From NCBI RefSeq assembly GCF_026210795.1, contig NC_089442.1, positions 4,306,501-4,370,500 of the forward strand: a stretch of 64,000 nucleotides of DNA. Direction: 5' to 3'. This stretch comes from Rhizophagus irregularis. Its lineage: Eukaryota; Glomeromycota; Glomeromycetes; Glomerales; Glomeraceae. This document shows positions 1-64,000 of this stretch, piece by piece (the first letter of the stretch is position 1; the number at the start of each line of letters is the position of its first letter). A program made the position numbers and the translations under genes. The notes beneath the pieces were generated by a model that saw nothing but the letters and a program-made list of their open reading frames with translations, ran no database searches and was not told where the DNA came from.

Positions 1-152
1 TTATTGTTAAAGATGTTAGCCTTAATTATTTTTTAAAAAATTTTGAATTACGGCTATAAGATTTTTATAGCCTTAATTAATTACGGCATATAAAAATTTT
101 GTATTACAACACTTTTTTGAATTACGGCTAATATCTTTAATTATTGTTATCC
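1..152. repeat. Inverted-repeat insert cut by the window edge
   Basis: The two ends of this stretch are near-complementary: a TTAAAGATnTTAGCC block at the left is matched by the reverse complement of the block near 120-145, with GAATTACGGCTA copies inside. It replaces the expected continuation of the host pseudogene just after its WITII segment, so it is probably another short inverted-repeat (MITE-like) insertion. The outer end may lie outside the window, and no target duplication can be tested. Confidence 0.45.
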
Positions 153-364
153 ATTTGGGTTTTGGATTCAATGTTTCAATTACAGTATAGAGGGAAGATG
201 CAGTAAACCATACATCTTGGCACGTATTGTTAGACCAATGATCAAATACTTGAACATCCAGTTTATTTTGTTCCATATTTTTGGTATATACAAGTACAAA
301 ATGAAAATTCCAACCGCATTTTTCAAAAAACTCTGTTTTGGTCTCACATGCACTTTGAGGTAAT
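153..364 (-). pseudogene. Host repeated gene, fragment 3 (DDE-recombinase-like)
   Basis: This minus-strand stretch continues the frame of the fragment at 609-1184 once the MITE at 365-608 is removed (MRILPQSACETKTEFF). It then reads through a clear conserved-looking segment (LDVQVFDHWSNNTCQDVW, then SSLYTVIETLNPKPKWITII). The gene breaks off at the insert on its downstream side. From memory, very similar proteins occur in many copies in Rhizophagus and continue with an SDNG-type motif like that of DDE recombinases; this continuation is not in the window. I infer a multicopy, transposon-related gene rather than a housekeeping gene. No catalytic function can be shown. Confidence 0.6.
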
Positions 365-616
365 TAAGGTTGCTTGCTGAAATCTAGGGGTTTAGGCAAG
401 ATGGCGTTTCGCCGAAAAGCGAAATTCTGCCGAAACTATATTAAAATTATATTAAAAAACTGGTGAAACTTTGGAGAAAGGCAAAACTGCTGAAACTTAT
501 TATAAATGCCGAAACTGCCAAAACTCTGCCGAAACTATAATAAATCTATAGTAAAATTTTGATGAAACTAATCGTAAGATTTTGAAGAGGTTTAGACAAG
601 CAACCTTAGAGGTAAT
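357..616. mobile_element. hAT-type MITE (365-608) with 8-bp target duplication
   Basis: The 244-bp body begins TAAGGTTGCTTG and ends CAAGCAACCTTA, a perfect 12-bp terminal inverted repeat. It is flanked on both sides by GAGGTAAT (357-364 and 609-616), a perfect 8-bp duplication as made by hAT transposases. The interior repeats the phrase GCCGAAACT and has no coding potential. It sits in the host gene on the minus strand; deleting the body plus one duplication restores an open frame. It is non-autonomous and was probably moved by an unseen hAT element. Confidence 0.88.
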
Positions 617-1184
617 ATTCTCATTTTGTAATCTACAATTATTACAGCACCTTCATCATCCAATTCTTCTAAATTTGTTCATACATGAATATTTAAGTAT
701 ATTTGCGGACATGATGTGCCATCCATGCTATGAGTTTTTGCTGATATTCATCAAGAATTTCAAAATACTCTTCACTTATTGCTACTTTTAATTTTTCAAA
801 AAAACTAAAAATACTTTCACATTTTGAACAGGTAATTGGATGATTAAGATTACAGTCTCCAAAGGTATGTTATATACAATGACTAATACAGGAATTATGA
901 ACTGTGATACCAGCTGCTGTAACCTCCAGTTCTTTTAAATATTCTCAACGTATATATCGATGCAATTCTTGTGATTTTGTTAATAAACGTTTCTAATAAG
1001 ATAAAATATATTAGAATTCATACTTGCAAATTTTAATAAAATTTATTTTTACCTTTAGAGATTCATTCATAACATGGGCAGAAATAATTACTCCAATATC
1101 TCCAAATACCATATAATCACAGTCATTACATGTAGAATATAATCCACCTAAATTTTCTTGGTATACATATTGATCACCTTCAAG
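609..1184 (-). pseudogene. Host repeated gene, fragment 2
   Basis: On the minus strand this fragment begins exactly at the hAT target duplication. It reads EGDQYVYQENLGGLYSTC and then NDCDYMVFGDIGVII, so the frame continues from the fragment at 9565-11338. A GT-AG intron lies at 993-1052. After it the reading is LLTKSQELHRYI and then a Cys-rich segment (NHPITCSKCESIFSFFEKL). There are internal stops (for example in HRYI*EYL) and a frameshift near VRKYT, so the copy is dead. The paired cysteines (STCNDCDY, TCSKCES) suggest a zinc-binding segment, but no family is assigned. Confidence 0.7.
1177..1184. repeat. hAT target-site duplication, left copy
   Basis: CCTTCAAG immediately precedes the left terminal inverted repeat and is identical to 9557-9564 after the right terminus. 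Eight base pairs is the duplication length of hAT elements. Confidence 0.9.
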
Positions 1185-1202
1185 TAAAGATGTGTCCGCA
1201 AT
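1185..1202 (+). repeat. hAT left terminal inverted repeat
   Basis: TAAAGATGTGTCCGCAAT matches the inverted right end (9539-9556) at 16 of 18 positions. Confidence 0.85.
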
Positions 1203-1254
1203 ACCCTAATTGTGGATTAATTGCGATTTGCGATATTGCAGAACATTGCAGATT

Positions 1255-1375
1255 TTGAAGAATAATTATTCGCAAATCTGCAATCGCAAATAATCTGCAA
1301 ATCCGCAAATAATCTGCAAATCTGCAAATAATCCGCAAATAATCCGCAAATCCGCAAATAATTCGGAATATACAA
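1255..1375. repeat. Left subterminal repeats of the hAT element
   Basis: At least eight short words of the form (C)GCAAATCTGC / TCCGCAAATAA follow each other. The same word in both orientations reappears at 9420-9490 near the other end. Clustered subterminal motifs are the usual binding sites of hAT transposases, so these are inferred recognition sites. Confidence 0.65.
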
Positions 1376-1809
1376 CTAAAGTTTCATGTCAAAAATAAAG
1401 AGTTTTGATGTCAAAGTATATCAATACCAAAAAAGCCAAAATTATGATTGACTGTAGATCATCATCACATGATCATTTTTTTTTGTAAAATATTCTCACC
1501 AAAGCGAAAAAAAATTTTCTTGCCAGAATACGAGAATATTATTTCCAATAAATAATAATAATATATCAGATTATTCAGCCATAATCAATACACAATTATA
1601 TATATCATTATACCAAACTCATTCTATCAAACGTATTACAATATACAATTACGTATTAAAACAATCGCATTATCAAATGTTATTATTTGATCAAATAAAT
1701 AAATATCAGTTTTTACAGTTTTTAGTACCCCAATTGCTTTCTTCCCTCTTCATTTTAAAAATAAAAAATAAAGTATCAGCTTTTAAAATATTGAATAAAT
1801 ATATTAGAA

Positions 1810-4441
1810 ATGTTAAAAACACCCTGTTCAGTTCTCAATTCAAAAATTCGCGGGAAAAAAGTTTATTTACCTGACGATGATGAAAGCTTAATTTCAACAG
1901 CACTTTCTCTTGTTTGGACAAAGGTGGATAAAAAAATTGATTCGTATATTTTCGAGCAAGATAGAGTAAGAATGTCATATAAAAAAAATGAAGGTCGTAT
2001 ATATTTTGATCTGGAGGAATCATTGTCAAATTTTACATTTATCGATAAAGTATATGATAATTTTGTCCCCTTCCCCTTTATTTTGTTTCTGTCCATTTTT
2101 CAGTTTTGGACAACTTTGTCCACTTTTTTTCGTCTCTGGACAACTTTGTCCACTTTTTTTTCGACTTTGTCCATTTTTTTCGTCTCTGGACAACTTTGTC
2201 CACTTTTTTTTTTGTCTTTGTCCGCTTTTTTTTTTCGTCTTGGACAACTTTGTCCACTTTTTTTTTCATTTTTGCCGCTTTTTTTTTCGTCTCTGGACAA
2301 TTTTGTCCACCTTTTTTTTCGTCTTTTTTTTGTTCCTGGACAACTGTAATTTTATTTTTATTTTTATTTTTTTATTTTTTCAGAATAATCTGGCTGAACT
2401 TCAGCATTACAAGTCTCTATATGAATCATATAAAAGTAAATACGAATTAGTTTTGAATCATAATGTTAGATTAGAGGTAAAGTATAAAAATGATATTAAT
2501 TTTTAATTTATAAAATTTATATCTTACCTTTTTTTGTTAATTTCTAATAATAGAACAAATTGCAAAAGTACTCTACTCCAGTAATGGCAGAAAATACGCG
2601 TTCAAGTGACACAGCTGGTACAGCTGATATTGATTCTAATGTTGATGAATCCTTAAAACAATTGTTAAATTATTCAACACCCGAACATTCCCCTTTGAAT
2701 CTTCAACATCAACTCTTCGCTCATCATTATATCGCGAGTCTAATAACTCAGAACTTGCCCGCGTTATAAACTGTGATTTGGCATTGAACAATCTCACAAC
2801 TTTTGATACAGCAGAAAATATTTGGGCAAATTTAAATCTGCGATGTATTGAAAAATTTGGTAACCAAAATCACATAAAAAATAATATTACTATTTCAGAT
2901 ATAACGTGGGCCAGCATGACATTGCCAGCTTATCGCAGTTGGAATATGATGAAAAATTATTATTATTATATTAATAGCTGGATAACAAAAATTAATAATT
3001 TCTGTAAATCAATATTTGTCAATTATAGAATTATTCTTGATTACAAAACTTTATAATAATTTACATCTTAATTTTATAGGTAATAATAATTCTCAGACTG
3101 CTGATATTGCAAATTCAGACTCTATAATAGGAGAATCAAGCTACCATAAAAGTACTGAATTGAATTCACCTCTACAAGCGCCACAAGTAACTAATGAAAG
3201 TGCCAAATTGAATTCACTTTCGCAATCGCTACCGGTAGCTAATGAAAGTGCTGAATTGAATTCCCCTCTACAAGCGTCACCTGTAGCTAATAAAAGTGAT
3301 AAACTGAACGCGTCACCGGTAGCTAATGAAAATAATGAATTGAATTCACCTCCACAAGTGTTACCGATAGCTAATAAAAGCGCCGATAATGAAAGTACCA
3401 AATTGAATTCATCTATACAAGCTTCACCGGTAGCAGTACTGGAAAAGTATCGTGGTGAGCACTGTCAACAAAGGCATCAGTAAGATCACCCACATTGAAA
3501 TTAGCAGAAAAAGTATCGGTGCAGAAGTGTTTAGTATGTAAACACAAACTTCAAAAATGAAAACGCTAGTGGAATCACAAGCATTAGTTTCAGAAGTGTT
3601 AGAAGAATCTCAAGAACTAGCATCTACATCAACATCATTAGTAAGAAAATGTAAACTTAACTGTATTGAAATTTCCTCAGATGAGAATGTTGATGAAAGT
3701 GACCATGATGATAAAACTATTATGAAAGAAAAGTTGAATTCTGCCCAAATGCTTTTGTTTAAGAAGGAAAAGAAACTACGTGATATTTTGTTAGCATCAA
3801 ATGATGAGCATCTCGTTACCTCAGAACCATCAAAAACTTCTGCGATATTCAACGCCTTGGCTGAATTGTCAATGGCTGAAAAAATTACAGTTGTCGACGA
3901 GAAGTCCGTTATGGACAGAATTAATCAATGGAAAAAACAGGAGTTATGTTGTGAAAGCCTTGTGATAGAGTCAGAGTCTTTCAATTTGCTACATTTAGCA
4001 TCATTAGTTCAAATTTATGATGATCTTTCAATGCTTGCTGAAAGATTAGAAATTAAAAATACAAAATCCTGGGTGATCTCTTTTATGTGAAATAAGCTTA
4101 ATATCGATCAAAAAGCTGAACAGAAAAATAGGTTGGGGTGCGACAGATTGCACAAGTTATTTAATGATGGAATAACACCTGCGCAGCTTGCGCAAGCAGG
4201 TTGTCGCAAGTGTGATTTTTTTGTAAAGCAAAAATATTATAATATATTTTTGTCTCAAATTCCCGCTCATCAATCAATTACTTCAAGCCAACCAGATGAA
4301 CGTATCTCTGTAATTATGTCAAATCAAGATTTCACTATACCAGAAGGAAAAAGTGATGTTGTATTTAAATTGAGTTTAAGCGAAGAATTCAGAGATTTAA
4401 GGGAGAAGTTTAAAGGAAGTGAGTATATCGAATGGGCATAA
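1810..4441 (+). pseudogene. Companion gene of the hAT element, unknown function
   Basis: I do not recognise this family. Exon 1 (1810 to about 2049) encodes MLKTPCSVLNSK through DLEESLSNFTFIDK. A GT-AG intron of about 330 bp then holds the TGGACAACTTTGTCCAC array. Exon 2 (about 2383-2477) gives LAELQHYKSLYESYKSKYEL, a likely coiled coil, and exon 3 starts near 2555 in the same phase. A one-base frameshift near 2700 is needed to continue into the ARVINCDLALNNLTTF segment. From about 3150 to 3440 lie six or seven degenerate units of about 16 residues (SAELNSPLQASPVANE type). A stop-ridden join follows, then 3557-4441, where an in-frame TGA (after TKSWVISFM) precedes GCDRLHKLFNDGITPAQLAQ and a C-x2-C pair. 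It lies inside the hAT boundaries, upstream of and co-oriented with the transposase, so it was carried by the element. It could also be a captured host gene. Confidence 0.5.
2100..2345. repeat. Palindrome array 1 (TGGACAACTTTGTCCAC)
   Basis: About eight units of TGGACAACTTTGTCCAC, some truncated to the right half-site, are separated by T-rich spacers ending CGTC. The whole array lies within an intron of the companion gene, between a GTATATG donor and a TTTTTCAG acceptor. Apparent open frames through it are repeat artefacts. Confidence 0.85.
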
Positions 4442-4587
4442 TACAGATTATTATTTTTATTATTTAGATTAAATTGCAGAACGTAAAATTAGGTATACGC
4501 AGTAGATTATGAAATGCAAATTGCAAAATTTTTATTACAATTAAAAAGTTTTATTTTGGGATTTATAATTCTTTTTTAATATTATGT

Positions 4588-4980
4588 AAAGTGGACAAAA
4601 TTGTCCAAAAGATATATTACGTAAATTGGGATAAATAATTGTACGCAGCATATAAGATATAACAAATGATTTAATTTTAAAAAATAAAAAGATATATTAT
4701 GCGAGTTGGGATAAATAAGTGGACAAAATTGTCCAAAAAGATATATTACGAAATAAGTGGACAAAATTTTCCAAAAGATATATTACGAAATAAGTGGACA
4801 AAATTTTCCAAAAGATATATTACGAAATAAGTGGACAAAATTGTCCAAAAAGATATATTACGCGAGTTGGAATAAATAAGTTGGACAAAATTGATATATA
4901 CGCGAGTTGAGATAAATAAGTGGACAAAATTGTCCAAAAAGATATATTACGAAATTAGTGGACAAAATTGTCCAAAAAAT
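4588..4980. repeat. Palindrome array 2 (GTGGACAAAATTGTCC)
   Basis: Eight copies of GTGGACAAAATTGTCC, two of them mutated to TTTTCC and one cut short, are spaced by AAAAGATATATTACG-type linkers and GAGTTGGGATAAATAA blocks. The array lies between the companion gene and the transposase. The core is the same palindrome as in arrays 1 and 3, but the spacer is unrelated. Confidence 0.88.
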
Positions 4981-5098
4981 AGATCGACTTTATAATATTT
5001 AGTATAAAACATACGTATTTTCAAAGTTCAAACTTTATCTATTTTTTTTTTGAAAATACTTTAACTTACTTTTTCTGGTTAACCGAAATTCATTAATA

Positions 5099-6207
5099 CA
5101 GTCAACTCCCTCTATAGTCACTCCCGTTATAGTCACATTCTACTATATAGTCACACCAGTTGAATGTTCAAAACACTTTATTATTAAAAACTATCCTATA
5201 TAGTCACAATCTATCTATAGTCACTATCACACCTATCCTCAAAAATCTTATATTAAAAAGAACCGTTTATAATCACAGTTATATAAGGAATATATTAAAT
5301 AACTTGGCATCTAATAATCGTACAAAGATGTATCATAGCTTGTTAGAATCGTCTCACTGAGATGAATCGAATGGATGTGGTTTTATCCCTTTGCGATCAC
5401 TGGCTGATGAGTTATTCAACAAAATGTTAAGCATCGGCATTATTATATTTCTTGATTTACGTTTACTGCGCCATTTAACATTTTGCTAAATTTCTCGGTA
5501 CCTAGTGATTGTAAAAAGACGATTAATAGCTCGTTGGAATCGCCTCATCGAGACGAATCGAATGGTGGTAAGCTCATCACTCTGTGATCAATATTGACGG
5601 AGTTATTAATTAAAAACCATTTAATATTTTTTAATTTCGGAAATTGATCTAGTGATTGGATTTCGATGTATCTTATACCATTAGATTCGTCTCATCAAGA
5701 CGAATCGAATGGTAGTAAGATTGTCTTTCTAGGATCAATATTAGCAGAGTTATTACACAAAAACCATTAATATTTTTTTAATTTTGGAAATTAATATAGT
5801 GATTGGATTTCGATATATTTTATACCATTAGAACCGTCTCATCAAGACGAATCGAATGGTGGTAAGAACGTCTCTCTAAGATCAATATTGGCGGAGTTAT
5901 TACACAAAAATCATTAATATTTTTTTTAATTTCGGAAATTAATCTAGTGATTGGATTTCGATGTATTTTATACCATTAGAACCGTCTCATCAAGACGAAT
6001 CGAATGGCAGTAAGATCATCTCTCTATGATTAATATTGGCGGAGTTACGATACAATAAAGTTTTGAGTATAATTTTGGCTAAAATTATGTTAATTTTTGG
6101 CCAGAATTATGATATACTAATATAAGAAATTTTTTATATAGTCACATCTCTTTATAATCACCAAATATGGACTGTCCCAAATGTGTGACTATAAAGAGAG
6201 TTGACTG
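5099..6207. mobile_element. Mariner/pogo-like non-autonomous element
   Basis: The ends are CAGTCAACTCCCTCTATAG and its near-complement CTATAAAGAGAGTTGACTG, flanked on both sides by TA (5097-5098, 6208-6209). TA duplication and a CAG start fit the Tc1/mariner/pogo group. TATAGTCAC is repeated five times just inside the left end and again near the right. The 1109-bp interior has no transposase; most of it is a 147-bp tandem repeat. It is nested in the hAT element and so inserted later. Confidence 0.8.
5342..6012. repeat. 147-bp tandem repeats inside the pogo-like element
   Basis: Five copies share TCTCATCAAGACGAATCGAATGG, listed here by the GACGAATCGAATGG core. The core recurs at 5363 (variant), 5554, 5701, 5848 and 5996, so the last four are spaced 147, 147 and 148 bp. 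Each unit also holds AGTGATTGGATTTCGAT and a GGCGGAGTTATT block. Units 3 to 5 are most alike, suggesting recent amplification. No coding. Confidence 0.85.
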
Positions 6208-6364
6208 TATTCTCAAAATGTAACTATGTAAGTACGTGACTCAACATCCCTGAATACTCCTGAATTTAAACCCGAATTGTTGACAAAATATTTCGCGCTT
6301 ATTTTCATCATTTCATTAGTCGTTTATTTTTAATATTTTAGGTTCCTAATTTTTCTTTGATAAA

Positions 6365-9022
6365 ATGACAAGTTCAGAACCTTTAGAAAATTTAAGAAAA
6401 GGACGTCATTTTACAGAGGTGTGGAATGGACATATGATAAAAGGAATACAGAGGACAAGAGGGCATTACGCTGCGACATGCAGCTATTGTAACTTTTGTT
6501 GAAAGGATGGAAAACCTCACGTTTTACGTGAGCACTTAGAAAATCATTGCCGAAAATGTCTGCAAGAAGTGTCATTACAGTTCGCAAAAATTGTAGGTAA
6601 TGAAATAGCAGAGAACGAAGAAGATGATGAAAGCGAATCAGAATTAACAACTAAAAAACAAAGGCTCAATGATGGCCAAACATCCATCTGATCTTTTTAC
6701 AAGAATAAAGAATTAGAAAAAGGTTATTGTGATGAAATAAATCGTTCAGTTACAAAAGCTTTCATAATGTGCAATATTCCTTTCAGTATAATTGAAAATC
6801 CTTGGTTTATCGATTTGATCAAAACTTTACAACCAGGATATGATCCTCCCTCAAGGCAAGTTTTGAATGGTACTTTATTAGAATCTGAAACATCTCGCGT
6901 AAATATATGCATTATGAATGAATTAAGTGCTGACAATAACTTTACTATTGGTAAGATTTTTTAATTTAAATTAAAATGAAGAAATTTTTGTAAAATATTA
7001 ACAGTTTTGATATGTATTTATGTTCATTAGCGATAGATAGTTGGACCGATCCACATGGGAATAGCCTTTGGGCATTCATGTTAATGATTGGGTCAAAGAA
7101 AGAATATCTTTTAAGTCTTGAGGATCTTTCAAATATTCGCCATACAGGAGAGCATTTATCTAACGTTATTGAGAAAGTTATCAATAAAGTGGGAGCCAAA
7201 AAGTTTGTTGCTATTGTGTCAGATAATGGCTCGAATGTTGCAGCAGCATGTAAAATAATTACCAACAATTACCCAAATATCATTAATGTGCGATGTATCA
7301 CGCATTGCGTAAACCTGATAAGCACGTCTATTGTAAAAATAGATGAAGTTAAATATATAGTGAGATGTGCAAACATTCTAACAAAATATTTTAAAAATTC
7401 TACCCTTAGATCATCATGGCTCAATGAAACAATCAAAAGTAAAAATATTGAAGGCGGAGGGCTGAAAACTTACGTAGAAACAAGATGGATGACTGTCTAT
7501 GAATGCACTGGTAAAAAAATGGTCTATCCTACACATATCCTACACATATCTTACATATATCAGGTACTCAAAATGTAGAAAATTATATACAAATAATACA
7601 CATATCATACACATATCGGGTACTTATATATATAGTATACCTATCAGGTACCTGATATATGTATGATATATATATTAGTACCCGATATGTGTATGATATG
7701 TGTATTATTTGTGTATGATTTTCTACATTTTGAGTACCTAATATGTGTAAGATATGTGTAGGATAAATCATTTTTTTACCAGTGATGTGTACATTCTGTG
7801 TGGAGATTAAAAGATGCTTTACAGCACGTATGTTAATAAGATGAATTATTTTTTTTTTTAAAAAAAAAATTTAATTTTATTTAAATTAGGTTCTGGAAAA
7901 TCACGAACACGAAATTTCAAATCAAGCTATTAAAGTTATTTTGAAAAAATGAGGGTTTTTTGACGATGTTCGCGTAATATCAGATATTCTTAAACCGATA
8001 AAAGAGGCAATTCTTATGCTTGAAAGAACGTATACTACATTGGCAGATTGTTACCTTTATCTCCTTAGAATTGCAACTTTTTTTAAACAAATGCCAATGA
8101 ATGATTACCGCTCATTAAAGAATTCTTGTATTAAAGCCTTCAATGAGAGGTAATATTCAAAATAATTTTAGTTTAATAAAAAACTAAATAACTGAAGTAA
8201 GTAATCAAATTTCTTTAATAGATACAAAGAATTTGACGAAGATATTTACTTATTGGCTTTCTTTCTCCATCCGCAATATAAAGGTATTACTAATATAAGA
8301 AAAAATAATTAAATAAGATAAATAATTTATTCTTTATAAATATTGTAGGAGCGGGTATCTACAATACTCAATTTGAACGTATCCAAAAAACTGCGCTTAA
8401 TATTTGGAAGAATTTGGGTCATAAGAAAACTTTAGGTTTAGAACTTAAGGCACAGCTTCGCAAGTATTTGGACTAAGATAACCCTTATAGCGCACTATAT
8501 TCAAATAATGATGGGCCTTTTCAGTGGTGGAACTTAATAATTGATGGGCGCAGCTCATTATCTCGTCTTGCAAAAATTGTTTTTTCAATAACACCACATT
8601 CAGCCAGCTGCGAACGCCTTTTTTCAGCCCTTGGATGAATGTTTGGTAAAAGGAGAACAAATTTAAATGTGCAAACCATTGAATGTATGTCCAAAATTTA
8701 TACTCATAATATTCATTCACTTTCAAATAGTAAAAGATCCTTGAATCACATTGGAAATAGCATATCAAATGACGATGTTCAAAAAATGATAGATAATTTA
8801 TTTGAAGAGGGAGACATATTAAATGAGAATGAAGATGAAGAGGAGGAATATGAAGAGCCACCCAATATGCAAAAAGAAAGTGTTGACGAGATGTTAAATA
8901 TCGAACAAGTGATAGATTTGGGACCGTGGGTGTATATTGAATCTTCCGAGATTCCATTCATGTTTAATAATAAATATAATAGTGAAAATGACAACGACTG
9001 GAATCCAGAAGAGATTGTTTAG
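6365..9022 (+). pseudogene. hAT transposase with BED zinc finger, decayed
   Basis: The start is ATG 6365 (MTSSEPLENLRKGRHFTEVW). A BED-type finger follows (CSYCNFC, a stop where Trp is expected, then GKPHVLREHLENHC). The catalytic core reads LAIDSWTDPHGNSLWAF, FVAIVSDNGSNVAAA and GGLKTYVETRWMTVYEC, typical of Ac-like hAT enzymes. The C-terminal dimerisation block reads SRLAKIVFSITPHSASCERLFSALG and then GKRRTNL. An acidic tail ends in DWNPEEIV. Introns: 6951-7004, 7828-7889, 8150-8221 and about 8286-8348. Defects are stops in the BED finger, in QTSI*SF, ILKK*GFF, KYLD*DNP and SALG*MFG, a phase break at the first intron, and a hairpin MITE at 7511-7787 that splits the core. The enzyme cannot be functional as it stands. 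It probably once mobilised the enclosing element. Confidence 0.9.
7511..7787. mobile_element. Hairpin MITE inside the transposase
   Basis: The arms CACTGGTAAAAAAATGG and CATTTTTTTACCAGTG are complementary, and the pairing continues through TCCTACACATATC, GTACTCAAAATGTAGAAAAT and ACACATATCATACACATATCG, so almost the whole 277 bp folds on itself. It separates TVYEC from SVWRLKDALQH of the transposase, which are adjacent in intact hAT enzymes. I could not find a clean target duplication. Confidence 0.75.
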
Positions 9023-9118
9023 TAATACTAAATTGTAATAAAAACAATTTTATTTTGTAATTACTAATAAAATATAAACAATAAAAATAATGATGATCCT
9101 CTACTCGATAAATAATAA

Positions 9119-9420
9119 AAAGTAGACAATTTTGTCCATTTTGAATCATGTTAATTTAATCTTCGCAATTAAATATAATCAAATTTATTTATATACTAAA
9201 AAGTGGACAATTTTGTCCATTTTGAATCATGTTAATTTAATCTTCGCAATTAAATATAACCAAATTTATTTTTTATATACTAAAAAGTGGACAATTTTGT
9301 CCATTTTGTAAACTCATAAATCAAATTTATTTATATACTAAAAAGTGGACAATTTTGTCCATTTTGTAAACTCATGAATCATGTTAATTTAATCTTCAAA
9401 AGTGGACAATTTTGTCCACT
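9119..9420. repeat. Palindrome array 3 (GTGGACAATTTTGTCC)
   Basis: Five copies of GTGGACAATTTTGTCC, the first mutated to GTAGACAA, alternate with 57-85-bp blocks containing AATCATGTTAATTTAATC and ATTTATATACTAAAA. The array lies just after the transposase stop. The core matches arrays 1 and 2. Confidence 0.87.
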
Positions 9421-9556
9421 TATTCGCAAATTTGCGATAATGTAAATTATTTGCAGATTTGTGAATTATTTGTGGGTTTACAGATTACTAAGCGCAATTG
9501 ATTTCCAAAACCCGCAATATTGCGGATTTTGGAAATCAATTGAGGACCCATCTTTA
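9420..9556. repeat. Right subterminal region: repeats, 48-bp palindrome, terminal repeat
   Basis: Words of the TTCGCAAATTTGCG / ATTATTTGCAGATTTG type mirror those at the left end. Positions 9495-9542 form a near-perfect palindrome (CAATTGATTTCC .. GGAAATCAATTG) centred on CGCAATATTGCG. The terminal inverted repeat ends at 9556. Confidence 0.75.
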
Positions 9557-9564
9557 CCTTCAAG
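9557..9564. repeat. hAT target-site duplication, right copy
   Basis: CCTTCAAG is identical to 1177-1184. On the minus strand the reading SFMTCLE enters the duplication and is continued by EGDQYVYQ at the left flank. Confidence 0.9.
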
Positions 9565-11338
9565 ACATGTCATAAAAGATGTATGACGCATATCATTAAA
9601 GTACTCTTCTGCAAATCTTTTCTATAATGCTTTTTTCATGTCTTGTAAGTATTATTTGATTGGTTTTTCTGATTTTGCATCAGTTTTGTATGAACTTATA
9701 TTGATAAATTCTTTATCATTTAAAAATCTGTCAATTTGTTCAAATATTTCAGGTGTAAATCTTTGTCAGCAAATTATTGGTTTTACAAGCAAGGGGATCC
9801 ATAACCATTCGATATGCGTACGCTTGCAAGATTCTACAATAGTATGTAAACCAATCTGTATATATTTATTATAAAAACAATATAAAATTTTACATTATTG
9901 TATCAGTAATAATTTTTTGCAAATTTTTCATTGTCTTTTTTACATCTAGTTTATTTACATAATTTTAAAAATAAAGGAATAAATAATTCAAGAACATGTA
10001 TATTAAAATTTTACATATAAAGCAAAACTATAAAATATTACATTCAAATTTTATTTTAGTTTCCCATAGGTAAACTCATTGGAAATTATAGAAAGTATAC
10101 GTCTTTTTCCATCAGGAGTTTTTTTGATATTAGCAAGTGTATGTTCAAAACACATCCAAAATGTATGTGTTGCGTTTGGTATATTTTTTGGAATATTAGT
10201 AAGAAAACCACTTTTATATAAAGCAGCAAATGCTACCTTGTCTACTTCTCCATTTGGTAATTTTGTCCATAATTGACGCCAATAAAAAAATATTTATTTT
10301 AGTGTTTGAAGATAAAAAAAATAACAATAAAAATATCACAAATTTACCGACTTTTGATTTTTCAGGTAACCAAGGAGTTATATTTGTTGCACCAACTGCT
10401 TTTAGCATGGTTTGCCATGCACTTAATTCACGTTCATTAAATTCATATCTTTTTGGATATATAGCATGCAAAGCAGGTTCTAATTCAATTATTGGATTTT
10501 CAGTTTTAACCCAACTTGTAAAAAAATATTTCCAATTAGCATTTGTCAGAGTTCTTCTTTTTACATGATAATCAAATAACCTTTTTAAAATATATTCATC
10601 ATTCCAGTCATTAAGAGTGCATTGAGTTTGATGCTGCTGAATTAGATTTTTTGTAATTGGATTATCAAAACCATAAAGTTGTGTACTGGTAAATTTTTTC
10701 AGTTATCCTGTTTTTTCCCACACTTCATCTGGTGTTGTGCCTTTAAATTGTTTTATTAAAGTAGATTCTCAGTAAATTTCAACAATGCATTATTTTTCCT
10801 CAATCCATAATACAAAAATTGACTGCTTTCTTTCATATATATGAAGAAGGGATAATTGAAAACCTGATTTTGCATAACGCCATTTTTTGCGTGAAGAAGT
10901 CCCTATACCATAAATAAAAATTATACAATTTTCTACATTAACAGTAATGGGAATATGTTAAATATCTTGTTTTAAAGTTTCAAGGATATTTTTGTCATTC
11001 CAACCCATTGCTTGATACCCTGAATAGCGTGTTGAAGTATTGAAACGGTTTTTATAAGCTGTAGAAATAGCCTTTGTAGAATTTAGCTTTGTAACAACAT
11101 ATAAACCACTTTGACAACAATACATTGGCATTAATTTGTTATTACCAGAACCAGTTTATATAGTTAAAATAAAATTTACTTCGTTAAGACAAACTTTAGT
11201 CTGTTGTCCCAGCCTAATCGGAAATAAAGTTTCATTTTCATTTGAAATTATTCACCAATAAAAAGAATAAGGTCCATAGTGATGTTTAGGAACTATAGTT
11301 CCTGGTTTTATTAAAGTAACACGTAAAGTTTGAGCCAT
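9565..11338 (-). pseudogene. Host repeated gene, fragment 1 (N-terminal part)
   Basis: The minus-strand start is ATG 11338 (MAQTLRVTLIKPGTIVPKHH). Recognisable stretches are KVCLNEVNFILT, MPMYCCQSGLYVVTKLNSTK, FNTSTRYSGYQAMGWNDKN, YPKRYEFNERELSAWQTML, GATNITPWLPEKSKV and THFWMCFEHTLANIKKTPDGKRR-like text. Introns lie near 10275-10370 and 9875-10070. At least seven in-frame stops interrupt it, so it is dead independently of the hAT insertion. The order on the minus strand is 9565-11338, then 609-1184, then 153-364. I recognise it as a multicopy Rhizophagus-type sequence but know no function; a DDE-recombinase-like origin is inferred from its C-terminal part. Confidence 0.6.
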
Positions 11339-14122
11339 TATGACAGTTTTTAAAGGTTGTCAATGAGAGATTTAAATTTATTACAACTGGTTATAATATA
11401 TCTTATTCCCAAATTTACTCATATGATCTGATGCCAATCATTTGCAGATCATGACTTAAAGTATTTATAAAATATAAAATTTCTTTAAAAAATGATTTGT
11501 AGTATCTAAAATTAACATAATTATAAGTTAATAAATATAAAATAATAATTAATTTATAATAAAAGTAATGTTTATTTTAACAAAAAAATTGTTAGTTTTT
11601 TTAAAAGAAAGTATTTTATAATAAAATTAATTATATAATAGGAAATTAGTAATTAATTATTTTAAAATAAGTAATTTATTATAAATATTATATTGTAAAA
11701 ATAATAATTAGTATATTAGAAAATATTTCTTTTATTATTTTAGTTATAAAAATATTTTTTTATTATTTAATTATCTTATTAGTATTATTTTAAAATAATA
11801 TATATTGTAAATACAATATATTTTCAATATTTGTTCTTTGTTATTTTTCAAAATAGCAAATTAATAAATATCTTTTTTAATTATAAATATAAATTAAATC
11901 CTTTTCAAATTACATTATACTTGATTTATGATAAAAGTAATTATTAAATAAAAGTATAAATGCAAAGTATATAAAAGAAATTTTTAAATTTTAATTGTAA
12001 AAATAAAAATTATTAAAGTAAAATAATATTTATTAAAAAATATATATATTTAAATTAAGTAAAATAAAAAATTAATTTATGTAATAAAAAAATCATGTAA
12101 ATAATGTAATAAGAAATATAATTATTTTTTTTTTTAAAATTTAAATAAGTTTTATTAGAAAATTTTATTTAGTTGAAAGCATTTATATAAATAAAAAATA
12201 AATATATATTTTATATGCAATACTTAAATTTTATATTTTGTAATAAATTTATAAAGAAAATTTCTAAGTTTACACAGGGTGTTTGTACACAGGTCATATA
12301 AATATAATTTTTAATAGACTAATTTTTTGTTTTATAATTTGAAATTGAATGCTACTGACATTATACTCTTTTACTTTTTATTCTTATTATATTACAGATA
12401 AATATATGTATTTTCACCTGCTCTGCAAGTTTACTTAAGGCATTAAAGAGGTTTTGAATGCTGTTTTTAATCTACTAATATGACCTGTGTTTAAACACCC
12501 TGTGTACAAATAGAAATTGCCATTTATAAAATAATTTTTTTAAAAATTATATATTATATATATTTTACCTGTTTTAAATGTTATTTTTAATTTATTTGAT
12601 AATTTTTTTTCAGTTTTTTTTACTAAATTATAAAATAAATTTAATTTTGATTAAAATTTATTCTTTTTTGAAATAAAGATAAGATTTAAGTATTTATATA
12701 TAGAAGTTGAATTTAAATTTACTTTATATATAAAAAATATATATAAATTTTATTTTATTACTAATTAAATTATTGTATTTTTGAAAAATAAATTAATTTA
12801 TTAGTTAGAAAATAACCATATTTAACTAAAGAGAAAATTAATTAATAAATAGAAATATAGAATTACATAATTTTTAGTTAAACTTCAAAATTGGATTGTA
12901 TTAAAATTAATGTAATTTCTTATTATTTAATTAATTTTCTTTTCAGTTAAAATTAGTAATACTATTAGTTATATAAGTAAATTTTATTATTTTATTATTT
13001 TTATTTTTTATTTTTTATTATTCTTAAAAAATAGGTTATTTTTATTAAATTCTCTAGTAGGTTAGAATTATATAATAAATCAGTTCTCTACCTGCTAGTA
13101 AATATATTTTATAAGCATTGAATTAGGCTAAAAAAAGGAATTAGTGCTTAGTAGTTAGCAGTAACTAATTAAAGTAAAATTTCTGAAAAAAATAAAAATT
13201 TCTATCTGTATAATAAATAACAAAAATCTAAACTAAAAAGAAATTAATTTTTCAATAAATAAACTATCCAGCCTCCTAAATGTCACCTTCTGTTTATTAC
13301 CTTTTCATTATTATCTTCAATTCTATTAAAGTTGTCATTTAGTAATTCTAGGTTTCTTTTTCTTTTTCTTTGAAACTTGTAGTTTTAATTGGAAGGTCCT
13401 CATATATAAGTATTGATGGAAATCCGGTTAGTACCTGTGATTTTATTCTTTTAAAAAATTACCTTTTTTAATTAATTAATTAATTAATTATTATTTTTTA
13501 ACTTAAAATTACTATTCAACTTATTTTATTAAAAAAAATTTACCTTATAAATTTAAATAAATTTATTTTTTTAACTTTTAACTTTTATATAAATCTTATT
13601 TTAATGGTATTATCTATTATAAATAACTAAAATTTTATTAAATTAGAAATAATTAAACTATATATAATATTAAAATTAAGAAAAAATGTTTAATTTTACA
13701 ATATTTTATATATATAAATTATTTATCTAAAGATTTTGGATAAATTTTTATATAATAAATTTAATATCTTTTTTATTAAATTTAATCAATTTTAATATGT
13801 AGTAATGCATTTTATATATTTTACTATTATTAAATTTACTATGTAAAAAATTTTTATAATAATAATTAATACAATACTATAATTAAATTACTATAGAAAA
13901 AGATTAAAATAATAAATTTTTTTTTTTAATTTAATGCCCCCGTTGGCATATGGATTTCACATAGTACTATAATAACACAATTAATTTTGAATCCACCCAC
14001 CCGACCTGCAGATATTGAGCATTAAATATTAAAAATAATAAATTAATAATAACTATTTATTCTAATTGAAAATACTATTTAATATATTATTTAATCTATA
14101 TACAATTATAAAAATAAGTAAT
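11339..14122. other. AT-rich gene-free spacer
   Basis: About 2.8 kb of extremely AT-rich DNA with no open frame or splice pattern that looks coding. It contains the Tc1-like MITE at 12273-12504 and an (AATT)n run near 13470. A slightly GC-richer patch at 13935-14020 (CCACCCACCCGACCTGCAG) is unexplained. Confidence 0.7.
12273..12504. mobile_element. Tc1/mariner-type MITE
   Basis: The ends read CACAGGGTGTTTGTACACAG and CTGTGTTTAAACACCCTGTG, inverted copies extended by GTCATAT, flanked by TA on each side (12271-12272, 12505-12506). The 232-bp body has no coding. TA duplication fits Tc1/mariner. Confidence 0.82.
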
Positions 14123-15709
14123 TTAATAATTATCCTGCAAAAATAAATTTCTATTGACTGTATTTTTCATTGTAGAAGTAGCACTTCTTACTGGTTTTTT
14201 AATTAACCAAGATTTTCTTATACTAGGAATAACAATAGTATTATGACCGCTTTTTATAATTTTATCTTTACCCTTATCACCATTATTATCAGAATTTTCA
14301 AAATAATAATTAACATCAGAATCAAAAAATTTCCAATTATCTAAATCTTTAGTATTATTTCTTGACTTTTCAGCAAAATCATCCCAATGAATTAAACTTG
14401 TTATACTAGTTGCCATTGTTGAAAAAAGTGATTTTTTAACATCTACTGAAGAATTATTAACACTATACTTTTTTGTACTATTACTATTAATTGTAAATAA
14501 TGATTTATTAGATTTACTTTTTTGAATAGATTGAGATGAATAAAAATCATCTGATAATTCTCTACTTTTTTGAATTAAACGAGAATTTTGTTCTAAACGG
14601 GATGGAATATTATTTACGCGATCATAAGTATTACTATGTTGATTTTGAGTAGATTTTCTGTTCTTTAATGTATCATAAAGAAATATCAATTGGCCAATAA
14701 AAGTAAGAACTGGTATAGTAAAATTCCAAGAAATAAAATAATAAAATTGACAAATATTTTTGTTCGCTTCAACTGGATTTTCATTATATTTAAAACCAAC
14801 AAGAATTCCCTCCAAACCATTTATAAAAAACATTAAAAATACGGCAGCAACAATCCAAGAAAGATTATGAGAAGCATTCTTTAAATTTTTTATTTTCAAC
14901 TCAGCATCAAAATTTTCATCTCGTCTTCTTTGTAATATATCAATATAATCTTTCAACATAAAAAATAATTTATAGTAAACGTATAATAAAGTTACAAAAT
15001 ATTGAATAGTCCAACAACTCCACGTTAGAGCTTGAATCATAAATATATATTCGGCGTTTTTGTTATCTTTCAAATCTGCAAAATGACCGGTTAACGCAGT
15101 GAGTGGAATTATTGTTAATAAAGGACCTATCATTAAATAAATTGCAAGTCCATCGATGAAATATTTATTTGGATTCCATTGAATTCTTAAAGAGTAAGTT
15201 GTTTGTTTAAGTATTGGAGTAGAATATATTATACTTATAGGATAAAGAACCGCACATGAAAATCCAAGTAATTTTGGAATATGAATAACTATTTCTGCAA
15301 ATGTAACGTTTGGAAAAGAATCTGTAATTAATAACATTAATACTATCATTTGACTAAAATTAAATACTCCTACAGCGATATGAAAAGAGTCTTGAGGACG
15401 TGGACGAATCAATCCTAATTATGAGATTAAAATATTAATATTAAGTGACGCTTTTTTGGTATTATAGAGAAATTAAACTTTACCTCTTTCTCTTGTTGCA
15501 GGAAAAAAAACCGATTGACCTTTTACTTTAACTCGATAATAAAGGAATAATAATGATATTATTACAATAATAAATGTAAATGGGATTAAAACTGTAAGTG
15601 CGATAAAATTAAATGTTTCGTTAGGACATCCCTTGAGATTTATTCTACAATCACATGTACAATTATCATCGATGCAATGTTTCGTGAATTCATTATCAAT
15701 CTTCACCAT
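14123..15709 (-). CDS. Seven-transmembrane receptor-like protein
   Basis: Two exons, 15709-15484 and 15414-14123, join in phase across a 69-bp GT-AG intron to give 505 aa. A short Cys-rich N-terminus (HCIDDNCTCDCRINLKGC) precedes helix 1 (FIALTVLIPFTFIIVIIS). Six further hydrophobic segments follow, near residues 85, 110, 150, 190, 250 and 285: HIAVGVFNFSQMIVLMLL, IPKLLGFSCAVLYPISIIY, IDGLAIYLMIGPLLTIIPL, MIQALTWSCWTIQYFVTLLY, LSWIVAAVFLMFFINGLEG and FYYFISWNFTIPVLTFIG. The remaining 180 or so residues are a Ser/Lys/Asn-rich tail, likely cytosolic. The layout is that of a fungal GPCR-like protein at the plasma membrane; no ligand or subfamily can be named. Confidence 0.8.
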
Positions 15710-16191
15710 TTTCCATTTGAAACAAATAAGAAGTCAATTATTAGGGCCAAGTAAGATTAAGGTAATCTTTTATATAAATATATACAATACTAATATATAC
15801 ATATATTAAATGTTATCGCGTAAAAAGATTCTGGAATTCACGAATGTACGTATGCACTTTTATTAATTTTTTTTTTTAAAAAAAAACCTTTTAAATTCTC
15901 TATTCTATATATCACGCGCCGCAGGGATGGCTTAATACGCCGATTATCCTAACCAAAAAAGTGATCATAGTAATATTATACGACCACATTTAGAGTAAAA
16001 TCAAGTAAATCGTATCATCTCAGTCATTCAAATATTCATGAGACGAGAGAGTTCAGAACGAGAATAAGATGGTTTAAATAAAATCATTTATGTTAACTTT
16101 AATGATAATCTATATTAAAAAAAAACAAACTATTTATATGATACAAAATGAGATTAAAAAAGAATAATAATAATTTACACGTTTTTAACGT
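15710..16191. promoter_or_regulatory. Upstream region of the receptor-like gene
   Basis: This 480-bp spacer lies upstream of the receptor start and downstream of the next gene on the same strand. It holds a T10A10-type palindrome near 15870 and a slightly GC-richer patch at 15917-15950. A promoter role is inferred from position only. Confidence 0.3.
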
Positions 16192-16716
16192 TTAATTGAT
16201 TGATTGTAAATCGTATCCCTTAATTAGGAATTTTCTTTTTAAAAATTTCCAGAGTTGATTGGCTTTAAGATTTTTACTTGATGAATTATTTAAAAGTAAA
16301 TTCTTATTTTTAATTGATTCCCCCTTTTTTTGTTGTTTAATATTAAAATTATTTGATGAGCCATTTGAAATATTCTGATTTTCATTAAACGTGTGTTCAA
16401 AATCGACAAAATCGTGATTTGTTGAAATTATCTCATTATCTTCGATATTTATGATGTTTTTAGGGAATTTCTTATTCAAATTTGAATTTGAATTTGTCAA
16501 TCCTTTATCTTGAACATCATCTGATAAATCCGTAATTATAATTGTTGGTAAATTATTCCTTTTATTTTGTTCTTGTTCTCTATTTTTTCTTTTTTTATGT
16601 GATTTATTATTTTTAGAATGTTGAGTCGACGAATTTTGTCCTTGTTCTTCGGGTGGAACTAATGAAAAAACAATCTCAGGAACATTATTACCGGTGTTTT
16701 TTATTTTACGAACCAT
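16192..16716 (-). CDS. Small basic low-complexity protein
   Basis: A single-exon 174-aa frame starts MVRKIKNTGNNVPEIVFSLV. Residues 38-55 are strongly basic (KSHKKRKNREQEQNKR), resembling a nuclear localisation signal. The middle is Asn/Ser-rich, and the C-terminus carries an aliphatic/basic segment (QLWKFLKRKFLIKGYDLQ) that may be a helix. I recognise no family. A coherent start and a composition richer than the surrounding spacer support a real gene, but a first or last exon could be missing. Confidence 0.5.
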   Translation of the reverse strand: MVRKIKNTGNNVPEIVFSLVPPEEQGQNSSTQHSKNNKSHKKRKNREQEQNKRNNLPTIIITDLSDDVQDKGLTNSNSNLNKKFPKNIINIEDNEIISTNHDFVDFEHTFNENQNISNGSSNNFNIKQQKKGESIKNKNLLLNNSSSKNLKANQLWKFLKRKFLIKGYDLQSIN

Positions 16717-17810
16717 TTTTTTTTTTCTGAAATATGGAGATTATATTTATATATTACAGTTTATATTAATATTAATATTATATTTATATTAATATATAAT
16801 ATTATATTATTATTATATATATTATATTATTTTGGAAAAAAAGAATCTGTTTAATTAAATACACATTTATTTTTCGAGGGTTTATATACTTTTTTTTTTC
16901 TTGATATAGCGAGCAATCGTTCGTTCAATTAGGAAGTGAAAAAAAAATATTTTATTTCTTTTTTAGAATAATTAAAACAATGAAATTTTTGAAGAATCAT
17001 TTCTTTATGGAAAGTTCCCATGGAAAACCGGGATGATCACTTGCTTAAAATAGTTAATTTTGAATTACGTATGGTATGAAAGGGAGGAAGAAAATTCGAT
17101 TTAAATCCTTATAGAATTTCTTATTTAGAAATGTTGCAGAATAATTAAATTATGTTGTAGTCAAAATTATGCCTTTTAACGGCGTTTAGAGGACAGCGCC
17201 ACAATAATTCCCAAATCAAAATTTGGTGTATATACAATGAATTTTTTTTTTCTCCTGAATTCTTTTTTTTTACTGATTCTTTTGTTAAGCAAAAAAAGAT
17301 ATATAATTACCACTTTGTTTTCACTCTTTTTTTTATTAAGATTAATAAATTATTTTGATTTTATCATAAAAAAACAATCATTTGAATATTTATACAGCTT
17401 ATATAACAGTATAACAGAATACGTAAGGAACTGTTAATATACAGCTTATATAACAGTAGATCCGTATAACAACATTGTCCTGGGTTTAGGAAGTTTTAGG
17501 AAAATAATAAATCGTAATATGGTCACCTAACACACTGGAAAAATTCCTTCGAATTTTCATGTGTATTGATAAATTATTATAATATCTCGCAGAATAATAC
17601 AGTGCATCAATTCTGTTAAAAGAATTCCAGCACGAATATTTCGCTTCAGGAATTTCGTTACTATATCTCTCATTTTTAATTTTTTCCATATTATAACGTG
17701 ATGGGGAATAAAAAGAAGTTATAAGAACGCCATAAGAATAATATTGATAAAAGATGAATCATATAAACAATTTTTCTTTTGTTTTTTAAAAAAAGATCAC
17801 AATCTACAAA

Positions 17811-17835
17811 TAGTCTAATAGCGGCACTCGCCGCA
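17811..17835. repeat. Partial copy of the TAGTCTAATAGCGGCAC hairpin
   Basis: TAGTCTAATAGCGGCAC is followed by TCGCCGC. It matches the arm of the hairpin at 19470-19519, so the two derive from one small repeat family. Confidence 0.6.
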
Positions 17836-19360
17836 TCATCCAATATAATATTGTCGGTTTTGTTGGGTTTGTTGGGTTTTTTGGGGCTGTTCAATACGTT
17901 CATGCAATTTTCATATTAAAATACAATAATTGGCACTTGGCAATGCATAAATAAATATGGGGTGACCATCATTTGTATATTAATCATGTTTAATCTGCAT
18001 GGTTACATTACCATGAGAGTTATTCCTTTTTTAAAATGTTTTACTAGCCCAATCTTATATAAGTGGGGATCGTTAAAATATGGTCATATGATCACTTGAT
18101 ATTGAGAAATATCTTAAATCCTTTTGCCAAATAAAAAGTTTCGTCATTTGTCATAAAAGAACAATGATTTTGCCTCTTAAAATAGAAGAAAGGCGCTTTT
18201 ATAAAAAAAATTTTATAAAAAAAAATTTTTTAGTTGAAACATTAGCTGACTAAATAATTATATTACCATGAGATTATGTTTTGCGCAGTCGATTTTGATT
18301 CTTAAAATAGAAAAAAGGCAACAACAGTAACGTATTTTTTTTTTTATATCAAAAACGCGTCTAATCGTCCAATTCTCATTGGATTACAAAGATCCGTTAA
18401 ATTCCCGGATATAATATTTTATTTTACAACAGATATGTTGTATGACTAATTTTTACTATAAAATAATTTGATAACCCATCTTTATAATGATTGCAGCCGC
18501 TGAATTACAACCAGTTAGGAAATATTGAGATGTCATGAAAGGTTATGTATGTTCATCTCCCTTAAAATTCGTTTTTTTTTTATCATTAAACATGTGCGCT
18601 ACGCATAAAAAGTACTTGCAACTACCAACTGTCGTAGCACTGCATGTAGTACCCCAGATCTTATTTAAGGAAAGGCTAGATTAGATTGAATGGTACCCTC
18701 GGGATTAATATGCGAGAAGAAAGGTACTATACAAGGCGTAAATTGGTCCAAAATATCAAAATTTAGGCCGAATTAGTAGGGGATACTATTCACTTCTCTA
18801 CTATTTTTTGGGGAATACTGCTGTATACAGCATTATCAGAGTACTCTAAGTATTTAGAACGAGATAAGTTAGAAAAGACTTGGAGGAGGAGTTCATCTAG
18901 TGAACAGGTCATTGAAAACTTTGAAATGACCTCTGAAGTCTGAACAGCCGGAATTCGGATAATATTTCAACGTCCCTATTTAATAAACCTGATTATTTTT
19001 TAAGGCCATTTGTCATTTGTAATTTAAATTATCAGTTATCTTCATAAGTTCATGCAGATTTTACATACGTAATTGTTATTTAGGTCGGTTATCTCTTATT
19101 ATATTACTATAATAATAAAATTATTGGATAGTAACGGGAAGTTTATTATAATAATCCCCTATCGCACTAAGTGTCTCTCATGATCACCTTCATACTAATT
19201 TTAAAAAATTAGCTGAGTTTATAAATGACCGGAAATCTTCGTTTAGTTATTTCCCGGTCTCATATAGATAGCCGGGAAATTACTAATTTTAGTTTAAAAT
19301 AGTTAATTTAATAATGAGTGACACACTCCAGGGGATTACCATTTATTTCAGGAAGGGAAC

Positions 19361-19393
19361 ATAGGGTTTTTTCCCTTCGGGAAAAAACCCTAT
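19361..19393. repeat. Perfect 15-bp-stem hairpin
   Basis: ATAGGGTTTTTTCCC, loop TTC, GGGAAAAAACCCTAT. The imperfect complementarity extends outward (TTTATTTCAGGAAGGGAA against TTCCCAACTCCCCATGAAAT). It is probably the centre of a small palindromic element. Confidence 0.7.
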
Positions 19394-19469
19394 TATTCCC
19401 AACTCCCCATGAAATAATTGCATGAACGGTCCCGTCAAACCGATAATATTATTATTGGATGATTTAAAC

Positions 19470-19519
19470 TATACAATAGTCTAATGCGGCACTACGTGCC
19501 GCTATTAGACTATTGTATA
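19470..19519. repeat. GC-capped hairpin, family shared with 17811
   Basis: TATACAATAGTCTAATGCGGCAC, three-base loop, then the complement GTGCCGC-T-ATTAGACTATTGTATA, with one bulged base. The GC-rich tip stands out in this AT-rich DNA. Confidence 0.75.
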
Positions 19520-20950
19520 ATACATAAATACGGGCCGAAATTAATGCGAAGTTAATTAAGATAGCATTATAAATAGTTTTGATCAGAATTTACAGATCAC
19601 ATGATACAATTTCTATGTATTTTTCATATACTGGTAATTTACATTGGTTTGTGTTTTATACTGTGTAATAAGTTCCACTATAAAATAAAAATCTAATATA
19701 AAAGAAAATGTAAAGGGAAAGAATAATTCGGCATTATTTTTTTAATTCAGACAATATTGGTTTAATTTTGATCATTGAATTCAAGAATACTATAAATTAA
19801 GGTATTTTTACTTTTGATTTTTACTTTTTAATTTTTGCAATGTTCTATTAATATTTTTTTTTTCATTTTTGAATACAGCTTGATAAGAAGTGAAAATTTA
19901 ATGTTCGTTACTTAATAGCGTTGTTTTGATTGATAATTTCGAACCAATCAATAACAATAAATAATGTAAATTGTTGACTTCTTTTAAAGATGACAAGGCA
20001 TGATGTAAATTCGGAACAATCTTATTTTAGTAATAAGAATAGATTATTTAATGAAATGTATAGTAGGACTAGTTGTTTTAATTTTAGTAACATCTCCAAA
20101 TGCCAGTTCAAACCGATCACCAAACGGACTAAGTTTAAGAATATACTGTATGTATATACTATAATCTCTTTTATCATATTTAATTCATGAGTACTACCAG
20201 AATAATTATAATATATAGTACTAATTAAAAATATACATAAATTTAATCATTTTACATTTTTACTATATCTTTTTTAGCATATGTTTCATAAATTTAATCA
20301 TTTTACATTTTTACTATATCTTTTTTTAGCATATGTTTTTTTGGTATGATTTGTAATATTTAGTTATCTAATAATATTAAATTGTAATTTGTTTTTAAAT
20401 GTTAAGTTCTTTTAATAAATCCAATATTTTTCGGTGCATGTTTCGCAATTCCTAACCAATCTGATTTCATCAGAAAATTTTCCACATAAAATCCACATGG
20501 AAATCCACATCAAATATTATGGAATTATATAATAGTTCCAAATATCCCTGTGACAAAACACATGGTATTTTCAACGTAGATCCACATAGAATTCACATAT
20601 TCTGAACTAATTCATGCGGAATTACGTGAGCCGATCCACCTAAATAACCCATCTTTAAATATACATTTTAAATAGAAAATTTTACATAATTATGACCTCA
20701 GGATTTTATTTAAAATTTATATTTTTTCTTTTTTAATATAACCTATTTTTCTATTTTTGCATATAACACTTTTCAAAATATACACTCTTATTTAAAATAT
20801 AAAATTTTGTACTTATTTTCATATGTCCTATACCATAATATACTAAATTTGGCGTAATTTTAGTAGAATTGTATAATTTATGCATTTTAACGGACAGCAG
20901 ATTTTTAACCAAGTAAATGCAAATACGTGTCATGAAATTATTGTATATAA

Positions 20951-22574
20951 ATAGGCGGGAATTAATCATAGTGCAGGCAATTACTATATGAGATTGTCCA
21001 CTTGATTATAATAGCATGTTTGAAAGTGGAAAAATGAATATTATGAATACGAATGTAATATGATAAAGACTTATTCTTAGACAAATTTATTTTTGTATTC
21101 AAAAAAGTATTTCACGAATTATTTATTCATGTACAATAACGGTGTGTAATGCTAATGTTGGCGGGAATTAAACCATAGCGCGGGCAATTTATAACAATTA
21201 TACATTACGAGATTTTCAAATTAGTCACTTGACATTTACGTAAAAGTGTAAAATGAATATAACGAATATTGCAAATACTAATATATATATTATGATAAAG
21301 CACTTAATTTTGATAAATTTTATTTTTGTATTCAAAAAAGCTTGTTATGAATTATTTATTCTAGATAATAACGGTAAGTAAAGTTAATTTTGGCGAGAGT
21401 TAAACATAGTGCAGGCAATTATATGAGATTGTCGACCTGTTTGACAATCTTATATAATTGCTTATACTATAGTCGCCAACATTAACATTACACGCCGTTA
21501 GCGTTATCAGTTGTATACGAATAAATAATTAATGACAAACTTACTGAATACAAAATAAATTTGTCAAAGATTAAGTCTTTATCATATTACATTCGTATTC
21601 ATAATATTCGTTTTATTCACTTTTCCACTTTCAACTTTTACGTAAATGCTATTCTAATCAAGTCAGTGCACTTGATCAGAATACATTTACGAAAAGGTTG
21701 AAAGTGTAAAATGAATAAAACGAATATCACCGAATACGAATATAATATGATAATGTACTTAATCTTTTGACGAAATTTTCATTTTTGTATTCAAAAAGGT
21801 TTCATGAATTATTTATTCATATACAATAACAGTGTGTAATTCTAATGTTGGCGGGAATTAAACCATAGTGCAGGCAGGCAATTTATAGCAATTATATTTA
21901 TGAGATTGTCGTAAAAGTTGAAAGTGTAAAATGAATAAAACGAATAAATATCACGAATACGAATATAATATGATAATTTATTTAGTCTTTTGACAAAATT
22001 ATTTTTTTTTTGTATTCAAAAAGTTTGTCATGAATTATACGTGCAAGTGCATTACTCCTAAACTCGGGCCAGTTTGTACGTTAATATTGTACACCCTCAC
22101 ACCTCCTGTTATACAATAACGGTGTTTGATGTTGGCAGGAATTAAACCATAGTGCAGGCTATACATGTAGCCGAAACTTGACGAAAACATGGCAAGTTCC
22201 AAAATCTGAAACGAAACTCTGGCCGAAACTTGAGATCAATGTTCGAAACTATTTTATAATTCTGGCCAAATTTGTTAGTGCTGGCCAGAATCATGTATCA
22301 CGTGTCATAGGATAAAAGTTTAGCCGCCGGAAAGAATTGTTACGCAAAATTTATAATGCGGGCCATAATGCTGGCCAGAAAATTTCAGACTTTCGGCTGG
22401 AATTTCGTTTTGGAAATCCTAAGATTGTCAAATTGGTCACTTGATCAGACATAAAAGTTATGAATAAAACGAATATTATGAATACGAATGTAATATGATA
22501 AATACTTTAATCTTTAACAAATTTATTTTTGTATTCGGTAAGTTTGCCATTAATTATTTATTCATATACAGTAA
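20951..22574. repeat. 230-290-bp repeat array, left block
   Basis: About six copies of a unit with the landmarks GTTGGCGGGAATTAAACCAT, AGTGCAGGCA, GAGATTGTCAAATTGGTCAC, TGAATAAAACGAATAT and TTATTCATATACAATAAC. A copy at about 21430-21660 is inverted. One copy (22110-22570) is broken by two unrelated inserts, including a GCCGAAAC-rich block at about 22157-22425. Non-coding. Confidence 0.8.
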
Positions 22575-25500
22575 CAAGCGAAAAGCGTGTTTAACATAAT
22601 ATATAATACTACTGCACAGCCTTAGAGGGAGTTAAATAACAATAAGTGAGTTGAACAAATATAATTTTGGACAGAATTTTATAACAATATAAAGTTGTTT
22701 TTTATTATCACATGTAAAAAAATTTATTACTACATATTTAGATCAAGTGCTATTAGTCTTCTTTATGTTTTCAATAACTACCATAAAACTTATAAATCAT
22801 TTCTTTTTCTTTTCGAGTATTAAGTTTTAATTTCAATTCTTCCAAAGGATTCTTTACCCGCAGTTTGGCATATATTACAAAAAATACAAATTTATATTTT
22901 GATGATACATGCGTTGGAATATCTATTAACTCCACACCAATAACATACGGGAATATAATTTTTTCGTGATGAATAATAAGCTAGTTCTATTGGTGATTCA
23001 CATGTGATTTTTTCATGTACAAATAAAATATAATCCCATCATTAACGTGTTGAATTCAGATTTTTCACGTCTGTTAAGGCTTTTTCACTATAAAGACATC
23101 AGAATTTTTCACATGAAAGCATTGGATAATATCACGAACTTTGGTATTTGTTAAGATAGCTGGTGGTTCTATAACTGCCATTAGGACGATATTTCTCAGA
23201 TATTTCAGTATTATAACAATCAGTATTAGCTGTTAAAATTCGTATAGAAATTATATTAATAATTATTTAAATAAAAGCAAAATATATAATATAAAAAGAA
23301 TATACTTGCATATTGATGGAATAGGATCTGGTAAAAAAACTATATTTTCAAAAATATGCTGAGGAAGCCGAACTTGTTTACAAACATTACAATTAACATT
23401 ATTAATCTATAGAATAATAAAACAGAATTGTTAAATTCGTTGAATTCAATATATAATAAAAATAAAAAATACAAAAAAAAGCAATGGAATTTTATTTGAA
23501 ATGAATAATGACGAATTCTACAATGTGATTTGAAGATCCTTTTTCCTTGATAATAGTTCTGCTGTTGTTTCAAATGCATTTAATGATTTATCAATTTCAA
23601 GAATAATCTGTGTAATAATTTATATGTCAATAAATATACAGTAATATGAATTAATATTTTAAAATTAAACAAATACCTTAAAAAAATCATCAATATCATG
23701 ATCACTTGCAGGATCATAACAACAAAAAGGATTTCATGTAATATCAATCTTTTAGTTCGTGAATGTAACAACTGTTGAATATTAAGTATACAATCACGTA
23801 ATCCATTTTTTTAGATCTTCATTTTTAGCTGCAGCTGCACGAATTTCTTCTAATGTGTCAACTTTTTTGATATATCTTCCAATTCTTTACTCAATATCTC
23901 TCATAATTGCAACTCCTTGACATGATTCGCTCTGCAGGATTTGCAGCTGTGATGTGGCGCAATACGTAATGCAATAAGCATATCAAAATCACTATGAAGA
24001 AATAAACAAATAAGAGAAATTTGAACTGACCCAAATGTAGTATGACCATTATCAGTATAAAGACATAGAATAGGTGGAATATGTGAAATATAATGTGTTT
24101 GAATTGCATTGAAAAATGCAGTTGCACGTCTATTTGCATTGCTGGGTTGAAAAACAGTATCTTTATATGAAACAAAGACATTTCCATAATAAAAAGAATC
24201 CTCAATAATTGTTGGAACATCAATAACTGAAGGAGTAAGGGACAATTTTGTAAAGTCATGAACTCATGATCACTTGCTGCTAATGTTGAATTTGTACCAA
24301 CCAAACTTTTCTTATTATGTACACGGGCGGTACACCAGCAGTTGATGTAGCTGCACCTTCTCCGATTAGAACTTTATGCTTGTCATCTGCTGCAATAAAA
24401 TAAATCATGATAAAGGATGGCAAATTCACGCAAATAACGGAAAAGACAAGCACAATAGTGTGCTTTACGTAATTGTCTAGCTTGAATTTGATATTTAATA
24501 TTGAACTGACCATTATAATGCATTGCTCGAGTAGAAGTAGGATTAGTTGGCCAAAATTGGAGACGAATCCATTCAATAGATGAAATATTGATGATGGAAT
24601 ATTGATGTTGCATGGTATAAATGGTACATCATATTTAGCCTCTAACCGATGTATAATAATTTCACGAAGATCGTGAATTGAATTGGCATATACAAAATTT
24701 CTTGTTGCCATCTATCATCAACTGCAGGGTATTCTACAAGCAAATAAAATATTTATTTACTTATTTAAATAAAAATCTAATAGAAATAGATTTTACTTAA
24801 TTAAAATATCTACTTCGTTAAAATATGCTCCCATTTCATCCCAGTTTTCCTTTAAATCCATTATTAGTGCCGGATCAACAGCATCATTATACGTAAACGT
24901 TCTTGCTAATTACATTATTTATAGGCATCACCAGTTAAGTTAAAATATAAAGTTCGAAGTACGGCTGGTGTATCCTTTTTAATACTTGAAGGAAATTGCA
25001 AAATTGCATTAGTTTCGCCTATTATAAAATTAATTACAGTACTCACTAGTGATGCATTGTATAAAAAAACTCACTTTTTTAAAGCATTTTTGCGCATCTG
25101 ACGTGTATAACATTTTGGTAAATTTCCAATTAATTGCTGTTATTACACGCGCATTTTCTGTTTCTGATCGATGGTCACTTCTTAATGGAACTTTCCAAAT
25201 ATAGTTAATAGTTCCAAGATAAATGCTATAAATTGTCACAGGAACATTAAGTTGCGAATTTTTGATGTAATTGTATTTTTGTATTACATCATGCGGCGTA
25301 TATTCATCAAGATAAAAAACTCATAAAATCTAAAAAGTTCTTCAGTTGATATTGCTCTAACTCATTGAATATATCTGGTAATTGTAATGATCGAGCAATT
25401 AGTTTCTCCCTGGAAGTGCAACTAGCCTTTCCACAACCCTATAAAAAATTTTCTGGGAAAAATTCTGATAAATGATCATTTTTTTTAGTTTTCATTCAAA

Positions 25501-26315
25501 AAAACTCCGATATGTGATCAATTTTCTAAAAAATTTTTTATAGGGCAAATTTATTAGCAAATGACTCTGAATTTACTTCAATCCATCCATGTTTCTCAAT
25601 AAAGTAATAACATCATTGTATAAAATATTATGTCGAGTATCCTCTCTTTTTTGAATAGGAAAGTAAGAGTTGACGAGCCCTTTCTATCATGGTGTCAAAA
25701 ATATTTGTTTTATTCTGTTGAATCACTTGATTTCTAGAACTACTTTCACCATTACCTTCCTCCGATTGAATAATAAATCTTATATATTTTAATTTTAACT
25801 CTGAAATCAAACAATTAAACAAAGTTCATTATATAACCCTTCTTCGTTATTATCACGTAAACATGAACATTTCGTGTAAAAATAAATCTTTTGTAATTGC
25901 ATTATACACTTCCTTAAAAGTATCTGTATTTGAGTCAATTCTAACGATTTTTTGACTGAATATTTTTTTAACCTTCGTTAACGCTGAAAAAAAAATACGG
26001 CATACTGAAAAATTAGTAACGCGTCAAAAAAAACAATCAAATTGCGTAAAGTAAATTTATTTTATGTATTACGGTAAATTGGGTAATTCATTTGTATATA
26101 CGGTAAATTGCTGATTCATTTATACAAATGGTAAAATGCTGAAATTTCCGATTTTATCTTTCGTATAAGTAACGAAAGGGTTGTGAGAAATTTTCTTATT
26201 TATGTGTGTGGTACTGCATGTGAAATCGTTTGTAAATTAATTAATCACGTGATAATGATATTTATAGTTGTTCAAGAACAACTGCTCGACCCAGGGGGAA
26301 CATACTTTTTGCTTG
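22575..26315 (-). mobile_element. 3.7-kb DDE-type transposon inserted in the repeat array
   Basis: The left boundary CAAGCGAAAAGCGTGTT and the reverse complement of the right boundary CAAGCAAAAAGTATGTT agree at 14 of 17 positions, where the flanking repeat unit stops and resumes. The interior carries a decayed transposase-like gene on the minus strand. I found no convincing target duplication, so the exact ends are uncertain. Confidence 0.6.
22740..25960 (-). pseudogene. DDE-transposase-like gene, heavily decayed
   Basis: On the minus strand, scattered over several frames, are RSDHRSETENARVITAINW, MHYNGQFNIKYQIQARQLRK, YHDLFYCS, DDKHKVLIGEGAATST, SFYYGNVFVSYKDTVFQPSN, HIPPILCLYTDNGHTTFGSV, ISLICLFLHSDFDMLIALR and ANPAERIMS. 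The spaced acidic residues (an early Asp in YHDLF, Asp in YTDNG, Glu in NPAER) fit a DDE catalytic triad. Multicopy proteins with this YTDGG .. NPAERIMS pattern are familiar to me from Rhizophagus and, more distantly, from cnidarians; the superfamily name is unknown to me. Frameshifts and stops occur throughout, and apparent introns lie near 23400-23480. Confidence 0.7.
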
Positions 26316-26960
26316 GTCCGGCCTAATGAATACGGTAGTGCATAATGTTAATGTTGGCGGGAACTAAACCATAGTGCAGGCAGACATTTATAGCAATTAT
26401 AATTATATGAGATTGTCAAATTGGTCACTTGACATTTACATAAAAGTTGAAAGTGTAAAATGAATAAAACGAATATCACGAATACGAATATAATATGATA
26501 ATGTACTTAATCTTTTGACGAAATTTTATTTTTGTATTCAAAAGTTTTTCATGCATATACAATAACAGTGTGTAATGTTAATGTTGGCGGGAATTAAACC
26601 ATAGTGCAGGCAGACAATTTATAGCAATTATACGAGATTGTCAAATTGGTCACTTGATCAGAATAGCATTTACGTAAAAGTTGAAAGTGTGAAAATGAAT
26701 AAGACGAATATTATTAATACGAATGTAATATGATAAAGACTTAATCTTTGACAAATTTATTTTTGTATTCAGTAAGTTTGTCATTAATTATTTATTAATA
26801 TTAATATACAATAACAAGTAATGTTAATGTTGGCGAGAATTAACCATAGTGCAGGCAATCACTTGATCAAAATAGCATGTAAAATGAATAAAACGAATAT
26901 TTCGATTTGTCGAATATTCGAATATGAATATAATATAATAAAGTACTTTTTAAAAATATT
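26316..26960. repeat. 230-290-bp repeat array, right block
   Basis: Three copies of the same unit as at 20951-22574, in the same orientation (GTTGGCGGGAACTAAACCAT at about 26354, GTTGGCGGGAATTAAACC at about 26583, GTTGGCGAGAATTAACCAT at about 26830). They resume where the 3.7-kb element ends. Confidence 0.8.
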
Positions 26961-29900
26961 TTTATTTTTATCAAATTATTATAAATTGTAGGATTTAGTG
27001 CTGACCAGAGGACAAAAATTAACAAGATACGTAAACCACAAAATAACACGTGATTATTACAGAATTTAGAGGTAAAAATTGGGCAAAATTAACAAAATTC
27101 CAATCGACTAATCAATACCAATTATATCATAATTTATAATGATCATTTTAAAAATTGACTTTTCTTTTTACGACCTCATTGCCGGTCAATCTTATTAAAA
27201 GTCACCATATAAGGAATATCATATATTTGTAATTATGATTTAATCTTAACTTTAATTCTTTAATTTTTCCGCATTAATTCTTATTGATGTTTCATCTTAT
27301 AATTAGTAAATAATATTAAAAATGTGGCAAGAAAATTTTATTATTGTTATATTAAATTATCCTAATTTTGTTCACCAGTTCACCAACTTTTAAAGTTTTA
27401 CGCAATTTAAAAATTTCTTAACCAAAATAATATTCATATAAAAATCAAAATTTAAAACAAAATAAAACAAAATAAAATAAAATTAAAGAAAAAAAAAAAA
27501 AAAAAAATGAATGATCCTAAATTAATGTCTATAGTCATTAAAATTTTAGTATTTGTTGTACAAAAAAAAAAAGATGATTGATGTTGATGATGATGAATGA
27601 TTAACGGGTAAAAATTAAAAATTTTTTTCCATCGAAAAAAAAAAAAAAAAAAAAAAATTATTTGAATGAAACTTTACAACTTGTTTTACATTTGTACTCT
27701 CGAAACTAAAACAATAGATAATGTGATTTATGTGATTTTTGAGAATTTTTTTTTTTTTATTACATACATTTTTTTGTTACATACATTTTTTTTTACTACA
27801 TACATTTTTTTATTACTACATACATTTTTTTATTACATATATTCTTTATTACATATATTCTTTATTACATATCAAACATTCTTTATTACGTCATAATAAA
27901 AAAAGGAGGTTAAATGTTTAAATGTTAATAAATTTTGCATTTAAAACACCTATTAGATGAGTTATGTAACTTTATTTACCACACATTTCAATGACGTGCA
28001 TAAAAACGATTAAGTGTTACCATCTTTATCTTCTTTCATAAAAAAAAAAGAAAGTCTATATGGAAACGAAGTAAACAAATAGACATAGTCTCCTTACCTC
28101 CTTGCCTTCCGTAGATCGACTCGGCAACAATGGATTGAGGGGGGAGCTTTCACAAAGAAGGCAATAGAAACTAATATGGTAATTTTAATAATACCCTTTG
28201 ATTTACATGTAACCCCCCCTGCATAATGACAAATTATTTGATTTATTTTGACCTATAAATTCTTTATAAAAAGACAATGAATGATTTCAAAAATGGAAAT
28301 ATTAAAAATAAAAAATTTAATCCGACAACATTGTAAAAAAAATTATAAACAATAAGCTTAAATTATCTTTGCCACATTTGTATCAATGTATTATATTTTT
28401 ATTGTCATTGTATCCGATTATCCCCCGAGTTTGTTTATTATAATTAAAAAGTTGCATTACAAAAATGTGCGTGGGAAGTTAAAGTTTGTTTCATTCATTT
28501 ATTTGAACAATGATTATTTGATTTTAAAGTTTCATTCAATATTTTTAACAATGATTCTTTTAATGATGTTTATTTAAACAATGACCTCGCTTATTACCAT
28601 GCTTATCATAAGTAATAAGTTATGAAAATGTAACAAAAGTAATATTAGTATTTGTATTGCAATTTTTTGTATTGCAATAATTAATAATGAAACGCCTTTT
28701 TTTCTTTCATTTTTAAAACATTATTATTAATAAAGAAATTTTTCGTTCAAAGAAACTAAAAAATGAACAAATAAAAATTAAACTTAAAAATAAATTAAAT
28801 TACATTAATAATAATAATAATAATAATAAAAATAAAAATAAAAATGAAAATGAAAAATAAAAAATAAGAGTAAAAATAAAAAAAATTAAGAATAAAATAA
28901 AAAATAAAATAAAATAAAATAAAATAAAATAAAAAACCAAAAAATAAAAAAAAATAATAAAATAAAAAATAAAATAAAATAAAATAAAAATAAAAAATAA
29001 AAAATAAAAAAATTACTTATTTTTACATATAACAACAAAGTAACAGTACATTACAGTTTATTACAGTTATAATAATTATAATAACATCCAATATATTAAA
29101 GTTTTTTACCTTCGAAGATCATTGAAAATTAATGAAAACAATAAAATTTCCATATTTGAATGATAACGATTAAGCTTATAATTGGTACTTGGCTCGGAAA
29201 CAATAACAAAGCCGAAAACAAATATTTCCGAATAAAGACATTAAAGGCGGGGGAAAGCTTGGAAAAATAAAATTTCCAATAAAGTATTTAATCGTCTCTT
29301 TTGAAAGTTTCTCAAACAACAAACATATCGTAATCGTAATACCTATCTAATTTATCGAATGTATGTAAATCTCATCATCAATCAAACCATTTTGCGCGGG
29401 AGAATAAAAAAAAAATAACAAAAATCCCCCCTGAGAATCAATCGCCCGCGTAAATTTTTAATGAATGAAACTTTTTCCCCCCTAAAATGTTTCGTAATTC
29501 ATTTAATGTTACACTACTGACAAATAAGTATGTCATTTTTAGATAAAGGATAATTTAAACAATGAAATATCTTTAAGATAATAATAAACCCTTTTTTGGT
29601 TTAATTATGAATAATAATCATTGTTCATGATTTTTTTATTTGGGTCTTAACCTTTTTTTAACTTATAAAATTTTTCATTTATTCATTCATTAAATCAAAA
29701 GGTACAAAATGAAAATAAATAATAAATCATCTTTATGAAAAAAGAAATACACAAAATTATTTTACAACATTTCACTGCATACTTTTAAATATTGTTCAAC
29801 TTTATGATAAAGAAAAAAAAATAATATTCGGATATTTTTTTTATTTTTTATTTTTTATTTTTTTTTTGTTTCTTTTTCTTTCATCCCCCGAAAATGAAAT

Positions 29901-30942
29901 AAAAATAAAAATAATGATGTGCACGTTTTAAGATTTCTTTTGCTGCAATCTGCAAACATGAATAACATGAATGTAAAAAAAAAAAAAAAATTTTCACGAA
30001 CATCAAGTCTAACATTATTATCCTGCTTTACTTGCCAAGAACAATGAAAATGTATGCAATAAAAAAAAACACAAAAAAAGATAGAAAAAAAAAATTTTTT
30101 TTTTCCCATTTTTTACACAGTTCAAAGTAGGTAATAATACAATGACAATATTCAACTTTTTGGAAAGTATATTTATTATATTTATTTTCTCGAAATTTCT
30201 TTTAAGCAAACAATCCATGCGAGTTTATAAATTATAATAAACTATTAGAAGAGCGATCAAAATTATAATAGAAACAGGTTATAGTTATATTATCACGTGT
30301 AATTTTTTTTTTTAAAAAAAAAATAACTTTAATAAATTATTTTTTTTTCCAATAACTAAATCATTATCTTATTTATTTTTTTTCAAAAAATTTAAAAAGA
30401 AAAATTATTTACATAAATTTTTATAAAAAAAAAAAAATCTATTTGTATTTTGCCTGTTGTCTGTTTTAACTCTACACTTATGAAAAAAAGTACCTTGCCC
30501 GCCCAAAATAAAAATAAAATAAACGAAATGAAAAAAAACGAAATGAAAATGAAAAAAAAAATTTTTCGATAAAAATTTTTTTTAGTATCCGAATAATTTT
30601 TGTTATAAATAAATAAATAAATAAATATTAATCGAAATTTCGACATATGAAGAAGGCTTAATTTTTTAAAATCTTACAAAAAAAGGTGTTGAAATTTATA
30701 CATAAATGTTTTACATTCTTGGGATTTTATCTTACAATTTTTTTTGTTTGCGTTTGTTTGTGTTCTTTTAAATAATAAAGACGTAAAAAAATGATATAAA
30801 GAAAAAAATATAAAATAAGAAAATATTTATATGAATTATGCCAATATTTACGAAAACGAAGAATGAAAATAAAAAAATAAAAAAAAAAGAAAACGAAAAA
30901 TTTGAAAAAATTGCTTTGCTTTGTTCCTATGCTTTTTTAAAT
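26961..30942. other. Low-complexity spacer before the HMG-box gene
   Basis: No gene is supported. The stretch contains A-rich and T-rich runs, a TTTTTTATTACATACA tandem repeat at about 27750-27890, and AATAA/AAAATAAAAT repeats at about 28800-29015. The open frames here are translations of these simple repeats. A long 3' untranslated region of the HMG gene may occupy the right end. Confidence 0.6.
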
Positions 30943-31524
30943 TCACATAGGTGGGTATATGGAGTTAAATTGAGGTTGTGGTTCTCCAAGTTCACTTTCT
31001 GGTGGTGAGAATGTCATATCATACGGAATATTTTGCCAAGAAATCAAATCATCAAAATAAAATGATGCATTTATATTCGTATTATGGGCAGATGGCTCAA
31101 ACATTAAAGGTGAAACTGGGGCTGGAGCCGGAGCTGGACTTGGTCGTCTAGGTTGACGACGTTTATTTGTTTGTCGTCGTCTTCGGGTCTGTCGAGGAGG
31201 TGGACCGTAAACTTCCTCATGCTTCTTCTTGGCCACAAGAGCTAATTTCCGACATTCTTCTCGGACTTCTTTTGATGCGTTCTTCCAAGCAGCTGCAGCG
31301 TTAGAAGTTACTTCCCTCATTCTTAAATCCCAATGTCCTTTAGATTGAAGGACCCTGGTGTATGCGGTCCTGAATATTAAAAAATTATTTGGGGGTCTGG
31401 TTGGCATCTTCCCCCGTCTAGGTTTAGCCAACAAATCGTCAGCCTCTAATTTCAAAGGTAAGGACACCAAAATATTTTGTGGTATCACCGCGTTCTCATG
31501 ATAGTGAATGAAATCTAATTTCAT
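30943..31524 (-). CDS. HMG-box protein, MATA-HMG type
   Basis: A single-exon 193-aa protein. Residues 42-107 form an HMG box: TRPPNNFLIFRTAYTRVLQS, then WDLRMREVTSNAAAAWKNAS, then VREECRKLALVAKKKHEEVY, with the conserved PPNNFLIFR start and the core aromatic and Trp residues. A basic stretch (RQTRRRRQTNKRRQPRR, 111-127) and a PAPAPAP linker follow, then an acidic/aromatic C-terminus. The box is of the MATA-HMG class used in fungal mating-type factors. Rhizophagus genomes carry dozens of MATA-HMG genes, so this is a likely sequence-specific nuclear DNA-binding protein, not proof of a mating locus. No homeodomain partner is seen nearby. Confidence 0.9.
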   Translation of the reverse strand: MKLDFIHYHENAVIPQNILVSLPLKLEADDLLAKPRRGKMPTRPPNNFLIFRTAYTRVLQSKGHWDLRMREVTSNAAAAWKNASKEVREECRKLALVAKKKHEEVYGPPPRQTRRRRQTNKRRQPRRPSPAPAPAPVSPLMFEPSAHNTNINASFYFDDLISWQNIPYDMTFSPPESELGEPQPQFNSIYPPM

Positions 31525-33734
31525 GATTATAGATTATAAATGATTCTTTAATAGTAATTTGTTTTTTTTATTGTTTGTTTTTAAAAAAATATATTTATTT
31601 ATATTTTTATTTGAGAGAAGGAAAATAATTTTTTTTTTTAATAGGAAATTTTGTTGTTTGTTTGGGAAAATATATTTTTTATTTTAATTTTGAGAGGAAG
31701 TAATTTTCTTTTTTTTTTGGTGTGAATTTGACGCTTTTTATATATTCCATCCGACCGTTATACTTAATAAAATCTTTTTTTGAATGATACTAGTTCACAA
31801 CATGATGCATATAATTTGCATGACACACGCATTGTGGCGCAGCCTAGACACAATGGACAAGTCACTAAGTAAATAAATTTTATTTAAAGTTTTATGATAG
31901 ACTTATAGTGAGTAAAGTCACAAAGTTGATTTTTTTTTAAAAAAAAACCATCATACCTTTATGCGGAGGACTAAAGTTGAGAAATTCCGTTTTCGATTAT
32001 CGTAACACTACATTTTAAAAAAAAACCACCAGGGGAAATTTCCAAGTCGTAACTCGACATATTTTTTTTTAAAAAAGAAAAAAAAAAAAATTTGTAAAAA
32101 GATATTTTTATACACGAAAAAAATAATAAATAAACCTGTTCTATTCTTAAAATATTTTATTAATAACCACGTGCAGAAATTAAATCCGTTCTAGCGTTGT
32201 GAAATGACAAAATATCACCTTATTATTTATCTCAAAAGACCTAAAATAAGATATAAAATTAGAAATTTCTATTTTATTAAAACCTATTGAAATTATTGAA
32301 ATTTTAATTTAATTTAATTTAATTTAATTTTTAATGATTTTTATAAATGAAGTTTTATGATTTTAAAATAATCGGATATATAAAAAAAAATACAATATTA
32401 TATAAATATATAATTTATATAATTTATATTGAGTTCTTGGTTCATTCTAATTGGTGTTGATTCAGTTTTATAATTACGAATTTGTACACTCCGCTAAATC
32501 AAACAAATCAACTAAATCAATAAAAAATTTCGCGTAATTACAAAATAACTTATAAATTTAGTTAATTAATTGATTAATTGATTATTATTATTTTTTTTTT
32601 ATTAAAAATATTAAAAAGAGATATTATTATGTACGACAAACTAAAGTTTACGCCTCAACGAAAAAACGATGGACAGGTTTAATAACTTGGTTACCAGCCA
32701 AAGTGACAATTTTAACTAATATAATAAAATAAAAAAAAATATATAAAAAGTTTTTTTTTTAAAGTAACACTTGTTCAAATGATTTAATGATTTGTGATAA
32801 TTTAAAATTTTTAATTTAATAAACATTTTGATAATATTTGATTATTTGATTCCCGAATCTAAAATCATCAATCTATTTTTTTTTTTTTAAATTACTTCCG
32901 ATATCCGATACAATAAGATATATTCGCCGCAGTTTTTATTATAAACTTTAACAATAATTATTATAAATAACAATAGTACCATATATATATATATGCCGAA
33001 CATTATTATTAAAATCAATAATAAAAATGATCCAAATTTATCCAAAATAGGTTTATTTGATGTAAGTATGGCTACACTTTCATTACCCTCATTCAAAAAT
33101 GTTAACAAACAATTACAAAATATTTTTATGTAGATACTGTATAAGTATTTATATATCACATACAATTGGCACAAGGGATGTACAATTATCTATTTAACAT
33201 TGAACCTACATCGGGAAACGCCACGTCATCAGCATATATAACATACATATGTATGTACATTTAAGTGATTACACATATATATTATATATTTATATTATAT
33301 ACATCAGTTAAATATGTTTATATCACATTAATATGTAATCGACAAAATTAGTGTATAAAAAAAAAATTTTTTTTTAAATAATGGGGGGGTTTATTTTAAA
33401 TATAAAATAAATTTTTTTTTTTAAAATAAGATGCCCATGAAACAAAAAACCTCCATTGTTAAATAACAATGGAAAAAAAACGCGACGTAGTAAGTTTACA
33501 TATAACAATATAAAAAATGATTGTTGCCTTAATGGTATTTATGATGTGATCACACTTTTTCATTAAGAAGTCACAAAATTATTATTAATAATTAAAATAA
33601 TAAAAAATGAAAACAAATCATGTTTTAGTGATTTTCAGTCGCTTATCTTTTTTATTATCATAAAAAATTTCGTTCCGAAATAATTGTATGACTGTTTTAA
33701 AATGACCGGTTTTTCAGTACAATTATTATTATTA

Positions 33735-33770
<36 letters not shown>

Positions 33771-36700
33771 TATTTTTATTTATTTTTATTTTATTTTATA
33801 TTATATTATTTTTTATTTTATTTTATTTTATCTTATTTTATTTTATTTTATATTATTTTATTTTATTTTATTTTATTATTTAATCATTTTATTTTTAATT
33901 TTTTTTTTTTATAATAAGATAAGACCAGAACTTCTCTTGCAGATTCCCAAATTCTTAATCAATAATCACATACATATCGTAATCATTTATTAAAATGGTT
34001 GTTGAAATGAAAAAAAAAAAATTTTTTTTTTATTTGAGCACACGATTCTTAAAAGTTTAAATAGTATGCATAGAGATTAGACAATGATAGCTAGCAATAA
34101 ACTTTTTCCATTATGTATGCGCATATATTAAAAAATTTCAATTTTTATCGGCGTATGAAATCACATCATTTTTACTGTAAGTACTACGATAATTTTCCGT
34201 TTTCGAGTTTTTAGCGCGACTCAAGTAAGAATAGTCGAGATGATCCTCTGTTAAATGTTAAGCTTTATAAAGTCAAAGTCACAAGAACAATATGATTACT
34301 AGAAAACATTATGAGAAAATCCGCAAGATGTTTGATTTATCATAAGATTATGTATCTCTTCATGTAACAAAATTTTTATTGAGCATCGATGGAAAGTACA
34401 AACACGAACAATTTCAGCAGCCCTGTGCCATATTAGCGTAAATAACTCTACCAATTAAATAACTATAACCCCGAAAAAGTCAACAAGGATTACGCGTGGG
34501 AATGACTATCAAGGGGTAAAAAAAAAAAATCAAATGTGAAATTTTAACTATAAATAAAAAAAAATTTTTTTTTTATTTATTTTATTTTATTTTAATTTAA
34601 TTTAATTTAATTTTTTTATTTTATTTTATTTTTTTATTATATTTGTTATTTTATTTTATTTTATTTTATTTTAAATTTATTTTTATTTTTAATTTAAATA
34701 ACTAGATTAATTTACGTCAATAGAAATAAATTCGCTTGGCGTATATTTTACTTATCTAGCCAAATAGATAAATGAATCGGTGATTTATCACCGTGGTTTT
34801 ATTTATTTTTATTTATTTATTTATTTATTTATTTATTTTTGTAAAAGAAAAAAAAAATTTTTTTTTGTAGAACAAAGAACAAGATCCTTTATATCTTTTT
34901 ATATATTAAAATGATCATACTTATCACCCATTTTTTTTTTTTTTTAAAAAAAAAAAACTTATTAAAAGTACAATACTAAAAAAATTTAGATAATTATTCT
35001 TGTAAACAAATATTATTCTTCAGTATCACGAGAAAAAACACAAATCACATAATTTTTATCTTAATATACTTACTTGTTTTAGACTTATAGTAATGCCATA
35101 TTCATGATATTCTAAGCTTGAAATAAAATCGTGGTGCGCGTAACGGGGCGGGATCTCCCGTCCCCTTCATTGTTTTAGATATTTTATTTTATTTTTTACC
35201 GTGTATAAATGAATAATATTGAATATTTGATGAAAAAACATAAATAAATAAATTAATTAAAAAAAAAAAAATACTTTTTATTATGTTCAATAGAATATTA
35301 CGCAAAAATCAAAGCTTCTTAATTGGTGTTTCATCTTTTTTTAGTGTTTCATATTTCTTAAATTGTAACTTTCATAATCTTGTGTATGTTAAAATTTTTT
35401 TTTTTCTAGCTGATTTACCTTCTACTCTTCTATCTAGAAACAATTTTTTTTACTCTTTTTTTTTTTTATTTTATTTTAAACGCGATTGATTTAGTTGATT
35501 ATAATTATTAATATTTTAATCATATGATTCATAAATATATTTTTAATTTATAATAATAATAAAAAAAACTTATTTTAAAAAAAAAAATTCATTTTATAAA
35601 AATAGTTGAACTGCGGCTTGGAAAATATTAATAAAAAAATAAATAAAATAAAATAAAATAAGGTAAAATAAAATTTTATATTTATTTAATTTATGTTATG
35701 GGTATCAAATTTTTTTTTTATTTTTTATTTTTTATTTTTTTTTTTGATTAAATTATTATTATTATTATTATTTATTACTGCGTCCATCATCAGTTTTTTT
35801 TTAACTGCGCCAGACAAACAAACAATATTTTTTTTTTTTTTTAATTCTTCTTATAATACTTAACTTATAATACGAAACCAAAAAAAGATTCATCGAAAAA
35901 AAAATTAAACTGTCAAAAAGTAAATTAATTTTTTTTTTATATGTATTTTATTAAATCTTTTAATTGAATTGTGGTACCAAAAGTTTGCAATTTTTCAAAT
36001 ATAAAAATGGCATTTATTCCCAACCTTTTTCAAATTCGTTTTTTTTTTTTTCTATTCAAAATATTAACCCCATAATAAACCTTTATTATATAGTTTTTTT
36101 TATATATAATCTTTTCCCTTATTTATAATTATGTAAATAAAAAAGAAATGTGAAAGAACCACGTTTACCACGTTTTTCTTAATTAGAGATTAAAACAATA
36201 AACTAGTTTGCATATAAATATTCTATATATAGAAGTAAAATGAACTTACATATTTGTTTCGTTTTTCTAATTTAGAGATAAAAAATGAAGGTATTAACAA
36301 TAAATGGTTTTTATTTGACGATAGATTTAAATTCGAAATTTCATTAATGTCATTAATGTGCATTAAAAACAAAAAGGTATTTTACAAACGTTCGTCAGTT
36401 ATTAAAAAAAACAAATACTTATTATTTTTATTACTTAAAGTTTACAGAATTTAGGTATAATATATAGTATTGTATTCAAGTATATTAAGTATTATAAATA
36501 GTATTTCTCATTATATTATATCATCAACGAAAATATTGAATATGTAATGTTACATTACGCGATAATACACAATATATTATGCTTTCAACTTTGATGACGC
36601 GTATATTTTTTATTACTCATATTATGAATAATTTATCAAAGTAATGAATTCAATGAACTCTGTTTAGAATAATTAGAAAACATGATATTCAAAGATATTT

Positions 36701-38370
36701 AAGCGTTGTTTTCCTGAAATCGAAAAAAAAATTCTCTAAGTGGACAAAATATTCTGGTGATATAATAGAACAAATTTATCAGTAGAAAAAGAAAGGGTAG
36801 ATAAGATGAATAAGATAACTACGTGATTCTTGTATATGTTTTCAAAGAAATTATTAAAGGGCGCGTTTGGAATTTATTAAATTCTACCATATTAAGAATA
36901 CTTTTTTCGACCAAAAAAATGATGAATTACATGAATTACATGAAGTTACATGAAGTTGCATAAAGTTGCATGAAGTCGCATGAAGTTACATGAAGTTACA
37001 TCAAGTTACATGAAGTTACATGAAGTTATATGAAGTTAAATGAAGTTATTAGTTAAGACATCAACCCAATTTCTATATTTGATTTGTAAATAATGTTAAA
37101 TAATGCAAGGGTAACAAATTGGAAATTCACAGTGTATGGGTCATCATTGGGTCGTTTATGTGTGTGATATCATATTCAAGCGTGGAAATCAGTGTAATGG
37201 AGTATGAGATATAATACATATAATGCAGATATAGAAAAGTTTAAAGCTCTTATCGGATATGACGTAAATGATATGTTTATCTTATTATCATCAAAATCGA
37301 TAGTTTTGGAATTTAGTCATCATTAATATCTTAAAACTTATTATGCTTATTGTTATGGATATTATGACGTTATTTTTTCCTTGATTATAGCATAATTTTC
37401 ATGACGTTTTGATACGCGTTTATTTTGCTTTGACGCGTTATGATATCATAGATGACGAAATGTATTCAATTTTTATTACGTGGAATCGCCCTTTTTTTAA
37501 TAGATATTTTGTTTTAATGGATAAATAATAACTTACATCTATAATAATTATAATTTTAAAGAGAATATTATTGAAAAAAAAAATAAAATTTGGAAATTTA
37601 TATGTAATAGGGAGAAGCTGCGCCATTCCACAAAAAATTTTTGGATTTTTATTTTTTCATATTGAATCGAAATTTTCTAATAATTGATTGGATAAACTTA
37701 TTATTAAACATTCAGTTGAAATTTTATGTAAGATAACTTATTAAAATGATAAAGGTGAAGACTTCCGCAGTTTATTCTTCATATTTGAGGCACAGTAGTG
37801 AATTTTTTTTTAACCAATTATATAACGTTTTTATAGATTGCGCAGTAGCGAACACATTCCAATTCGTTAGATAAAGATAAAAAGTACGTTTGTCATAAAA
37901 GATAAAAAGTACGTTATTCTTATTATTTAGTTCGCGAAATTAGATGAAAGTATAATTTTAACATCGTCAAATAAGATGAAAGTAACGCTATTCTCTAATT
38001 TTAATTTCGTCAAATAAGGTTATTCTTGAGATAAATTTTTAATAAGATGAAAGTAACATTATTAATCAATTTCGTCGAATATAAAAGTGCATAATTAAGG
38101 TAATCGTCGTATAAAAGTGTAATCGTCAAATATAAAAGTGCACAATTAAGGTAATCGTCAATATAAAAGTACAACAAGATAATTTTTTAATTTCGTCATA
38201 TATACTATCGTCTAATAATAATGGAGATACTCTCAAAATACAATTATGAAAATATTTAAAAGTGCTGTTGGTCATTACGCGCGCAACAAATTTAAAAAGG
38301 CAACTTAAAAACTTAAAACAACAATAACAACAATAACCAAATACTACAAGTCCACAATTACAACCGTCAT
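31525..38370. other. 6.8-kb gene-free spacer
   Basis: AT-rich DNA with ATT, TTTTA and TTTA microsatellites (33720-33890, 34560-34690, 34795-34850), a 10-bp minisatellite at 36931-37050, and repeated GATGAAAGTAA / AATCGTC words at 37920-38200. The part directly upstream of 31524 presumably holds the HMG promoter. I see no gene. Confidence 0.6.
36931..37050. repeat. 10-bp minisatellite TGAAGTTACA
   Basis: Twelve consecutive 10-bp units around TGAAGTTACA (variants TGAAGTTGCA, TGAAGTCGCA, TCAAGTTACA) run without a phase slip. Confidence 0.88.
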
Positions 38371-40391
38371 TTAATGTTTAATCATTTCTTTTGCAAAATC
38401 AACATACTTTTCACGAGTCATTCCCATCAATACCACATCTACAACACCGCTATTAAATAAAAATTTCATAGCAACTTGTTCAATACTCTTATTTTCATCT
38501 TTCAATTCTTCAATATGAAGTTTTTCAATCAAATAATTCCTAACAGCTTGTGATCCACGGTATCTTACTTCGGCTTCAAAAGCATCCAAAAATGGCCTTA
38601 ATACCGTATCAATGTCGATATCTTCTCGAAACTGTCTAATAGAAGAATAAACTTTGAAGAACAAAAAGAACAAAACAATACCGTAAGTTTTAAGTAAGTT
38701 TTATAATACTGTAAGCTTAAGTTTATGTTATTACCTGCTATACGATAATTTTCCCATTCAAATACATTTTTAATAAGAGGAAGCCTATTATTCATCTGTT
38801 TAACCAAATCTAGAATAGAATGAATTGAATTTGACTCCCTTCCTTGGCTTAACGTTTCGAGATAAGATACTGTGGAGGATTTAATAGTTTCATAATTTGC
38901 TTTAGGATAACTTGCCAAACGAAAGGCACCATCTGAATTAAAAGCATTAAGAGGTCTATTAATAAACACCTTTAAGGATGGTAAATACAAAAGGTTAATG
39001 TCTCAATTTATATAATTTATTATATTAAATAAAATAAATAGTAGGTTTTAATTACTTTTAATCCGTTTTGTTTTGCCCATTTTGCAGCGGTTTTTAACCC
39101 GTATGTTTCCAATAAATTGGCTGGCATCTGTACAGCAGCAAATCCATGATTTTCGGTTTTTCTTACGCGTTTTGAAGCTTCCTTTGCACGATCGATTAAA
39201 TCATAAAAAGGCAAAAAGTGTTTATCATCTTCAGCTAAAGAAAAACTGTTGGAGCTAATACCATAAGATAATATCTGTCCCTTGTGAATTGCTTCTTCCA
39301 TCGCTTCAAATGATTGACTGATTCTATCCAACATTTGATTTTGATATCCTATTATAATAAAAAAAAATATTGTAGTCAAATATAATACTACTATAAAGTC
39401 TTATATAACAATCAAACCTTTCACATTTTCATTTGAAGATTTAATTTTATCCATAAGAAAATATTCTGGATTATGAATGAACAAGATATCAACATAACTC
39501 GTTTGCATACGATGTAAGCTGCGGGTTAATTGATCCCTATGAAAAATTTACTCTCGGGTTAGTATTTTAATCTCAAATAGTTTGTTTTTAATTACTCTCA
39601 ATTTAATTACTCTCAATTTAATTACTTTCAATTTAATTACTTTCAATTTAATTACTTTCAATTTAATTTGTTCTTATTTACTCTCTCACTTTAATTTGTT
39701 CTCGCGATTTACTCTCAATCTAATTACTCTCAAATTAATTTGTTCATATTTACTCTTAATTTACTTAATTTACTACACTCTCACTTAAATTTGTTCCTAA
39801 TAACCCTCGATTTTTATTCTCAATTTAACTCTCAATTTAACTCAACTTAACTCGCAATTTAACTCGCACTTTCAATTTATTCTCATTACTCTCAGTTACT
39901 TCACATAATATACTCCCAATTTACACTTAATTTACTACTCTTAATTTATTCGTACCTCATAAATTCTGGATGGATGCAATGGAAACAATTAGGAGAATAA
40001 CGTACGATATGTTCATCTGGAATATTCTAGTAACCATAATTTAATTAATTTCCTTCATTACCTTTTTTTTTAAAAAAAAAAAATAATATTCATAACTTCA
40101 TACTTTAAATGAACCATTCCGATACAAAGTCATATTATTTCCTTGAATATACCCATATTTAGTTGCAAGACATATCTCAGAACGTGATAAAAGTTTATCA
40201 TTAGAACTCGTTAAAACTTTTCCAACTAAACTTTCACTTTCTCCATCGCAATAATTGGTCGAAGTGTCAATCACATTTATATCAGTTTCCCTTCTTAAAG
40301 CTTTAAATAGAGCATTTTCATTTAATTTATTTCCTAAACACATACGGTACATTCCAATACCGATACGCGATAATTTTTCAATAGTCATCAT
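38371..40391 (-). CDS. Aldo/keto reductase family protein
   Basis: Six exons (40391-40104, 40026-39956, 39536-39418, 39348-39056, 38969-38735, 38651-38371) join in continuous phase with GT-AG borders to a 428-aa protein. The AKR fold is seen in IGIGMYRMCLG near residue 11, NVIDTSTNYCDGESE (Asp42, Tyr47), ICLATKYGY (Lys78) and TSYVDILFIHNPE (His141), which supply the AKR catalytic tetrad, and in ILSYGISSNSF. It probably reduces or oxidises a carbonyl or sugar substrate with NAD(P)H in the cytosol; the closest general type is a bacterial-like or D-arabinose/L-galactose dehydrogenase-like AKR. It is longer than the usual 320 residues, with extra sequence after the core. The intron at 39537-39955 is swollen by an ATTACTCTCAATTTA repeat. 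Confidence 0.87.
39585..39945. repeat. CTCAATTTAATTA repeats inside a reductase intron
   Basis: Degenerate copies of AATTACTCTCAATTT / TACTTTCAATTTAAT fill the 419-bp second intron of the reductase gene, which is four to eight times longer than its other introns. The open frame across them is an artefact. Confidence 0.8.
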
Positions 40392-40670
40392 TAATGAAAT
40401 TTAATGAAGAAAGAAAAAAAGGTAAAAAGAAAAAAGCTTATGATTTTTGGGGAAAAAAACCTGTTTAATTTTAAAATTCCCACATTTCCTTAATTTGTTT
40501 GGTCATGTTTACATCGGAAGTTAGCTGCGTCACATAAACTATGTAATCATGTTTATATATTTATTTACATTTTTAACCCTGTTTATTTTTAGGAATTTCT
40601 ACGTTTTTTTTTTTCTAAAAAAAAAAAGCTTTGAAGTAATAGTCGATTTTTAACGTCGATTTTAGCTTTC
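40392..40670. promoter_or_regulatory. Divergent promoter, reductase and MATH/BTB genes
   Basis: Only 279 bp separate the two opposite start codons. The spacer contains a T11/A11 palindrome close to the BTB start and no open frame. Shared regulation is inferred from the spacing. Confidence 0.5.
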
Positions 40671-41909
40671 ATGGAAAATTTTGTTCCAGAGTGTACTTTT
40701 GAGTACACTATTTCTAATGTTGGAAATTTATCATCAGAGGTTTATACGCCAAATTTTGCGACTACTGCGGAACTTTATTGGCAATTGGAATTTGCTCAGG
40801 TATATTCTTTTTATCTATGAATATAATTTAGTTATACATATATTATATTGAAATTATTTTTTTTTTATCATACAACTTATACAAGACTACCATAAAATCT
40901 ATACGAACCTATTCAGTTTATCTTTGGGCAATCGAAAATCCAGAAGAACAATATACAGAAACTTTATGGCCATGTCGTAATAAGTTAATGGTAAAACTAT
41001 ACCTGAAGGATCCAAAAACTCAAAAATTGATTAAAAGTCAGGTTTATTTAAAATTAGGACTCTCTAAAAAATATCCTGGTATAGGTAAAAAAACTACTTT
41101 ATAAGATGTAACCACCATTTACAATATATAATATATTAATGTATAATATAAAATTAATAGGAACCGATGAATTTTATTCAGTTTCAGCGTCAAGATTTCC
41201 AGATGATATTATTATTGGGGTTCAATTTTCTAAAAATGAAGTTTCACCTGTAATTCAAGTAGAACCATTTCCTGAAGGAAATATCCCTGATGATTTGGTA
41301 GAAGCATGGTCAGCTCAATTGGATAAAACTGAAAGTGCTGATGTTAGATTTGATGTACAAGACAAAACCATTTATGCTAGTAGCACTATTTTATCCAAAA
41401 GATCTGAATATTTTCAAAAATTCTTTCAAGGAGGATGGGCAGAATCTCAAGTAGAAAATTCATTATCAAATCAACCGATACTTGAATCAGAATCTTTACC
41501 AAATATTTCTTATCATATTAAAATAACTGATTTTGATGCGACAACATTTTATGAAATGCTTCGATTTCTTTATACGAATCAATTAAGATTTAATCATTTG
41601 GCAAAACATAAAATTTCTCCACTTCAAGTTTTTTGTATTGCGGATAAATATCTTTTAACTGAACTTCGACAAAAAGCAAAATGTGAAGTATTAAGAGATC
41701 TTAATATTAATAATGTAGCTGAGGGATTATTCACTATTGCATATAAATGGCCAGAATTAAAAGATCCTTTTCTAAAATTTTTCATTGAGAATGTTTCAAG
41801 TGTTAGACAAACTTCTGGATTTGATGCTATTTTAACAAATCCAACAGATTATCCAGGATTCAAAGAATTGTTTAAAGAAATATTAACAGCTATAACTACT
41901 GATATTTGA
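40671..41909 (+). CDS. MATH/BTB-domain protein
   Basis: Three exons (40671-40799, 40886-41084, 41161-41909) join in phase to a 358-aa protein. Residues 1 to about 140 resemble a MATH domain (CTFEYTISNVGNLSSEVY, then YSVYLWAIENPEEQY). A BTB/POZ domain covers about 165-285: ADVRFDVQDKTIYASSTIL, then YFQKFFQGGWAESQ, ITDFDATTFYEMLRFLYTNQ and LQVFCIADKYLLTELRQKA. A helical BACK-like tail follows. This is the speckle-type POZ layout, in which MATH binds substrate and BTB binds cullin-3, so a role as substrate adaptor of a CUL3 ubiquitin ligase is inferred. Such genes are expanded in Glomeromycotina. Confidence 0.88.
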
Positions 41910-42129
41910 ACATGTAAGGAAATTTTTTTTTTTTGTAACTTTAATTGTAAAAATAGAACTAATAATATATAAAATTTATTCTTTTACAAGATTTTTACAA
42001 TTAATGTATGAAATTAAATAAACCTATACAATTGGTGGTTAAAAGGAAAATCGCTGAATTTTATCTTCTATAATTGATTTGTTTGATTTGACGAGTCTAA
42101 TAAAAAAATTATTATCCATTAATCAATAA

Positions 42130-42340
42130 GATAGTTACAAGATTTTACAATTAATGTATGAAATTAATTCTTTTATAAGAATGTATGAAATTAAATTTTT
42201 TTACAAGATTTTACAATTAATGCATGAAAGTAATTCTTTTACAAGAATGTATGAATAAATTCTTTTTACAAGATTTTGCAATTAATGCATGAAATTAAAT
42301 TCTTTTTTACAAGATTTTACAATTAATGCACGAAATTAAG
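42130..42340. repeat. TTACAAGATTTTACAATTAATGC tandem units
   Basis: At least five degenerate units built of ACAAGATTTTACAATTAATG and CATGAAATTAATTCTTTT follow the BTB gene. Confidence 0.75.
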
Positions 42341-42504
42341 TAATAAAAATTTCATTTAAAAGAAAATACAGTAAATAAATAACTCAGTGTTTACGCTGAA
42401 CCTTTAAAGGGATCGTCTATTTATTCGTTAGAAAAATAATAATAAATAATTATATAATTCGATAAAGTAAATAATTAAAAATATAGTTTGTTTAAAAAAA
42501 TATT

Positions 42505-42882
42505 TTCGGTAGTAACCGTTTTAAAAGAATCAACTAACTTTATTTAATTTTGATTTAAAGAAAAATATTTTTCGGAAATAACCGTTGAAATCTCAAACTT
42601 TAATGAAAATATATTATTATTTTTCGGCAATAACCGTTTGAAATCTGAAAAAGAAATCATTTATTACGTCAACTTGCAAAAATAACGACATTAGTTTATT
42701 AGTTAAGAATGTAACACAATAAAAAAAATTTTAACTAAAAATAATTAAAAAGAACGAGTAAATAAAATAATTCGAAGTAATCTTAGAATTTTTTTAAACG
42801 GCAATAACCGTTCGAAATCTAAATGAATGAATGAAATCTAAAACTTTAATTAATATTGAAACGTTTAACGGCAATAACCGTT
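42505..42882. repeat. Five spaced CGG..TAACCGTT palindromes
   Basis: Copies begin at about 42505, 42571, 42623, 42798 and 42868, mostly TTCGGAAATAACCGTT or AACGGCAATAACCGTT, followed by GAAATCTAAA-type text. Short inverted halves (AACGG/CCGTT) flank a variable centre. Confidence 0.75.
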
Positions 42883-43351
42883 GAAGATTGTTAACTGATT
42901 TTAATTTGATGTTTGTAAAAAAAAAAAAAACTATTCGTAATAAAAAAACTTAAGTAAACCTAAAATATTTTAAAGTTTTTTGTATTCGTCGCATGTCTTA
43001 TGCAATTTTTTTTAAATTTAATGCAAATAGATAAATATAGTTAATTAAATTATTTTAATTCAAGAAAAATCCATAAAAATACTAAATTCAGTATTAATAT
43101 TACCAAAAAATTACGGAATAAACTTTTTTTTTAAACTGTAAGGGTTACTTTTTACACGTTATTATTTCATTTCAACAATTTCACATGATTTTTTTCTTTT
43201 CTAAATGAATTATCTCTTTTAATCAACAGTGTTTCGAATCAGATTTATTTGTTTTTGTTTTTTTTTTCCTACGGTAAGGGGGAGGGGGACCCCGACTTTA
43301 CTATTATTATTGTATATTCGGGCGTTCTAGATTTTTTACGGCAGAAATGGC

Positions 43352-43505
43352 GAATCGATAATAAATCGATAATAAATCGATAATAAAGATAAAAAATCGA
43401 TAATAAATCGATAATAAATCGATAATAAAGATAAAAAATCGATAATAAATCGATAATAAATCGATAATAAAGATAATAAATCGATAATAAAGATAAATCG
43501 ATAAT
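43352..43505. repeat. AATCGATAATA minisatellite
   Basis: 11-bp ATCGATAATAA units occur in groups of two or three separated by AGATAAAA. The open frame on the minus strand is a repeat artefact. Confidence 0.85.
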
Positions 43506-43859
43506 AAAAATAATAAAAAAAATGATAAAAGATAATAAATCACTAATAAAAGATGATTGAAATCGATAATATAAAAGATTTTAAATAGATAATAAAAAAA
43601 AGATGATAAATCAATAATAATAATAAAAAAAAGATGACAAATAGATAATGAAAAGAATATCTTCTCATGCCAAAGTATTCCGAATATGGGATAATTACAT
43701 TTTTTCGTTCAACTTTCAAAAAAAAAAAAAAGAAAAAGAAAAAGTGGTTTAAATAATACAATAAACAAATTTAAAAGGAATTCCAATTTTGGGTATTCAA
43801 ATCAGATTCTATAAATAAATAATTAAATAAAATAAATAAAATAAAAATATTCAAGTAAA

Positions 43860-44045
43860 TAAAAAATATTTTATTCAATAAAGTATTCTATTCAATTCTA
43901 TCCAATTAAATAAATAAAAATATTCTATTCAATTAAAAATATTCTATCCAATTAAATAAATATTTTGTTCAATTAAAAATATTCTATCCAATTAAATAAA
44001 TATTTTATTCAATTAAAAATATTCTATTCAATTAAATAAATATTC
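43860..44045. repeat. ATTCTATTCAATTAAATAAAT repeats
   Basis: About eight degenerate copies of ATATTCTATTCAATTAAA with ATAAAT linkers. Confidence 0.75.
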
Positions 44046-44645
44046 TATAATCTAGCATGCGAAACTTTCAAAAAATCGCGATTCTATAGGAAAATGACAA
44101 AAATGTATCACACAATAGATATGTATATAATTTGGATTATTCCATTATTCGAATTTATATACAATGTATAATTTATTAATTTATTTTAAAACAATAAAAT
44201 AACAATAAAAAAAATTCTTTGTTCGTTGTTATATCCAATCTCTTTATTTAATAACAATGAGTACGCGTCAATCCCCGTCCCAAATTAAATAGATCTTTTA
44301 TTGGTGTCTTTGTTTTATCACCAATTCACGGATTATATTATATTCCGTTAATATGTGATATTTGTTTCAATATAAATAATATTTTAAGTTAACGCCCCCG
44401 TTTAAATTATTTAGGTTTTTTTTTACCCTGGCTTCGAATTTAAATGAGTACAAGTATACCTTCCAAATTGGGACTTATTGAATAGCCAAATTTCATCAAT
44501 AAATTTTCCATTTTGTCATATTTTGTCGATCAAATAAAATGAATGAATAACACATAGTATACACGCGTAACATAAACTAAATTTCTCACAATAAGAATAA
44601 ATTTTTATTCAATTTATAATAATAAATAATAATAACATAATGGGG

Positions 44646-46316
44646 TTAATTTAATGGTTTCTGTCCATAAGCGATATATTGATCACCATAAGGTTTAAAC
44701 TCAGAATATTCAGTTTCAAGATTTTCAATATGTTTCAAATATTCTTCTTTAGTATCAAATCCTAAGTTTTTATAGCTGATATCAGCCGTTACATATAACC
44801 AAATATCCAAGGATTGACTTCGAATTTTTCCCAACTAAATATAAATAAAAAAGTATAAGTATATTGATATAACTTGTATTATATATATATATATATATGT
44901 ATATATAATATGCATATATAAAATATTTATTTATTAATATATATTTATTAAATATATATTACCGTCCCAGCCCAACTCCCTATTGGAAGAGAATACTTTT
45001 TATTTAATACATTAATGAATCCAGTTTCTGAAAGTATTGTTCCAAGTTGCCTTGTAAGTTTAGGGTCAATTTTTTTTGCTTCAAACATGTCAATCCAGAA
45101 TTTCATTATTGACTTCAAAATTTTTCCTGAAGATCTAAATATAGAAAGAAAAGTAATTATTGGTAAATATGATAAATATATTTATTTAATTTATATATAT
45201 ATTTAATTTATATATATTAAATATATTTAAAAAAAAAAAGATTACTTAAAAGTCATATCAGTTTCCTACATATAATAATAAATTAATAATTTTGAACGCG
45301 TAAATATATATATATAATATGGTTTTTTTTTACAAGTATAATTACCAAAAATTCGACCCATCCACCTTTTTTCAAAACTCGAAAGATTTCTGAAATAACT
45401 GGTTTCCATTTGTTGGATTCAATGTAAATCATAGTCATTCTCAGATATACGAAATCGAATGTTTCATCAGGAAACGGAATTCCTTCTATAGAACAAATAT
45501 TTTAAAATAAAATTTTTTTAAATAAAATTTTTTTTTTATTAATGAACGCAATTGATTTTCTTACTTTTTACATTATCCTTTATAAATTCACAATTATTGG
45601 GAAAAGTAGAATCAGGGGTTTTTGGTTGTATATCGATACCATAAAAGTTGCAATTGGGGTATTCACTAAATAGTTGAAACAATACGTTATATTAATAAAT
45701 AATGATTGATTGTTTGAGAACTTTAATTATATAAGTAGAATGAACTCACGATGCCATTTCCATCATCCAAATTCCACTTCCGTAACTATAAAAAAAAAGA
45801 ACATTCTTTTAAAGTTTCAAGAGTAAATTTGTGATATTTTTTAAAACGATAAATTACCCTATTTCCAAACATTTCTAAAAATATTATGTTTCATATTAGA
45901 TTTATTGTTTATATTAAAAATACGCGTTATTTTTTTTTAAAAATATATGAATGAATACCTTTAAATTTTCTTTTTTCACAGGTGAAGTAAAATTTCCTTG
46001 ACACATATATTTATAAGAATAATGCTATTCCCCAAAAAAAATAGTGTTAAAAATAAAGAATAATACTAAGGAATTCAACTTGAAATAACTTTACCTGCAT
46101 TAAAGAATGATCAATCTATATTTAAACGATTTAACGATTTAGAGTTAGAAATTCCTTTTTTTAAACTAATAACTTTAAAAATAAATTGAGATTAACTTCT
46201 CCTTCTCCTAAGTCAGGAACTAAAGGAGATTCTTCATATGTTGGAATGTTGTCCATCCATTCCGTATTTATCTCAGTCGATGAAGTATAACTTTCTATAT
46301 CAGAATCAATTTTCAT
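44646..46316 (-). CDS. Class I SAM-dependent methyltransferase
   Basis: Ten short exons read in one frame from ATG 46316 to the stop at 44646, giving about 293 aa. The second is a 21-nt microexon (46115-46095, IDHSLMQ). The SAM-binding motif I is CLEIGYGSGIWMMEMAS (split by an intron). It is followed by the acidic motif NFYGIDIQP, then GIPFPDETFDFVYLRMTMI and SEIFRVLKKGGWVEFLETD. This is the Methyltransf_25/11 order of cytosolic small-molecule methyltransferases. The N-terminal 40 residues are acidic and Ser/Thr-rich, as in many fungal LaeA-like proteins. The substrate is not predictable. The last exon gives YGDQYIAYGQKPLN at the end. Confidence 0.85.
46095..46115 (-). other. 21-nt microexon of the methyltransferase gene
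   Basis: ATATAG / ATTGATCATTCTTTAATGCAG / GTAAAG. It encodes IDHSLMQ in phase 0 and joins LGEGE to HYSYKYMCQGNF, which matches the order expected of this methyltransferase type. Confidence 0.7.
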
Positions 46317-47247
46317 ATTTTTTTTTTTTTAAGCGAAAAGAGAAGCGTGATAAAAAATAATAAAAAAATTATAAAATCAAGAAAAAAAAATGATATGATA
46401 AACGATACTTAATTTTTGAAGGGTAAGGGTTTTTATTAATTAAATGATAATTTTAATTTTGATTCACCGATTACCTGATTTTTTAATCGAAAATTTTTGA
46501 TCTACATTAGGTAATATCAGTAGGGAACCAATTAATAAATTTCATCGTATGAAACTAAATTTGTTAAGTGCCAAGAACCAATTAGCTCACGTGAAATAAC
46601 AAATAATTTAACATGATTTAACGAAAATTGGAAAGAGAAATAAAATTTGGTTTGGTTCATATATAATGTATATGATGGTTATTATGGTTATTATTGTGTG
46701 ATACATTACGTTTATTACGTTAAGATTATGTATTATTATATGGTAATGATTTTTTTTTCAGATTGACAGAATAATATGGTATATTTCATTGTAAATCCTA
46801 TATTCCATGGAATTTCTCCGAATCAGCGCTAAAGGAGAATAAGCAATTAATCATTTTTAATACATGTGTACATTAAAGATTGTCATTTTAAGTTATTAAA
46901 GATTATCCTGATTAATAAGCATTCTTCAACGTAAATTAAATAAGTATCCGATACAAATGTCTAGAAAGCGGAAATTAAAAAAAATTTATTACGTTCAGAG
47001 GTTGACGTATATATTTATTCTTTGAAAGGATGGATATCCACAAATTTATTGTATTCATTGTATTCATTGTAACATCCTCTTTATAGTTAAATTAATAGAA
47101 TCTTCGTAATGTTGCGCAGAAACATTGTGTTATCCAGATGATCATAATATAGAAATTTCTTTTTTTCTTTTATTTTCTTCTTTTTTTTTATAAAAGAATT
47201 TCCATTTTTAACGAAATTAAAAAAAAATTTTCAAATTTTTTTTTATA
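46317..47247. promoter_or_regulatory. Divergent intergenic region
   Basis: This 931-bp spacer separates the methyltransferase start (minus) from the TMEM163-like start (plus). No open frame or recognisable element is seen. It must contain both promoters. Confidence 0.4.
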
Positions 47248-48495
47248 ATGAAATTCTTTTCAAAAAATGATTCAATTTCTCGTTCACGACTTTTAAAATA
47301 TGCAGTATATGTTTGTATTTTTACTATTTTGTGGAATATAGCTGAAGGAGCAGTTTCAATATTTTATGGTAGTGAGGATGATTCAGTTAGTTTGGTATTT
47401 TTTGGTGTGGATTCATTTATTGAAGTAACATCCGCATGTTTAGTATTATGGAGATTTTTAACTGAATCAAAACCTGATGAAGAAAGAGCAACTCAAATTT
47501 TAGAAGAAAATTTAAGTAAAGAAAAAAAATGTACTATGGGAATTGGTTTATTATTCATTTTATTATCTTTGGCTACAATTTCAGATGCAACTGTTTCTTT
47601 AATACAAAAAAGACAACCTGAAACTGCTATAGCAGGTTTAATTATTTCAAGTATTTCATTATCATTTATGGGTTTTCTTTGGTTAAGTAAAAAATATCTT
47701 GCTAAAATGTTAAATTCTTCTACAATGGCATCTGAAGCTCAATGTTCTTTAGCTTGTATTAAAATTACCTTCATATTATTTTTAGGAAGTTTACTTTATA
47801 TGATATGGAAAGGTGGTTGGTGGTTAGATTCTGCTGCTGCTATTATTCTTGGTGTTTTATTCGCTAAAGAAGGTGTAGATATGATTTTATGGGCTAGAAG
47901 TAAAGATTTTAATGGAGGTTGTTGTAAACATTGTGAAAATGATGATGATGATACAAAGACTGAAAAGAAAAATTTTAATTTTATTAAATTAAGTTTTAGT
48001 AAATTTACAAATTCTTCTACAAAGAGAAATATTTCAATTAATCAAGAAGATATTCAAAAAGAAAAGAATCTTGATTGTTGTTCTAATAATGAAATCTTTA
48101 ATGAAAAAAGTGAGAAATGTTGTGAAGGGAAGAAACAAAATACTTGTTGTGATAAAGAATTAGAAAAAAATGAGAAAGAAAATGATGATACGAAGAAAAA
48201 TACTTGTTGTGATAAAGAATTAGAAAAAAATGAGAAGGAAAATGATGAGACGAAGAAACAAAATACTTGTTGCGATAAAGAATTAGAAAAAAATGAGAAA
48301 GAAAATGATGAGACGAAGAAAAATACTTGTTGCGATAAAGAATTAAAGGATTCAATTGAAGTTAATGTTAAAGATTCAAATGACAAAGAATTGAATGTAG
48401 AAATTATTAGTAAACCGGAGGATGCTGCATCTCAAGATAAGATTGAAGTGGTAAAAACCGAAGAAAAAGGGTCAAATTGTGCATGTTGCCATTAA
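47248..48495 (+). CDS. TMEM163/CDF-like membrane protein with Cys-Cys repeat tail
   Basis: A single-exon 415-aa protein. Six hydrophobic segments lie in residues 15-215. Helix 1 holds NIAEGAVSIFYG, helix 2 GVDSFIEVTSACLVLW, helix 3 ATISDATVSL and helix 6 WWLDSAAAIILGVLF then GVDM. Acidic residues in helices 2 and 6 match the metal-site arrangement of cation diffusion facilitators and TMEM163, a zinc effluxer, so zinc or other divalent metal transport is inferred. The tail (about 220-415) is hydrophilic with a CCKHC start, two more CC pairs, four units of TCCDKELEKNEKEND type (20-22 residues) and a terminal CACCH, eight CC or C-x-CC groups in all. These could bind metal in the cytosol. The first ATG fits the start well. 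A metal-sensing or storage tail is an inference. Confidence 0.8.
   Translation: MKFFSKNDSISRSRLLKYAVYVCIFTILWNIAEGAVSIFYGSEDDSVSLVFFGVDSFIEVTSACLVLWRFLTESKPDEERATQILEENLSKEKKCTMGIGLLFILLSLATISDATVSLIQKRQPETAIAGLIISSISLSFMGFLWLSKKYLAKMLNSSTMASEAQCSLACIKITFILFLGSLLYMIWKGGWWLDSAAAIILGVLFAKEGVDMILWARSKDFNGGCCKHCENDDDDTKTEKKNFNFIKLSFSKFTNSSTKRNISINQEDIQKEKNLDCCSNNEIFNEKSEKCCEGKKQNTCCDKELEKNEKENDDTKKNTCCDKELEKNEKENDETKKQNTCCDKELEKNEKENDETKKNTCCDKELKDSIEVNVKDSNDKELNVEIISKPEDAASQDKIEVVKTEEKGSNCACCH
48124..48350 (+). repeat. In-frame 60-66-bp coding tandem repeat
   Basis: Four near-identical units (AATACTTGTTGTGATAAAGA ..) encode the CC repeats of the membrane protein. Units alternate 60 and 66 bp, differing by an extra AAACAA, always in frame. 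Near-identity suggests recent expansion. Confidence 0.88.
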
Positions 48496-51400
48496 AACGA
48501 TTCATATACATAATGTGATGTAGGTTAAGTCATGAAAGCGCAGTTGTAACACAAGCTATAAATAAATATAATATTTAATTGGCTAGTCTTTTCCAATTTA
48601 TTTAGCCAATTTACGACATTTTCACATGTATCACAATTAAAAGTTACACGATATTGTACATTGTAAAAATTAGGTTTGGGACTGGGTAAACTGAACCTAA
48701 ATTTTGGTTATACCTAGTCCAATTTTGCGGATGAATATTGAGCGCCCACAAAATGAAAAACAAATCAAAAGAAGTAATTAGCGAGGCGTATAAAAATCTG
48801 TACAATGATATAAAATATGTGAAATGTTCTGTAAATCGATTTTACGTATTATAATAATAATGTACGCGAAATGTAGTAAATTCGTTAAATGTTATAGAAA
48901 AAATATTGACAAAGAAATCTGTTATTCTATTTCGGTCCAGTCATTCTAAATGAAAGACAATACATAAATGCGATGTAGCATCTTGACATGCGGTGGCGTA
49001 AAAAATATAGGAGCGAGTACTTTTCTGCGCATAATCTGAAACAAATCTGTTTTAAAAAATTTTTTGATTAAAATATTTTTAGAATTAATTTATACTAGGC
49101 TTAATGTTAAGCCATGTAAAAAAAAAAAAGGATTTAATTATACCTAAAAATAATATTTGATATTGTTTCTCCCCGCATGAAACTTTATACAATTGATTTT
49201 ACTTCGCTGAACTATCTTTGACACGGAGATTTTATAATATGTTATTTTATTTGTGATAAAATTTCATCTGAAACAATTTTTTTTTTTTTGGTTATGTAAT
49301 TGATTGAATGAATGTAATGGAATGTAATGGATGTAATGGATGTTAATAAAAAAAAATTTTCACACACATAACAGATAATGAATGTATTCCATTATAAAAC
49401 ATCAAAAAATTAATTTATCTCCCCTCCCCCACCTTCAAAATTTTGACAGGTGCTACTGCTTGCACGACACAATTATTATAAATTTAATGGTTTCTCTGTG
49501 CCCGCGATTTCTTTGTCCTTTAAAATCACGTGATATTTATATTTATTTTTTTTATTTGAAATTGAATAAGTGGAATAGTTTCTTTCGCTTTAAATGGTTA
49601 AAATACTGCAACTATCAGTCTTTCAGCATTGGCCGTTAAATAGCCAGATACGACATGTACGTGCGCATTATTTATTCTAGTTACACATTATTATTCCTAC
49701 TTTAAAAAAAAAAAATATCCACAATTTCATTGTCTATAACAAAAACTTAATCGTGGGGTCGTGGACTCCACTCAAAAATGATTTGGAGTACAGTCACAAT
49801 GAACGAGGTATTTTCATGTGGGTTTGGGCAACAACAATTAAAATTAATTTAACTTAGCCATAAAAAATTCATCGAATCAAGAATATCAACAAGTAAAAAA
49901 AAAATAAATAAAATAAAATAAAAAAGTGATAATTGATTAAACAAATATATCACTTTAAACTAAAACCCTATATAATTGTTATAATACCTGAATTCTTTCT
50001 CTTCATTCTCATCTGCACATTCTTCATCACGCGCAATTTCCCGTTCTTACAACATCAAGATTTACTGTAATACCATCTTTCATCTACAATAGCGTAATCT
50101 ATCTTCAGCGCATCATTTCATCATCTCATAATATCCCATATGAAATAGTAATCGATTGTAACATACCAACATCAATGATTGATATGTACATTATGTACGG
50201 GGAGGAGGGGAGGAGGAAGAATTTTTTCTAAAGTCATTTTTTCGTTTCAAATATGTGAATATCTTTTTCTTGATCAAGAAGATAAAATATTGCGCTTCTC
50301 TTTGATGTCGTTATGGCTCCTCGGCATAACAGTCGAAGTAACCATTGATGTATGTAATATCATCCGTTGCTGTTGCAAATTTTATGTTTGAAACAGTAAC
50401 TATGGTTTCTACAATAACAGTATCATCAACGCTCTCAATTGATGGAAATTGATGAAGTAGAGATCTTGAATATAAATATTCTAAGGTATTTCTAATTTTT
50501 CTTCTTTACGTTCTCTTTGCCCGAATGAAACTTCCTATTCTTATAGAGAGTAAGATTAGGTTATGGTTTCTAGGACATCATCAAGTGAGGTAAAATTTAT
50601 AATATCATTTAACATAATTATTTAAACACGTAATAGTTAGATTAATCCGTTATTTTCAAATAAGTGAATTCTTAACGTTCCTTTATATTAATGACCTTTA
50701 TTTGCTTCTGTTTCTATGATTATTCTTTTAGATTAAGAAAGTAAGCTTAGCTTACAGTAAAACGAGATGAGCCGAGTCGCGATCACTAAGATATATCATA
50801 TATGATGTTAGCTGGGTATCAGAAGTTTCTTAATTGTGATCCTATATATTGTGTTAATCAAAATATTTTAGATAAGATATACTTAAGAAAAACTTGAAAA
50901 GATCTGATCTTATTCTAGGTATTTCGAGAGGCATAATAAGAATTCACGTTGACCAGTTTTGTGATGCTGAGGTTATCTTACTGTGATCAAACTCGTAAAA
51001 ATTTATTTTTTGAGGTGAAGATCCAATAAGATTATACTGTATGTTTCATATTGGGTTTTAATTAAGATTTTAACTTTAGCTTTTAATTATTCTTTCAAAT
51101 TCCGGGTTTAAAATCATTTATAATTTTGTAATTGTAGTCAATTGTAGACTCATTGCAAATCAATATACGGTAGACACAAATTAATTTTCAAAAAAATAAA
51201 ATAAAAAAAAAAACTTATTAAATCACCTATTTTTAATTTTTTAATTTTTAATTTATATGTTAAAATTTTTGATGTTGATTTTTTATGAATTGCTGTATAT
51301 TTTGATATTTTGTTAAATTTATATTTAATTGTACGTTTCCGGGTTCTAATTGAAGTATTTTATTATTGAGAGGGTATCGGAAGAAAAAGTCTCGAAGATA

Positions 51401-54400
51401 ATATATAATTTATAAATAACATTTGACTATTGGGTTTATTTAGGTTTATTAGGTTTATTAGGTTTAATAAGAAGAACCCCTACTATCGAAAAAAAACATT
51501 AAGCTTAAGCATTCTTTCTTTTTTTATTTTCACAACTTTGGCAAATTTTGCAAATTTCTAAAGAAATGCATCATATAATCAGAAAGATTGAGAAGGTTAT
51601 ATGCCCATTTTTGAGTTACTTTTTATATTTATCCCATCGGTATTATGTATACAGCGATGAATTTTTTTGTAAATTACTCCGCCGGTATAAAAAAATTATA
51701 AAATCCATTGGTGTATACGTCATACACAACCGTTATTCCATGGGTATCTAATAAATACTTATACACCGATGCTCCCTTCCTTCGGGGGCCCCAAGGCTTT
51801 CAGTTATTCATTGATACCCATGGAATAACAAGTATGTATTCAAATGTGTTCAATTTTATGTTTGGTATTTTTTGATCTTCGCGTTATTTTATGTTTAACA
51901 TTTTAAACTGAAATAAATTTAATTTTCAAATTATTTAGTGCCTATTTTCAATACCTCCGTAGTATAAATAAATTATTACCGTCGCAAAAATTTAACTTGC
52001 AATTTTTCTCTTGAAATTTTGGCCGAATATTAATTTGTTAATTCTGGACCAATAATAAAATGTTGTTAAGCTTTTTAATTGCTCCATTATCTGTCTATCC
52101 CAGTCAGTTCATTGCCCAGTTTATAAAATGTATAAAATGTGAACTGCTAATTAATCTATTTTTATTATTTTTGTTTACTCGTCCATCGCGGATAACGGGT
52201 ATAACGGCTTAACACAAATTCTATTTTAATTTTTTCCGGAATTTTTATTTCACCTTTTTATATTTTTGGAATTTTTTTAAAAAAAATGCCTCAAAAGACT
52301 CAAAGGATAAAGAAAATTTAACTTAATTTGTTATATTCTCCCTAATGCTAGCAGATTGGTGCTTGATTCCGGTCAAACTTATGTATACCCCTTGTATAGT
52401 AGTAGTACCTGATATATCTGGTATTTTAAATATAGGGTAATTTTAATGTACTATATATTAATTATATTATACATACAAATATTATAACCGAATCTTAAAA
52501 CAATAAAGGAATATAATATTTATGCAATGCTAGACAATTTGTTTTTTTTAAAAAAATAACTAATATATTACTAACATATAATTAAATCATAGTGTATACT
52601 TAAAAGTAATTGGCCCGTCTTTATTCTCTTTTAACCTAAAGATTAAGGTCACATTCTATATTTAAATAAAAATAACCCACGTTGCGCGTTAAATTACAGT
52701 ATTGTGTAGTGTGTAAAATGGTAGGCAAAATTACGTATAACACATATACATATTTTAATAGTCATCAAATGTATACGGTACAGATGAAACTCTGACGGAG
52801 GTCCGGATTTATTGGTGCTAATAAGTGGAAATTAATATTTAACAAAAATATTAGATGCTTGCAAACTTTATGATTACTTAACGATGAAATAAAAATAGAT
52901 AAGTATTACATTATTGTAAATATGCAATATATAGTAATAATTATTATGCGAATATTTTTTTAAAAATTCTCAAATACATATAAAATCACATGTCATTTGA
53001 AGGTCATGCCAATCAGCTAAAAGACCGTTTATTTTCAACCTTTTGAAAATCACCTGTAAAAACTTGATTTAATATATGATAACCCTGACTGTCTAAAATT
53101 AAATTGTGATATTAATACGATCATCGGAGAGGGTAACGGTCCGCTGACTTGGATCCGGTTCTATTATTTTTTTTTGAATTTATGAATTTATTAAATATTA
53201 ATATTATTATCACCGTTTCAAAATGGTTGAGGCAGTTTATTTGTGATTGTATATTCGAATATCAATATTCGTCCGATTTTCATCCGTTTTTTTATCGTCC
53301 GTTTTTTGTTCGGTTATCGTCGGGTTTTCGGGTTTCTTTTTTTTAACTGCGTCGACCATTTTGAAAACGGCTAAGTTTAATTCAATTCTAGTGAACATTT
53401 TAAACCCGGTTACTTCAAACCAATTTAATAACACCAAATATATAAAAATGAAAAATTTTTATATTTAATGTTTCAAAAGTATTTTTAGAGCGATGTGCAT
53501 GCGCTTGCAAATTGAAACATGCATTATGAATAAAGAGGTCTCTCTCTGTATTTGGTGCAAATTCTGGTCAAATTTAAGTTCCTAGAGTTTCCAAACTCAA
53601 TCAGTTAGGAATTCATTTTTTTAAATATAATATTTCTTAAATGAACTTATATGATTAATGAATTTCTTTCGATAATATTGTAATAACCGAGAGGTTTCTC
53701 CCCATATACCGATCTTCTAATACGGCACGTGCCGAAATAACTGCGGTTTGGTTCTGTTAGTAATTATTTCTTCTATTCGGGCCGAAATTATATCAAATTG
53801 GGACAAATTAAATTATAAAATCACAAGCTAAAAGCGGGAAAGTTCCCGACAGCGATCACGGGTAAAATCATAATTAATAAAAATCACTGACGATCATAGT
53901 AATTACGCGATTAATAATTTTTTCTTTTTCTTTAAAAAAATAAATAAAAAGATTTTCGTCAAATTTCTAATTGTGACTTCATAATGACCTCAGAATTATT
54001 TCATATCCAAAAGAAGTCAAAGTTGTTAATTATTTTAAAGTAACCTTTGAACGAACCGTTCGCATAATTAACCGAATTGGATGACTTAAAAGTTGACTTT
54101 AAAAAAGCCGGTAAAATGGATACTTTCACTTTGTGATATATTGCAAATAGCCTTAATATTCTGTGATAATTATTAATTCAATTATAAGGTTCCTATTATA
54201 GAAATATGACATCTATAGAAAGTACCCAAGATTTTTTTTTTTTTATGTTTCGTCTAAAATAGGGAACAATGTGTGTTATACAAAATTAATAAAAAATGTA
54301 ACATTTTTAAAAATCATATGGAGAATGGAGTCATTATTTATTTCTTTTTTTTTTTCTCCTATATATTCTTGTGGGGTAAATAGTGTACATTTATTTGAAT

Positions 54401-55256
54401 TTTGAATTTTTAAAATAGTCTGCTGCTGTAAATCTTTCCACGTGTGAAATGCACCATGCCACCATCTTATTAATAATCCGAAAAGAAGATTATAGCATTA
54501 AATTTTCTAATATTAGTTAGTGTATCTAAATTATTCCCCACCAAATTTTTCATAAGAAAAATTTTTTGCTTTCGAAATTAGTCTTATTGTAAGAAAATTC
54601 TTCTATATACCTATATACAATGAAAATTATTTATTATGTTTCAGGATAATGATTCTGGGAATTAAAAAGTAAAAGCATACATTTACTTACTTATTATGTA
54701 CTTATAAACAAAGGGTATTTTAAAATAATCGAAGAAAGATTGTTTTTTTTCTTTTATACCTTAACAAATTGGAATCCTTGAACCCATAAAAAGTTAACTT
54801 GAGTAAAACTAAGGTTACTCAGACGTAACAAAACTTTGAAACTATCATTACGATATTTGGGTTACCGAGACTTTTAAGATTTACATTATACTGTATATTT
54901 GTTGTCGCACCCATTTAAATAATCTTTCCGAGTTTGGCTATGAAATAGGAAAAAAAATGGGTTTTAAAAAATTTTTAAAGTAACCACAATTGGAACAAAT
55001 ACTAATTTTTCACCATTTAAAAAAAAAAAATTATATATAAAACTTACTAAACCTCATTTTTCTTTTTCTCTCTTCAAAAAAAATCTCTGCACAAAAGCGC
55101 ATAAATACGTCATAAATTTTGCGCAGTTGCAAATAAAATTTTTTTTTCTTAAAAAAAAAACTTTCTACACTCTTTCTTTTCGTATTCTTTCTTTTTTTAT
55201 ATATATATGAATAAATGCAATAATTTATAAATAATTAAGGTTTAAAAAAAAAAAAA
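48496..55256. other. 6.8-kb gene-free spacer
   Basis: No convincing gene. Scattered open frames under 90 codons lack introns that would join them. The stretch contains the hairpin at 51732-51829, a CGGCACGTGCCG palindrome near 53723, and short TTAGGTTTA repeats near 51440. A GC-richer patch at 53120-53370 with repeated CGTCCG/CGTC words has no clear coding. The right end presumably holds the promoter of the Kelch gene. Confidence 0.55.
51732..51829. repeat. Hairpin with perfect 17-bp arms
   Basis: GTTATTCCATGGGTATC (51732-51748) is exactly complementary to GATACCCATGGAATAAC (51813-51829). The 64-bp loop contains the GC-rich CCTTCCTTCGGGGGCCCCAA and ends with CAGTTATTCA. Probably a small foldback element. 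Confidence 0.75.
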
Positions 55257-58200
55257 ATGAGTGTGTTAAGACGGAAACAAACAGGCACATCGTATCCTTG
55301 GTCACAAAAAAAAATATCAATATCTAATCCGTTTCCCCGTTATGGCCATTCTGCTAGTCAGAGTGCTACCGATAATGAATTCTTTTTATTTGGCGGGATT
55401 GTTAGAGGAAAACCTAGAAATGAAGCTTTTGTCGTAGAAGTCAGTAAGTAAAAAAAAAAAAAATTCTCAGTTTTTCGCATAAATTAAATTTATTTGATAA
55501 AGTTTTTAAACTTTTACCTTTAAAACTATTTTATGCTATATTATACTATTTTAAACTATATTAAACTATTCAAAAATATCTTCTTCGAATTCATAATAGA
55601 TACTCTTAATGTTCTTGCTTTTGTTACTTCTGGAGATATACCTTCATCGAGAAGTGGTCATACTCATGTAAATATTGGGAAAAATGTAATTGGTAAGTAA
55701 TACTGCATATATCGGTTTCGGAATATAAAAAATCTTAAAATTTTTTCATTCAAGCAAATTCAAATAAAAAAATAAAAATAAAAAATAAAAAATAAAAAAT
55801 TCGTCAAATAACATAATTTTTATTTTATTTTTTTTTTTTAACCTTTTTGAAAAAAAAACTTTATTAATTAGTTTTTGGAGGATTAATCGATGAATCCACA
55901 AATAACGCCGACGAAAATTTGTATATACTTGATACTGGTAAATCAGAGAAACGTTTCAAATTTGATGACAATATGCATAATATATGCATAAATAATACTT
56001 TGTGATTGAATTTATTTACTATATATAGAAAAATTAAAAATATAAACAAAAAAAAATTTTTCTATTTTTCCTTATTATTAATTACCCGCAGAATCAAAAG
56101 TTTGGAATAAACTTAGTGTTCATGGAACACTTCCGTTAGCACGTCATGGACATTCCGTATCTGTTGTTGGAACAAAAATGTATATTTTTGGTGGTCAACA
56201 TGTAGGACGTTATTTAAACGATTTGGTTGCTTTTGATATAAAAACGCGTAAGTGGAACTTTTTCAATAAGCTTGTGAAATCAAGTAATTATAAATTTTTT
56301 TTTTCACAAAAAAAAAAGGAAAAAAAAAATCAAATAAATTAAGTATTTTTTATCATTCAACCTTTTATATTAATATATATATATATATATATATATTTTT
56401 TAATTAATTTTATAGATGCATCTTGGGATTTTATTGTTCCAAATAATCAATCCCCACCTTGTCGTTCTGGTCATGTTTCTTTTGCACATAAAGAAAAAAT
56501 TTATATGTATGTTTTTTTATTGTTTTATGGTTCGAATTCTTTTAAAGAAAGATTCTGGTTATAATATCTTTTTTTTTTTCAATAGATTTGGTGGTATTGA
56601 TGAGAATAAATGTTATAATGATATATGGTGTTATGATATTCGAGCGAATATATGGACGGAATTGACATGTACAGGATTTATTCCATCTGCGCGTTATAAT
56701 CATGGATCCGCGTTAGTTGATGACGTGATATACGTGTTTGGTGGTAGAACTCACGATGAACAAGAATTGGGCGATTTGACTGGTAGAATTCTATTTTATT
56801 TCAAGAAAAATATTTGTAATTTTTTTTTTATTTGATTTTATATTTACATTTATATATTTCATTGTTTTTTTTTTTTAGCTTTTCGTATAACTAATAAGAG
56901 ATGGTACATGTTTCAAAAAATGGGACCTGCTCCATCTTCAAGATATAGGCATACAATGACTACTGCACAAAATAAAATATATGTATTCGGTGGGGAATCT
57001 GGAAACTCACCTAAACCTGATGAAGAAGCAATAATACATATACTAGATACATGTAACTATCGAAAATTCATTCATTTAATTTTTATATATTTTAACATTT
57101 TACTAATAAAAATATATATACAAATTTAGCAAAAATAAAATATCCATCATTAACATCACTACCTGAAAGTCCACAGCAAGGATTACCGCCAAATCCTAAA
57201 GAATTTCCCAAATCACCAATATCTTCACCAACCCCTCAATCTTCTATTGATAGTGATGGAGGTCCACGATACGTAACTCCAACACCAAGACAAAGTTCAA
57301 TGCCAAAAGATGAACAAATTTCACCTTACGAAATACGTACCATACAATCACAAAATTCAACATCCCCTCGTTCTTTAGTTTCTCTGATAACACCGCCACC
57401 AGAAAATGTGGAAGGAGGAGGAATTTATTCTTCAGCACAACAACAAATTCAGTCTAGGATGAGCCCACAGGGATATTCAAGAAGTCCTAATTATTCACCG
57501 TTTCGTCAAACAACAACAAATGGTAGTATATCATCTCCAAAAGGATATGACATGAATTCGATTATAATGTCAGATTCGAAAGGAAATCCTCCCGAACAAA
57601 TCACTTATATGGAACGTTCCGTTTCACCTCAGCAACGTCCCATCTCACCTCAACAACGTTCCGTCTCACCTCAACAACGTTCTGTATCTCCTCAACAACG
57701 TTCTATACCATACGGTACAAATTCTAGTATTGAGAATATTCGAAAACAAACTCCTTCTCCATTTAGTAATATTAGTGGTATCTTAAGACCATTAATTCCA
57801 TCACAACGTAGTGCCGAGAACTTTCGTGAAAGCAATAATTCTAATTCTCTACAATCAAGAAGTGCTAAGAAACAAAGTATATTTGAAAATCCACGTCAAG
57901 CTCCTCGACCTCCAAATTCTTCTCCGTATGGTACGACTAATGTTAAAGGATTATCACCTACCCTTTCATCACCAACCCTTTCATCACCAATGTCAATAAA
58001 TACTAATAATATAATTCCACCAAGTCCTATGACTTATGATTCCGCTTCAACAATCGTGAATAGTCCTGTTGAATTACGATCCCCAACTTCTGACAAAATG
58101 GAAACTTCTTCTACACGTACAATTAATGTCGAATGTGATGAACGTGATCAAATTATAGCTTCTTACAAGAAACGTGAAATGTGGTTTAGAGCAGAATTGG

Positions 58201-60857
58201 CTTTAGCTAGAAAATCTGGATATACTCTAGATGTTGAATGTGAAGATTCTTTACCTGAAGGTATTGATATTGATAATTTATTGGATATGGGAGGATCAAA
58301 TTCTGAAAAATCTAAGGTTATAGAAACAATTGCAAAACTTAAACAAGAAATAAAGAAAACAAAAGCTTCTGTAGCAAGTCAATCTCAAATTGCTTCACAA
58401 AAGATTACAGATTCTGAAAGAGCTCGTACAGCTGCATTACAAGAAGCGGTATATCTTAAAGCAAAATTGGTAGCTATAACGAATGCATCAGAATCTGAAT
58501 TAGCAAGTCTTGAAGTAGAACGTGCTAACGATCTCGAAAAACGTTTAACACAAGCATTGATTGAAAAAGAAGATATGCAAAATAGGTTTATACAAGCTCA
58601 ACAAAATTTAGATTATGAAAAAACTTCTAGAGAATCGGCTGAAGAACGAGCAAATAGTTCTACAACACGTTCGGAAGAAGCTGAAAATGCTCACGCACGT
58701 GTTTTAGCAGATCTTGCAACTTTACATTCTCGTGCCACTTCAGCTGAATCTTCATTAAGAGAAACAAAAGCTAAATTAACGGAGGCAACAGCTGAATTAG
58801 CACAATATCGTTCTGAAAATGATGGTAGTCATTTACATTTAAGTCAACTTCAACAATCTGTAGAACAACATAAAAGAGCACTTGAAAAAGCAAATTTTGC
58901 ATTAACAGCAGCTAATGAAAGAACAAATGAAATTGAAAGTTTATGGAAACAATCAAAACAAGACATTATTAATTTAGAAAAAGAATCTGCAGGTTTGCGT
59001 GCCGAACTTGACGTTAAAATGAGAGATTTAGAACGTTCAAAATCAAGAACAAATGATATGGAAAGATTATTAGAAAAGGCTCAAAAAGAAAGTGAAGCGA
59101 TGAGAATAATGATGCAAGAAGGAATGACTAAATTATTAAATAATCCTCCAAGTCCAAAATCTCCTAATTCTGATACAAATGATACTTTAGATGCTAATGA
59201 TAAACTTAAACTTAAAGAACAAGAACTTTCTGAACTTAAATTGATTAACGTTGAAGCACAAAAAACCGCAAATGAAGCTACTAATAATTTATCAGGAGCT
59301 ATGGTTAAAATGCTTAAATTAGAATCTTCTATTATGAAAGCTCGTTCTGAATCTTCTTCATTACAACGTAAATTGGCTGAAAGTAATGATGAAATTATAA
59401 GAACAAAAGGACGTTTAAGGGAGAAGGAACGAATCTTGGAAGAAAAATCTCGCTCTCTTGAAGATGCTGAAGTTAAAATTGGAATGATGCGTGATGTTAT
59501 GACTGAGAGGGGAATATTTGAAGAAGGTGGTAACTTTACAGGAGCATCAATGTCTTCACGATTTAAAGAGATGGAATCACGTTGTGAAGAATTAGAAAAC
59601 ATGCATGCTAAAACTCAAGCAGAACTTAAAGCTTCAATTAAAAAATATAAAGACGCATTACGAAAAGCCGATGATGCGGAAAATAAATCAAAGGTCCTTG
59701 AGGAAGAATTAGAACGTGCAAGTAATGGAGGATCATTAAGTTTATCACCAGATATTTCAAGTAATCAAGCATTAGAAGATGAATTAAAAATTTCCGAAAC
59801 AAAATTGAGTGACACTCAACGACGACTTAATGATACCAAACAAGAATTAAGTAAAATGAAAGCGGATTATAAAACCGCTACAACTTATGTTAAAAATACG
59901 GAAAAAATGTTAAGGAGAGTGAAAGATGAATTAACAAAGAGTAATGCAGAAAATGCCAAATATAAACAACAATTATCAACAATTAAAAAACAAAATGAAG
60001 AATTGGAGGATAAAATTTCAGAACTTGAAAATCAAGTTTCATTACAAAAAGGTTTCCGTGCTTCAAGACAAGATTTTGCAAATGTTAAACAAATCATTAC
60101 ACAACGTGAAGAATTTTTAAAGGAAAAGGAAGAGATGGAAAAGAAAATGACAGAATTTATTGAACATGCCCGTGAAGAAAAACTTATGGCTAATCAATCT
60201 TATGAAGCCTTGAGAAGAGAATATGATAATTTACGTAAGGAATATAAAACATTACGTCAAACTACTGATTCTATTCAAGAACAATTTGCCAAAGCAGAAA
60301 AAGAAGTTACAAATTTACAAGGTGAATTAGAAGAAACTCTATCATTAAATGAACTTTTAAATCAACAACTCGATGAAGCATTAAAAAATAATGGTAACTT
60401 GAGAGAATTAAATGAAAGACGAATTTCAAATATAAACCGAGAAAGATGGAAAGAACAAAGAGTATTATTGGAAATACAGAATAAACAACTTAAAGATGAA
60501 AATGAAGAATTAGATAGGAAATTACGCGAATCAGAAAACAAAATAACATTGTTGTTAGATCAGATGGAAACAGCAGTTGATAGTTATCATGGAATTGAAG
60601 ATGAAATAAGAGAAAGAAGCCCAAGAAATTCAAAAATAATAAGTAACTTGACAAATGAATTGGATATTCTTAAATCACAATTTGAAATGCCAAATAGTAT
60701 GACAGATGATACGAACGACAGGTGGAGTAAAGTGACAACGAATGATTTAGCTAGGGCTTCATCAAGGTTAGAAGAATATGATGAAATAATGGCAACTTTG
60801 GATGCAGTACAAAAAGCTTCAGCTGAAAGAAGTAGAATGAATGTAAATGTAGTTTAA
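55257..60857 (+). CDS. Tea1-like Kelch-repeat / coiled-coil polarity protein
   Basis: Eight exons (55257-55443, 55600-55692, 55872-55937, 56092-56247, 56416-56506, 56586-56782, 56879-57052, 57130-60857) join in continuous phase to 1563 aa. Residues 20-325 hold six Kelch blades: FPRYGHSAS..FFLFGGI, SSRSGHTHV..VFGGL, LARHGHSVS..MYIFGGQ, PCRSGHVSF..YIFGGI, SARYNHGSA..IYVFGGR and SSRYRHTMT..IYVFGGE. Residues about 326-650 are Ser/Pro-rich and include four SPQQRS-type heptads (about 484-516). From about 655 to 1555 the protein is a long heptad coiled coil. Kelch propeller plus linker plus C-terminal coiled coil is the layout of fission-yeast Tea1/Tea3 and filamentous TeaA, cell-end markers delivered by microtubules, so a role in hyphal tip polarity is likely. 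The propeller is split by small introns, while linker and coiled coil are one 3.7-kb exon. Confidence 0.88.
57614..57711 (+). repeat. 21-bp coding repeat (SPQQR heptads)
   Basis: Units of TC(A/T)CCTCA(A/G)CAACGTTC(C/T)GT encode SPQQRSV/SPQQRPI in the linker of the Kelch protein. The Ser-Pro sites could be phosphorylated; this is an inference. Confidence 0.8.
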
Positions 60858-61512
60858 TTATCATAATTTCTAATTTTTTTATTTTTTTTTTGGTTGGGTT
60901 GGGTTTAACAAAAAAAAAACAAACTTTTATTATTATTACTATTATGTATTTACTTATTTTATTATTACGTTTATTACGTTCTTTTTAATTTTTTCTTATT
61001 TTAAAAAAAAAATTATTTTAATATTATTTATACTTATTTTATATGATATCTTTTAATAGATGTATTTAAATTTAAAATAATAATTAAAAAAAAAAGTCAT
61101 CAAATGTATCATCATCAAAAAAATAAAAATCATGATTTTAATTAATCATTAATTGTATAAATCAATGTTAAAATTTTATTTTTGTTTAGTCAAAATTTTT
61201 TAAAAAAATTTTAAAGACTAAATAATGATTTAGAGATGGGATTCGATCCATTCCGGTTCCGAACGAACAGATTATTTGAGCCGTTTCGAACGGGTCTCAG
61301 TTTTATAGTTGCAATTTGATCAGTTACCAGAACTGTTCAAATGTCAGAACCGAAATTATTGGATCGAATCGAATGTACCGCCTTACCCCCTTGTAATTAT
61401 AATAATTTAATTTTATATGTACAAAATAATTTATATATACTATACAATCTAAAAAAAAAAAAATTCCCAAAAAATCTCCCACCCATTTTCCCACTTATTT
61501 TCCCACTTATCG
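60858..61512. terminator. Convergent 3' region between Kelch and arrestin genes
   Basis: The two genes end toward each other, 655 bp apart. The spacer holds T- and A-runs and AATAAT-type words that could serve polyadenylation on either strand, and a foldback repeat at 61240-61371. Confidence 0.4.
61240..61371. repeat. Foldback repeat with GATTCGATCCA ends
   Basis: GGATTCGATCCATTCCGGTT at the left pairs with AACCGAAATTATTGGATCGAATC at the right (perfect over GATTCGATCCA, then CGGTTC/GAACCG and GAACAG/CTGTTC). It is richer in GC than its surroundings. No target duplication was found. It is likely a decayed MITE. Confidence 0.6.
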
Positions 61513-62883
61513 TTATAAACTAACTCCAAGATTAACAGAACTATTATTTTTACTACCATATATTGAAGATTCATAACTAGGAGGTAAAGAAACATCATCA
61601 AAAGAAATTTCATCCCAAGAAGCAGTTGAAATGATAGAATCATTATCATTTTCACTTTCATAATATAAAGGTAAAATATCATCCTTACATTTACTAGCTA
61701 TGATTGTAATTGGTACTATAAGAGTGAATTTTTTATATTTCAATCGATTATTATTAGTAAAAGTTCTTAAACAAAATAAGAATTTTAAATCATGAGAAAT
61801 TGTGATCGGTTCAGAAGTATAAGTAGGATGAATTGAAAATGAAGAATTTGGTAATCTAAAAGAAATTGTTTCATGATAACATAACTCTTTTGAATTTAAA
61901 GATTCATCTCGGTTTGTTTCATTGTCATTTTGTTGTTGACGTGAATGATTTTTGTCAAATTTAAATATATGAGAACTATAATTATTATTAGAATCTTTAT
62001 CAGTCCATTCTTCAATAAAATCTTGTAATTTAATTCCACAAATTGTAGATTCTTGTACATTTGGTTTTGGTCTTGTCTTCAAATTATAAGAAGCTTTTTC
62101 AACCAAATCAATATGAACATATTGTAAATCATATTTATCCTTGTCTTTTGGTATTAATTTCATTTCAATATTAATACAATCCCCAATAGGAAAAGCTTTT
62201 TTAAGAAATGAAACTTCATATTTACAAACATTTTTCCACTCATTTGAAACGACCTTTCCTTGATTCCATTCATCCAATATCGTTCGTAATATATTAACAT
62301 GTTGTGACTTTCTTATTTTAGTAAATACTCCAGATTTTAAAACTCTTGCTGATAATTTATAAGTTATTCTACCAACATTAGTATTAATCGATTCAGGAAG
62401 TGTACCAGGAAGAAATAATTCAAAAGGATAAGTATGAATTCCTTTTTTTAATATAGTATATCTTGATGAATCCGATTTTTTAGAAGAAAGAGAATGAAAT
62501 AATCTTGATACAAGACTTTTGTTACTATTATTACTATGAATGGATTTATTAGAATTAGAATCACTATCATTATCAATATTTGATGATGATAAATTATTAA
62601 GAAATGTCCAAGTATGAGAAATTACTTCTCGTTCTTCAAAATTATTACTTGAAGCTATTTCACCATCTGCACGTGGAATAAATAATCTAATTTTTCCAAG
62701 AAATGTTAATTCGATTTTTTTGATTTTGGTTGGTTTAGTTAAATTCAAAATTAATTCACCTCTCAAAAAACAACCTAATGAATCTTCAGGAGATCCATGT
62801 AAAATAATTGTTGGTTCAACCAATTTTATATATAACTTATTTCTAGATGTACGTGATAAAATATCATTACTTCCCAAAGACAT
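61513..62883 (-). CDS. Alpha-arrestin with PPxY motif
   Basis: A single-exon 456-aa protein. The N-terminal arrestin fold is seen in LYIKLVEPTIILHGSPED, LRGELILNLTKPTKIKKIEL, then FPFELFLPGTLPESI-type text (YPFELFLPGTLPESINTN) and GRITYKLSARVLKSG. The C-terminal arrestin fold is seen in CKYEVSFLKKAFPIGDCINI, ELCYHETISFRLPNSSFSIH and ISHDLKFLFCLRTF. A Ser/Asn-rich insertion lies near residues 100-130. PPSY at residues 434-437 is a PPxY motif, which in yeast ART proteins recruits the Rsp5/NEDD4 ubiquitin ligase. The likely role is selecting plasma-membrane transporters for ubiquitination and endocytosis; the target is unknown. Confidence 0.87.
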   Translation of the reverse strand: MSLGSNDILSRTSRNKLYIKLVEPTIILHGSPEDSLGCFLRGELILNLTKPTKIKKIELTFLGKIRLFIPRADGEIASSNNFEEREVISHTWTFLNNLSSSNIDNDSDSNSNKSIHSNNSNKSLVSRLFHSLSSKKSDSSRYTILKKGIHTYPFELFLPGTLPESINTNVGRITYKLSARVLKSGVFTKIRKSQHVNILRTILDEWNQGKVVSNEWKNVCKYEVSFLKKAFPIGDCINIEMKLIPKDKDKYDLQYVHIDLVEKASYNLKTRPKPNVQESTICGIKLQDFIEEWTDKDSNNNYSSHIFKFDKNHSRQQQNDNETNRDESLNSKELCYHETISFRLPNSSFSIHPTYTSEPITISHDLKFLFCLRTFTNNNRLKYKKFTLIVPITIIASKCKDDILPLYYESENDNDSIISTASWDEISFDDVSLPPSYESSIYGSKNNSSVNLGVSL

Positions 62884-64000
62884 TTTTTGTTTTTTTTTTG
62901 ATACTGGAAATAATATTTTCTTGATTTTTTATTTAATATTATTATTTCTTTTCTTCTTTGTTTTTAACTAGGATTTTTTTTTAAAAAAAAATATATAAAA
63001 AATTGTGTATACAAAATATGAAACAAAAAAAAAAAAAATCATGCTATTGTGTTATATTTATAATTAAATCACTAACATTGGCGTAGTTAGACAATTATAT
63101 ATTTGTCGTACAAATGTATTTATTGATTGGGTCATGTAAAGTAATTACTTTCTTTGTATGTTTTAATTAACTGGTTAAACATAGTTCTATTTTGGTAGTT
63201 GCCTACCCGGTCTTTTTCATTGAAAAATACGATGCATATTGTTACCTAATTACGAAAATGAGTGAGCTTGTGACACAACTTGGCGTCAATAATTTTTTAT
63301 TGTAATTACCTACTTACTCCGCGGTAATGAAAAAATTTCCGAAAATTCATATTTTTTTGTGGCAATGTAAATATTGTAATTTCACGTTTTTATAACACAA
63401 GGGAAATTTTTTTTTTAAATTTTTTAAATTTTACAAACCTGTTATTTAATAGTACAAATTTAAAAAAAAAAAAGAAAAAAAAGGAAATATAAGCCAAGTT
63501 TTAAAAAAACAAAACAAATAATTATAATAATAATAAATAAATGAGCAATAATGGTTAAAATAAATAAATAAATAAGAAAAAATATATATATACAGTATAT
63601 ATATAAACGAAATTTATAATTATTGGTTCAATTTCTAAGCCATGTTTAATAGTTTTATTTGCTTTTAAAAATAAATCCCTTTTTTTTTTATTTTTTCTTT
63701 CTTTCTTTTCTTTTCTTTTCTTCTTTCTTTCTTCTTTTTTCTTTTTTTTCTTTTTTGAAATAAATAAATAAAAAAAATTAACTAAAAATAAAAATAATAT
63801 TTTTTTTCTTAAAAAAATTAGAGGCGATTTTTTTTTTAGTAATATTATCAAATCTTTTTTTTTTATTTCGATTTATTTCGATATCGATAAAAAAATCATG
63901 ATAACAAAATTTCGAATTCATTTTTTAATTTATAATTTTTTTTTTATATTCTTTCTTATTCAAGAGATTTTTTCAATTGAAGATTCATCTAATCAAGGGT
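62884..64000. other. Upstream spacer at the right edge
   Basis: AT-rich DNA upstream of the arrestin start with an A/T palindrome near 62975 and a polypyrimidine run at 63680-63760. No gene is supported; the frame at 63555-63851 (minus) is a translation of that run. Confidence 0.55.

Follow-up and report, generated by a model that had tools for sequence, protein, structure and literature searches.

Introduction

Elements of the hAT superfamily of DNA transposons have 8-bp target site duplications (TSDs), short terminal inverted repeats (TIRs), subterminal repeats, and a transposase with DUF659 and dimerization regions. The element described here, from the arbuscular mycorrhizal fungus Rhizophagus irregularis, has all of these, but its group differs from the superfamily in carrying a conserved second gene without a fold match (ORF1) and three palindrome arrays, and in having the transposase gene inverted in the sister subfamily. 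A similar arrangement is known from the VANDAL elements of Arabidopsis, for which the available text of PMC5735166 describes a second gene beside the transposase, VANC, which encodes an accessory protein with tandem peptide repeats, and a short motif that forms tandem arrays within introns and upstream regions of these elements. The likeness lies in the arrangement of parts, and unlike the VANDAL motif, the motif here is a spaced palindrome, whose carriers are fungal hAT and Kyakuja-Dileera-Zisupton (KDZ) elements. Another parallel is offered by the TET/JBP genes, an accessory gene which, according to the available text of PMC12730594, occurs in several unrelated superfamilies, hAT and KDZ included, and has been transferred between them. 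However, the product there is an enzyme, and that text mentions no DNA array cognate to the gene, whereas ORF1 comes with its own motif; the word Rhizophagus is absent from the main text as available. No description of a hAT element with ORF1 or with the palindrome motif was found in the titles and abstracts that searches of the open-licence literature listed.

Insertion of a hAT element into a repeat-family gene

The window, the whole stretch of 64,000 nucleotides analyzed here, contains a hAT transposon of 8,372 bp (1185..9556, genes on the + strand) that entered one copy of a multi-copy gene with an 8-bp duplication. The original prediction of an 8.4-kb hAT element delimited to the base is borne out by these features and by the DUF659 and hAT dimerization regions of its transposase. 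The perfect duplication of CCTTCAAG (1177..1184 and 9557..9564) and the TIRs with 16 of 18 matches (1185..1202, + strand; 9539..9556, - strand) were both recovered at the positions first given, and subterminal repeats of the CGCAAATAATC type lie inside the left end (1285..1362, + strand), with an inverted match at 9430-9487. Positions 1185 and 9556 correspond to the termini of all five other copies that were read at both ends, which have the same TIR end bases and none of which runs past either position. Perfect 8-bp TSDs flank three of these five (ACTGGCAA, ATGATAGG and GTAATGGC), the TSD of the copy on contig C2 matches at 5 of 8 bases, and the copy on C26 is without one.

The interrupted gene lies on the - strand, with its upstream part at 9565..11459, the next part at 609..1176 and a further part at 132-364. 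It belongs to a repeat family with 82 protein matches in the genome and no Pfam family above the cut-off. The left flank of the element, on the minus strand, reads LEGDQYVYQENLGG..., and in two paralogs (L013 and L014) an unbroken protein, SFMTCLEGGQYVYRENLGG, runs across the site. The DNA of five out of five aligned paralogs, 94-95% identical, has a single CCTTCAAG, which fixes the insertion to the base; the predicted empty site was thus found, but in paralogs only and at that level of identity. Removal of the element had been expected to restore the reading frame of a host gene. The frame does rejoin locally, but this member of a large repeat family is otherwise damaged: it has a stop within a stretch that is open in paralog L014, it contains a separate hAT-like miniature element (MITE) of 244 bp (365..608, GAGGTAAT duplicated; read by eye and from the homology gap), and its homology is lost near 132. 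Excision would mend the frame only locally. Nor did a clean relative date for the insertion emerge; the private changes give only a rough one. Private changes number 85 among 2,005 sites of the host copy, against 139 in 5,755 sites of the window's hAT copy, and these figures suggest that the insertion hit a host copy that was already ageing.

Two MITEs, together 1.4 kb, entered the hAT element later. The first (1,109 bp, 5099..6207), which has TA duplicated and ends CAGTCAACTC.. and is presumably of Tc1/mariner or pogo type, is missing from all five other copies read at its site. The second, a fold-back element of 279 bp (7506..7784) with ATG duplicated and ends CACTGGTAAAA.., which we take to be of CACTA type, is missing from six out of six.

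The transposase gene (6365..9022, + strand) is broken by stops and a nested insertion, and ORF1 is broken in this copy as well. Its DUF659 domain (PF04937) lies at 7033..7374 (+ strand, E 2.4e-22), and the C-terminal dimerization region, at about 8504..8683 (+ strand), was placed against another copy, L042, on which PF05699 is matched with E 1.6e-6; the window piece scanned (8639-9022) has no match to PF05699. No N-terminal BED-type zinc finger was matched by Pfam in the window copy or in L042; the Cys/His spacing resembles that of such a finger. A changed genetic code in which TGA encodes tryptophan was rejected as an explanation of the transposase stops, because the copy on C15, as read by eye, has a sense codon at three of the four noted TGA places; it is also disfavored by the finding that C>T and G>A account for 78 of the 139 changes private to the window copy.

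A second gene under constraint

Elements of this hAT group carry ORF1 as a second gene besides the transposase, together with arrays in which the palindrome GGACA-N4-TGTCC recurs. ORF1 (1810..4441, + strand) has four proposed exons (1810-2049, 2384-2476, 2554-3003 and 3080-4441), in a splice model whose frame was tested across exons 1-2 only. Within it, repeats of 48 bp (3144..3434, + strand) encode a tandemly repeated peptide of 16 aa. Among 45 ORF1 loci in the genome, 22 have a hAT transposase (among the 43 best matches) within 10 kb, and 12 have neither a hAT nor a KDZ transposase among the matches listed. Viewed from the transposase, ORF1 lies within 10 kb of 22 out of the 26 hAT transposases of at least 67% identity, the other four being without it. 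The two genes are on the same strand in 7/7 cases in the window's subfamily and on opposite strands in 15/15 cases in the second subfamily.

On ungapped tblastx segments between the two subfamilies, dN/dS is 0.125 for ORF1 (343 codons) and 0.148 for the transposase (578 codons), with shifted-frame controls at 0.96 to 1.57, which indicates that ORF1 is under purifying selection. The pieces of ORF1 match no Pfam family above the cut-off, and the search for a relative of solved structure gave a best E of 0.68, which is not meaningful; a DNA-binding fold is therefore without support from either source. A search for relatives in viral contigs confirmed none among 198 candidate stretches.

ORF1 could be an accessory transposition factor which, like TnpA of En/Spm elements, binds the arrays and joins the ends or regulates transposition, instead of counteracting silencing or acting on transcription, and a constraint equal to that on the transposase would suit such a role. 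We nevertheless regard it as rather unlikely, in part because none of 17 hAT transposases at 49-51% identity has ORF1 within 10 kb, yet many of these are multi-copy with long open frames, although a very divergent ORF1 would escape detection.

Palindrome arrays near ORF1

The window has 14 GGACA-N4-TGTCC sites against 0.01 expected, all of them within the element: five in array 1 (2108..2308), inside the proposed ORF1 intron 1 (2050-2383), five in array 2 (4593..4973), between ORF1 and the transposase, and four in array 3 (9205..9417), after the transposase. The 54,444 bases of the window that follow the element contain none, and neither do 91,314 bases of 29 loci of host paralogs. The genome has 1,467 such palindromes, against 21 for the reversed pattern. 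Under the proposed splice model, the VANC-type trait of motif arrays in the non-coding DNA of the element, an ORF1 intron included, is present. Concentration of the motif in the elements, another VANC-type trait, holds for the hAT-type motif, the other motif types being less exclusive (see below). In the window copy, and likewise in the single element of the second subfamily that was read over its full length, the outer arrays are no more than about 1 kb from the ends, which favors an accessory transposition factor; however, the arrays in the proposed intron 1 and between the genes are better suited to regulation.

When spacers of 0 to 8 bases were tried, only 4 occurred, in hAT A, hAT B and C20 KDZ alike. 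The outer base pair is T..A in hAT A (71/73) and hAT B (14/14), and A..T at C20 KDZ (30/30). A third ORF1 group, to which we turned once the motif had been defined, likewise carries an array (C2:5830542 onwards).

It might be argued that the palindromes are host-factor sites or mere tandem repeats, and that ORF1 is a passenger captured by two types of transposon. Such capture has a precedent, as TET/JBP genes are common to DNA transposon lineages in other fungi according to the available text of PMC12730594, and among the first 100 of 1,377 listed places (C1 and most of C2), seven of the eight clusters of non-A type are without a detected ORF1. Some of these ORF1-free clusters, with 36- or 99-bp spacing, may be coding repeats. 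We consider the passenger reading improbable on three grounds. Of the first 100 of 185 places with the hAT-type motif GTGGACAAAATTGTCCA, 99 fall in 14 clusters, and all 14 adjoin an ORF1 locus, against one of eight for the other motif types. By reading of C1 up to 3.22 Mb, arrays track ORF1, being present at all four listed hAT matches with ORF1 and at none of the three without it. Moreover, core and spacer are fixed while the linkers differ between arrays.

ORF1 homologs and the motif beside KDZ transposases

The ORF1 + array unit is shared, by association, between hAT and KDZ elements, the latter identified by their transposase (PF18758, E 1.7e-28). An ORF1 homolog lies within 10 kb of 11 out of 14 KDZ loci, where about 0.6% would be expected per locus; three are without it. 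These 11 are perhaps four lineages rather than 11 independent events, namely a group of four copies and one of five, both with near-constant ORF1 spacing (with about 0.9 kb more in one of the four copies), and two further single loci, one of them on C5. Arrays with the same 4-base spacer were seen beside the transposase in both multi-copy groups, at a single locus in each (C20 and C2), whereas the 2 kb read at the C5 element contain none. The window element is unlike these in having no KDZ gene, with ORF1 and the motif the only common parts, and none of the 14 KDZ loci is on its contig, C14. On the direction of the ORF1 transfer, the placement of hAT A plus B against KDZ C5 has a support of only 77/80. 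As judged from these sequences, the gene-plus-array unit was probably passed between transposon superfamilies. Neither the second gene, nor the arrays, nor the KDZ link had been part of the original prediction.

That the same module adjoins an unrelated transposase also counts against ORF1 as an accessory transposition factor. It weighs further on the idea that the hAT transposase binds the arrays by its own N-terminal zinc finger, like the subterminal repeats that abstracts in the literature describe as important for other hAT transposases. We hold this to be highly improbable, since KDZ elements, with their unrelated transposase, have the same motif and spacer, and since the element ends already have a different subterminal repeat, of the GCAAAT type.

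A possible self-recognition module

We therefore return to the comparison with VANC. It seems to us reasonably probable that ORF1 encodes a DNA-binding protein that recognizes the arrays of its own element and acts against silencing as VANC does, and that this module moved between superfamilies. ORF1 would bind GGACA-N4-TGTCC as a dimer, and the arrays in its own intron 1, ahead of the transposase and close to the end would let it mark its own element. An element so marked might be kept from silencing or switched on, as VANC does for VANDAL elements. The simplest route for the gene-plus-array unit would be from a C5-related KDZ element to an ancestor of the hAT group. We suggest more tentatively that what passed between KDZ and hAT elements in this arbuscular mycorrhizal fungus may be a portable self-recognition module, a DNA-binding gene with a palindromic address array, anti-silencing or activating, and invented independently of plant VANC.

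About half of the fungal genome is repeats (available text of PMC11075540), and most transposons of Rhizophagus irregularis are highly methylated, with numerous hAT copies low in methylation (available text of PMC8647823); a methylation test may thus be feasible from existing data. If our reading is true, a gene and its cognate array in two transposase families would amount to a natural experiment on the requirements of transposons beyond a transposase, and escape from silencing would become testable in a repeat-rich fungus.

Results

Across the 146,748,485 bases and 32 contigs searched, ORF1, a gene carried by the hAT element of the window (C14:4306501-4370500), was found linked to its transposase, to a palindromic motif and to a second transposase family. 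The element occupies 1185-9556. Its terminal inverted repeats agree at 16 of 18 positions, and CCTTCAAG flanks it on each side. Its transposase contains DUF659 and a less damaged copy (L042) additionally has the hAT dimerisation region; the identity given by the original prediction is correct. The exact ends proposed there also hold, as all five other copies with both ends read stop at identical bases (three have perfect 8-bp target site duplications, one a duplication with 5/8 matching and one none). Without its nested MITEs the element is ~7.0 kb long, similar to the 7,254-bp copy on C15, and several other copies contain large extra stretches, each copy's own. MITE 1 (5099-6207; 1,109 bp, TA duplicated) is absent from 5/5 copies read at the site, and MITE 2, a fold-back unit (7506-7784; 279 bp, ATG duplicated), from 6/6. 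The latter also occurs at L054:7727-8006 and L055:7904-8182 (96-97%), close to left-end pieces of the window's hAT on C11 and C32. Short units of ~1.2-1.7 kb with similar ends (L045-L049), whose left ~155 bp are ~80% identical to the window element, are, from this resemblance, its probable non-autonomous relatives. Of the 146 substitutions private to the C2 copy (L041), 125 are C>T or G>A, a pattern suggesting that it decayed through deamination of methylated cytosine.

ORF1 (1810-4441) precedes the transposase as a gene of its own; it has four proposed exons, is broken in the window copy and has no recognised fold. A 132-aa piece used as query gave 49 matches, hand-merged into 45 loci; linkage was assessed against the best 43 of 155 transposase matches (two matches of one copy merged), from a search in which 150 of 658 candidates were scored. 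One of these 43 lies within 10 kb of 22 of the 45 ORF1 loci, and 12 of the 45 have neither transposase among the matches checked. ORF1 is present at 22 of the 26 transposases with at least 67% identity, leaving four close ones without it, versus none of the 17 at 49-51%. Where both genes are present, they lie on the same strand in the window subfamily (transposase identity 88-100%; 7/7) and on opposite strands in the second (67-71%; 15/15). In a second-subfamily element read whole (C1:3139680-3146484), the terminal inverted repeats are similar, ORF1 and both ends are collinear with the window type and the transposase block is inverted relative to it; its flanks carry no matching duplication. 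Comparison of the two subfamilies gives a dN/dS of 0.125 in ORF1 and 0.148 in the transposase, and shifted frames give 0.96-1.57. These values are approximate because synonymous sites approach saturation and the ungapped tblastx segments used (five for ORF1, six for the transposase, stop codons skipped) are biased to conserved parts. Judged by sequence comparison, ORF1 is a kept gene rather than a chance frame.

The window contains 14 sites of the palindrome GGACA-N4-TGTCC, where 0.01 is expected, and all lie within the element. They form three arrays: one in the proposed first intron of ORF1, one between the two genes and one downstream of the transposase. In the second subfamily an array likewise follows exon 1, as judged by position. 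Among spacers of 0-8 bases, four is the sole length occurring, and the core is constant across arrays while the linkers vary. GTGGACAAAATTGTCCA is found at 185 places in the genome and its reversed control at none; among the first 100 places listed, 99 fall into 14 clusters and one is single, and an ORF1 locus adjoins 14/14 clusters. On C1 up to 3.22 Mb, by reading, arrays stand at four listed hAT matches with ORF1, and none stands at three listed matches without it (1995641, 322824 and 2998203). The first 100 of 1,377 places with non-A palindromes, spanning C1 and most of C2, contain eight clusters, and at seven of these ORF1 was not detected (C1:4821601, C1:4892240, C1:4906689, C1:6614049, C2:540527, C2:5576344 and C2:5588869); some have a spacing of 36 or 99 bp, and these are possibly coding repeats.

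Distant ORF1 homologues (27-35% identity) occur elsewhere in the genome. The one on C20 (333373-335314) has, by reading, three conserved stretches in common with ORF1. It is accompanied by 30 palindromes at 329372-330761 and, at 340962-341399, by a KDZ transposase (PF18758, E 1.7e-28); in the 16 kb read, seven ORFs gave no hAT domain. At the outer base pair, 85/87 hAT sites have T..A and 30/30 sites of the C20 KDZ unit have A..T, a difference that could reflect a shifted specificity. Over 4 kb, this KDZ-bearing unit (L063) is ~100% identical on C17, C20, C25 and C28, indicating recent spread. ORF1 lies within 10 kb of 11 of the 14 KDZ loci found in the genome (23 matches, hand-merged), the other three being partial matches. 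The 11 comprise a 4-copy group (ORF1 and transposase ~7.1 kb apart in three copies and 8.0 kb apart in the fourth), a 5-copy group (2.36-2.37 kb apart in all five) and two single loci, and thus perhaps four lineages. The group of C2:5837016, examined after the motif was defined, has at least one array of GGACATTATTGTCC, from C2:5830542 on. At the single locus on C5, ORF1 and KDZ are ~5 kb apart, with no array in the 2 kb read. An unrooted tree of the ORF1 core, built from five loci and having one long branch, splits KDZ C20 and C2 from both hAT subfamilies and KDZ C5 (100/99), and pairs the two subfamilies (77/80). The simplest reading of this tree would be a single transfer into hAT from a KDZ element near that of C5.

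The gene interrupted by the hAT element belongs to a family with 82 protein matches in the genome. The joined reading frame of the original prediction is real, and the empty site is seen in five paralogous loci, each with a single CCTTCAAG and, across an alignment of 2,074 columns, 94-95% identity to the window. Six paralogous matches end at one and the same base, 11459; homology to paralogues ends near 132, indicating another insertion or break at the window's left edge (1-131). No Pfam model scored above cut-off for the family (window 132-11459 and L009-L038), which looks transposon-like by copy number. Some copies have identical scores on several chromosomes. The window copy has a stop codon where one paralogue (L014) stays open, and is also interrupted by a separate hAT-like MITE, identified by reading (365-608; 244 bp, TAAGGTTGCTTG ends, GAGGTAAT duplicated). 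Among 2,005 comparable sites, 85 changes are private to this host copy, and C>T or G>A accounts for 70 of these; the five paralogues have 3 to 21 private changes, and the hAT copy has 139 in 5,755 sites. If decay rates were similar, the host copy would have started decaying before the hAT insertion; the comparisons differ in references and base compositions, so that of the clean date once expected only this rough order stands.

Discussion

ORF1 is under constraint in hAT elements and tied to a palindrome array, and its homologues and arrays also stand beside a second transposase family. A search of titles and abstracts found no description of such a module, and the sections available to us of studies on hAT families and methylation in R. 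irregularis (PMC11075540, PMC8647823) do not mention an ORF1-type gene. We suggest that the ORF1 protein binds the array as a dimer and acts on its own element. The overall layout of gene and arrays is like that of VANC and the VANDAL elements of Arabidopsis, in which, according to the part of PMC5735166 available, VANC binds a short motif that tandem repetition has multiplied within introns and in upstream regions, and itself has variable tandem peptide repeats; ORF1 likewise carries tandem peptide repeats, coded at 3144-3434. Moreover, as with the TET/JBP genes, described in the accessible part of PMC12730594 as accessory genes common to several fungal transposon superfamilies, ORF1 is an accessory gene found in more than one transposon superfamily.
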